In this document: positions 1 to 47,197 of the stretch, in pieces | Numbering within the stretch: the stretch's first letter is position 1 | Layout: each line of letters opens with the position of its first letter | Assembly: GCA_002782005.1 (NCBI GenBank) | Contig: PFGT01000116.1 | Location: 1 to 47,197, forward strand | Source: Hydrogenophilales bacterium CG12_big_fil_rev_8_21_14_0_65_61_21 | GTDB taxonomy: Bacteria > Pseudomonadota > Gammaproteobacteria > Burkholderiales > Thiobacillaceae | Length of the DNA: 47,197 nucleotides | Direction of reading: 5' to 3' | Made by a program: the position numbers and the translations under genes | The notes under the pieces: generated by a model | Told to the model about the DNA's origin: nothing | Database searches by the model: none | The model's input: the letters and a program-made list of their open reading frames with translations, nothing else

Positions 1-222
1 CAACGGCGTGCCTTCAGATACCTTGTCGCCCACCTTGACCAGCAGCTTTTCCACCACGCCGGCCTGTGGACAGGGGATGTCCATGGCGGCCTTGTCCGAC
101 TCCACGGTAATCAGCGCGGCGTCCTTGGCGAGTGTGTCGCCTGGATTGACCAGAATGTCGATGACCGAGACATTCTTGAAACCACCGATGTCCGGGACTT
201 TTATTTCAATAGCTTGGTTCAT
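1..222 (-). CDS. lpdA: Dihydrolipoyl dehydrogenase, N-terminal lipoyl domain (partial, runs off left edge)
   Basis: Only the first 74 codons are inside the window; the frame is open to base 1. They encode a complete biotinyl/lipoyl-type domain with the lipoylation motif ESDKAAM (lipoyl lysine at residue 44), very like the start of AceF next door. The gene lies 73 bases downstream of aceF on the same strand. In betaproteobacteria the third gene of the aceE-aceF cluster is usually an E3 (dihydrolipoyl dehydrogenase) with an N-terminal lipoyl domain, so E3 is the inferred product. The FAD and NAD domains lie outside the window and were not seen. A second E2-like protein is the alternative. Start: ATG at 222, with a weak AGAG ribosome site. 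Confidence 0.75.
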   Translation of the reverse strand, partial: MNQAIEIKVPDIGGFKNVSVIDILVNPGDTLAKDAALITVESDKAAMDIPCPQAGVVEKLLVKVGDKVSEGTPL

Positions 223-263
223 TTCGATCTCTAAGACTTCTCGGAAATAGCCAATGGTCGACC

Positions 264-280
264 GGCGGGCACGGCCCGCC
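264..280. repeat. Short GC-rich inverted repeat between aceF and lpdA
   Basis: Seven-base perfect arms GGCGGGC / GCCCGCC around a 3-base loop lie in the 73-base aceF-lpdA gap. No T-run follows on either strand, so it does not look like an intrinsic terminator. It could be a processing or stability hairpin that sets the ratio of E2 to E3 message; that role is inference. Confidence 0.35.
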
Positions 281-295
281 CTATGCCGGCAGCCA

Positions 296-1624
296 TCACA
301 GTAGCAGCCGGCGCACGTCCGATAACATCAGACGCAGATGGCTGGTGAAGCGCGCGCCATCGGCGCCATCGATGACCCGATGGTCATAGGATAGCGATAG
401 CGGCAGCATCAGGCGCGGCTCGAATGCCTTGCTCTTGGCGTCATACACCGGCTTCATGCTGGCTCGCGACAGGCCCAGGATGGCCACCTCCGGACAGTTG
501 ATGATCGGCGTGAAGGCGGTGCCGCCGATGCCGCCCAGGCTGGATATGGTGAAGCAGCCGCCCTGCATGGCATCAATCTTGAGCTTGCGTTCGCGCGCCA
601 GTTCGGATAACTCACCGAGTTCGCGGGCGATGTCCATGACGTCTTTCTTGTTGACGTCGCGGATCACTGGCACCACCAGGCCGTCCGGGGTGTCGCAAGC
701 GAAGCCGATGTGGAAATATTTCTTCAGGATCAGGGTCTCGCCATCTGGCGCCAGCGAGGCATTGAATTGCGGCAAGGCACGCAAGGCGTTGACCACGGCC
801 TTCATCAGAAAGGCCAGCAGGGTCAGCTTGACACCGCGCTTGGCGGCCTCGTCCAGCATCGACTTGCGGAAGGCCTCCAGGTCAGTGATGTCGGCCTCGT
901 CGAACTGGGTGACGTGCGGCGCGGTGACCCAGTTGCGGTGCAGGTTGACCCCGGTCAGCTTCTTGATGCGTGACAACACCTGGCTGTCGATCTCGCCGAA
1001 CTGGGCGAAGTCGACCTGGGGCGCGGTCGGGATGGCGAGGCCGGAGCTACCGCCCATGTCTTCGCTGCGCGGTCGGGCCAATGCCACCTTGACCCAGTTC
1101 TGGACGTCTTCTTTCAGGATGCGGCCGTGCGGGCCGCTGCCCTCGATGCGGCAGAGGTCGGCGCCCAGCTCGCGGGCGAAGCGGCGCACCGACGGGCTGG
1201 CGTGGGCCGGTTTGCCAGCGCAGACTTGGACGCTGGCAGCGACCGGGTCGGGGCGGTGTTTAGGCGGGATATGGGTCGGCACTTCCGGGGCCGGGTGCGA
1301 CGGCGGCGGCACGGTGGCGACGGCCGTCGCAGCCGGCGGGGTGAATGAGGTCACCACCGGGGCCGCCGTAGCCGGGGCGTCGGCGCTGGCGGTATCCATC
1401 AGCAGGATAAGCGAGCCTTCCGACACCTTGTCGCCGACCTTCAGCTTGATCTCCTTGACCGTGCCGGCGAACGGCGCCGGGATGTCCATGGCCGCCTTGT
1501 CGGATTCCACGGTCATGATCGAGGCGTCGGCGGCCAGGCTGTCGCCGGGCTTGACCATGATCTCGATAACCTCGACTGCCTTGAAGTTGCCGATGTCGGG
1601 GACGATGACTTCCTTGATGCTCAT
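296..1624 (-). CDS. aceF: Pyruvate dehydrogenase E2, dihydrolipoamide acetyltransferase
   Basis: 442 aa E2 core enzyme that transfers the acetyl group from E1 to CoA in the cytoplasmic pyruvate dehydrogenase complex. Domain order: one lipoyl domain (about 1-75, lipoyl lysine K43 in ESDKAAM), a Pro/Ala-rich linker (about 80-140), a peripheral subunit-binding domain (about 143-180, beginning SPSVRRFAREL), and the catalytic CAT domain (about 205-442) ending with the active-site motif DHRVIDG (His415). It has one lipoyl domain where E. coli AceF has three, which is common outside enterics. The start ATG at 1624 follows a GGGAG-type ribosome site and lies 13 bases after aceE, so the two are co-transcribed. 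Confidence 0.96.
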   Translation of the reverse strand: MSIKEVIVPDIGNFKAVEVIEIMVKPGDSLAADASIMTVESDKAAMDIPAPFAGTVKEIKLKVGDKVSEGSLILLMDTASADAPATAAPVVTSFTPPAATAVATVPPPSHPAPEVPTHIPPKHRPDPVAASVQVCAGKPAHASPSVRRFARELGADLCRIEGSGPHGRILKEDVQNWVKVALARPRSEDMGGSSGLAIPTAPQVDFAQFGEIDSQVLSRIKKLTGVNLHRNWVTAPHVTQFDEADITDLEAFRKSMLDEAAKRGVKLTLLAFLMKAVVNALRALPQFNASLAPDGETLILKKYFHIGFACDTPDGLVVPVIRDVNKKDVMDIARELGELSELARERKLKIDAMQGGCFTISSLGGIGGTAFTPIINCPEVAILGLSRASMKPVYDAKSKAFEPRLMLPLSLSYDHRVIDGADGARFTSHLRLMLSDVRRLLL

Positions 1625-1637
1625 GATCTCGTCTCCC

Positions 1638-4310
1638 TTAAACGTTGACCGGGTTGGCCCGGTCGGCGTCTATGCCGTATTTCTTGATGGCTTCGGCAGC
1701 CTTCGCGGCGGCAATCGCGCCGTCGTCGGCCAGGGCCTTGAGCGCGGCCAGCACGACGTAATGACGGTCGATCTCGAAGAAGCGGCGCAAGGCCTCGCGC
1801 GAGTCGGAGCGGCCGAAACCGTCGGTGCCCAGGGTCACATAGCGGCGCTGGACGTAGGGCCGGATCTGATCCGGGAAGGCGCGGATGTAGTCGGTCGAGG
1901 CGATGATCGGGCCTTCGGTTTTGTCCAGACACTGCTCGACGTAGCTCAACTTCTGTTTTTTGTCCGGGTGCAGCAGGTTCCAGCGGTGGGTTTCCTGGGC
2001 CTCGCGGCGCAGCTCGTTAAAGCTGGTGGCGCTCCAGACGTCGGCGGCGACGCCCCAGTCGGCTTCGAGCAGTTCGGCGGCGGCCATGACCTCGCGCAGA
2101 ATGGCGCCGCTGCCCATGAGTTGCACGTGCGGTTTCTTTGTTTTGCCCTTGGCCTTGCCGCCTTCGCTCAGGCGATAGAGACCCTTGATGATGCCGGCCT
2201 CGGCGCCCTGGGGTAGTCCGGGGTGGCTGTAGTTCTCGTTCATCACCGTCAGGTAATAGAACACGTCTTCCTGTTCCTGGAACATCCGGCGCATCCCGTC
2301 CTGAATGATGACCGCCAATTCATAATGGAAGGTCGGGTCGTAGGACACGCAGTTGGGGATCAGCGCCGCTTGCAGATGGCTGTGACCGTCCTCGTGCTGC
2401 AAACCCTCGCCGTTCAACGTGGTCCGCCCCGCCGTGCCGCCGAGCAGGAAGCCGCGCGCGCGGGAGTCGCCGGCGGCCCAGGCGAGGTCACCGATGCGCT
2501 GGAAGCCGAACATCGAGTAATAGATGTAGAACGGGATCATCGGCACGCCGTTGGTGCTGTACGACGTCGCGGCGGCCAGCCAGGACGAGAAGGCGCCAGC
2601 CTCGTTGATGCCTTCTTCGAGTATCTGACCGCCCTTATCCTCGCGGTAATACATCACCTGGTCGGAGTCCACCGGCTCATAGAGTTGACCTGCCGAGGAA
2701 TAGATGCCCACGGTGCGGAATAGCCCCTCCATGCCGAAGGTGCGGGCCTCGTCCGGGATGATCGGGACGATGTGGCGGCCCAGGGTCTTGTCGCGCAACA
2801 ACGTGGTGAGGATGCGCACGAAGGCCATGGTGGTCGAGATAGAACGCTCGCCGGTGGCCTCCAGCATGGCCTGGAACGCTGACAGCGGCGGGGCCTCCAG
2901 AACGGCGGACTGGCGCTGGCGGCTGGGGATGTAACCGCCCAATTTTTCGCGCCGTTCGCGCAGGTATTTCATCTCGGCGCTGTCTTCGGCCGGGCGGTAG
3001 AACGGCAGCTTCTCCAGGTCTGCGTCGGAGATGGGAATATCGAAGCGGTCGCGGAAGGCGCGCAGGTCTTCCATGGCCATCTTCTTCTGCTGGTGGGTCG
3101 GGTTCTGGGCCTCGCCCGAGGCGCCCATGCCATAGCCCTTGACCGTCTTGGCCAGGATCACGGTGGGCTGGCCAGTGTGTTTGACCGCCGCCGCATAGGC
3201 CGCGTAGACCTTGTGCGGGTCGTGGCCGCCGCGATTCAGACGCCAGATGTCGTTGTCGGACATCGCCGCGACCATGTCCTTCAGCTCGGGATACTTGCCG
3301 AAGAAGTGCTCGCGCGTGTAGGCGCCGCCCTTGGCCTTGAAATTCTGGTATTCGCCGTCGACGCACTCTTCCATGCGCTTCTGCAACAGACCCTTGCTGT
3401 CCATGGCCAGGAGCGGATCCCAGTAGGAACCCCAGATCACCTTGAGCACATTCCAGCCGGCGCCTCGGAAGGCGGCCTCCAGTTCCTGGATGATCTTGCC
3501 GTTGCCACGCACCGGGCCGTCCAGGCGCTGCAAATTACAGTTGACCACGAAGATCAGGTTGTCCAGCTTTTCCCGCGAGGCCAGGGTGATGGCGCCCAGG
3601 GTCTCCGGCTCGTCGGTCTCGCCGTCGCCCAGGAAGGCCCAGACATGGCGGCCGGCGGTGTCGGCGATGCCCCGGTCATGCAGGTATTTGAGGAAGCGGG
3701 CCTGGTAGATCGCGGTGAGCGGGCCGAGGCCCATCGACACGGTGGGGAACTGCCAGAAGTCTGGCATCAGCCAGGGGTGCGGATAGGAGGGAATGCCGTG
3801 GCCGCCGGTTTCCTGACGGAAGTTGGCGAACTGCTCCTCGCTGATCCGGCCCTCGATGAAGGCGCGGGCGTAGATGCCGGGCGAGGAGTGGCCCTGGAAA
3901 TAGACCAGGTCGCCGCCTCGGTCGCCTTCCGGTGCCCGGAAAAAATGGTTGAAGCCGACTTCATACAGGGTGGCGGCCGACTGATAGCTGGCGATGTGGC
4001 CGCCCACGCCGGGCGCTTTTTCGTTGGCGCGCATCACGCAAGCGACAGCGTTCCAGCGGATCAGGGTCTTGATCCGGCGCTCCAGGGCGGTATCGCCCGG
4101 ATGCTTTTCCTGAAGGTGAACCGGGATGGTGTTCACATACGCCGTGGTGGCGTTATAAGGCAGATAGGCGCCGGACCGACGGGCCTTGTCGATCAGCCGT
4201 TCGAGCAGGTAGTGAGCGCGCTCGGGGCCTTCTTGTTCGATGACCGCGGCCAGGGCGTCCAGCCACTCGCGGGTTTCCTGCGGGTCGAGATCGGGGGAAT
4301 GGTGCGACAT
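1638..4310 (-). CDS. aceE: Pyruvate dehydrogenase E1 component (homodimeric type)
   Basis: 890 aa thiamine-diphosphate enzyme that decarboxylates pyruvate and reductively acetylates the E2 lipoyl group. The length matches E. coli AceE (887 aa). The TPP/Mg signature starts GDGETDEPE at residue 228 and ends with NCN about 30 residues later. The conserved N-terminal segment with HxxGHISSY-like composition (GGHIASYQSA) and the HYELAVIIQDG region are present. I chose ATG 4310 (MSHHSPDL) because GGAG lies about ten bases upstream; an in-frame upstream codon at 4343 has no such site. It is the first gene of aceE-aceF-lpdA, behind the promoter at 4426-4454, with a 5' leader of roughly 110 bases. Confidence 0.97.
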   Translation of the reverse strand: MSHHSPDLDPQETREWLDALAAVIEQEGPERAHYLLERLIDKARRSGAYLPYNATTAYVNTIPVHLQEKHPGDTALERRIKTLIRWNAVACVMRANEKAPGVGGHIASYQSAATLYEVGFNHFFRAPEGDRGGDLVYFQGHSSPGIYARAFIEGRISEEQFANFRQETGGHGIPSYPHPWLMPDFWQFPTVSMGLGPLTAIYQARFLKYLHDRGIADTAGRHVWAFLGDGETDEPETLGAITLASREKLDNLIFVVNCNLQRLDGPVRGNGKIIQELEAAFRGAGWNVLKVIWGSYWDPLLAMDSKGLLQKRMEECVDGEYQNFKAKGGAYTREHFFGKYPELKDMVAAMSDNDIWRLNRGGHDPHKVYAAYAAAVKHTGQPTVILAKTVKGYGMGASGEAQNPTHQQKKMAMEDLRAFRDRFDIPISDADLEKLPFYRPAEDSAEMKYLRERREKLGGYIPSRQRQSAVLEAPPLSAFQAMLEATGERSISTTMAFVRILTTLLRDKTLGRHIVPIIPDEARTFGMEGLFRTVGIYSSAGQLYEPVDSDQVMYYREDKGGQILEEGINEAGAFSSWLAAATSYSTNGVPMIPFYIYYSMFGFQRIGDLAWAAGDSRARGFLLGGTAGRTTLNGEGLQHEDGHSHLQAALIPNCVSYDPTFHYELAVIIQDGMRRMFQEQEDVFYYLTVMNENYSHPGLPQGAEAGIIKGLYRLSEGGKAKGKTKKPHVQLMGSGAILREVMAAAELLEADWGVAADVWSATSFNELRREAQETHRWNLLHPDKKQKLSYVEQCLDKTEGPIIASTDYIRAFPDQIRPYVQRRYVTLGTDGFGRSDSREALRRFFEIDRHYVVLAALKALADDGAIAAAKAAEAIKKYGIDADRANPVNV

Positions 4311-4425
4311 GTTAGGGTTTCTCCGGATGGTGCGCCGGGTCAACCGCGCTGGCTAGCCGCCGGCGTAGGTTCCCGGTTAGAAGATTATCGGTTTCGTGAA
4401 ACAATTGAGCCATTAACGGTGGCGA

Positions 4426-4454
4426 ATTATCGAGGCGGGCGAGCCTTAAGTCAA
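4426..4454 (-). promoter_or_regulatory. Sigma70-type promoter for aceE operon
   Basis: Read on the minus strand, -35 TTGACT (4449-4454) and -10 GATAAT (4426-4431) are separated by exactly 17 bases. Both hexamers match the consensus at 5 of 6 positions. The predicted transcript start is near 4419, about 110 bases upstream of the aceE ATG. It lies in the divergent gap with the aminopeptidase gene. Confidence 0.6.
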
Positions 4455-4497
4455 TTCAATACAGATTATTCGATTTTTTAATACTAAAGGATGGCTA

Positions 4498-6039
4498 ATG
4501 GCTAAACAGTCACATACCGAAGCGCATTTTCCGAAGCTGGTCGAGCAGGCCGACACCCTCATACAACGCCCTCCGCGAACCCGTCATCTGCTGACAGTGC
4601 TGCCCGCTGGCAAGGATTGGCATGACGCGCCGGAACATTCCCTGGCCCTGATGGCCTTGCAGCGGCAACGCAAAAAAGCGGATGCGCTCGGCAAACAGCC
4701 GCTGACCCTCGAATTACCCGGTGGCTGCCTGACCTCGTGGTTGCGGCTGGACGCCAGGCAGTCGGCCTTCGAGCGTCAGACTTTGTTGCGCAAGGCGCTC
4801 AAGCCATTGCTCGACGAGCAGCCGGAGGAGCTCGAAATTGCTGTTTTTGGCGACACTGCCTTTCGCGCCGCGATGGCGCGCGAAGCCGTCTATGTGGCCT
4901 GGCTGAACAATGCCGACCTGCCCAACTGGAAGGCTGACCGCACGCCATCGGCGTTGACACGGATCGTGGTCCACGGTGCTAAAAGCCGCGATGGTATGGC
5001 CCGCGAACGCGCCCTGGCCGAGGGCAACAGCCTGTGCCGAGAACTCACCATAGCGCCGCCCAACCTGCTCGCTCCGGCCAGCTACCGGGCGCGCATCCGG
5101 GCGCTGGCTGAGCAGCACGGCTGGGCAATCGAGGAATACGACATGAAGCGACTGAGGAAACTGAAGGCCGGTGCCTTCGTCGCCGTGGCGAGGGGCAGTG
5201 GCCATGAAGACGCGGCGATCGTCAGGCTCACCTACGGTGCGCCGGTGATGGGTGAGGGGAAAGGGGCGAGGAGTAAGGCCAAGGCCATCGCCCTGGTCGG
5301 CAAGGGCATCTGCTTTGACACCGGCGGTCATAACCTCAAGCCGGCGCGCTACATGCATAACATGCACGACGACATGAATGGCTCGGCGGTGGCCCTGGGT
5401 ATCTTGCTCGCTGCCACCCGGCTCAAACTGAAGACCAACCTGGAGGTCTGGCTGGCCATTGCCCAGAACCACCTGAGCCCCGAGGCCTATACCCAGAATG
5501 AAATCATTACCGCCCTGAACGGCGTCACCATCGAGATCGTCCACACCGACGCCGAGGGCCGCATGGTCCTGGCCGATACCCTGACCCTGGCGGCGCGGGA
5601 GAAGCCGGCCACGATCATCGATTTCGCCACCCTGACCGGCAGCATGGCCGTGGCGCTGGGCGAGCGTATGAGCGGCGCGATCGCCAACCGCGACGACCTG
5701 GCGGCTCAGGCCGTCGCGGCCGGGTTGGCGAGCGGCGAGCGGGTGGTTGCCTTCCCTCTGCCCGAGGACTACGACGAGGCGCTGGACTCCCAGGTCGCCG
5801 ACATCAAGCAATGCACACTGGAAGGCGAGGCCGACCACATCCTGGCCGCCCGCTTTCTAAGCCGCTTCGTGGACGACCGCCCCTGGTTGCATGTGGACCT
5901 GTCGAGCAGCCGCTGCAAGGGCGGGCTGGGCGCGGTAGGCTCGGACGTGACCGGATTCGGCGTGGCCCTGGGGCTGGAATTGCTGGATCGGCTGGCGGCT
6001 GGCCATTCGGCGCACGGGACGGCTGCCGCTGTGCGATAA
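4498..6039 (+). CDS. Leucyl aminopeptidase family protein (peptidase M17)
   Basis: 513 aa cytosolic dizinc aminopeptidase. An N-terminal M17-like domain (about 1-180) precedes the catalytic domain. The catalytic set is intact: Lys269 and Asp274 in [10 protein letters not shown], Lys281, Asp292 in HDDMNG, and Asp351/Glu353/Arg355 in HTDAEGR, in the same spacing as the family's metal ligands and catalytic Lys/Arg. It probably removes N-terminal residues from peptides during turnover. Whether it corresponds to PepA, PepB or another M17 subgroup is unclear, and the HNLKP segment differs from the common SGGISLKP form. Start ATG 4498 has AAAGGA six bases upstream; the nearer ATG at 4491 is out of frame and stops after four codons. 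Confidence 0.9.
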
Positions 6040-6040
6040 T
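6032..6040 (+). promoter_or_regulatory. Possible extended -10 promoter for aroC
   Basis: TG-C-GATAAT (an extended -10 element; hexamer 5 of 6) overlaps the aminopeptidase stop codon. It would start transcription near 6047, about 27 bases before the aroC ATG. No convincing -35 is visible, so this is tentative. Confidence 0.3.
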
Positions 6041-6073
6041 TTCAGCAAAGCATCGACTTATTTCATCCAAATT

Positions 6074-7174
6074 ATGTCCGGCAACACCCTCGGCAAGCTG
6101 TTCTGCGTCACCTCCTTCGGTGAGTCCCATGGCCCGGCAATCGGCTGCGTGGTCGATGGCTGTCCGCCCGGCATGAGCCTGTCGGCCGAGGACATCCAGC
6201 TTGACCTGGATCGGCGCAAGCCGGGCACCTCGCGCCATGTCACTCAGCGCCGGGAGTCCGACACGGTGGAAATCCTATCCGGGGTGTTCGAGGGCCAGAC
6301 CACCGGCACGCCCATCGCCCTGTTGATCCGCAACGAGGATCAGCGCAGCAAGGATTATGGCAATATCGCCAACACCTTCCGGCCGGGCCACGCCGATTAC
6401 ACCTATTGGCAAAAATATGGCGTCCGCGATTATCGCGGCGGTGGCCGTGCCTCGGCCCGCGAAACGGCGGTGCGAGTGGCGGCCGGCGCTATCGCGAAGA
6501 AGTGGCTGTTCGAGAAATTCGGTACGGTGATTCGCGGTTACCTGGCCCAGCTCGGCCCGATCGAGATCGCTTTCAAGTCCTGGGCAAGCGTCGGCGAAAA
6601 CAGTTTTTTCTCGCCCGACCCGGGTGCCGTGGCCGATCTGGAAAGCTATATGGACGACCTACGCCAGGCCGGCGATTCGGTCGGCGCACGCATCAATGTG
6701 GTTGCGGAAAGGGTGCCGGTCGGGCTGGGTGAGCCGGTCTACGACCGCCTTGATGCCGACATCGCCTATGCCATGATGAGCATCAACGCGGTCAAGGGCG
6801 TGGAAATCGGCGACGGTTTTCGCTGCGTCGCCCAAAAGGGTAGCGAACATCGTGACGAGCTGACCCCGGCGGGTTTTCTCTCCAACCATGCCGGCGGCAC
6901 CCTGGGCGGCATCTCCAGCGGCCAGGACGTGCGGGTGTCGATGGCGGTCAAGCCGACCTCGTCGATTCGCATCCCCGGCCAGTCGATCGATATGGCGGGC
7001 CAGCCTACCGAGGTGGTGACCCATGGCCGGCACGACCCCTGCGTCGGCATTCGCGCCACCCCCATCGCCGAGGCCATGCTGGCCATCGTGCTGATGGATC
7101 ATGCCCTGCGCCAACGCGCCCAGAATGCCGATGTGCGGTGTCCGACGCCTATTATTCCTTCTTCAGCCCATTAG
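6074..7174 (+). CDS. aroC: Chorismate synthase
   Basis: 366 aa enzyme that converts EPSP to chorismate with reduced FMN, the last common step to aromatic amino acids, folate and quinones. The length is that of the bacterial family (about 360 aa). Family motifs are clear: GESHGPAIG near the N terminus, [10 protein letters not shown], the [12 protein letters not shown] segment and [11 protein letters not shown]. The product feeds trpFBA further along this same strand. The ribosome site before ATG 6074 is poor. It lies 34 bases after the aminopeptidase gene and may use the extended -10 element in that gap. Confidence 0.97.
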
Positions 7175-7196
7175 CTAATCTTTAAAGGAGCGAAAA

Positions 7197-7433
7197 ATGA
7201 TCGAAAGCCACGACCTCTTCAATGAGTTTCCCGAACATACCGAGGCCATCCGCAAGCTGGTGCTGGTCAATGACGACTTCGTCAAGATGATGCGGGATTA
7301 TGACGAGGTGGATCACAAGGTTCGGCGCATCGAACAGCGGGTCGATGCCGCCTCCCTGCTGTACGAGGAGGAATTGAAGCGTATGCGGGTCAGCCTCAAG
7401 GATCGGCTGTACAAGATGATTACTGCGGTTTGA
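7197..7433 (+). CDS. YdcH-like small protein (DUF465)
   Basis: 78 aa, charged and wholly alpha-helical in appearance, with the DUF465/YdcH pattern: an N-terminal HDLFNEFPEH segment, a central stretch in which a D-Y-D-E run precedes basic residues, and a C-terminal LKRMRVSLKDRLY helix. The biochemical function of the family is unknown. It has a strong AAGGAG ribosome site seven bases before ATG 7197, follows aroC by 22 bases, and is followed at once by a terminator-like hairpin. It is therefore probably the last gene of the aminopeptidase/aroC unit. Confidence 0.88.
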   Translation: MIESHDLFNEFPEHTEAIRKLVLVNDDFVKMMRDYDEVDHKVRRIEQRVDAASLLYEEELKRMRVSLKDRLYKMITAV

Positions 7434-7455
7434 TTGCCCGACACTACCCCATCCC

Positions 7456-7487
7456 GGCCCGGAGCGACCCTCCGGGCCGTTTTGTTT
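7456..7487 (+). terminator. Rho-independent terminator after the YdcH-like gene
   Basis: A perfect nine-base stem GGCCCGGAG / CTCCGGGCC (7456-7464 and 7470-7478) with loop CGACC is followed by GTTTTGTTT. It is one of the clearest intrinsic terminators in the window. It ends only four bases before the first possible start of the downstream MFS gene. Confidence 0.85.
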
Positions 7488-7491
7488 ACCC

Positions 7492-8658
7492 ATGGCGAGA
7501 TCGATGAGCCGAGTCCCCTACTGGCGTCTGTCCGGGTTTTATTTCTTCTACTTCGCCTTCGTCGGCGCCATGGCCCCGTACTGGGGGCTGTACCTGCGTT
7601 CGCTGACATTCAATGCCTTCCAGATCGGCGTGCTGATGTCGCTGCTACAGGTTATGCGCATCTTCGCGCCCAACATCTGGGGCCAGGTCGCCGATCGCAC
7701 CGGTAAGCGGGTGGCCATCGTTCAGATTGCCGCGGCGGTCAGTCTGGTCTCGTTCGTTGGGGTGTTTCTCGGCACCGGGTTCTGGTGGCTGTTCGCGGTG
7801 ATGAGCGTCATCAGCTTCTTCTGGAGCGCCTCGCTGCCACTGGTTGAAGCGACCACGTTGTCTCACCTGAAAGATCGTAGCGACCGTTATGGTCTGATCC
7901 GCCTGTGGGGCTCGGTCGGTTTCATCCTGGTGGTGGTGGGGCTGGGCGCGGCGCTCGATCATTGGCCGATCCGGCTGCTGCTCTGGGTCGTCATGGGTTT
8001 GCTGGTCGGCATCGTCCTGTTCGCCCGTTTTATCCCCGAGGCCGAGGCGGCCCAGTTGGAGACCGAGCAGGTCGCGCTCAAGGGCGTGCTGAGGCGGCCC
8101 GAGGTGGTAGCGCTGCTGGTTGCGGCGATGCTGATGGCTGCCGCCCATGGTCCGTATTACACCTTCTTCACCATCCACCTGGTCGATGCCGGCTACAGCA
8201 AGACCGCAGCCGGTTGGCTATGGGCCCTGGGGGTGATCTGCGAGGTCGGCGTGTTCATGGTCATGCCGAGGGTGCTCAAGCGGGTCCGGCCGGAGACGGT
8301 GCTCCTGGCGTCGCTATTCGCGGCGGCGATTCGGTTCCTGCTGATCGGCTGGTTTGTCGATAATTTGCCCTTGCTGTTGCTGGCCCAGTGGCTCCATGCC
8401 CTAACCTTCGCTGCCTATCACGCCGCCGCCATCGGCCTAGTGCACCGCCATTTTCGTGGCAAGAATCAGGCGCGCGGCCAGGCGCTCTACAACAGCTTGG
8501 CCTTCGGCGTCGGAGGTTCCATCGGCAGCCTGTATTCGGGCGCGGCCTGGCAGACGCTGGGTGGTGCCCAGACCTACACGATTGCTGCGGCCTTTGCCCT
8601 GGCCGGGGCGGCAGTGTTTCATTTTTGGGGTCGCGCCGCGCGGCCGGCTGGCGGGTAA
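7492..8658 (+). CDS. MFS transporter (MFS_1-like / nucleoside-H+ symporter type)
   Basis: 388 aa integral membrane protein with about 12 hydrophobic helices and the paired-repeat look of the major facilitator superfamily. The N terminus (YFFYFAFVGAMAPYWGLYL) and the loop ending WGQVADRTGKR fit the MFS_1-like family, which includes HcaT-like phenylpropionate carriers and LacY relatives. The substrate cannot be read from the sequence. ATG 7492 and ATG 7504 are both possible; neither has a good ribosome site. The terminator hairpin ends just upstream, so no separate promoter fits between them. Expression would need read-through or a promoter inside the hairpin region or the preceding gene. Confidence 0.85.
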   Translation: MARSMSRVPYWRLSGFYFFYFAFVGAMAPYWGLYLRSLTFNAFQIGVLMSLLQVMRIFAPNIWGQVADRTGKRVAIVQIAAAVSLVSFVGVFLGTGFWWLFAVMSVISFFWSASLPLVEATTLSHLKDRSDRYGLIRLWGSVGFILVVVGLGAALDHWPIRLLLWVVMGLLVGIVLFARFIPEAEAAQLETEQVALKGVLRRPEVVALLVAAMLMAAAHGPYYTFFTIHLVDAGYSKTAAGWLWALGVICEVGVFMVMPRVLKRVRPETVLLASLFAAAIRFLLIGWFVDNLPLLLLAQWLHALTFAAYHAAAIGLVHRHFRGKNQARGQALYNSLAFGVGGSIGSLYSGAAWQTLGGAQTYTIAAAFALAGAAVFHFWGRAARPAGG

Positions 8659-8731
8659 CGACTGGCCGGGGATGGCCAGGATATGAAATAATTCCACCTC
8701 TTTATCAAGTATTGGTCACGCTCAAGCCATC

Positions 8732-10153
8732 ATGCTCCGCACTCTTTATGACAAACTTTGGGACGCCCACGTCGTTCATGTGGAACCCGATGGCATGACC
8801 CTGCTCTATATCGACCGGCAACTGGTCCATGAAGTGACCAGCCCGCAGGCCTTCGAGGGCCTCAGGATCAATGGCCGCAAACCTTGGCGGGCCGATACCA
8901 TCCTGGCGACGCCGGACCACAACGTGCCGACCGTCAATCGTCGGGCCGGGATCGCCGACCCGGTGTCCCGAATTCAGGTCGAGACGCTGGACGCCAATTG
9001 CCGCGATTTCGGCTTGACCGAGTTCGCTATGAACGATCCACGTCAGGGCATCGTTCATGTCATCGGTCCGGAACAGGGCTTTACCCAGCCCGGCGTGACC
9101 CTGGTGTGCGGCGATTCCCATACCAGTACCCACGGCGCCTTCGCCGCCCTGGCATTCGGTATTGGCACCTCGGAGGTCGAACATGTGATGGCGACCCAGT
9201 GCCTGTGGCAGAAGAAATCGAAGGTCATGCTGGTCAAGGTGGACGGCGTCCTGGCCAAGGGCGTGACCGCCAAGGACATCGCCCTGGCGATCATCGGCCG
9301 GATCGGCACCGCCGGCGGCACCGGTCATGCCATCGAATTCGGCGGCTCGGCCATCCGCGCCCTGTCCATGGAGGGCCGCATGACCCTGTGCAACATGGCT
9401 ATCGAGGCTGGCGCGCGGGCCGGTATGGTGGCGGCCGACGACAAAACCATCGACTACATGCGGGACCGGCCCTATGGCCCGAAAGGCGAGCAGTGGCAAG
9501 CGGCTGTGGCCTACTGGCGCACCCTGGTGTCCGACCCGGGCGCGCGGTTCGACGCGCTGGTGGAATTGAACGCGGCCGAGATCAGGCCGCAGGTTACCTG
9601 GGGCACCTCGCCCGAGATGGTGGCGGCGGTGGACGGGCGGGTGCCTGACCCGACCGAGGCGCCCAATGCGGTGAAAAAGGCCGATTGGGAACGCGCCCTG
9701 CGCTATATGGGTCTCAAGGCCCATACCCCGATTTCCGAGATTGCCCTGGACAAGGTGTTCATCGGTTCTTGCACCAATTCCCGGATCGAGGATATATGGG
9801 AAGCGGCCGAGGTGGTCAGGGTCCTGGCCGGCGCCGGCCGCAAGGTGGCGGCCAACGTAAAACTGGCCCTGGTGGTGCCGGGCTCCGGTCTGATCAAGGC
9901 CCAGGCCGAGGCGGAGGGGTTGGATGTGATCTTCCGCGAGGCGGGTTTCGAATGGCGCGAGCCGGGCTGTTCCATGTGCCTGGCGATGAATGCCGATCGT
10001 TTGGAAGCGGGTGAGCGTTGCGCCGCCACCTCCAACCGCAATTTCGAGGGGCGGCAGGGGCAGGGCGGCCGCACCCATCTGGTGAGTCCGGCCATGGCGG
10101 CGGCAGCGGCCATGTACGGGCATTTTGTTGATGTACGAGAGGTGATGTTATGA
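8732..10153 (+). CDS. leuC: 3-isopropylmalate dehydratase, large subunit
   Basis: 473 aa aconitase-family [4Fe-4S] subunit that, with LeuD, isomerises 2-isopropylmalate to 3-isopropylmalate in leucine synthesis. Cluster ligands are visible: Cys347 in GSCTNS, and Cys413 and Cys416 in GCSMC, at the spacing of E. coli LeuC. The early HVVHVEPDG and the [12 protein letters not shown]-type segment ([19 protein letters not shown]) are also typical. It opens the long plus-strand biosynthetic run. Its stop overlaps the next start as ATGA. No leu leader peptide or attenuator was seen in the 73 bases upstream. Confidence 0.97.
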
Positions 10154-10311
10154 CACCGAGGAAATTGATTATCCTGGGGGTGGCCAAATTGCTCCTGATT
10201 GCGGTCGCGTTTGGAGTCGTTTATAGCCTGTATGGCTGCAACACGGTTCAGGGTGTGGGCAGAGACATCGAAAAGGCTGGCACTACCATCGAACGGGCGG
10301 GCAGCCGGTAA
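10150..10311 (+). CDS. Entericidin A/B-like small lipoprotein between leuC and leuD
   Basis: A 53 aa reading frame starts in the ATGA overlap with leuC and ends in a TAATG overlap with leuD. It starts MTPRKLII, has a hydrophobic stretch of about 18 residues, a lipobox-like LYGC (Cys30), and then the entericidin signature [15 protein letters not shown] followed by a short amphipathic tail. The -2 Tyr of the lipobox is unusual. The long stretch between the initiator Met and Cys30 also leaves room for a shorter leader. Entericidin-family peptides are small envelope lipoproteins; the E. coli pair acts as an antidote/toxin. A small lipoprotein gene at this spot recurs in betaproteobacteria. Its role next to leucine genes is unknown. 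Confidence 0.8.
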
Positions 10312-10949
10312 TGCGACCGTTTACCCAACATCGGGGCCGGGTGGCGCCGCTCGACCGCGCCAATGTCGATACCGATGCCATCATCCCCAAGCAGTTTCTG
10401 AAGTCGATCAAGCGCACCGGCTTTGGCCCCAACGCCTTCGATGAGTGGCGCTATCTCGACCACGGCGAGCCGGGCATGGACAACAGCAAGCGGCCGTTGA
10501 ACCCGGACTTCGTGCTCAATCTGCCGCGTTATCAAGGCGCCAGCATCCTGTTGGCGCGCGAGAACTTCGGCTGCGGTTCGTCGCGCGAACATGCCCCCTG
10601 GGCGTTGGAGGATTATGGCTTCCGGGCCATCATCGCGCCGTCCTACGCCGACATCTTTTACAACAACTGCTTCAAGAACGGCATCCTGCCCATCGTGCTG
10701 CCGGCGGCTGTCGTGGACCAGATGTTCCAGGAGACGGCCGCCGCCGAGGGCTATAGCTTGACCGTCGACCTGGCGGCCCAGACCGTGATCACGCCGGGCG
10801 GTGAGGGTTTTGCCTTCGAGGTCGATGGCGAGCGTAAACATCGCTTGCTCAACGGTCTCGATGACATCGCCCTGACCCTGCAATACACCGATGAGATCAA
10901 GGCCTACGAGGCGCGGCGCGAACAGGTCTCGCCCTGGTTATTCAATTGA
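10311..10949 (+). CDS. leuD: 3-isopropylmalate dehydratase, small subunit
   Basis: 212 aa partner of LeuC that supplies the substrate-recognising swivel domain. Family segments are clear: [18 protein letters not shown] near the N terminus and the [13 protein letters not shown] motif (about 83-95). The length is close to that of E. coli LeuD (201 aa). The start ATG shares one base with the stop of the entericidin-like gene, so translation is probably coupled through that small gene. Confidence 0.97.
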
Positions 10950-10968
10950 TACCCAAGAAAGAAACACC

Positions 10969-12030
10969 ATGAAAATCGCAATCCTGCCGGGTGACGGCAT
11001 CGGTCCGGAGATCGTCGCCCAGGCGGTCAAGGTATTGGACGTCCTCAAGCAAGACGGCCTGAAGATCGAGATGGAATATGGCAACATCGGCGGCGCTGGT
11101 TATGACGCCGAGGGTGATCCGTTTCCGGAATCCACCCTGAAACTATCGCAGGCGGCCGACGCGGTGCTGCTGGGCGCGGTCGGTGGCCCGCAGTACGATA
11201 CCCTGGATCGTCCGTTGCGCCCCGAGCGCGGCCTGTTGCGCATCCGCAAGGAACTCAACCTGTTCGCCAACCTGCGCCCGGCGCTGCTCTATCCAGAACT
11301 GGCCTCGGCCTCGACCCTGAAGCCCGAGGTGGTGTCCGGCCTGGACATCATGATCGTGCGCGAATTGACCGGCGGCCTGTACTTCGGCCAGCCGCGTGGC
11401 ATTGAGGTTCGCAATGGCGAGCGGGTCGGCTTCAACACCATGATCTATTCTGAATCAGAAGTGCGCCGGGTCGCTCAGGTCGCCTTCGGCATCGCCATGA
11501 AGCGCGGCAAGCGGCTGTGCTCGGTGGAAAAGGCCAATGTGCTGGAATGTTCCGAATTGTGGAAAGAGGTCGTCGCCGATGTCGCCAAGGGCTATCCCGA
11601 GGTGTCGCTGTCCACCTTGTATGTGGACAATGCCGCCATGCAACTGGTGCGCAACCCCAAGCAATTCGACGTCATCGTCACCAGCAACCTGTTCGGCGAC
11701 ATTCTGTCCGACGAGGCGTCGATGCTGTCCGGCTCCATCGGTATGTTGCCCTCGGCCTCGCTGGACGAGAACAACAAGGGCATGTACGAGCCGATCCACG
11801 GCTCCGCCCCGGACATCGCCGGCAAGGATTTGGCCAACCCGCTGGCGACCATCCTGTCGGTGGCTATGATGTTCAAGTACACCTTCAACGACGAGGGCAC
11901 CGCCGAGCGCATCGACAACGCGGTCAAAAAGGCGATCGCCCAGGGTTATCGCACCGGTGACATCTGGACCGAGGGCTGTAAGCGGGTATCCTGCGGCGCG
12001 ATGGGCGATGCGGTGGTTGCCGCGCTATGA
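10969..12030 (+). CDS. leuB: 3-isopropylmalate dehydrogenase
   Basis: 353 aa NAD-dependent decarboxylating dehydrogenase that makes 2-oxoisocaproate, the third step of leucine synthesis. It begins [15 protein letters not shown] and carries the [15 protein letters not shown] segment, [10 protein letters not shown], and the [12 protein letters not shown] substrate/metal motif near residue 240. The frame stays open upstream, but the conserved N terminus fixes ATG 10969, which follows an AAGAAAGAAA purine tract. It lies 19 bases after leuD, completing leuC-ecn-leuD-leuB. Confidence 0.97.
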
Positions 12031-12055
12031 TGAATTTCTGAGAGAGAGTAGGCAA

Positions 12056-13168
12056 ATGAAACGTGTGGGTCTGATTGGCTGGCGGGGCATGGTGGGCTCG
12101 GTGCTCATGGGTCGGATGAAGGAAGAACGCGACTTCGACTCGATCGATCCGGTGTTCTTCACTACTTCTAATCCAGGCGGCAAGGGTCCGGACATCGGCA
12201 AGCCGGTGCCGCCGCTCAAGGATGCCAACAGCATCGACGAACTGAAGGCGATGGACATTATCATCACCTGCCAGGGCGGCGACTACACCAAGGAAATCTA
12301 CCCCAAGCTGATGGCCAGCGGCTGGCAGGGCTACTGGATCGACGCGGCCTCGACCCTGCGTATGAAGGACGACGCCATCATCATCCTCGATCCGGTTAAC
12401 AAGGGCGTCATCCAGGACGGCCTCGCCCACGGCATCAAGACCTATGTCGGCGGCAACTGCACGGTCTCGCTGATGCTGATGGCCATCGGCGGCCTGTTCG
12501 ACGCCGGGCTGGTCGAGTGGGTTTCACCGCAGACCTATCAAGCCGCCTCCGGCGCCGGCGCCCGTAATATGCGCGAGCTGCTGCAACAGATGGGCGCGGT
12601 GAACGCCGAGGTGAAGCCGCTGCTGGACGACCCGGCCTCGGCGATTCTGGAGATAGACAAGAAGGTCACTGACTTCCTGCGTTCAGACCGTTATCCCGTG
12701 GCCGCCTGGCCAGTGCCGTTGGCCGCTTCGCTGATCCCGTGGATCGACGTGCAACTGGAATCCGGGCAGTCCAAGGAGGAGTGGAAGGCCCAGGTCGAGG
12801 CTAACAAGATACTCGGCCGCTCCGATCGGCAGATTCCCATCGATGGCCTGTGCGTGCGGGTCGGTTCGATGCGTTGCCACTCCCAGGCGCTGACCATCAA
12901 GCTGAACAAGGACGTGCCGCTGGCTGAAATCCACAGCCTGATTGCCGCCCATAACGACTGGGTGAAGGTAGTGCCGAACGAGCGCCAGATCACCATGGAA
13001 CAACTGACCCCGGCCGCCGTCACCGGCACCCTGACCGTACCGGTCGGCCGGATGCACAAGCTCACCATGGGGCCGCAATACCTCGGCGCCTTTACCGTGG
13101 GCGACCAGTTGTTATGGGGCGCGGCTGAACCATTGCGGCGAATGTTGCGCATCCTGCTGACGGCATGA
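12056..13168 (+). CDS. asd: Aspartate-semialdehyde dehydrogenase
   Basis: 370 aa enzyme that reduces aspartyl phosphate to the semialdehyde, feeding lysine/diaminopimelate, threonine and methionine. It begins with the NADP-binding [15 protein letters not shown]. The catalytic Cys135 is in GGNCTVS, the same residue number as in E. coli, and [14 protein letters not shown] follows. It belongs to the Gram-negative Asd class. I chose ATG 12056 because it matches the family N terminus and follows an AGAGAGTAGG purine-rich site. It lies 25 bases after leuB. In E. coli the asd homologue usg precedes truA, so asd-fimV-truA here looks like the related arrangement. Confidence 0.97.
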
Positions 13169-13185
13169 CCGTCATGAAAACGACC

Positions 13186-13204
13186 ACATTCCTTCATGGA
13201 ATGT
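13186..13204. repeat. Inverted repeat in the asd-fimV gap
   Basis: Seven-base perfect arms ACATTCC / GGAATGT enclose TTCAT, 18 bases after the asd stop. No T-run follows, so it is not a clear terminator. The rest of the 201-base gap (13169-13369), the longest within the leuC-metZ run, holds no recognisable gene. A fimV promoter probably lies here, but I could not define one with confidence. Confidence 0.35.
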
Positions 13205-13369
13205 CGCGCGGACAGCGGCCCGCTGGAAGAATTCCATTGAAAAATAAGCAGGTTCGATGCTAACGTAATCCCACTTTCAGAAAGATTACCTAACCCTATG
13301 AGCAAGCTCGGGAATATCAGGACGATGTGGTGCGCGATGAGCGCGATGCGACAGGACAGGGGAATAATG

Positions 13370-15931
13370 ATGAAAAGAGTATTTAGGATCAGCAGCTTAC
13401 TGGCAGTCTTATTGCTGATGTCCAGTGAGGTTATGGCGGCCGGTCTGGGTAAGTTGTCGGTGTCCTCGGCGCTCGGGCAGCCGTTGCAGGCTGAAATCGA
13501 ACTGCTTGCGGTCCAGTCGGAAGACATCGCCACTGTGGAGGCCAAGCTGGCCAGCGCCGATGCCTATCGTCAGGCTCATGTCGATCGCTCGTCGGTACTC
13601 TCAGGTCTGAACTTTTCCATCGGAAAACGCGCCAATGGCCAGCCGGTGGTGCGTATCACCTCAGCCGCGCCGATCAACGACCCATTCGTCGACCTGCTGG
13701 TTGAGTTGAACTGGAGTTCCGGTCGTATCCTTCGTGAATATACGGTGCTGCTGGATACGGCAACGAACCCTGTGGCCGAGGCCGAACAAGAGGTATTAGC
13801 CAAGGTTGCGCCCACGGTAAGCGGGTCGGCGGCCCCGGTGCCTGCGCTGCCCGCGACCGCGACTGAAAAGCAGGGCGCCAAGGGCGCAAGCCAGGAGCGG
13901 CGGACCTATGGCCCGGTGAAGTCCGGGGAGACCTTACAAGGCATCGCCGGTAAGTTGCTGCCGGCCAACGTGTCCCTGGACATGATGATGGCCAGCCTTT
14001 ACCACGCCAATCAAGGCGCGTTCGCCCAGAAGAACATGAATCTGCTCAAGAAAGGGCAGGTCTTGTCTGTGCCGGACCGCGATACGGTGATGCGTCTGTA
14101 CAGTCCGAACCAGGCTAAACAATTAATCCAGGAGCAGTCCTCAGCCTGGCACTCGATGCAGAATCGCCTGGCCGATCAGGCGATGCGGTCGCCGGCCGCG
14201 CAGGTTAAGGAGCAATCTGCCGAATCCGGTAAGGTCGCGCCGGCCCAGACTGCGGAAAAACCGCCCGCACCGCCGGTGACCAAGGATGTCTTAAAGCTTT
14301 CCAAGGGCCAGCCAGCCAATGCCTCGGCGGACCCGCGCCTTCACGATCTGGAAACAGAGGTCACGGCCAAGAACCGGGAACTGCAAGACGCGCAAGATCG
14401 AATCAGGCAATTGGAAAAGACGGTTCAGGACCTGATGCAACTGAAGTCTCAACAAGGTGGCCAAAAGGCCGAACCGGTAGCGGGTCAACCGACTGCGGCG
14501 GCGCCGGAGGCCAAACCAATGCCGAGGCCGCATGTTGCGCCGCCTGCTGTACCGGAGGAGCCTGGTTTCCTGAGCGTCTTGCTGGCCAGCCCGCTTTATA
14601 TTGCCGGTGGCCTGGCGGCGCTGCTATTGGCTGGCTTGTTTTGGTTATTTACGGTGAGCAATCGCCGGCGCAAGGGTCTGTCCAACTTCGAGCAAAGCAT
14701 TATGACCGGAGGCGATCAGTTCAAGACCTCCATCTTTAAGACGACTTCCGGCGCCAAGACCGAACACGGCGCCGCCACCCAATCCGGCGCGACCACGGAT
14801 TTCAGCCGTCTAGGTTTGGGTTCGATCGACAGCCATGAAGTGGACCCGATCGCTGAAGCCGAAGTCTATATGGCCTATGGCCGGGACGCACAGGCGGAGG
14901 AGATACTCAAGGATGCACTGGCGAAGGAGCCGCGTCGCCACGAGATCGCGCTGAAGTTGCTAGAGATTTATGCGGCCAGGCAGGATAAGGCGAGCTTCGA
15001 AACCCAGGCTAGCGAGTTGTATGCCGATCTTGGCGATCCGGCCAACGACATGTGGCAGAAGGCGGCCGAGATGGGCCGTACCATAGACCCGGACAATCCC
15101 TTGTATCGTATGTTTGGCGAGGCGCCAAGTCGCTCGATCGAGACCGATCGCGATCAAACCGACGCTACGACCGAACGGTTGGTGGAAGCCCCCGCCGTCG
15201 AGCGCCAGCCGGAAATCGCCAGTACCCTAGGGGCGGCGGTTGAATCGGCGTCAGAAGCGCATGAGACTGGACTCGATTCGTCGGCCCAGGTTGAGCCGAC
15301 GACTAATGTAATGGGCCAGGCTGAACCCTTGGTAAAACTTGCAGCCGACGACATGACGCTGGATTTCGAACCTGAGCCGAGCGCTGATGCGCTCGCTTTC
15401 CGGCCCGACCAGAACGAATTCGACCCGGCGGTTGCGGCGTTTCCCTCATTTGGCACGGAAGTCACAGCGGCGGTCAGCGGTACGGCCGAAAATAGTATTC
15501 CGGCGGCCACCGAGACTGAATCGCCGGTTGAACACAATGAGGAGTTGAGCGATCTAGACCTGATGCCGGAGTCTCTGGATATAACCACGAGCGTCGCGCC
15601 GGTCGTACCTGAGCCCGCTGGCGGACCGCTCAAACAGGATATGGCGGTAAAACTGCCGGACCTGGACTTCTCCGGGCTGGACCTGGAATTGGCCGAGACT
15701 CCCGAGTTGCCGACCGAAACGGCCGTTGCCCAGCCGGTGGCCGAGATTGCGGCGCCTGTAGCCGCCGATTCGAATCTGTTCGAAGAGGCTAGTACCAAAC
15801 TTGACCTGGCCAAGGCCTATCTCGAAATGGGCGATAAGGAAGGCGCTCGCGAGATATTGAGCGAGGTCCTCAAAGATGGCGATAGCCAGCAACAAGAGGC
15901 GGCCAGGGCGCTGATGGCCGAGATCGGGTAA
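13370..15931 (+). CDS. fimV: FimV/HubP-type polar hub protein
   Basis: About 853 aa, single-span inner-membrane protein of the FimV/HubP family, which organises the cell pole and type IV pilus or type II secretion. Order: signal peptide (1 to about 23, ending VMA), conserved FimV N-terminal domain (about 24-135), Pro/Ala linker, LysM-like peptidoglycan-binding domain (about 178-240), coiled coil (about 324-360), one transmembrane helix (about 402-427) followed by RRRKG, an acidic cytoplasmic region with TPR-like helices (about 499-560), and the C-terminal FimV domain (about 805-853, LDLAKAYLEMGD). Adjacent ATGs lie at 13367 and 13370. AGGGGA is six bases before the second, which I chose. An upstream in-frame ATG at 13298 would disrupt the signal peptide. 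Confidence 0.93.
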   Translation: MKRVFRISSLLAVLLLMSSEVMAAGLGKLSVSSALGQPLQAEIELLAVQSEDIATVEAKLASADAYRQAHVDRSSVLSGLNFSIGKRANGQPVVRITSAAPINDPFVDLLVELNWSSGRILREYTVLLDTATNPVAEAEQEVLAKVAPTVSGSAAPVPALPATATEKQGAKGASQERRTYGPVKSGETLQGIAGKLLPANVSLDMMMASLYHANQGAFAQKNMNLLKKGQVLSVPDRDTVMRLYSPNQAKQLIQEQSSAWHSMQNRLADQAMRSPAAQVKEQSAESGKVAPAQTAEKPPAPPVTKDVLKLSKGQPANASADPRLHDLETEVTAKNRELQDAQDRIRQLEKTVQDLMQLKSQQGGQKAEPVAGQPTAAAPEAKPMPRPHVAPPAVPEEPGFLSVLLASPLYIAGGLAALLLAGLFWLFTVSNRRRKGLSNFEQSIMTGGDQFKTSIFKTTSGAKTEHGAATQSGATTDFSRLGLGSIDSHEVDPIAEAEVYMAYGRDAQAEEILKDALAKEPRRHEIALKLLEIYAARQDKASFETQASELYADLGDPANDMWQKAAEMGRTIDPDNPLYRMFGEAPSRSIETDRDQTDATTERLVEAPAVERQPEIASTLGAAVESASEAHETGLDSSAQVEPTTNVMGQAEPLVKLAADDMTLDFEPEPSADALAFRPDQNEFDPAVAAFPSFGTEVTAAVSGTAENSIPAATETESPVEHNEELSDLDLMPESLDITTSVAPVVPEPAGGPLKQDMAVKLPDLDFSGLDLELAETPELPTETAVAQPVAEIAAPVAADSNLFEEASTKLDLAKAYLEMGDKEGAREILSEVLKDGDSQQQEAARALMAEIG

Positions 15932-16534
15932 TTGCATCCGTCGCTAAGGATCGCGCTTTACGTCCTTTCAGCCCTGGCCTTGCCGGGGCTGAGTTTTTTG
16001 GGCCTGGCGTTGATCGCCGCGCTATTCCCGGTCTTGTTCCACAGCCATTGGGCTGGCGCCTGGCGCTTGATTCGGCGGACACGCTGGTTATTTCTGCTTC
16101 TGGGCGTTGGTTATGCCTATAGCCTGCCTGGCCCAGCGGCCATTTCCCAACTGGCCGATTGGTCGCCCTCCTTGCCGGGGCTCTGGCTAGGGGGAACCCA
16201 GATGCTGCGTTTGTTCTTACTGCTGTGGTTGCTCGATGGCCTGGTCATCTCGATGGGCGAGGCCCGTTTGATGACCGGTTTGCATGGTCTGTTTTCACTG
16301 GCCAGGGGTGTGGGTTTTCCGGTCGAACGCAGCACGGTTCGACTCGGGCTGACGCTCCAGACTATGGAGGGCAATCTGGGTAGGCGGCGTAGTTTACGCG
16401 TGGCGTTGGCCAGCCTGAACGAGCCAGCATCCGGCACTGACCATTTTGCTATCAGGCCTATGCCCTGGCGGGCGCAGGATTCGATTATGTTGCTGGTCGC
16501 GCTGGCGGTTCTGGTTGGCATATGGCGCGCATAG
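15932..16534 (+). CDS. Putative membrane protein resembling ECF transporter T component (CbiQ/EcfT)
   Basis: 200 aa with about four or five hydrophobic helices. It starts with TTG directly after the fimV stop; no ATG offers a better N terminus. The middle region, where a short helix ending HGLFSLARGVGFP is followed by RLGLTLQTMEGN, resembles the coupling region of CbiQ/EcfT proteins, which hold the ATPases of energy-coupling-factor transporters. The typical Ala-Arg-Gly coupling motif is not clear, and no ABC ATPase or S component lies nearby. It overlaps truA by 13 bases. I therefore call it a conserved membrane protein of unknown function with T-component-like features. Confidence 0.6.
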   Translation: MHPSLRIALYVLSALALPGLSFLGLALIAALFPVLFHSHWAGAWRLIRRTRWLFLLLGVGYAYSLPGPAAISQLADWSPSLPGLWLGGTQMLRLFLLLWLLDGLVISMGEARLMTGLHGLFSLARGVGFPVERSTVRLGLTLQTMEGNLGRRRSLRVALASLNEPASGTDHFAIRPMPWRAQDSIMLLVALAVLVGIWRA

Positions 16535-17307
16535 TCCTTGGCCTGGAGTATGACGGTCGAGCCTTTCATGGCTGGCAGACCCAGCCGGGCGGCAATACCG
16601 TGCAGGACCATCTCGAACGGGCCTTGTCCCAGGTTCATGGCGCGCCCATTGCCACCATTGTGGCCGGGCGGACCGATGCCGGGGTCCATGCCAGCGCTCA
16701 GGTGGTCCATTTCGACAGCCTGCACTCGCGCCCTGAATCGGCCTGGGTTCGAGGCGTCAATGCGCTGTTGCCAGCCAGCATCGCGGTGCTCTGGGCGCAG
16801 GAAACCGGGCCGGAGTTTCATGCCCGCTTCTGCGCCCGCGAGCGGGCTTACCGCTACCTCCTGCTCAACCACCCGGTGCGGCCAGCGGTTATGGCGGGGC
16901 GGGTGGGCTGGGTCCATGCCGAGCTGTATCTGCCGGCCATGGCCGAGGCCGGCCTGGCGCTGCTGGGTAGCCATGACTTTTCGGCGTTCAGGGCCGCCGC
17001 GTGCCAGGCCAAATCGCCGGTCAGAGAACTGCGCCAAATTGGTGTCGAGCGGCATGGCCACTATGTGATATTCAATTTTCGCGGCAACGCCTTCCTGCAC
17101 CATCAGGTTCGCAATATGGTCGGCGCCCTGGTCTGGGTGGGTCTTGGCCGCCGGCCAGTGAGCTGGATCGGTGAATTGCTGGCCTCTCGGGATCGTACCC
17201 AGGGTGCGGCCACCTTTGCCCCGGATGGTCTCTATCTGGTCGACGTGCGCTACGATGCGCAATGGAATCTACCTGCCTTCGACCATAGAACGCTGCCTCT
17301 GTCATGA
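16522..17307 (+). CDS. truA: tRNA pseudouridine(38-40) synthase
   Basis: 261 aa enzyme that isomerises uridines 38-40 in the anticodon arm of tRNAs. The catalytic aspartate is Asp52 in GRTDAGVHA, with [12 protein letters not shown] at the N terminus and a C-terminal [10 protein letters not shown]-like segment ([12 protein letters not shown]). The length fits the family (about 265 aa). It starts inside the preceding membrane-protein gene and overlaps trpF by four bases (ATGA), so it sits inside the operon. The truA-accD-folC-dedD-cvpA-purF backbone is also the E. coli order. Confidence 0.97.
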
Positions 17308-17927
17308 GAACACGGATCAAGATTTGCGGCATTACCCGCATCGAGGATGGCCTGGCCGCTGCTGGCGCTGGCGCCGATGCCATCGGCCTGGTCTTTGCCG
17401 AGTCAAGTCCGCGCCGGGTCGATATAGACCTAGCGGTTCGGATTGCCCATACCTTGCCGCCCTTTGTCGCTGTCGTTGCCTTGTTTGTGAACCCGACCTC
17501 GGCCGAGGTGAATGAAGTTATTCGCCACCTCGGGCCAGACCTGCTGCAATTTCATGGTGAGGAAACGCCGGCCTTTTGCCAGTCATTCGGCCGGCCTTTT
17601 CTGAAGGCGGCACGGGTCAGACCAGACCTGGATTTGCTACAATATGCCGCTGATTTTGCCGCTGCGCGGGGGCTTTTGCTCGATGCCTATACACCAGGCG
17701 CCCACGGCGGCGCCGGCCGCCGCTTCGACTGGTCGCTGATCCCCGCCGAATTGTCATTGCCGGTGATCCTGGCCGGCGGCTTGGCGCCTGGCAATGTAGC
17801 CGCTGCGGTGCGCCGAGTGCGGCCCTGGGCGGTCGATGTCTCCAGCGGCGTCGAGGTCGCCAAGGGCGTCAAGGACGCAGCAAAAATTTTCGCTTTCATC
17901 AAGGAAGTTCAGAATGCAGATGTATGA
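17304..17927 (+). CDS. trpF: Phosphoribosylanthranilate isomerase
   Basis: 207 aa single-domain TIM barrel that carries out the Amadori rearrangement of phosphoribosylanthranilate in tryptophan synthesis. The N-terminal KICGIT (Cys8) is the family hallmark, and the C-terminal VDVSSGVE holds the catalytic Asp. It is stand-alone, not fused to TrpC as in E. coli. It overlaps truA (ATGA) and trpB (14 bases). Other trp genes (trpE, G, D, C) are not in the window, so the pathway is split. Confidence 0.97.
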
Positions 17928-19113
17928 CCTGCCCGATGCCCAGGGCCACTTTGGCCCCTACGGCGGCGTGTTTGTCGCCGAGACCCTGGTGGCCGCGCTC
18001 GACGAACTCAAGCGTGAGTACGAAGTCGCCCGCCATGATCCGGATTTCCTGGCCGAATACCGCCACGAACTCAAGCACTACGTCGGCCGCCCTAGCCCCA
18101 TCTATCACGCCCGGCGCTGGTCCGAGGCGCTCGGCGGGGCGCAAATCTACCTCAAGCGCGAAGATCTCAACCATACTGGTGCGCACAAGATCAACAACAC
18201 CATCGGCCAGGCCCTGCTGGCCCGACGCATGGGCAAGAAACGGGTGATCGCCGAGACCGGCGCCGGCCAGCACGGTGTCGCCTCGGCCACGGTCGCCGCC
18301 CGTTATGGCATGGAATGCGTGGTCTACATGGGTTCGGAAGACATCAAGCGGCAGTCGCCCAACGTGTTTCGGATGAAGCTATTGGGCGCCAAGGTGGTGG
18401 CGGTCGAATCCGGCTCCAAGACCCTCAAGGACGCGCTCAACGAGGCCATGCGCGACTGGGTCACCAATGTCGAATCCACCTTCTACATCCTCGGCACCGC
18501 CGCCGGCCCGCACCCGTACCCGATGCTGGTGCGCGATTTCCAGCGGGTCATCGGCGACGAATGCCTCACGCAGATGCCCGAGATGATCGGCCGCCAGCCG
18601 GATGCGGTGATCGCCTGCGTCGGCGGCGGCTCCAACGCCATCGGCATCTTCTACCCCTATATCCCGGTCGATGGCGTGCGCCTGATCGGCGTCGAGGCCG
18701 GCGGTCGCGGCATCCGGACCGGTCAGCACGCCGCGCCGCTGTCCGCTGGCACGCCCGGCGTGCTGCACGGTTTCCGTAGTTATTTGATGCAGGACGGCAA
18801 CGGCCAGGTTATCGAGACCCACTCCATCTCCGCCGGTCTCGACTACCCCGGCGTCGGCCCCGAACACGCCTGGCTGAAGGACAGTGGCCGCGCCGAATAC
18901 GTCAGCATCGACGACGACGAAGCCTTGGCGGCCTTCCACAACCTGTGCCGCTACGAAGGCATCATCCCGGCCCTCGAATCGAGCCATGCCCTCGCCCACG
19001 CCGCCCGGATTGCACCGGCCATGGGCAAGGATAAGGCGCTGCTGGTCAACCTGTCCGGGCGCGGCGACAAGGACATCGACACCGTTGCCCGGCTTTCTGG
19101 AATCGAACTCTGA
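17914..19113 (+). CDS. trpB: Tryptophan synthase beta subunit
   Basis: 399 aa PLP enzyme that condenses indole with serine. The PLP lysine is Lys92 in [25 protein letters not shown] (phosphate loop) and the C-terminal ESSHALA segment are present. The start is taken as ATG 17914 (MQMYDLPD), six bases after AAGGAAG; ATG 17920 is also possible. It overlaps the end of trpF and is followed after one base by trpA, giving the coupled translation expected for the alpha2beta2 complex. TrpB1 type by its length and motifs. Confidence 0.98.
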
Positions 19114-19114
19114 T

Positions 19115-19912
19115 ATGTCGCGTATCGCCGCCACCTTTACCGCGCTCAAAGCGCAAAACAAAAAAGCCCTGATTCCCTTCATCACGGCCGGTGACCCGGC
19201 GCCCGACCGTACTGTGCCGCTGATGCACGCGCTGGTCGCCGGCGGCGCCGACATCCTGGAATTGGGGGTGCCGTTTTCCGACCCTATGGCCGATGGCCCG
19301 ACCATCCAGCGGGCTTCTGAGCGGGCGCTGAAACACGGCGTCGGCCTCAAGGATGTGCTGGCTATGAGCGCCGAGTTTCGCCAGACTAATGCCAGCACGC
19401 CGGTGGTGCTGATGGGTTATGCCAATCCGATCGAGGCCATGGGCTGGGACGCCTTCTGTGGCGCCGCCGCCCAGGCCGGCGTCGATGGTGTGCTGACGGT
19501 GGATTATCCGCCCGAGGAATCGGCCGAATTCGCGGCGAAATGCGCCGCCGCCGGGCTGGATAATATCTACCTACTGGCGCCGACCACGCCGGTCGAGCGC
19601 ATTGCGACGGTAGCAAAATTGGCGCGTGGCTTCATCTACTATGTCTCACTGAAAGGCGTGACCGGGGCAGCGACCCTGGACCTCGCCGAAGTCGCTGCGC
19701 ATTTGCCCGCCATCCACGCCGCGACCGGCCTGCCGATAGGCGTTGGTTTTGGCATTCGCGACGCCCAGACGGCACGACAGGTGGCCGAGGTTGCGGACGC
19801 GGTGGTGATCGGCAGCCGCATCGTGCAGGAGATCGAAAACTCGACACCCGAGACCATGCTGAATAACGTGAAGAATTTCGTGGCCGGCGTGCGCGCCGCC
19901 CTGGATAAATAA
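19115..19912 (+). CDS. trpA: Tryptophan synthase alpha subunit
   Basis: 265 aa TIM barrel that cleaves indole-3-glycerol phosphate to indole and glyceraldehyde phosphate and channels indole to TrpB. The catalytic residues Glu49 ([11 protein letters not shown]) and Asp60 (ADGP) sit at the same positions as in E. coli. The frame is open well upstream, inside trpB, but the family N terminus (MSRIAATF) sets ATG 19115, one base past the trpB stop. Confidence 0.98.
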
Positions 19913-19922
19913 GGTCGAGACC

Positions 19923-20789
19923 ATGAGCTGGTTCCAGAAAATCATTCCGCCCAAGATTCAGCGTCGTGTCCAGGCCGCCCGCAAGGTTGTGCCCGAGGGC
20001 TTGTGGAGCAAGTGCGCAGCGTGTGAGGAAGTGCTTTATCGTGCCGAGTTGGAAAAACATCTCGATGTCTGTCCGAAGTGCGGCCACCACAACCGGGTTG
20101 GCGCCCGTCAGCGGCTGAACTATTTTCTGGATGAGGATGGACGTAAGGAAATCGGCGCCAATGTATTGCCGGTGGATAGCCTGAAGTTCAAGGACAGCCG
20201 GCGTTATACCGACCGGCTCACGGAAGCGACCAAGGCAGTAGAGGAGACCGATGCCCTAGTGGCGATGCAGGGCACGGTACTCGGTCAGCCGGTAGTCGCA
20301 GTCGCCTTTGAGTTTCGCTTCATGGGTGGTTCCATGGGCTCGGTAGTTGGCGAGCGCTTCACCCGCGCGGTCAAGGCTGCGCTGGCGGGCAAGCGGCCTT
20401 TCGTCTGTTTTTCGGCCAGTGGCGGGGCGCGGATGCAGGAAGGACTGCTATCGCTGATGCAGATGGCCAAGACCGCTGCGGCGCTGACCCAGCTTTCCGC
20501 GCATCGCCTGCCGTTCATCTCGGTGCTCGCTGATCCGACCATGGGCGGCGTCTCCGCCAGCTTCGCCATGCTGGGCGATGTCATCATCGCCGAACCCAAT
20601 GCGCTGATCGGCTTTGCCGGCCCACGGGTGATCGATCAGACAGTGCGGGAGAAGTTACCCGAGGGTTTTCAACATGCCGAGTTCTTGCTGGAACATGGCG
20701 CCCTGGACCTGATCGTCGATCGCCGCGAGATGCGCACCACGATCGCCAATCTCGCGACCCAGTTGATGCGCCGGCCGGCCGTCGCCTAG
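19923..20789 (+). CDS. accD: Acetyl-CoA carboxylase carboxyltransferase beta subunit
   Basis: 288 aa subunit that, with AccA, transfers CO2 from carboxybiotin to acetyl-CoA to make malonyl-CoA. The N-terminal four-cysteine zinc finger is intact (Cys31, Cys34, Cys50, Cys53). The carboxyltransferase core contains [12 protein letters not shown] and [11 protein letters not shown]. It lies ten bases after trpA, with AAGG upstream of ATG 19923. Its stop TAG abuts the folC ATG. The trpA-accD-folC order is common in betaproteobacteria. Confidence 0.97.
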
Positions 20790-22049
20790 ATGCGCTTGCC
20801 GGATTGGCTGGCCCTGCTGGAAGGCCGCCACCCGAAAGCAATCCAGCTCGGTCTCGAACGGGTTGGCCGGGTGTGGTTGGCCCTTGGCGTTGCAGTCGAT
20901 TTTCCCATCATCACGGTGGCCGGCACCAACGGCAAGGGTTCGGTCTGCGCCTATCTCGAAGCCATATTGACGGCCGCCGGCTACCGGGTCGGTCTTTATA
21001 CCTCACCCCATATCCTGCGCTTTAACGAGCGTATCTATCTCGCCAGCCAGGAGGCCGAAGATGTGGCCATCGTGCAGGCCCTGAGCGTGATCGAACAAGC
21101 GCGTGGCGACACGCCGCTGACCTATTTTGAACAGACGACGCTGGCCGCCATGTGGTTGTTCTGTCAGGAGAAGATCGATGTCGTAATACTGGAGGTCGGC
21201 CTCGGCGGTCGCTTGGATGCGGTGAACTTGTTTGCTGCTGATTGCGCCGTGGTCACGCCGGTGGACCTGGATCACTTGGATTATCTCGGCCCCAACCGGG
21301 AGACTATCGGCCATGAAAAGGCCGGGATTTTCCGCGCGAATCGGCCCGCCGTATGCGGTGACCGCAATCCTCCGGACAGTCTGATCGCCCGCGCTCATGA
21401 CTTGGCCATCCCACTGTTGCTGCTTGGCCGTGATATCGCAGTCGAGCGGCAGCCGAACGATTGGCTCTGCCGGGTCGAGGACACGGTCTATCCAGCCTTG
21501 CTCTATCCGGCTATGTTGGGCGCCTATCAGCAGGAAAACGCGGCGACCGCCATCGCCGCCCTCTATTGCCTGCGGCGGAAGTTGCCAGTGCCGGTGACCG
21601 CGATCCGGCAGGGCGTGGTTCAGGCCCGTCTACCGGGGCGCTTCCAGATCGTCGGCAGCGCGCCTTTGCGGATACTGGATGTGGCGCATAATCCCCATGC
21701 GGCGCGGGCCCTGGCTGGCAATCTGGCGGCGCTGCCGCGTTCTGGGCGGCGGCTGGCGGTGTTTGCAATATTGGCGGACAAAGATGCCGGGGCGGTGATC
21801 GACGCCCTGGCCGAGCAGTTCGATCATTGGCACCTGGCTGGACTGTCCGGACCCAGGGGACGGGCGGCGACACAACTGGCGGAGCAGTTCGCAGCCAGGC
21901 GACTGCCCATCTCCATCCATACCGATGTGGCCTCGGCCTGGCAAGCGGCCTGCCATGAAGCCAAGGCCGCTGATACAATCGCAGCCTTCGGTTCTTTCCA
22001 CACTGTCGCCGAGGTCATGGCGCTTATTTCAGGCAAATCAGATGGCTGA
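20790..22049 (+). CDS. folC: Bifunctional dihydrofolate / folylpolyglutamate synthase
   Basis: 419 aa Mur-ligase-family enzyme that adds glutamate to dihydropteroate and extends folyl polyglutamate tails. The ATP loop GTNGKGS is at 45-51, followed by TSPHILRFNERI. ILEVGLGGRLDAVN and the C-terminal LDVAHNPHAA are family landmarks. It starts on the base after the accD stop and overlaps dedD by eight bases. Polyglutamylated folates serve purine synthesis, matching purF downstream. Confidence 0.96.
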   Translation: MRLPDWLALLEGRHPKAIQLGLERVGRVWLALGVAVDFPIITVAGTNGKGSVCAYLEAILTAAGYRVGLYTSPHILRFNERIYLASQEAEDVAIVQALSVIEQARGDTPLTYFEQTTLAAMWLFCQEKIDVVILEVGLGGRLDAVNLFAADCAVVTPVDLDHLDYLGPNRETIGHEKAGIFRANRPAVCGDRNPPDSLIARAHDLAIPLLLLGRDIAVERQPNDWLCRVEDTVYPALLYPAMLGAYQQENAATAIAALYCLRRKLPVPVTAIRQGVVQARLPGRFQIVGSAPLRILDVAHNPHAARALAGNLAALPRSGRRLAVFAILADKDAGAVIDALAEQFDHWHLAGLSGPRGRAATQLAEQFAARRLPISIHTDVASAWQAACHEAKAADTIAAFGSFHTVAEVMALISGKSDG

Positions 22050-22680
22050 GTCGTCTCCTTCTCCCGAACAACTGGCCTTGCGCCGCAGTGCGCGGCGGCG
22101 TCTGCTCGGCGCTATCGCCCTGGCCTTGTTGGCAGTCGTCGTCCTGCCTATGGTGTTCGATCCGGAACCCAAACCCATGGGCAGTAACGTGGAGGTTCGC
22201 ATTCCGGGGCAGAGTACGCCGTTCGAGCCGGCCGCTCCGATGACCGCTCCGCAACCTGCCGAGGCCACGCCCGCGCCCGATGGCGCGACCGTCTTGCCTG
22301 AACCGGAGCCGCCGAGCGAGACGGTAAAATCCGCGCCCGACCAACATCTGCCAACCGTGGCCCAAGGCAAGCCTATGGAGAAACCCAAGGCAGTCGACAA
22401 ACCGATGGCGTCGCGCCAGCCGAAGCCAGTTGAAGTCAAAGCCGAGGCCAAGCCGGCCCGCGCCGATCGAGGCTATCTGCTGCAATTAGGCTCATTCGCC
22501 AGCGAGGCAAACGCCAGGCAATCGGTCGCCCAGGCCAAGGCGGCTGGATTTAAGGCGTCGGCAGTCAAGATCGCCGGGCAGTTCAAGGTCCGTGTCGGCC
22601 CTATCGCCGATAAGGCGCAGGCGCAGGACTATCAAGCTAAGCTGAAGGCCAAGGGCCTAGCCGCGGTGCTGATCGAATGA
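22042..22680 (+). CDS. dedD: SPOR-domain protein DedD
   Basis: 212 aa single-pass inner-membrane protein. A basic cytoplasmic N terminus (LRRSARRRLLG) precedes one transmembrane helix (about 22-42), a periplasmic Pro/Ala/Lys-rich linker, and a C-terminal SPOR domain (about 142-212, beginning YLLQLGSFASEANA). SPOR domains bind denuded septal glycan, and DedD assists cell constriction in E. coli. Position between folC and cvpA supports the name. ATG 22042 overlaps folC, and its stop overlaps cvpA as ATGA. Confidence 0.88.
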   Translation: MAESSPSPEQLALRRSARRRLLGAIALALLAVVVLPMVFDPEPKPMGSNVEVRIPGQSTPFEPAAPMTAPQPAEATPAPDGATVLPEPEPPSETVKSAPDQHLPTVAQGKPMEKPKAVDKPMASRQPKPVEVKAEAKPARADRGYLLQLGSFASEANARQSVAQAKAAGFKASAVKIAGQFKVRVGPIADKAQAQDYQAKLKAKGLAAVLIE

Positions 22681-23165
22681 CTGCGATCGACTGGATCGCC
22701 CTCGCAATCGTGCTTGGTTCTCTGGCTACCGGGCTGATGCGCGGCTTTATCCGCGAGGCGTTTTCCCTAGCTGCCTGGGTGGTCGCTTTTTTCGCCGCAC
22801 AGATGTTTTCGCCGGCCGTTGCCGCATTTATTCCGGGGATCGGCCAGGAGGGTTTACGTCATGCTGCGGCGGTGGTCATTATTTTTGTGCTGGTTCTGAT
22901 CCTGGCCCAGTTGTTGGCCACCTCGTTGGCCAAACTCACCCATGTCGTCGGCCTGGGCGGGCTAGATCATCTGCTGGGCATGTTCTTTGGTCTGCTTCGC
23001 GGCGCCGCATGGCTGATTTTCTTGACCCTGCTGGCCGGGCTCACCGCGTTGCCGCGCTCAAGCGCCTGGCAGGAATCGGCGGTCGGCGGTCCTGCCACGG
23101 CTGCGGCCGAACGGGTTATTCCCTGGCTGCCGCATGACTTGGCGGCCCTGATTCGATTTCGATAG
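22677..23165 (+). CDS. cvpA: CvpA family membrane protein
   Basis: 162 aa with four hydrophobic helices and the CvpA pattern: an N-terminal DWIALAIV helix, the LMRGFIREAFSL loop, and a later GLGGLDHLLGMFFGLLRGA segment. CvpA is an inner-membrane protein linked to colicin V production and envelope stress resistance in enterics. It precedes purF as in E. coli and may be co-expressed with it. It overlaps dedD by four bases. Confidence 0.92.
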   Translation: MTAIDWIALAIVLGSLATGLMRGFIREAFSLAAWVVAFFAAQMFSPAVAAFIPGIGQEGLRHAAAVVIIFVLVLILAQLLATSLAKLTHVVGLGGLDHLLGMFFGLLRGAAWLIFLTLLAGLTALPRSSAWQESAVGGPATAAAERVIPWLPHDLAALIRFR

Positions 23166-23176
23166 GATGAACTGAC

Positions 23177-24718
23177 ATGTGCGGAATCGTCGGCATCGTT
23201 TCCGGTCAACCGGTCAACCAGCTTCTGTATGACGGTCTGCAACTGTTGCAGCATCGTGGTCAGGATGCCGCCGGCATCGTCACTATGGACGGCTGCAAGT
23301 TTCATATGCACAAGGACACGGGCATGGTGCGGGACGTGTTCCGCACCCGCGACATGCGCAACCTGGTCGGTAACGTTGGCATCGGTCATGTCCGCTATCC
23401 CACCGCCGGTTCGGCCGCGAGCCCGGCTGAGGCGCAGCCTTTCTACGTCAATTCCCCCTTCGGCATCGTCCTGGGCCACAACGGCAACCTGACCAATACC
23501 GAGGCATTACAGCAAGACATGTTCATGGAGGATCTGCGCCACGTGAACACCAGCTCGGATTCCGAGGTCCTGCTCAACGTCCTGGCCCATGAACTCCAGG
23601 AGGCGGTGCAAGGCCATCGCTTGACCGTTGACGATGTCTTCAAGGCGGTAGCCGGGGTGCATCGCCGTTGCCAAGGCGCCTATGCCGTGGTGGCCATGAT
23701 CGCCGGCTTTGGCCTGTTGGCCTTTCGCGATCCACATGGCATACGGCCGTTGGTCTTCGGCGTTCAGGTCGGCGCCGACGGCCAGAGCTGGATGGTGGCC
23801 TCGGAGAGCGTCGCGCTGGAGGCGACGGGCTTCAAGGTTCAAGGCGACGTAGCGCCTGGCGAAGCGATCCTGGTCACCCTGGATGGCGAGGTGCATAGCC
23901 GCGCCTGTACATCGAAGGTCGAGTTCACGCCCTGCATCTTCGAATATGTCTACTTCGCCCGTCCGGATTCGGTGATGGATGGCGCATCGGTCTACGAGAC
24001 CCGTTTGCGGATGGGCGAGTATCTGGCCGACAAGATACGGACTCAGTTCAGCCACCTGAAGATCGACGTAGTCATCCCGATTCCGGATACCAGCCGGCCA
24101 TCGGCCCTGCAACTGGCCAAGAAGCTGGATATTTCCTATCGCGAGGGGTTTATCAAGAACCGTTATATCGGTCGCACCTTCATCATGCCCGGCCAGTCGG
24201 TGCGCAAGCAGTCGGTGCGCCAGAAACTCAATGCCATGTCCATGGAGTTCCGGGGCAAGAATGTGCTCTTGGTGGACGATTCCATTGTGCGTGGCACCAC
24301 GAGTCGGGAAATCATCCTGATGGCGCGCGATTCGGGCGCGCGGGCGGTGTATTTCGCCTCCGCCAGTCCGCCGGTCCGGTTCCCCAACGTTTATGGCATC
24401 GACATGCCGACCCGTGCCGAGTTATTGGCCAATGGCCGCACCGATGAGGAGATCGCCCGCGAGATCGGCGCCGATGCGGTGATCTACCAGGACCTCTCCG
24501 ATCTCATCAAGGCGGTGCAAGAGGTAAACCCGAAACTCACCGCTTTCGATGCCTCTTGTTTCGACGGCAAGTACATCACTGGCGACGTGACCGAGGCCTA
24601 CCTCGCCCGGCTAGAAGGGATGCGTAATGGCACCGTACCGGTCGCTTCTTCACCATCGACCCGACAAATGGACCTGAACCTGGCCTACGCCGATAGGAGC
24701 AATACCCATGACCAATAA
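23177..24718 (+). CDS. purF: Amidophosphoribosyltransferase
   Basis: 513 aa enzyme that commits PRPP to purine synthesis using glutamine-derived ammonia. It starts MCGIVGIVSG, so Cys2 becomes the N-terminal glutaminase nucleophile after Met removal, with no propeptide. The C-terminal half is a PRTase domain with the PRPP loop VLLVDDSIVRGTT (about 364-376). This is the short E. coli-like class without extra cysteine clusters. A GGATG-type ribosome site precedes ATG 23177. Its end overlaps metZ by 11 bases. In many bacteria purF is repressed by PurR, but no operator was recognised upstream. Confidence 0.97.
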   Translation: MCGIVGIVSGQPVNQLLYDGLQLLQHRGQDAAGIVTMDGCKFHMHKDTGMVRDVFRTRDMRNLVGNVGIGHVRYPTAGSAASPAEAQPFYVNSPFGIVLGHNGNLTNTEALQQDMFMEDLRHVNTSSDSEVLLNVLAHELQEAVQGHRLTVDDVFKAVAGVHRRCQGAYAVVAMIAGFGLLAFRDPHGIRPLVFGVQVGADGQSWMVASESVALEATGFKVQGDVAPGEAILVTLDGEVHSRACTSKVEFTPCIFEYVYFARPDSVMDGASVYETRLRMGEYLADKIRTQFSHLKIDVVIPIPDTSRPSALQLAKKLDISYREGFIKNRYIGRTFIMPGQSVRKQSVRQKLNAMSMEFRGKNVLLVDDSIVRGTTSREIILMARDSGARAVYFASASPPVRFPNVYGIDMPTRAELLANGRTDEEIAREIGADAVIYQDLSDLIKAVQEVNPKLTAFDASCFDGKYITGDVTEAYLARLEGMRNGTVPVASSPSTRQMDLNLAYADRSNTHDQ

Positions 24719-25883
24719 TCTCGATCTCGATACCCTGGCGGTCCGGGCCGGCACACTGCGGAGCCAATTTCAGGAACACTCCGAAGCGATGTTCCTGACC
24801 TCCAGCTTCGTGTTCGGTAGCGCGGCCGAGGCCGCCGCCCGTTTCTCGGGCGCCGAGCCGGGCAACATCTACGCCCGGTTCACCAACCCCTCAGTCACCA
24901 TGTTTGAGACCCGCCTGGCGGCGCTGGAGGGCGCCGAGCGTTGTGTGGCCTTCGCCTCGGGCATGGCCGCCATCCTGGCAACAGTGATGGGCCTGCTCAA
25001 GGCTGGCGAGCATATCGTGGCCTCGCGCTCGATCTTTGGCTCCACGATCCAACTGTTCAACAACATCCTGGGCCGCTTCGGGGTGACGACCAGCTTGGTT
25101 TCGCCGACAGAGCCGGAGGCCTGGCGGCGCGCCGCGCAGCCCAACACCAAGCTATTTTTTCTGGAGTCGCCGTCCAATCCGCTGACCGAGGTGAGCGACA
25201 TCCGGGCGATTGCCGCCATTGCTCGCGAGTCGGGCGCTTGGCTGGCCGTGGACAACTGTTTTTGCACGCCGATCCTGCAACGGCCCCTGGAGATGGGCGC
25301 CGATATTGTCATTCACTCCGCCACCAAGTATCTGGACGGCCAGGGCAGGGTGCTGGGCGGGGCCGTGTTGGGTAGCAAGACGTTGATGGAGGGGGTGTAT
25401 ACCTTCCTGCGCACGGCGGGCCCGACCTTGTCCGCCTTCAATGCCTGGGTTCTGCTCAAGGGGATGGAAACACTGCCGATCCGCATGGCGGCCCATTCCC
25501 GCAATGCGCTTGAACTGGCGACCTGGCTGGAGGCGCAGCCCAAGGTCAGCCGGGTGCTGTATCCCGGTCTGCCATCGCATCCGCAACATGACCTGGCCAT
25601 GGCGCAGCAAAGCACAGGCGGCGGCATCGTCGCCTTTGAGACGGTGGGTGGTAAAGAGGCGGCCTGGACGGTGATCGACCAGACCCGGCTGATGTCCATC
25701 ACCGCGAACCTAGGCGATACCCGCACCACGATCACCCACCCGGCGAGCACCACGCACAGCCGCATGACCCCGGAACAGCGCGCCAATGCCGGCATCGGCG
25801 ACGGCCTGATCCGGATTGCCGTGGGCCTGGAGTCGGTCGAAGACCTCAAACGCGATCTGGAGCGCGGTCTGGCCCTGATCTAG
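24708..25883 (+). CDS. metZ: O-succinylhomoserine sulfhydrylase
   Basis: 391 aa Cys/Met-metabolism PLP enzyme that makes homocysteine directly from O-succinylhomoserine and sulfide. The PLP lysine is Lys207 in HSATKYLDGQ. The N-terminal LAVRAGTLRS, the FASGMAA segment and the C-terminal IGDGLIRIAVGLE are typical. The purF-metZ order is common in beta- and gammaproteobacteria and favours MetZ over cystathionine synthase (MetB) or MetY. AGGAG lies eight bases before ATG 24708. It closes the plus-strand run; its TAG directly abuts the convergent lpxH stop. Confidence 0.9.
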   Translation: MTNNLDLDTLAVRAGTLRSQFQEHSEAMFLTSSFVFGSAAEAAARFSGAEPGNIYARFTNPSVTMFETRLAALEGAERCVAFASGMAAILATVMGLLKAGEHIVASRSIFGSTIQLFNNILGRFGVTTSLVSPTEPEAWRRAAQPNTKLFFLESPSNPLTEVSDIRAIAAIARESGAWLAVDNCFCTPILQRPLEMGADIVIHSATKYLDGQGRVLGGAVLGSKTLMEGVYTFLRTAGPTLSAFNAWVLLKGMETLPIRMAAHSRNALELATWLEAQPKVSRVLYPGLPSHPQHDLAMAQQSTGGGIVAFETVGGKEAAWTVIDQTRLMSITANLGDTRTTITHPASTTHSRMTPEQRANAGIGDGLIRIAVGLESVEDLKRDLERGLALI

Positions 25884-26618
25884 TCAGCCCGGCCAGTCCA
25901 GCAACCGGCAGCCGTCGCCGTCGCACCTGAGATAACCACCGGCCTCATACCAATCCGGCAAGATCCAGCGTTCGCGCTCGTGGCCATCGACCAGATGGCC
26001 ATGGCGGGCCGGCCGGTGGGTGTGACCATGGATCAGCCGAGGGCAGGCATATTTCCGGAATGTTTCGGCAACGGTTTCCTGATTGACATCCATAGTCACC
26101 ATGGTCTTGCTGCCCTTGGCGATGCTACTCTGATCGAGCATCTGGCTGGCCATGAGTCGGCGTTCGGCCAGCGGCCGGGCCAGCACGGCCTGCTGCCAGA
26201 CTGGGTCGCGTACCTGGCGGCGGAATTGCTGATAGGCCAGATCGTCACTACACAGGCTATCGCCATGCATGAGCAGGGTAGGGGCGCCATGGAGGTCGAT
26301 CAAGGCGGGTTCGGGCAAAAGGCGTGCGCTACTAGCCTGACAGAAGCCCTCGCCAAGCAGAAAATCCCGGTTGCCGTGCATGATGAAGATGGCCAGCCCG
26401 GCATCGGCCTGTCGGCGCAGAGCCTGACAGACTGCGCCAGGCAACGGCGAGGGCAGGTCGTCGTCGCCTACCCAGGTTTCGAACAAGTCGCCCAGAATGT
26501 AAAGCTGGCTGGCCTGGCCGGCCGGACCAGCAAGAAAGGCAAGAAAACGCTTCAGGGACGCCGGGTCATCCGGCGCAAGGTGCAGATCGGATATGAATAG
26601 GCTGGTATCAGCCCTCAA
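25884..26618 (-). CDS. lpxH: UDP-2,3-diacylglucosamine diphosphatase
   Basis: 244 aa calcineurin-like metallophosphoesterase that makes lipid X in lipid A synthesis at the inner membrane. Metal-binding motifs are complete: SDLHL (Asp11, His13), [29 protein letters not shown] and HGHTH. The start is TTG at 26618, overlapping the ppiB stop by 11 bases. No ATG lies before the DLH motif, so TTG is required. It is co-transcribed with ppiB, a pairing also seen in E. coli, where ppiB is followed by lpxH. Confidence 0.95.
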
Positions 26619-27105
26619 CGACTTCCACCCGTTCGATCAGCACGTCTTCCATCGGTACGTCCTGGTAGCCGGCGCGCGAGCCGGTACGCACCTTCTTGAT
26701 GGCATCCACCACGTCCATGCCGTCGGTCACCTTGCCGAATACGCAGTAGCCATAGCCCTGAGCGCTAGGCTCCCGGTAATCGAGAAAGTCGTTATCGCTG
26801 ACGTTGATGAAGAACTGGCTGGTGGCTGAATGCGGGTCAGGGGTACGGGCCATGGCGATGCTGTAGGTTTGGTTTTTCAGGCCGTTATGGGCCTCGTTCT
26901 GGACTGGCTGGCGGGTGGCCTTCTGTTCCATGGCGGGGGTGAAACCGCCGCCCTGAATCATGAAGCCGTCGATGACTCGGTGGAAGATCGTGCCGTCATA
27001 ATGGCCGTCGCGGGCGTACTGGAGAAAGTTGGCGACGCTGTCGGGTGCCTTCTCGGCGTCGAGGACCAGGCTGATAACGCCGTGATTGGTGTGCAGTTTG
27101 ACCAT
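26608..27105 (-). CDS. ppiB: Peptidyl-prolyl cis-trans isomerase B (cyclophilin)
   Basis: 165 aa cyclophilin. It has the family pattern [15 protein letters not shown] (catalytic Arg in FHRV), then [17 protein letters not shown] and [15 protein letters not shown]. There is no signal peptide, so it is the cytoplasmic form that assists folding at proline bonds. It overlaps lpxH downstream and follows the L,D-transpeptidase gene by 32 bases, with a GGAG site upstream of ATG 27105. Confidence 0.96.
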
Positions 27106-27137
27106 AATTAGTTCGATTCAAGGAGGAGTTAAAGGGG

Positions 27138-28358
27138 TTAATTCTTGAGCGCGACTACCGGCGCCGATGGCAGGTTCTTTTCCAGGACGATGCGCCACTG
27201 GCCGGCTTCCTGCCGGAGGTATATCTTTTTGCGTGTCACGTCGCTGAGTTTATCGCTGCTGTAGTGCTGTGTGAGCGAAATCACTGCGAGGTTGTCGTTG
27301 TCAGTGTTGTACAGGAATAGACTCATGTCGTTTAGCCCGACCTTGATCCAGTCTTTCTGGGTGATATTGCGCTGTTTGGCAGCCACCCATTCCTTGCCCA
27401 GACTGTTCAGGTAATCAGGGGCGTAATGGCCAAGAAAGCCATGGGCATCGAGTTTCTGCCAGTCGTCCTTCCAGTTGTCCAGCGTCGCCAATAATTCCTG
27501 CCGCTTGGCTTGCCAGGCATCCCGATCCAGCCATTCGACATGATCGGTAATGATGATCGGTGTGCCATCCGGTTGGATGTAACGGGCGATTGCCTGCCAG
27601 TCTGGATTGGCGACCACAAGGCAACCGTCGCTGGTTTTCGGCGGCCGGCTGTAGGTGTTGGGCGGCACGCCGTGCAGCCAGATGCCATGGCCGCCGTTAC
27701 CTTGCATCGCGTCCCACTCGTTGGGATAGTTGATCGTGAACGCGCCGGCGCCGTAAAACGGCGTCAATTGTTGCCGGGGCAATGCCGCCTTGATCGTATA
27801 GACGCCTAATGGCGAACGCTTGTCGCCTTCGCTGCGCTTGCCAACCCCGTTCTTGCCGACCGATAAGTAATAGTCCTGGAGCAGACGGGGCTCGCTGTCG
27901 ATATTCTCGAAGATATAGATGCGCGATCGCCCGGCATCGGCCAGTAGGGCGTACCGCTGGCCCGGTGCCAGTTGCAGTATCTGAGCCGGGAGCTTATCCA
28001 GGCTTGGCTGGTAGAGATAGCCTTGCAGCCTGGCCCGTGCCTCATCCTTGAAGTCATTGATGGTCTGACTTGGTGCCGCGCGCACGCCGCCAAAGCCGGG
28101 CAGTTCGCGGTTTTTGGCGAGTAAGAGATCGCCCTTTATCAGATAGGCCAGCTTGAAGTCGGGTCGCATGGCGATCAGGCGATTAACGCTGACCAGGGCC
28201 GAATCCGGTTTACTGGCGCGGATATCCTCGATCGTCGCGACTAAAAGTTTGTCGGGCGAGGGCGTGTTGCCGGCCGGCACGAGGGCCATTCCGGCGGCCC
28301 CAAGCGATCCGGCGAACAGGGCCAGGAACAGGGTGAGGATCGGCAATATCAGGCGCAT
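27138..28358 (-). CDS. Secreted L,D-transpeptidase (YkuD) with C-terminal Cds6/NTF2-like domain
   Basis: 406 aa with a signal peptide (about 1-24, ending SLGAAG). A helical N-terminal region resembling a TPR-type fold (about 25-110) is followed by a YkuD catalytic domain (about 130-270). The active-site Cys246 is in SDGCLVV, preceded by LWLHGVPPNTYSR. The Arg that usually follows the Cys (GCxR) is Val here, a variant seen in a subset of these enzymes. The last 110 residues form an NTF2-like domain, ending YLRQEAGQWRIVLEK, similar to the end of the next gene's product. Such enzymes form or edit peptidoglycan 3-3 cross-links or attach proteins. It lies 15 bases downstream of its partner gene. 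Confidence 0.85.
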   Translation of the reverse strand: MRLILPILTLFLALFAGSLGAAGMALVPAGNTPSPDKLLVATIEDIRASKPDSALVSVNRLIAMRPDFKLAYLIKGDLLLAKNRELPGFGGVRAAPSQTINDFKDEARARLQGYLYQPSLDKLPAQILQLAPGQRYALLADAGRSRIYIFENIDSEPRLLQDYYLSVGKNGVGKRSEGDKRSPLGVYTIKAALPRQQLTPFYGAGAFTINYPNEWDAMQGNGGHGIWLHGVPPNTYSRPPKTSDGCLVVANPDWQAIARYIQPDGTPIIITDHVEWLDRDAWQAKRQELLATLDNWKDDWQKLDAHGFLGHYAPDYLNSLGKEWVAAKQRNITQKDWIKVGLNDMSLFLYNTDNDNLAVISLTQHYSSDKLSDVTRKKIYLRQEAGQWRIVLEKNLPSAPVVALKN

Positions 28359-28373
28359 GGAATGGTAAAAAAA

Positions 28374-29375
28374 TTATTTTTCGGCAACTATTTTCCAGAC
28401 TTCATCCTGTAATTCCAGGGTTAGCGCCTTGCCGGTATTGACCTTAAGGATATTGGATTCGTAGCGTTCCCTGAAGGTTGCGCTCGCCCGGTTGCCATTA
28501 CGCTGAATCTTGAAATCGGAAACGGCGACACGAATGTATTCGGGCGCGCTCAGCCGTTGCTTGCGCAAGGCCTCCCAGGCGGGGCGAGTCATACCTTGCG
28601 GCGGGGCGAAATTGGCGGCATAGAAGGCCAGATAGGCGGCTACGTCGCGCGAACTCCAGGCCGCTGCCCAATCCTTGATGATCTTTTCCACGGCGGTGTT
28701 TGCCTGATCGGTGCCGCTGTCGATTTTTTCGGTCGATGCCGGTTTGGTGGCAACGGCCGGCGTTGCTTCGGTCGCCGGTGTCCTGTCCTTGGCCAGGACC
28801 ACGGCCGCAGTTTTAACTGGATTATGCTGCTTGCCGGGTTGTTTGTTGGGCTTGGCCTTTTCGAGGCCGGTCGGGGTGAAAAGGTCCTTGACCAAGGCTA
28901 GTTTCATTTGTGCCGAGGTATTGGATTTGTCCAACTGGAGCGCCTTGTTGTAAGCCTGGGAGGCCATTTTGGCGTAGATGTCGCCCAGGTTTTCATGGGC
29001 CGTGGCATAGGTCGGATTGGTGTGAATGGCCTTTTCTAGACTATTTTTAGCTTGCTCGTATTGCCCTTGGGCGGCATAGAGCACGGCCAGGTTGTTATAC
29101 GGCTCGGGCAAATCAGGATAATCGTCGGTCAATTCGGTGAAGGTCTTGATGGCCTCCGGGGCGCGGTTCATCTCCGCCAGTATCAAGCCCTTCAAAAATC
29201 GGCCCTGTGGGTCTTTGGCGTTTCCGGCCAGATAACCATTGACCTTTTCCAGCGCTTGAGTGTTTTTGCCCTGGTGGAACAGTTGCGAGGCGTCTTGCAG
29301 GGGCGCGGCCGCCGCCAGGGCGAGGCCAGGCAGCAGGCTGACGAGTAAGGTGAGTGCGAATCGAATAAGGGGCAT
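28374..29375 (-). CDS. Periplasmic TPR protein with C-terminal Cds6/NTF2-like domain
   Basis: 333 aa. A signal peptide (about 1-22, LLPGLALAAA) is followed by about four tetratricopeptide repeats (about 28-165, including LPEPYNNLAVLYAAQGQYEQA), a Lys/Thr/Ala-rich linker (about 175-225), and a C-terminal NTF2-like domain (about 228-333, with AWSSRDVAAYLAFYAANF and ending DEVWKIVAEK). The same kind of ending in the adjacent L,D-transpeptidase suggests that the two act together, with this protein perhaps a scaffold for the enzyme; that is inference. It is the first gene of the four-gene unit TPR-ldt-ppiB-lpxH. Confidence 0.85.
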   Translation of the reverse strand: MPLIRFALTLLVSLLPGLALAAAAPLQDASQLFHQGKNTQALEKVNGYLAGNAKDPQGRFLKGLILAEMNRAPEAIKTFTELTDDYPDLPEPYNNLAVLYAAQGQYEQAKNSLEKAIHTNPTYATAHENLGDIYAKMASQAYNKALQLDKSNTSAQMKLALVKDLFTPTGLEKAKPNKQPGKQHNPVKTAAVVLAKDRTPATEATPAVATKPASTEKIDSGTDQANTAVEKIIKDWAAAWSSRDVAAYLAFYAANFAPPQGMTRPAWEALRKQRLSAPEYIRVAVSDFKIQRNGNRASATFRERYESNILKVNTGKALTLELQDEVWKIVAEK

Positions 29376-29393
29376 TGGTGTATACTTTCCCAG

Positions 29394-29407
29394 TCATCTT
29401 AGGATGA
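29394..29407. promoter_or_regulatory. Operator-like dyad between the TPR gene and glnS
   Basis: Perfect five-base arms TCATC / GATGA with the 4-base spacer TTAG lie in the 106-base divergent gap, 19 bases upstream of the TPR gene start. The symmetry and position fit a transcription-factor site, but no regulator family is recognised. Confidence 0.3.
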
Positions 29408-29481
29408 TTTGACACGCGGATTCTAACAGTCCGGAAGTATTTTACCAGCCTCCAAATAACCCCACCTTATATCCAATAACC

Positions 29482-31152
29482 ATGAGCGACACCACGCCAA
29501 TACAGCATTTCATCCGCACCATCATCGACGCCGACCTGGCCAGCGGAAAACAGCACGGAGTCGCTACCCGGTTTCCTCCCGAGCCCAACGGTTATCTACA
29601 TATTGGCCACGCCAAGTCGATCTGTCTGAATTTTGGCCTGGCCCAGGATTATCAGGGCGTCTGTAACCTGCGTTTCGACGATACCAACCCGGAAAAGGAG
29701 GCCGATGAATATGCGCTGGCGATCCAGGAGGACGTGCATTGGCTGGGCTTCCAATGGAGCGGCCCGGTCCGCTGGGCGTCGGACTATTTCCAGCAACTTT
29801 ATGATTATGCCGAGGAATTGATCCGGCAAGGCAAGGCCTTCGTCTGCGACCTGACGCTCGAGGCGATGCGCGAATATCGCGGCACCCTGACCGAGAAGGG
29901 GCGCAACAGTCCGTACCGCGAGCGCACGGTCGATGACAACCTGGACCTGTTCCGGCGCATGAAGGCGGGCGAATTTCCCGATGGCAGCAAGACCCTGCGG
30001 GCCAAGATCGATATGGCCAGCCCCAACTTCAACCTGCGCGACCCGGTGATCTACCGGATCAAGCGGGCGCACCACATCCGCACCGGCGATGTCTGGTGCA
30101 TCTACCCGATGTATGACTACACTCACTGCATCTCCGATGCCCTGGAACGGATCACCCATTCGCTCTGCACCTTGGAGTTCGAAGATCACAGGCCACTCTA
30201 CGACTGGGTGCTGGACCAGTTGCCGGTACCCAGCCACCCGCAACAGATCGAATTCTCTCGACTGGAACTGCATTACACCGTCACCAGCAAGCGCAAGCTG
30301 CTGCAACTGGTCAGTCAAGGCCATGTGGCGGGTTGGGATGACCCCCGGATGCCCACGCTGCACGGGATGCGCCGACGTGGCTACACACCGGAAGGTATAC
30401 GTGAATTCGCCCGGCGCATCGGCATCTCAAAATCGGAAAACATCGTCGACATGGCGGTACTTGAAAGTGCCATCCGCGATGACCTGGAGGCCAAGGCGCC
30501 GCGGGTCATGGCGGTCATCAAGCCGTTGAAAGTGGTGCTGACCAATTACCAGGACGGCGTCACAGGTAGCCGCTCGGCCGGGTTTCATCCGCAACATCCT
30601 GAATTTGGTGGGCGCGAGGTGTCGATCAGCCGGGAAATCTGGATTGAGCAGGACGATTTCAGTGAAGACCCGCCGACTGGCTGGCAGCGGCTGAAACCGG
30701 GTGGCGAGGCGCGGCTACGTTATTCCTATGTAGTCAAGTGCGACGAGGCGGTGAAGGATGCCGATGGCAAGGTGGTCGAGCTGCGTTGTTCGATCGACCA
30801 CGACACATTGGGCCAGAACCCAGTCGGGCGCAAGGTTAAAGGGGTTATTCATTGGGTGTCCGCCAGTCATGCCCTGGCGGCGGAAATACGTCTCTATGAT
30901 CGCCTGTTCACCGATCCTGAACCGGACGGCCACAAGGACCGCGATTTTATTGAGTTTCTCAATCCGAACTCATTGACAGTGGTCCACGGCTGGGTCGAGC
31001 CGGCGCTAAAGGATGCTGCCCCGGAGGCACACTACCAATTCGAGCGCAGCGGCTATTTCTGCGCCGACCGTATCGATCAACGGCCGGGCGAGAGACTGGT
31101 GTTCAACCGCACGGTAACCTTGAGGGATACCTGGAACAAGGGGCACGGCTGA
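29482..31152 (+). CDS. glnS: Glutaminyl-tRNA synthetase
   Basis: 556 aa class I synthetase that charges tRNA-Gln directly. The HIGH motif is at 40-43 ([10 protein letters not shown]), the second class I motif appears as TSKRK (about 268), and the C-terminal anticodon-binding barrels follow. The length equals that of E. coli GlnRS (554 aa). Direct charging means this cell need not use the GatCAB amidation route for Gln. It is divergent from the TPR gene and convergent with prfB, 27 bases away. No clear ribosome site or promoter was found. A TTGACA at 29409-29414 lacks a matching -10. Confidence 0.97.
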
Positions 31153-31179
31153 CACCAGGCCGGCGCAGCGAAATCAGAA

Positions 31180-32284
31180 TCAAACCCCCTGCTTGAGGCT
31201 GGCGGCGATGAAGTCGTCGAGGTCGCCGTCGAGTACCGCCTGGGTGTTGCCTACTTCGTAGTTGGTGCGCAGGTCCTTGATGCGTGACTGGTCCAGCACA
31301 TAGGAACGGATCTGGTGGCCCCAGCCGATGTCGGACTTTGAATCTTCCAACTTTTGCTGCTCGGCCTGGCGCTTGCGTAATTCCATCTCATACAGCCGGG
31401 CGCGCAGCATGGACCAGGCCTCGTCCCTGTTGCGGTGCTGGGAGCGGTCGTTCTGGCATTGCACCACGACGCCACTCGGGATGTGGGTCAGGCGCACCGC
31501 CGAGTCGGTCTTGTTGATGTGCTGGCCGCCGGCCCCCGACGCGCGGTAGGTGTCGGTGCGGACGTCGGCCGGGTTGATGTCGATCTCAATGCTGTCGTCG
31601 ACCTCCGGGAAGACGAACACGCTGGTGAAACTGGTGTGGCGGCGAGCGTTAGAGTCGAACGGCGATTTGCGCACCAGGCGGTGCACCCCGGTCTCGGTGC
31701 GCAGATAGCCGTAGGCGTAGTCGCCGTCGATGCGGATGGTGGCGCTCTTGATGCCGGCCACATCGCCTTCCGACTCTTCCATCAGCTCGGCCTTGAAGCC
31801 CTTGCGTTCACAATATTTCAGATACATGCGTTCGAGCATCTGAGCCCAGTCCTGGGCCTCGGTGCCGCCGGCGCCAGCCTGAATTTCCAGGAAGCAGGGA
31901 CTGGGGTCCATGGGATTGGAAAACATACGGCGGAATTCCAGATCAGCCACTTTGCTCTCGATCACCGTGGCATCGTCGATCAGCGCCTCCAAGGTTTCAT
32001 CATCGTTCTCGGCCCGGGCCATCTCGAACAGTTCGGTAGCCGATGCCAGATCGGCGTCGAGGGTCTCCAGCGTTAGCACCACATCTTCCAGCGCCTTGCG
32101 TTCCTTACCGATCTCCTGGGCCTTCTTGGGGTCGTCCCAAAGGGTCGGATCTTCGGCGATGCGGGCAACTTCGTTTAGACGATCGCGTTTGCCAGGGTAG
32201 TCAAAGATACCTCCGTAGTTCCTGGGTCCGGTGGGCCATGTCTTCGAGACTGTTGGCTAGTTGGTTGAGGCGTTCGGCTTCCAT
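31180..32284 (-). CDS. prfB: Peptide chain release factor 2, with programmed +1 frameshift
   Basis: RF2 recognises UAA and UGA. The ATG at 32284 (AGGA six bases upstream) opens 27 codons, [16 protein letters not shown] and so on, ending at CTT followed by in-frame TGA (32201-32203). Skipping one base continues as [13 protein letters not shown] through to the stop at 31180, giving a 367 aa product (E. coli RF2 has 365 aa). The tripeptide anticodon-like SPF and the catalytic GGQ (252-254) are present. An unshifted reading from an internal start near 32082 would lack the N terminus. Translation of the TGA competes with RF2 itself, giving autoregulation. Confidence 0.97.
32201..32216 (-). promoter_or_regulatory. 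prfB recoding signal (internal Shine-Dalgarno plus CTT-TGA-C shift site)
   Basis: On the minus strand the sequence CGGAGGTATCTTTGA contains an internal ribosome-binding-like GGAGG, a TAT spacer codon, the slippery CTT and the stop TGA, followed by C. This is the arrangement of the E. coli frameshift site, where AGGGGG precedes TATCTTTGAC. Both the spacing and the UGAC context are retained. Confidence 0.95.
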
Positions 32285-32320
32285 GGAATTTCCTGGCCTT
32301 GCTAATTTCGAAAGGGCGAG

Positions 32321-32326
32321 ATTATA
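32321..32326 (-). promoter_or_regulatory. Candidate -10 element for prfB
   Basis: A perfect TATAAT read on the minus strand lies in the 45-base gap between the MgtC-like gene and prfB, about 37 bases before the prfB ATG. No good -35 is visible at 16-18 bases, so activity is uncertain. Confidence 0.3.
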
Positions 32327-32329
32327 ACC

Positions 32330-33586
32330 TTAGATGAGCATCCAGCCGATTACCGCGCCAGTCGCTACACTGGCGAAGCCGGGCAAGGTGCTTTTGCTCA
32401 GGCTGACGCCGCCGATGACCAGGGTCAGGCCGGTCTTGAACACGATGTTGGCCAGTAGCGCGAGCAGTACGGCGGTGGCCGCCTGATGCTGGGTGAGGGT
32501 ACCAATACTCAACAGGCGCAGGCTGGACAAGGTAATGGCATCGACATCGGTCAGACCGGAGACCATGGCCACGTCATAAACCCCTTGGCTGCCGACCAGA
32601 TCGGATAGCCAGGCCGATGCCAGTAGTACGGCGGCATATAGCAGGCCGAAGGTCAGCGCGGCGCGAATCTCAGTCGGGTTCTTGATCTCCAGTTTAGGCG
32701 CTTCGGTACGGGTTTCCAGCCGTCGCCAGATCAGCAGATAAAGGGTCGCCACACCAGCCAGGGCGGCGCCGCCCAGGATCGGGGCCATCTCGGGCAGCAG
32801 GCCCGGGGCCACGACGGCGACTATGATGCCAAGCCGAATCAGCACCATCCAGTTGGCCAGCAGTATGACCAGGGTGGCCATCCCGACCAGAGCGGGATCG
32901 GCCCGACAGTGGCGAGAAAAGGCCAGTGTGGTTGCCGTGCTGGAGGCGATGCCGCCGAACAGGCCGGTCAGTAACGCGCCGTGACGCTGGCCGACGATAC
33001 GCAGGGCAGCATAGCCGGCCAGCGACAGGCCGGAAATCAGCACCACCATCCACCAGATATGATGCGGATTGAGAACTTCATAAGGACCGAAACTCTGATT
33101 TGGCAACACCGGCAGGATGACGAACGACAGTACCGCGAATTGCAGGATAGAGACCAGATCGAGTCGGCTGAGCCGCTGGCTGACACCGCGCAATTCGGTC
33201 TTAAAGTAGAGCAGTATTGTGGTAAGGATGCCCAACGTTACGGCCAACTGGGTGTAGTCATACCAGACCAGTGCGCCCAAACCGTAGCAAACCACAACGG
33301 CGGCGATAGTGGTGGTGCCCGGGTCTTCCTCGTTGCCGTCCTTGGCATAGGCCGCCACCATCATGCCGCCCATGATGATGAGGCCGGCGCCCAGCAGCCA
33401 GGGCGCGCCACTCTTCTCAGATAGCAATGCGCCCAAGGTGCCAGCCATGGCGACCAGCGTGAAGGTGCGCAGCCCCGCTTTGGCCGATGGATTACGTTCC
33501 CGTTCCAGACCGATCAAGAGACCAATGGCCAGGCTGGTAAGGAAACGAGCCAGGTATGCAAATTCAGGCGAGTCGAAGGTGTACAT
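32330..33586 (-). CDS. MgtC/SapB family membrane protein with DUF4010-like C-terminal region
   Basis: 418 aa, about 11 to 13 transmembrane helices. The N-terminal MgtC/SapB domain (about 8-140) has the LTSLAIGLLIGLERER signature and then AGLRTFTLVAMAGTLGAL. The rest (about 175-400) matches the DUF4010 type, with SGLSLAGYAALRIVG, GLFGGIASSTATTLAFS and SGLTDVDAITLS. The transported substrate is unknown. Classical MgtC modulates ATP synthase and Mg2+ stress, but this long form may be a permease. ATG 33586 gives the family N terminus and lies four bases after the glgP stop; longer upstream readings enter glgP out of frame. Confidence 0.88.
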   Translation of the reverse strand: MYTFDSPEFAYLARFLTSLAIGLLIGLERERNPSAKAGLRTFTLVAMAGTLGALLSEKSGAPWLLGAGLIIMGGMMVAAYAKDGNEEDPGTTTIAAVVVCYGLGALVWYDYTQLAVTLGILTTILLYFKTELRGVSQRLSRLDLVSILQFAVLSFVILPVLPNQSFGPYEVLNPHHIWWMVVLISGLSLAGYAALRIVGQRHGALLTGLFGGIASSTATTLAFSRHCRADPALVGMATLVILLANWMVLIRLGIIVAVVAPGLLPEMAPILGGAALAGVATLYLLIWRRLETRTEAPKLEIKNPTEIRAALTFGLLYAAVLLASAWLSDLVGSQGVYDVAMVSGLTDVDAITLSSLRLLSIGTLTQHQAATAVLLALLANIVFKTGLTLVIGGVSLSKSTLPGFASVATGAVIGWMLI

Positions 33587-33590
33587 AATT

Positions 33591-36068
<2,478 letters not shown>

Positions 36069-36081
36069 CGGCAACCTTCAT

Positions 36082-36097
36082 AGTCATCTAAGTCATC
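36082..36097. repeat. Tandem 7-base direct repeat upstream of glgP
   Basis: Two copies of AGTCATC, separated by two bases, lie 14-29 bases upstream of the glgP start. The nine-base period does not match the 11-base spacing of Pho boxes. It could be chance or a regulator site. Confidence 0.2.
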
Positions 36098-36130
36098 GTT
36101 TTATAGCCGTTAATGCAGTCGAGAGCCGTA

Positions 36131-37828
36131 TTAACCCGGATCTGCCGGGCGCCATTGATCCAACGTGAATTGCAGGCTGGTGGCGCCGTTCCACTCGTTT
36201 ACATCCAGCCGATACACCGCCTGGATGCGTTCGGGCAGCGGCGTGTCCTGGTTGAACAGCATGGCATCGGCCTCCAGACCGCCGCCGGTCAGTCGCAGTT
36301 TCAGGTGCCGCTCGGCCACCAGCCGCTGGCTGGCGACCGTGAAATCGCCATGAAAGGTCGGGTAGGGAAAGCCCTGGCCCCAGACCGCTGCGCGTAGCGC
36401 CAGGGCTTGATCCAGCCGGCATTCGGCTGGACTCAACGCGCCATCGGTCTCGATCACCCTAAGCAGTGCATTAGGGTCAAGCAGTTCGCGGCATACGGTT
36501 TCGAACGACTCGGTGAAGGCGGTTAGCCGGTCAGCCGGGATGGTCAGCCCGGCCGCTGCCGCGTGGCCGCCGAATTTGACGATGAGGCCGGGCTGGCGCT
36601 TGGCCACTAAATCCAGCGCGTCGCGCAAATGCAGTCCCGGAATGGCCCGTCCGGAGCCCCTGAGCAGGCCGTCGCCAGCATCGGCGAAGGCGATGACCGG
36701 ACGGTGGTGACGGTCCTTCAGGCGCGAGGCCAGAAGGCCGACCACGCCCTGGTGCCAGGTTGGCTCGAACAGGGTCAGACTGTAGCCGTCGGCCACCACG
36801 ATGGACTCCAGCAAGGCCTGGGCCTGCTCCTGCATGTCCGCTTCGATCTCGCGCCGCTCCCGGTTCAGACGGTCCAACTCGGCGGCCAGGGGCGTCGCGG
36901 TCGCCTCGTCGTCGGCCAGCAGACAGGCGATGCCCAGACTCATGTCGGCCAGCCGGCCGGCGGCATTGAGGCGCGGCCCGATCGTGAAGCCGAGGTCCTG
37001 GGCGGCGGCCTTGGCCAGGTTGCGACCGGCGGCCTTGAACAGCGCCCGGATGCCGGGGATGGCCTTGCCGGCGCGCATCCGTTTCAGTCCCTGATCGACC
37101 AGCAGCCGGTTATTGGCGTCCAGCTTGACCACGTCGGCCACTGTGCCCAGCGCCACCAGGTCCAGCAATTCGGCCAGGTTGGGCTCGGGACGGGTTGCAA
37201 ACTGGCCGCGCCGGCGTAACTCGGCGCGCAAGGCGATCAGAACATAAAACATCACACCGACCCCGGCCAGCGACTTGCTGGCGAAGCCGCAGCCGGGCTG
37301 GTTGGGGTTGACGATGAGGGCATCAGGCAGGGTGTCGGCGGCCAGGTGATGGTCGGTGACCAGGACCTCGATGCCCAGTCGCCTGGCCTCTTCGATGCCG
37401 GCGTGGGCGGCAATGCCGTTGTCCACGGTGATGATCAGGTCCGGTTTGCGCTGGGCCGCCAGGCGGACGATCTCGGGACTCAGACCATAGCCGTATTCGA
37501 ATCGGTTTGGCACGATGTATTCCACCGCCGCGCCCATGGCGGTCAGGCCACGGGCCGCTACCGCGCAGGCCGTGGCACCGTCGGCGTCGTAGTCGGCCAC
37601 TACCAGCATCTTCTCGCCTCGGCCGATGGCGTCGGCCAGCCGCTCGCCGGCGGCAGCGCAGTTCAGCATGGCATCGAACGGCAGCAACTCGCTCAGGGAT
37701 TCCCTGACCTGGTCGGCCTGGCTAATACCCCGCGCCGCATATAAACGGGCCAGCAGGGCAGGGTGGCCGGCATTACGCAGGTGCTCGACAATGGCAGGGG
37801 ACCACGGACGGGTGACAATGTTCAGCAT
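36131..37828 (-). CDS. recJ: Single-stranded-DNA-specific exonuclease RecJ
   Basis: 565 aa 5'-3' ssDNA exonuclease of the DHH phosphoesterase family, acting in recombination, mismatch and base-excision repair. Metal-binding motifs are visible: DYDADGA (Asp79-Asp83 region), the VTDHHLA motif, and the DHHA1-domain signature GGHAAAAGLT. The middle GPRLNAAGRLAD segment is conserved. The length is close to that of E. coli RecJ (577 aa). ATG 37828 lies 59 bases from the divergent HTH-ferredoxin gene. Confidence 0.96.
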   Translation of the reverse strand: MLNIVTRPWSPAIVEHLRNAGHPALLARLYAARGISQADQVRESLSELLPFDAMLNCAAAGERLADAIGRGEKMLVVADYDADGATACAVAARGLTAMGAAVEYIVPNRFEYGYGLSPEIVRLAAQRKPDLIITVDNGIAAHAGIEEARRLGIEVLVTDHHLAADTLPDALIVNPNQPGCGFASKSLAGVGVMFYVLIALRAELRRRGQFATRPEPNLAELLDLVALGTVADVVKLDANNRLLVDQGLKRMRAGKAIPGIRALFKAAGRNLAKAAAQDLGFTIGPRLNAAGRLADMSLGIACLLADDEATATPLAAELDRLNRERREIEADMQEQAQALLESIVVADGYSLTLFEPTWHQGVVGLLASRLKDRHHRPVIAFADAGDGLLRGSGRAIPGLHLRDALDLVAKRQPGLIVKFGGHAAAAGLTIPADRLTAFTESFETVCRELLDPNALLRVIETDGALSPAECRLDQALALRAAVWGQGFPYPTFHGDFTVASQRLVAERHLKLRLTGGGLEADAMLFNQDTPLPERIQAVYRLDVNEWNGATSLQFTLDQWRPADPG

Positions 37829-37851
37829 TTCACCATATTAACCGCTGCTGT

Positions 37852-37880
37852 TTGGTTTGCGTCGCTTGCGGCATTATGAT
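37852..37880 (+). promoter_or_regulatory. Candidate promoter giving a leaderless transcript for the HTH-ferredoxin gene
   Basis: TTGGTT (37852-37857), 17 bases, then TATGAT (37875-37880). The -10 matches 5 of 6 positions and the -35 matches 3 of 6. The expected start, 7-8 bases after the -10, falls at about 37887-37888, i.e. on the ATG at 37888, which lacks a ribosome site. Confidence 0.4.
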
Positions 37881-37887
37881 TAACACC

Positions 37888-39339
37888 ATGAGCCACTATC
37901 TACCCCTTGCCCGCGTCGCCCGTCTGGTCGGTGTTACCCGTTCAACCCTGCAGCGGATGATCCGCGACGGCGAGATGATGACCTTTGACGGCCAGATTGA
38001 GCTGGATGAATTGCTGCGCGTCTTTCCAAATATCAAATGGCAGGCGGACGGCGAATACGAGCGAGTCGAGGAGATCAAGCGCAAGGCCTTCGGCAAGCGG
38101 GTCATGGAGCGCGCGCTACCGGACAAGGAGGTATTGGCCGAGCGCCTGTTTGAACTCGGCAAGGAGTTTGCCGGCGCCAAGTCCATGCTGATCTACTACG
38201 ACCAGATTTTCCGCTGGCTGGAAACCAAGATGGATGCTGTGGCAGAGGACGATCCCGAGGCATTCGATGCCCTGCAATCGCTGAAAATATGGCTGCGCCA
38301 GGAACTGGACGCCGTCCCCGAAGAGGCGGAACGCGGCAAGGCGTTGCTCGCCGAGGAGAGTGTTATGCGTGTCATGTCCGCCCGTGTTACGGTTCAACCG
38401 AGCGGCCACGAATTCTTCGTCGAAGGTAACGATACCCTGCTCGAAGCCGCGCTACGGGCCGGCATCTCGCTCAACTATGGGTGCAGCAACGGTAACTGCG
38501 GCGAATGCAAGGTCCGGCTGGTTTCCGGCAAGGTCAAGAAGGTTCATCCTCATGATTATGTATTCCACGAAAGCGACAAGGCCAACGGCGCCATCTTGAT
38601 GTGCTCCTACACCGCGATCACCGATCTGGTGATCGAGGCCAGCGTGACCGAGGCCGATGATATTCCTCACCAGTCGATTACCACCAAGGTCCGGTCAGTG
38701 GAGCCGCTGGACCACGATCTGACTGCGCTGCATCTGACCACGCCGCGTAGTCAACGACTGCACTTCCTGGCCGGGCAGTCGGTCAAGCTGACCACTGATG
38801 ACATCGGCGGCGAGTTCTATGTGGCCAGTTGCCCGTGTGAGGACAGACATATCGAACTGCATATTCGTCGTGACAACACGCCGTTTTCTCGCAAGGTATT
38901 CAACGATCTGGGCAAGGAAGCGCCAGTCATTCTCGACGGTCCTCATGGTCACTGCGTCATCAAGATGGATTCCCGGCGCCCCGCTGTCTTCGTGGCCTGG
39001 GACGATGGCTTCGCGCCGATCAAGAGTCTGATCCAGCACGCCCTGTCGCTGGAGATGGCGGAGGGCATGGAACTGTTCTGGATCTCCGAGCGTTTGCCGC
39101 ATTACCAGGAAAACCTGTGCCGTTCATGGGCCGATGCCCTGGATAATTTCCACTATCGGCCATTGTTCGCCGCAGCGGGCGAAGAGGCCAATGTAGCCGC
39201 TATCCTGGCCGAACATCCGGACTTGAGCCGAGCCGACTTCTATGTCGCCGGCCCGGCCGGTTTTCTTGACCGGCTCAAGGCAGCCGCCATTGCCCGCAAT
39301 ATGTCGCCGCTCGGCTGGCATGGCGAAACCCTGCTTTGA
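37888..39339 (+). CDS. HTH / [2Fe-2S] ferredoxin / flavin-reductase fusion protein
   Basis: 483 aa three-part protein. Residues 5-50 (LPLARVARLVGVTRSTLQR) look like a MerR/excisionase-type helix-turn-helix. Residues about 55-155 are helical and charged. Residues about 165-250 form a plant-type ferredoxin domain with all four cluster cysteines (Cys199, 204, 207, 239). The rest resembles an FAD/NAD(P) oxidoreductase: the usual RxYS flavin motif is replaced by EFYVAS, and the NAD-site glycine motif reads AWDDGFAPIKS. The back half resembles CDP-6-deoxyglucoseen reductase-like and methane monooxygenase reductase-like proteins. Start choice: ATG 37888 over 37876, by domain start and promoter position. 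The substrate and the role of the HTH part are unknown. Confidence 0.82.
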   Translation: MSHYLPLARVARLVGVTRSTLQRMIRDGEMMTFDGQIELDELLRVFPNIKWQADGEYERVEEIKRKAFGKRVMERALPDKEVLAERLFELGKEFAGAKSMLIYYDQIFRWLETKMDAVAEDDPEAFDALQSLKIWLRQELDAVPEEAERGKALLAEESVMRVMSARVTVQPSGHEFFVEGNDTLLEAALRAGISLNYGCSNGNCGECKVRLVSGKVKKVHPHDYVFHESDKANGAILMCSYTAITDLVIEASVTEADDIPHQSITTKVRSVEPLDHDLTALHLTTPRSQRLHFLAGQSVKLTTDDIGGEFYVASCPCEDRHIELHIRRDNTPFSRKVFNDLGKEAPVILDGPHGHCVIKMDSRRPAVFVAWDDGFAPIKSLIQHALSLEMAEGMELFWISERLPHYQENLCRSWADALDNFHYRPLFAAAGEEANVAAILAEHPDLSRADFYVAGPAGFLDRLKAAAIARNMSPLGWHGETLL

Positions 39340-39367
39340 TGGCCACGTTCTTTCGCTTGCTTAGCGT

Positions 39368-40033
39368 ATGAGCGCTCGGGTCATCGCGGTAGTCAACCAG
39401 AAGGGCGGCGCCGGCAAAAGCACCCTGACCATGCTGCTGGCCGGCGCCTTGGCCGAGAAAGGCCATCGCGTCCTGGTGGCCGATGGTGACTCGCAGAATA
39501 CTGCCCTGCGCTGGGCCACCGCCGGTGAGGGTTTCCCAGCCGAGGTAGAGGACTTGTCGGGCGAGGAAGGGAAGTTGCACAAGCGTCTGCGAAAACGTCT
39601 CGACGACTACGACTACATCGTCATCGATAGTCCACCCGCCGCTGCCGCTCCGGTTACTGCCAGCGCCCTGCGCCTGGCCCATCTGGCCCTGGTGCCGGTG
39701 ATCCCGTCGCCCCTGGACCTGTGGGCCAGCCTGCGTATCCGCGACGCCATTTATGCTGCCCGCAGTAAAAATCCTATGCTGGAGGCACGCCTGGTGGTCA
39801 ATCAGGCACAGCCAAACACCGTGCTGGCCCGCGAGGTGTTAGCCATGTTGCCGGAATTTGGCATCCCTATGTTGGCCGCGCAACTAAAACAGCGCACCGC
39901 GTATCGCCAATGCGCCGCCTTGGGCGGCACGCTTTCCGGATTAGGCAGTCGGGCGGCTATCGCCAGCCTGGAATTAGCCTCGCTGTGTCGGGAAGTCGAA
40001 TCCATAATTGGCGCCATGAAGGTCATGGTTTAA
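39368..40033 (+). CDS. ParA/MinD-like ATPase (orphan)
   Basis: 221 aa P-loop ATPase with the deviant Walker A KGGAGKST (12-19), a Walker B-like YIVIDSPP segment, and VIPSPLDLWASLRIRD, a pattern of short ParA family proteins without an N-terminal DNA-binding domain. No parB, parS-like repeats or other partition gene lie beside it, so chromosome or plasmid partition is not implied. Such orphans can position cargo such as chemoreceptors or redox complexes. It lies 28 bases after the HTH-ferredoxin gene and 12 before galE, so it may be in one transcript with both. Confidence 0.85.
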   Translation: MSARVIAVVNQKGGAGKSTLTMLLAGALAEKGHRVLVADGDSQNTALRWATAGEGFPAEVEDLSGEEGKLHKRLRKRLDDYDYIVIDSPPAAAAPVTASALRLAHLALVPVIPSPLDLWASLRIRDAIYAARSKNPMLEARLVVNQAQPNTVLAREVLAMLPEFGIPMLAAQLKQRTAYRQCAALGGTLSGLGSRAAIASLELASLCREVESIIGAMKVMV

Positions 40034-40045
40034 AAAAGGTACGTG

Positions 40046-41065
40046 ATGCGTTTGCTGGTAACGGGGGGGGCAGGTTATATCGGCAGTCATACCTGCGTGG
40101 AATTGTTGCGCGCCGGTCACGAGCCGGTGCTGGTGGACAATCTCAGCAACAGCAAAATGGAGGCGCTGCGCCGGGTGGAACGCATTAGCGGTCGGCCGCT
40201 GACGTTTTATCGGGCCGATATCCGCGACAAGGCCGCTTTGCGCGACATCTTCGCCCATCATGCGATCGATGCCGTAATCCACTTCGCCGGCCTAAAGGCA
40301 GTGGGCGAGTCGGTGACCAAGCCGTTGCTGTATTACGATAACAATGTCGCTGGTACGGTCAGCCTGTGCGAGGTCATGGCCGAGGCGGGGGTGAAGCGCA
40401 TCGTCTTTAGCTCGTCCGCCACCGTCTACGGCGACCCTCGCACGGTGCCAATCCGTGAGGATTTTCCGGTCGGCGCGACTACTAATCCCTATGGCCGCAG
40501 CAAGTTCATGATCGAAGAGATACTGCGTGATCTGCATCTCTCCGATCCCGCTTGGCGGATTGGTTTGCTGCGCTATTTCAACCCGGTCGGGGCGCATGAG
40601 TCGGGCCTGATCGGTGAGGACCCGAATGGCGTCCCCAATAACCTGATGCCCTACATCGCTCAGGTAGCGGTAGGTGCGCGACCCTATCTCAATGTCTTCG
40701 GTGACACCTATGCCACGCCGGACGGCACCGGGGTGCGGGATTACATCCATGTGGTTGACCTGGCGCTGGGCCATATCGCGGCCTTGCGTTATCTCGAAAG
40801 CCACGACGGCGTGCTGACGGTCAACCTGGGCACTGGCCACGGCTATAGCGTACTGGATATGGTCAAGGCCTTCGCCGAGGCGAGCGGTCGCGCGGTGCCT
40901 TACCAAATCGCCCCGCCACGGGCCGGCGATATCGCCTGCTGCTACGCCGATCCGAGCCGGGCAGCTCAGTTGCTGGACTGGCGGGCGGAACGCGATTTGA
41001 ATGCCATGTGCGCCGATACCTGGCGCTGGCAAAGCCAGAATCCAAACGGTTTTGAAAACGATTGA
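40046..41065 (+). CDS. galE: UDP-glucose 4-epimerase
   Basis: 339 aa SDR-family enzyme that interconverts UDP-glucose and UDP-galactose. The NAD motif TGGAGYIGS begins at residue 6, Ser/Thr precede the catalytic Tyr149 (YGRSK; same number as E. coli), and YFNPVGAHESGLIGE and YATPDGTGVRDYIHV are clear GalE segments. ATG 40046 follows AAAAGGT by five bases; the adjacent GTG is less likely. An eight-G homopolymer (40063-40070) codes for part of the NAD loop. Neighbour manC points to sugar nucleotide supply for envelope polysaccharide. Confidence 0.95.
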   Translation: MRLLVTGGAGYIGSHTCVELLRAGHEPVLVDNLSNSKMEALRRVERISGRPLTFYRADIRDKAALRDIFAHHAIDAVIHFAGLKAVGESVTKPLLYYDNNVAGTVSLCEVMAEAGVKRIVFSSSATVYGDPRTVPIREDFPVGATTNPYGRSKFMIEEILRDLHLSDPAWRIGLLRYFNPVGAHESGLIGEDPNGVPNNLMPYIAQVAVGARPYLNVFGDTYATPDGTGVRDYIHVVDLALGHIAALRYLESHDGVLTVNLGTGHGYSVLDMVKAFAEASGRAVPYQIAPPRAGDIACCYADPSRAAQLLDWRAERDLNAMCADTWRWQSQNPNGFEND

Positions 41066-41075
41066 GGGTACGACC

Positions 41076-42503
41076 ATGTTGATTCCTGTGATCCTGTCCG
41101 GCGGCGCTGGCACCCGTTTGTGGCCGGTCTCCCGCGAGGGCCGGCCCAAGCCTTTTATGCGCATGACCGACGGCGGTAGCCTGCTGGGCAAGACCTATAG
41201 CCGAGCCTTGGCCTGCCTGGGTGCGAGTGAGGTGCTGACCATCACCAACCGGGATTACTACTTCCAGAGCAAGGATGTCTGGCAGGCCGAGACCGATGAC
41301 CGCTTGCCGCTCCGCTTCCTGCTTGAGCCGGCCGCCCGCAATACCGCGCCGGCAATCCTGCTCGGCGCGCTGATGCTGCGCGCCGAGCACGGCGCCGAAG
41401 CGGTGATGCTGGTGCTGGCGGCCGATCACCTGATCCAGGATGTGCCGGCCTTCGTCGCCGATGTGGCCGAGGCCGAGTCCCTGGCCAGGACGGGCCATCT
41501 GGTGACCTTCGGCATCCCGCCGACGCACCCCGAAACCGGCTTTGGCTACATCGCCGCAGGCACTGCCATTGGCGACGGTCCTGGCTGTCAGGTCGTCGGT
41601 TTCATCGAAAAACCGAGCCAGGAACGGGCCGCCGAGATGATCGCCGCCGGCAGTCATTTCTGGAATTCGGGCATGTTCTGTTTTCGGGTGGGCGACCTGA
41701 TTGAGGCCTTCGCGCACTATGCGCCTGAGATGCTGGCGATCGGCGAGGCCTGTTGGGCCGCTACTCTGCCTGGCTGCTCCGAGGCCTATTGCGCGCTCGA
41801 CGCAGACACCTTCGCCGGCTTGGACGACATCTCCATCGACTACGCCATCATGGAAAAGGCCGACAACGTCGCCGTGGTGCCGGCCGGCTTCGACTGGACC
41901 GATGTTGGTTCCTGGCGGGCCCTAGCCGACCTGGTCGAGGCCGACGCGGCCGGCAATCGTAGCCTGGGCGAGGTGATCCATATCGGCACGCGCAATTGTT
42001 ATGTCCAGAGCGAAGACCGGCTGGTGGCCACGGTCGGTATCGACGACCTGGTGATCGTCGATACCCCGGACGCGCTCTTGATTAGCCACCGGGACGAGAC
42101 CCAGAGGGTCAAGGAGGTGGTCAAGCTGCTCAGGGATTCGGGCCATGCCTGCTACAAGCTGCACCGCACCGTGGCTAGACCATGGGGCACCTATTCGGTG
42201 CTGGAGGAGGCCGACCGCTACAAGATCAAGCGCATCGAGGTGAAGCCGGGGGCGTCGCTATCGCTACAGATGCACCACCACCGCAGCGAGCATTGGATCG
42301 TGGTCAGCGGCACCGCGAGGGTGACCAATGATGAACAGGTCATGCTGGTGCACAGCAACGAGTCCACCTACATCCCGGCCGGCCATGCCCACCGGCTGGA
42401 AAACCCCGGCATCCTCAATCTGGTGATGATCGAGGTGCAGAGCGGCGAGTATCTGGGCGAGGACGACATCGTCCGGTTCGAGGACATCTATGGCCGGGGC
42501 TGA
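41076..42503 (+). CDS. manC: Mannose-1-phosphate guanylyltransferase / mannose-6-phosphate isomerase
   Basis: 475 aa bifunctional type II enzyme. The N-terminal nucleotidyltransferase domain begins MLIPVILSGGAGTRLWPVSR, with the activator GGAGTRLWP at 9-17, and contains FIEKPS and a GMFCFR segment. The C-terminal cupin-type PMI domain (about 350-475) contains MHHHRSEHW (about 398), the metal-binding His cluster. It makes GDP-mannose for polysaccharides, GDP-fucose or similar products. ATG 41076 follows GAGGG and lies ten bases after galE. No glycosyltransferase or Wzx/Wzy gene lies beside it. Confidence 0.96.
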   Translation: MLIPVILSGGAGTRLWPVSREGRPKPFMRMTDGGSLLGKTYSRALACLGASEVLTITNRDYYFQSKDVWQAETDDRLPLRFLLEPAARNTAPAILLGALMLRAEHGAEAVMLVLAADHLIQDVPAFVADVAEAESLARTGHLVTFGIPPTHPETGFGYIAAGTAIGDGPGCQVVGFIEKPSQERAAEMIAAGSHFWNSGMFCFRVGDLIEAFAHYAPEMLAIGEACWAATLPGCSEAYCALDADTFAGLDDISIDYAIMEKADNVAVVPAGFDWTDVGSWRALADLVEADAAGNRSLGEVIHIGTRNCYVQSEDRLVATVGIDDLVIVDTPDALLISHRDETQRVKEVVKLLRDSGHACYKLHRTVARPWGTYSVLEEADRYKIKRIEVKPGASLSLQMHHHRSEHWIVVSGTARVTNDEQVMLVHSNESTYIPAGHAHRLENPGILNLVMIEVQSGEYLGEDDIVRFEDIYGRG

Positions 42504-42551
42504 TCGACTGTGGCAATATGAATCGATATCACCCCGAATGAAGGCCGCATC

Positions 42552-43064
42552 GTGTTGAAAACATTCTCTTTGCCGAAACTGCCCTCCTTGCCCAAGCCGT
42601 TGTCCCGCCTGGCCTCGGCGCTGCCATCATTGCCGGTGTCGGCGGCGTTTGTGACGTTATTCAATCTAGCCGCTTGGCGGGGCCTGAAAGAGTTGGACTG
42701 GACCGCGCTTAACGGCAAGCGGTTTTGCGTCCAGGTCCGCGACCTGGGGATAAGCAGCTATTTCTCCGTGACCGGACGCGGCCTGCGTCCAGAGATGGCC
42801 GATCATGCTGATGTCACCTTTACCGCCACGGCTCAGGATTTCACCCGCCTGGCTCTGCGCCTGGAAGACCCGGATACCTTGTTTTTCAACCGCAGGCTGT
42901 CGATCGAGGGCAATACCGATCTGGGTCTGACGGTGAAGAACATGCTCGATGCAGTGGAACTGGATAGCATCCTGGCGGCCATGCCGATGCCCCTGGCGCG
43001 GCTGTTGTCGGGTGTGCGTCGGCGCATGGTTGAAGCCGACAGCGCCGCCGGCCAGCCGGCTTGA
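42552..43064 (+). CDS. ubiT: UbiT, SCP2-domain accessory factor for O2-independent ubiquinone synthesis
   Basis: 170 aa SCP2-type lipid-binding protein. After a Pro/Leu-rich amphipathic N terminus (1-30), the core carries the UbiT hallmark DPDTLFFNRRLSIEGNTDLG and then VKNMLDAVELD. This distinguishes it from the aerobic factor UbiJ, which is longer and has a coiled coil. UbiT works with the U32 proteins UbiU and UbiV in anaerobic ubiquinone synthesis in E. coli and other proteobacteria; neither is in the window. Start is GTG 42552, with AAGG seven bases upstream; the nearby ATG at 42540 is out of frame and stops after six codons. Confidence 0.83.
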   Translation: MLKTFSLPKLPSLPKPLSRLASALPSLPVSAAFVTLFNLAAWRGLKELDWTALNGKRFCVQVRDLGISSYFSVTGRGLRPEMADHADVTFTATAQDFTRLALRLEDPDTLFFNRRLSIEGNTDLGLTVKNMLDAVELDSILAAMPMPLARLLSGVRRRMVEADSAAGQPA

Positions 43065-43075
43065 TCTTGCGCAAG
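43061..43075 (+). promoter_or_regulatory. Candidate Crp/Fnr-family box between ubiT and the FmdE-like gene
   Basis: TTGAT-CTTG-CGCAA (43061-43074) has the FNR layout of two 5-base half sites with a 4-base spacer. The first half is perfect and the second matches 3 of 5 (CGCAA for ATCAA). It also contains the ten-base palindrome CTTGCGCAAG (43066-43075). Its centre lies about 64 bases before the ATG at 43132, a workable distance for an activator. It overlaps the ubiT stop. No strong -10 follows. Confidence 0.35.
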
Positions 43076-43131
43076 TTCTGAATGGCAGGAATAGGCGATG
43101 ATGCTAGTCCGTCATCGTCATTGGAGTTTCC

Positions 43132-43737
43132 ATGTCCTACCCTGCCTTTTTCGCCGAGGTTCCGCCGTTGCGCCTGTATGACCCCTTGGCCGAGCTGCTT
43201 GGCGCGGCCGAGGGCGGCCTGCTCGAATATCGCTATGAAGACGCGGTCAAGCTGGCCGGTCATTCCTGCCCGACCGTCGCCGGCGCCTGGCTGATGACCC
43301 GGCTGGCGCTCGGCCGCTTGTACCCGGATGACCTGCCCCGGCGCGGCGGCATCGGCGTTGAATTGCGTGACCGTCAGGATGCTGGGGTGGCCGGCGTCGT
43401 CGGCGCGGTGCTCGGTCTTTTGACCGGGGCGGCGGGTGAGGGTGGTTTCAAGGGCGTCAATGGCCACCATGCCCGCCGGGGCCTGCTGCATTACGGTGTC
43501 GCCATGGCCGCCGAGGCGCGTTTTACCCGCCAGGATAGCGGCGCTAGCGTCGCCGTAGCCTACAACCCGGCGTCGGTGCAGCCCGATCCGGCCATGCCGG
43601 CGCTGATGAAAAGGTGTTTCGCTGGCGAAGCGAACGCTGAACAGCGAGTTGCCTTCGGACGACTGTGGCAGGATCGGGTGCGGCGCATACTGCTGGAGCA
43701 TGGTGACGACCCGGAGGTAGTCCAGATCGTTGCTTGA
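43132..43737 (+). CDS. FmdE-like protein of unknown function
   Basis: 201 aa soluble protein. The segment KLAGHSCPTVAG (His44, Cys46) followed by an alpha-helical AWLMTRLALG stretch resembles the metal-binding GHxCPG region of FmdE, a family named from formylmethanofuran dehydrogenase operons but widespread in bacteria without methanogenesis. Here Pro-Thr replaces the usual Pro-Gly. It also has a Gly-rich middle (VVGAVLGLLTGAAGEGGF). Function unknown; a metal- or sulfur-linked redox role is a guess. GGAG lies six bases before ATG 43132. The upstream Fnr-type box and ubiT hint at low-oxygen expression. radA begins 74 bases downstream. Confidence 0.6.
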   Translation: MSYPAFFAEVPPLRLYDPLAELLGAAEGGLLEYRYEDAVKLAGHSCPTVAGAWLMTRLALGRLYPDDLPRRGGIGVELRDRQDAGVAGVVGAVLGLLTGAAGEGGFKGVNGHHARRGLLHYGVAMAAEARFTRQDSGASVAVAYNPASVQPDPAMPALMKRCFAGEANAEQRVAFGRLWQDRVRRILLEHGDDPEVVQIVA

Positions 43738-43763
43738 GCGCCAGTCGGTCTCTCCGGTATAAC
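43734..43763 (+). promoter_or_regulatory. Candidate sigma70 promoter for radA
   Basis: TTGAGC (43734-43739), 18 bases, TATAAC (43758-43763). The -10 matches 5 of 6 and the -35 matches 4 of 6. The -35 overlaps the stop codon of the FmdE-like gene. Transcription would start near 43770, about 40 bases before the radA ATG. Confidence 0.4.
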
Positions 43764-43811
43764 CGTTTTTTTTCTTTTACGTCGCTTGTCGACCGAGGCG
43801 GTAAAGACCTG

Positions 43812-45167
43812 ATGGCCAAAGACAAAACCCTTTATGTTTGCCTCGAATGCGGCGGCCAGACCACGAAATGGCAGGGGCAATGCCCCCATTGCCTGGCCTG
43901 GAACACACTGAGCGAGACCGTTGCCGAGGCCAAACCCCGGCGTTTCCAGGCACTGGCGGCGAACGGCGGGGTGCAGCGCTTGTCCGCGGTTCAGGCACGG
44001 GACATTCCTCGCATCGCCACCAGTCTGGCCGAATTCGATCGGGTGCTGGGCGGCGGCCTGGTGGAAGGCGGCGTGGCGCTGATCGGCGGCGACCCCGGCA
44101 TCGGCAAATCGACCTTGTTGTTACAGGCGCTGGCCGCCTTGTCGGCCCAGCACAAGACGCTATATGTCAGCGGCGAGGAATCGGCTGATCAGATCGCCAT
44201 GCGGGCCAATCGATTGGGTTTGACCGGCTGCGATATCCCTATCCTGACCGAGATCAGGCTGGAATCGGTACTGGCGACGCTGAAACATGAACAGCCCCGG
44301 ATCGCGGTGATCGATTCCATCCAGACCCTCTACACCGAAGCATTACAGGCCGCGCCGGGTAGCGTTTCGCAGGTCCGCGAATGCGCCCAGGAACTGACTC
44401 GTTATGCCAAGCAAACGGGCACCAGCGTGGTGTTCATTGGCCACGTCACCAAGGAGGGCGCCCTGGCCGGCCCCAGGGTATTGGAACACATCGTCGATAC
44501 CGTGCTTTATTTCGAGGGCGATACCGGCTCCAGCTTCCGTTTGATCCGTGCCTTCAAAAACCGCTTCGGCGCGGTCAATGAACTGGGCGTGTTCGCGATG
44601 ACCGATCGGGGGCTGAAGGGCGTGAACAATCCCTCCGCCCTGTTTTTGAACCGGCCAGAGCAGGATGCGCCGGGTTCTTGCGTGGTGGTGACCCAGGAGG
44701 GCACTCGGCCGATGCTGGTCGAGATTCAAGCCCTGGTCGATAGCTCGCATACGCCTACGCCGCGCCGACTCACGGTGGGGCTCGACCCGAACCGCTTGGC
44801 CATGTTGTTGGCGGTACTACATCGCCACGGCGGTATTGGCTGTTTCGACCAGGATGTCTTCGTCAATGTTGTCGGTGGGGTGCGGATAGTCGAACCAGCG
44901 GCCGATATGGCGATTCTTACTGCCGTTGTTTCGTCTATTAAAAACAAGGTATTGCCGCATAAACTTGCAGTATTTGGTGAGATTGGACTAGCGGGTGAGA
45001 TACGTCCAGTGCAGCGCGGTCAGGAACGTTTGAAAGAGGCCGCCAAGCTGGGTTTTAACCTGATACTGCTACCCAAAGCCAATATGCCTAAGCAAATGCC
45101 ACCTGGCGTCCAGGTCAAAGGTTTGTCGACATTACAGGAGGCGCTGGAATGTTTGCGTAATCTCTAA
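43812..45167 (+). CDS. radA: DNA repair ATPase/helicase RadA (Sms)
   Basis: 451 aa RecA-like, DnaB-type motor that drives branch migration in recombination. Order: C4 zinc finger (Cys10, 13, 24, 27), RecA-like core with Walker A GGDPGIGKSTL (about 92-102), the RadA-specific KNRFG motif (about 249), and a C-terminal Lon-like domain (about 290-451). ATG 43812 gives the conserved MAKDKTLYVCLECG start. The length is close to that of E. coli RadA (460 aa). It ends 18 bases from the convergent EAL gene. Confidence 0.97.
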   Translation: MAKDKTLYVCLECGGQTTKWQGQCPHCLAWNTLSETVAEAKPRRFQALAANGGVQRLSAVQARDIPRIATSLAEFDRVLGGGLVEGGVALIGGDPGIGKSTLLLQALAALSAQHKTLYVSGEESADQIAMRANRLGLTGCDIPILTEIRLESVLATLKHEQPRIAVIDSIQTLYTEALQAAPGSVSQVRECAQELTRYAKQTGTSVVFIGHVTKEGALAGPRVLEHIVDTVLYFEGDTGSSFRLIRAFKNRFGAVNELGVFAMTDRGLKGVNNPSALFLNRPEQDAPGSCVVVTQEGTRPMLVEIQALVDSSHTPTPRRLTVGLDPNRLAMLLAVLHRHGGIGCFDQDVFVNVVGGVRIVEPAADMAILTAVVSSIKNKVLPHKLAVFGEIGLAGEIRPVQRGQERLKEAAKLGFNLILLPKANMPKQMPPGVQVKGLSTLQEALECLRNL

Positions 45168-45185
45168 TTAGACTAGAAACCTGGT

Positions 45186-47197
45186 TTAAGTCTTGACGAT
45201 TAACTGGTTTATTTTAATTGGTTTTTCTATCTCATAGCCCTGGCCATAATCGACCCCGATCTCGCGTACCATGGCCAGAATTTCGGGGCTGGCGACAAAC
45301 TCAGCCACGGTCTTCATGCCCAGTGCATGGCCAATCTCATTCATGGATTTCACCATGGCTTGTAGTTGCGGGTCGTCCACCATGTCCTTGACGAACGCGC
45401 CGTCGATCTTCAGCGTGTCGGTATGCAGGCTGCGTAGGTAACCGAACGAAGCGTTGCCGCTACCGAAATCGTCCAGGCTGAAACGGCAGCCGTAGCGCCG
45501 AATCTGGCGCATGAAGTCCTGGGCCACAGCATGGCTTTGCAGGGTCGCGGTCTCGGTGATCTCGAAGGTAATCCGGTCACAGGGCAGGTCGCCGACGGCC
45601 AACTCCCGATGCAAAACAGCGAGCAGGTCGGCGTTGGCCAGCGATTGTGCCGACAGGTTGACGGAAAACCCTCCGGTACGGTCGAAGTCGACCCGATTTC
45701 GCCGTATCCAGTCCAGCATGCCGTTGACCACCCAAAGGTCGAGATCATGGGCACGTTGCCAGCGCTCGACGGCCAGGACAAAAGGTTGCGGTGAGACGGC
45801 TTCGACGCCATTCTCGTCCAGCACGCCCAGCAGCACTTCGTAGAGCGGCAAGGCGTCCGGCTCCTGGAGCGGGACAATTTTCTGGCAGCGCAGGAATAGA
45901 CGGTCGCCGGACAACATCTGGTCGATTTGTCCGGCCCAGTTGTCCATGGTCTCCCGATCCTGGATGAGGTTGTCGGAGTCGGCATAGACCTGGATCGTGC
46001 CGGGGCCGATCGAGCGAGCGACCTCGCAGGCCGAGGCGGCCCGGCGCAGGGCTTCGTCTGGGTCGATTACGCCCGACCGATAACTTGCCACGCCGAAGAA
46101 TGTCTGGATGCTGAAATTTTCACTGTCATGCTGGAAGTGGTAGCCATCGAAGTTGCGGCTCAATCGGGTCGTCAACTCGCGTGCGGCATCGAGGTCCAGG
46201 CCCGGCAGGAAGGCCGCAAAGCTGCCTTCGCTAAGCATGGCGAGTCGGTCGTTGGCGCCCAGGCTGCGCTGGGCCATGACGGCCAGGGTGCGGGTCAGGT
46301 CTTCACCGGCCTCGGCGCCGCAATGGTCGAAAATGATCCGGTAGGGCTCGAAACTCAGCACGCAGAAGCTGCTGACGCCGTGGAAATGAGCGCCATGGCC
46401 GACTAGGCGAACCAGGCTTTTGCGATTTGGTAGATTGGTGATCGGGTCCTGGTTGGCTTGCTGGGCCAAGTGCCGGTACATGGCATCGATGGCGCCGTAT
46501 TCGGACCGCTCCAGGAGTGGCAGATCGCGGTCCTCGCCTGGTTTTGCCTGGTCTCGACGCATACGCTCGGCTAACTCGTTCAAGGTTAAATCAAGCTTGC
46601 TGGTGGCAGAGCGGTTGACGAAACAGACCCTGGCCCGCGCTTGGCTCAGCCAGATCAACTGCATTGGGACCGGTTTACCGTCCTGTTCAATGTCCCACCA
46701 GTCGCCGACCCGTAACTGTCCGGCCAGTGTTTCATCCCGTGGTAGCGCACCCTCCGGCGGACTTAGCCAGCCTTCGGGTATTTTGACCCGTTCAGCCTGG
46801 TTGGGTGCGCGCACATAGTCCGCCAATTCCTGCATCAGTTCGGCGAGTTGCCGGCGATCGACGATGACCGTGGCCAGGCGGGCCTCGAAGGCATCCAGAA
46901 GCGGCGATGTCGCATTGTCGGCGGCGGCCGTCGGCGTCTGTTCCACTATGGTCAAAAGGTCAGCCAGCAGCCGCCAGGATTGCACCCATTCGGCCGTGTC
47001 GCCGCGCAGTTTGACCAGTACCAACCAATGCTGCCAGCCCAGTTCGAGCAAGCGGGGGATGACCTTGGCTATGACCCGGCTGGCCAACTGCCGATTCAGT
47101 TCCTCGACGACGCGCCGGTTGTTGTCCCGAATCCAGCCTCTTGTCTCGTTAATCTCCTGATAGCCAGCGATCTTTTGTGTGCGTGCACGGACCGGAA
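45186..47197 (-). CDS. DUF1631-like / degenerate GGDEF / EAL domain protein (partial, N terminus beyond right edge)
   Basis: The frame is open to the right edge with no ATG near it, so the start is outside; 670 codons are visible. From the edge inward: a helical region (LPRLLELGWQHWLVLVKLR) and LRVGDWWDIEQDGK...ARVCFVNRS that resemble DUF1631, then a GGDEF-like domain with DPITNLPNRKSL but SEGSF instead of GGDEF, so probably inactive as a cyclase. The C-terminal EAL domain has EVLLG for EAL, NLSAQSL, EITET, DDFGSG, LKIDGAFV, KTVAEFV and YGQGYEI. Most phosphodiesterase residues are kept, so c-di-GMP binding or hydrolysis is plausible. It is likely cytoplasmic and converges on radA. Confidence 0.82.
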   Translation of the reverse strand, partial: PVRARTQKIAGYQEINETRGWIRDNNRRVVEELNRQLASRVIAKVIPRLLELGWQHWLVLVKLRGDTAEWVQSWRLLADLLTIVEQTPTAAADNATSPLLDAFEARLATVIVDRRQLAELMQELADYVRAPNQAERVKIPEGWLSPPEGALPRDETLAGQLRVGDWWDIEQDGKPVPMQLIWLSQARARVCFVNRSATSKLDLTLNELAERMRRDQAKPGEDRDLPLLERSEYGAIDAMYRHLAQQANQDPITNLPNRKSLVRLVGHGAHFHGVSSFCVLSFEPYRIIFDHCGAEAGEDLTRTLAVMAQRSLGANDRLAMLSEGSFAAFLPGLDLDAARELTTRLSRNFDGYHFQHDSENFSIQTFFGVASYRSGVIDPDEALRRAASACEVARSIGPGTIQVYADSDNLIQDRETMDNWAGQIDQMLSGDRLFLRCQKIVPLQEPDALPLYEVLLGVLDENGVEAVSPQPFVLAVERWQRAHDLDLWVVNGMLDWIRRNRVDFDRTGGFSVNLSAQSLANADLLAVLHRELAVGDLPCDRITFEITETATLQSHAVAQDFMRQIRRYGCRFSLDDFGSGNASFGYLRSLHTDTLKIDGAFVKDMVDDPQLQAMVKSMNEIGHALGMKTVAEFVASPEILAMVREIGVDYGQGYEIEKPIKINQLIVKT

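Follow-up and report, generated by a model that had tools for sequence, protein, structure and literature searches.

Iron-sulfur regulators with a helix-turn-helix (HTH) domain and reductases that join a ferredoxin to an FNR-type module are both known kinds of protein. SoxR, a [2Fe-2S] redox regulator of the MerR type, belongs to the first kind, and MerR regulators possess a long dimerising helix. The oxygenase reductases BenC, T4moF, GcoB and CarAd belong to the second and are known as class IB; the flavin motif RxY[ST] and the NAD loop GGGxG are reductase motifs. The oxidative (reverse) Dsr pathway, rDsr, is a major bacterial route of sulfur oxidation. For this pathway PMC7596348 describes DsrL as an iron-sulfur oxidoreductase; it contains two-[4Fe-4S] ferredoxin domains together with Rossmann FAD/NAD(P) domains. 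In 2011 PMC3368242 called the functions of DsrL, DsrR and DsrS unresolved, while a text from 2024 (PMC11406059) calls the function of DsrT unknown and states that DsrR takes part in regulating sulfur oxidation. According to PMC12423496, the sHdrR and SoxR of Hyphomicrobium are ArsR-type sulfane-sulfur repressors with two conserved cysteines that belong to thiosulfate oxidation (Sox/sHdr).

The window analyzed here is a whole stretch of 47,197 nt from a Hydrogenophilales bacterium, in which positions 37888..39339 (+) hold a single frame of 483 amino acids plus stop. This frame translates uninterrupted, as the initial annotation had claimed, and distant homologues that share its N terminus mark it as a real and old gene. 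Its product joins a predicted winged HTH (wHTH), a helical region, a [2Fe-2S] ferredoxin domain and an FNR-fold module that carries an invariant Cys-Pro-Cys (CPC) site. As the fused gene tends to co-occur with Dsr genes, we consider that the protein probably serves bacterial sulfur oxidation as a sensor or helper that is as yet uncharacterised. We found no name for an HTH-ferredoxin-FNR fusion in open-licence PMC titles and abstract openings, a collection that leaves the subscription literature, including that on dsr regulation in Allochromatium, mostly outside; what is new on this basis is the combination of HTH, ferredoxin and FNR fold with CPC site, together with the linkage to dsr.

Domain architecture of the fused protein

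The predicted wHTH domain comprises residues 1-48 (37888..38031, +). Our structure model places the elements E4-6, H7-14, H18-26, E36-38 and H39-45 in this part, and R9, L13, R18, Q22, G35, L42 and P47 are invariant in 48/48 aligned sequences. The domain had been annotated as a MerR/excisionase-like HTH, with which the predicted fold agrees; HTH profiles do match residues 1-60, but the protein itself stays below the cut-offs of Pfam HTH_17 (16.9 bits versus 27) and of the NCBIfam excisionase profile TIGR01764 (20.4 bits versus 28.8). HTH_17 was matched at E<=0.1 by 18/48 full-length family members, and TIGR01764 at E<=1 by 19/26 N-terminal pieces of relatives. When the first 60 residues of ten relatives were scanned alone, two of them exceeded the HTH_17 cut-off of 27 (L045 with 29.6 and L057 with 28.6 bits) and the remaining eight fell below it; none of the ten passed the TIGR01764 cut-off of 28.8, the best being L057 with 28.7.

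Residues 1-163 modelled alone gave a mean pLDDT of 79.8 and a pTM of 0.41. The nearest solved fold to this model is DNA-bound BldC (Z 6.1, rmsd 2.2 over 49 residues; Foldseek probability 0.98-0.99, E 0.2), with Pukovnik Xis second (Z 5.7) and MerR-type regulators including SoxR thereafter. The protein-binding CbpM also appears in the fold list, and a family that is absent from such lists, for example ArsR, is not thereby excluded. The Z values are modest and the domain is small (49 residues), and the HTH-plus-wing fold of residues 1-48 is stated here as a prediction. The DNA-binding nature of the nearest folds (BldC, Xis and MerR), the two relatives above the HTH_17 cut-off and the existence of the HTH as a stand-alone protein would favour a regulator, whereas the low profile scores of the protein itself and of the other eight relatives, a short wing (F-[DE]-G) with no basic residue and a net charge of about 0 count against one. 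For residues 1-48 the charge of the fused HTH ranges from -4 to +4 (median about 0, 48 sequences), while 19 stand-alone copies span -4 to +7; controls of 56 residues each gave +8 for SoxR, +4 for AlpA, +3 for CueR, +1 for ZntR and -7 for CbpM. A near-neutral HTH sits between the DNA-binding controls and CbpM, and its charge does not decide the matter. It would also suit a component of the rDsr pathway that transfers electrons or sulfur. In such a protein the ferredoxin would pass electrons, the CPC site would carry out the chemistry of persulfides or disulfides, and the HTH would serve to dock a partner protein, as CbpM does. The short wing and the presence of CbpM among the matched folds agree with such a docking role; that the nearest solved folds are DNA-binding proteins speaks against it.

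Long helices are predicted within residues 53-163 (38044..38376, +), at 80-121, 123-141 and 145-162, in the form of a hairpin and in line with the helical linker proposed in the initial annotation. A67, P78, L83 and R86 are invariant in this region, model confidence is lowest at residues 51-80, and the region may act as a dimerisation or sensor arm.

The ferredoxin domain, described beforehand as a complete four-cysteine domain, proved to be one of the plant type (residues 167-240; 38386..38607, +; Pfam Fer2 E 3.5e-13), with ligands spaced C199-X4-C204-X2-C207-X31-C239. Fer2 matches 48/48 members, and the four cluster cysteines are present in 68/68 aligned sequences. The protein has eight cysteines in total (199, 204, 207, 239, 315, 317, 356 and 411), and the SoxR-type motif CXXCXC-X5-C is absent from all eight positions. 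The CPC site (C315-P316-C317; 38830..38838, +) lies directly past the former RxYS flavin strand and is invariant in 68/68 aligned sequences, that is in 48/48 fused and 20/20 HTH-less members. A family-specific motif, N409-x-C411-R412-x-W414 (39112..39129, +), follows further downstream; N409, R412 and W414 are found in 48/48 sequences and C411 in 64/68 (47/48 fused, 17/20 HTH-less). The invariance of the four cluster ligands and of CPC agrees with the transfer component described above, and that of CPC also speaks for the responsive wHTH protein proposed below.

The FNR-fold module (residues 262-483; 38671..39336, +) bears on a further explanation, in which a functional reductase of the BenC/T4moF type, acting on NAD(P)H or flavin, would merely have acquired an unusual N terminus. 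The full model (mean pLDDT 84, pTM 0.68) retains an intact FNR fold, with E. coli Fre (1qfj) matching at Z 25.3 and an rmsd of 2.4 over 211 residues. The ferredoxin-plus-FNR part matches the GcoB and T4moF folds as well, with an rmsd so large that the placement of the two domains must differ. Sequence relatives in the PDB are T4moF, GcoB, the CarAd reductase, Fre, BenC and plant-type ferredoxins; among the matches listed, alignment is confined to the part after residue 158. At E<=0.1 the Pfam profiles FAD_binding_6 and NAD_binding_1 match 43/48 and 26/48 members, which reflects the fold and not the motif alone and counts against a pseudo-enzyme; the FAD_binding_6 match of the protein itself is below the Pfam cut-off. 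The BenC profile of NCBIfam is matched with E 2.5e-24 but misses the curated cut-off by far (86 versus 430 bits), and a Fre-type NCBIfam match is also far under its cut-off.

Against a working reductase stand the cofactor motifs, whose alteration had been noted for the single protein and which we observed to be family-wide in 48 fused sequences. In RxYS, a motif visible in the T4moF and GcoB alignments, the Arg position is Gly in 39/48 fused members and the Ser position mostly Tyr, Ala or Pro; the Tyr, a point in favour of the reductase, is kept in 42/48. The former NAD glycine loop (residues 370-377; 38995..39018, +) reads AWDDGFAP, and its Gly-Gly is gone in fused members, which have W/F/C/Y/V at position 371 and D/G/E/N at position 372 (G in 14/48). 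HTH-less members retain more of the flavin motif (Arg in 13/20, Ser in 11/20), a point in favour of the reductase, and for this reason their cofactor may differ. The source genome also encodes a canonical HTH-less paralogue (L136) with RSFS, GGTGFAP and CGAPPM. Judged by these sequences, the flavin reductase module of the fused protein is apparently disabled, and from the loss of cofactor-site residues a plain NAD(P)H reductase is unlikely; we regard this reading as improbable.

Fused, split and HTH-less members and their gene neighbourhood

A peptide-pattern scan of genome_contigs matched 68 stretches, 57 of which encode relatives with 93 to 40% identity, and in 55/57 of these the alignment begins at residue 1. 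Their titles include Hydrogenophilus, Thiobacillus, Parasulfuritortus, Rhodocyclaceae, Thiohalophilus, Thiotrichales and a Beggiatoa relative. The domain order is therefore conserved in other betaproteobacteria and reaches the gammaproteobacteria, where homologues with the same N terminus persist down to 40% identity; none of the known reductase families turned up with such an N terminus. A chance frame, a chance fusion or an assembly error is ruled out by the full-length conservation in relatives. Some match was found in 59/61 genomes (the source genome and near relatives), many of the weaker ones being the HTH-less reductase paralogue.

The two parts of the protein do not always occur together. 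By open frame length, 34 of 63 HTH-carrying genomes have the fusion, three (G144, G268 and G395) have a single stop between the HTH and CPC parts, and in the remaining 26 the HTH frame is 143-214 amino acids long. Among 20 regions around such frames, HTH and CPC frames are adjacent in four loci (L172, L173, L174 and L176) and, by match coordinates, in G185. The HTH also stands alone as a protein of about 145 amino acids, and in 15/20 regions around such frames no CPC frame was seen among the neighbours listed, which would be odd for a pure docking domain and weighs against the transfer component. In a tree of 62 CPC modules, in which 19/57 inner branches lack resolution and the labels of L132 and L127 as HTH-less are wrong (they are the split G361 and G185), the 37 fused rows group together with two label changes and one HTH-less row inside, while the split rows fall among the HTH-less ones. 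A single fusion event with later loss would be the simplest, though not a proven, reading of this tree.

The fused gene is separated by 59 bp (37829..37887) from a divergent gene on the minus strand, which we take from its sequence to be recJ. A recJ match was found in 40/57 loci of relatives in genome_contigs. Downstream, at a distance of 28 bp, lies a gene for a ParA-type ATPase (39368-40033), which passes the NF041546 cut-off (185.5 versus 180 bits) and raises the question of whether the fused protein is a cargo adaptor or chromosome anchor partnered with it. ParA was matched in 9/57 genome_contigs loci, with no match in the other 48, some of which are shortened by contig ends; elsewhere the neighbours are unrelated, and such a partnership would leave the association with dsr unexplained. 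Given ParA in just 9/57 loci, we consider this explanation highly improbable. No oxygenase partner gene was recognised among the neighbours when the lists were read by eye, and tblastn against a plasmid collection returned no match at 1e-40. Outside Hydrogenophilaceae most gene maps listed show neighbours without a sulfur gene, which counts against a role in the rDsr pathway. A MoxR gene lies 3' of the fused gene in six loci (L044, L045, L049, L052, L053 and L155), five of which have a DUF2201 protein nearby, and a MoxR and DUF2201 pair is also found near a dsrS-like gene and a CPC gene in L126.

We compared 21 upstream regions (L006, L014, L015 and L016 were omitted; of these the recJ-type loci L006, L015 and L016 differ). 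An ATATT-N8-CTGTTTKG element (37835..37855) is identical in all 21; its ATATTA reads TAATAT on the recJ strand and could be a recJ -10. A -10-like TATGAT (37875..37880, +) ends 7 nt before the ATG, with its TA--AT columns kept in 21/21 regions, and may indicate a leaderless start. From these sequences, the element may be an operator, or the region may hold two leaderless back-to-back promoters. The exact element occurs in 12/37 family genomes with one site each, 11 at the promoter of the fused gene and one elsewhere (G011), and is absent from the other 25; since the pattern was derived from the site itself, its uniqueness within a genome says nothing for regulation. In 11 dsrA loci from 10 family genomes, no copy of the half-element CTGTTTKG was found on the upstream side of dsrA; it occurs only downstream of dsrA (L199 and L202) and once far off in L202, and a dsr regulon via this half-element is unsupported. 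An inverted repeat of the Thiobacillus type, CAGAATC-N12-GATTCTG, is weakly conserved, since its 6+6 core is exact in 1/6 genomes and a longer pattern, with as many as 3 mismatches allowed, was found in 2/4. That no operator in common with dsr was found counts against a regulator and is in keeping with a transfer component.

Association with dsr genes and candidate function

For the analysis of co-occurrence we used a fixed set of 369 genomes of one class, with thresholds of E<=1e-70 for the full protein or the CPC module and E<=0.001 for the N-terminal domain. In this set the HTH domain was found in 63 genomes, the ferredoxin-CPC module in 50, dsrA in 118, soxB in 151 and RuBisCO in 176. HTH carriers also have dsrA in 57 cases (odds ratio 38), soxB in 54 (13) and RuBisCO in 54 (9), and for the 50 carriers of the CPC module the numbers are 45 (30), 44 (14.5) and 43 (8.6); the genomes are phylogenetically non-independent and were treated as independent, so that the p-values of co-occurrence overstate certainty. 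Either part was observed in 4/46 genomes with soxB and without dsrA and in 3/75 with RuBisCO and without dsrA, compared to 8/13 with dsrA and without soxB. The family follows dsr more closely than it follows sulfur lithotrophy in general. Carriers belong to 38 families, 36 of which include a carrier with dsrA. The six carriers without dsrA are G127, G238, G246, G345, G377 and G415, three of which are merely 72-81% complete. Neither part was found in 54/118 genomes with dsrA, and the family is for this reason not universal among them.

Among near relatives, dsrA was present in 9/10 family genomes searched. The source genome has dsrA as well, and the same stretch of 19 kb holds frames that can be read as B, E, F, H, C, M, K, L, O, P, N and R. 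DsrA and DsrC were named by profiles, and N and R by their resemblance to proteins of L120 for which CobB-type and IscA-type profiles gave matches; the remaining names are our own reading of gene order and sequence. In L120 and L134 an HTH-less CPC gene comes after the order dsrO-P-N-R-S, and in L126 one comes after a dsrS-like gene. These 3/20 HTH-less loci speak both for the responsive wHTH protein proposed below and for a transfer component. Neither Pfam nor NCBIfam gave a match to the DsrS-like proteins of L120 and L126, and that of L134 was recognised by similarity to L120's; we presume them to be DsrS-like from their position after DsrN and DsrR. HTH-less CPC genes lie 2.4 to 13 kb from dsrA in G371, G307, G075 and G148. 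A DsrC-family gene adjoins the fused gene in L041 and is near an HTH-only gene in L178.

The best explanation of these observations is a two-part family, composed of a wHTH with arm and of a ferredoxin-CPC module, that is tied to sulfur metabolism by the oxidative (reverse) Dsr route. The initial annotation had recognised the HTH, the linker, the ferredoxin and the degenerate FNR module, and had missed the dsr link, the invariant CPC and the split and HTH-less forms. Both functions that it offered, a redox-responsive regulator and an electron-transfer protein, are kept here as candidates. We favour the reading that the fused protein is a wHTH protein of the rDsr pathway that responds to redox state or to sulfane sulfur, to which we assign a probability of about 0.4. 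The helical arm would dimerise the HTH. The redox or sulfane-sulfur state made by Dsr metabolism would be reported by the [2Fe-2S] cluster and by the dithiol of CPC, and this state would alter binding by the HTH. In this lineage its target would most simply be the divergent promoter that the protein's gene has in common with recJ, and elsewhere other sulfur-related targets. An electron- or sulfur-transfer component remains a tentative candidate with almost the same probability, given that the HTH lacks a basic character and that the search for an operator in common with dsr found none. Somewhat unlikely is a dedicated transcription sensor of rDsr, its sensory half a reductase converted to a sensor, in which ferredoxin and CPC on a flavin-less FNR scaffold would read both redox state and sulfane sulfur, with the HTH also acting alone in other sulfur oxidisers. 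The regulatory role reported for DsrR in PMC11406059 counts against the fused protein as the rDsr sensor. A widespread pair of HTH and ferredoxin-CPC module that tracks dsrA and in some genomes follows a dsrS-like gene is a candidate for a missing sensor or carrier, and the family may be an example of a redox enzyme converted to a signalling module.

Comparison with known systems

Like the reductases BenC, T4moF, GcoB and CarAd, which are its best sequence and fold matches, the protein has a plant-type ferredoxin followed by an FNR-fold module. Unlike them, it adds a wHTH, a helical arm, the invariant CPC and the NxCRxW motif, and the fused family lacks the flavin Arg and Ser and the NAD Gly-Gly. 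With the BldC, Xis and MerR-type proteins it shares the predicted order of HTH and wing; it differs from them in the F-[DE]-G wing, which is short and has no basic residue, in the near-neutral charge and in its own profile scores below the cut-offs. The DsrL-type [4Fe-4S] ferredoxin and Rossmann FAD/NAD(P) domains gave no match at E<=1 in Pfam and NCBIfam, and neither did an ArsR HTH. A possible analogy to sHdrR and SoxR of Hyphomicrobium lies in the sensing of sulfane sulfur by a cysteine pair, although these are of the ArsR type and belong to Sox/sHdr rather than Dsr. The MerR-type SoxR, which is found in the fold list, offers an analogy in its way of working, as it combines an HTH with a redox-active [2Fe-2S] cluster; its cluster is held by a short C-terminal CXXCXC-X5-C, whereas that of the fused protein lies in a full ferredoxin domain that is followed by an FNR fold.

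Divergent promoter region and dsrA/dsrB repeat

Within the 59-bp divergent intergenic region that separates recJ from the fusion gene (window 37829-37887), -10-like hexamers were observed 6-7 nt upstream of the start codon at both genes. Because these hexamers end so close to the start codons, recJ and the fusion gene both have a leaderless look, which the sequence suggests for each of them. In the window's own genome we found an inverted repeat composed of CTGTTTTG and CAAAACAG at the dsrA locus (L202:16975-17004), where it is placed as the dsrA frame ends, ahead of dsrB.

Downstream genes and the closest relative

Immediately 3' of the fusion gene lies a ParA family partition ATPase (window 39368-40033); a ParA hit is limited to part of the relatives (9 of 57 loci). 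Further downstream, a UbiT-like SCP2 protein (window 42552-43064) matches NF047962, an anaerobic ubiquinone biosynthesis accessory factor, above the cut-off, and an FmdE-like domain protein (window 43132-43737) lies narrowly above its own (Pfam 23.6 versus 22.9), here in a genome of betaproteobacterial type. The closest relative of the fusion protein, 93% identical and encoded in a Hydrogenophilus MAG (L001, G006:C6:21749-23197), has a stop about 20 residues short of the usual C terminus.

Recurrent neighbours in other loci

An Xre/MbcA/ParS-like protein adjoins fused or stand-alone HTH genes in L057, L048, L150, L179, L180, L182 and L184, a label given by a weak, sub-cut-off Pfam match of the L057 copy only, the other loci being judged alike by eye. 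Near fused or HTH-less genes we observed a cysteine-containing protein of about 150 aa (L057:3177-3635 and other loci), whose 11-locus cluster counts the genome of L057 twice (L141 is a repeat); the L057 copy, which was searched, gave no Pfam or NCBIfam match. A Sfum_1244 family protein (NF045620; L126:3167-4210) occurs near genes of this family, fused or HTH-less, in L126 and again in L119, L046 and L054.
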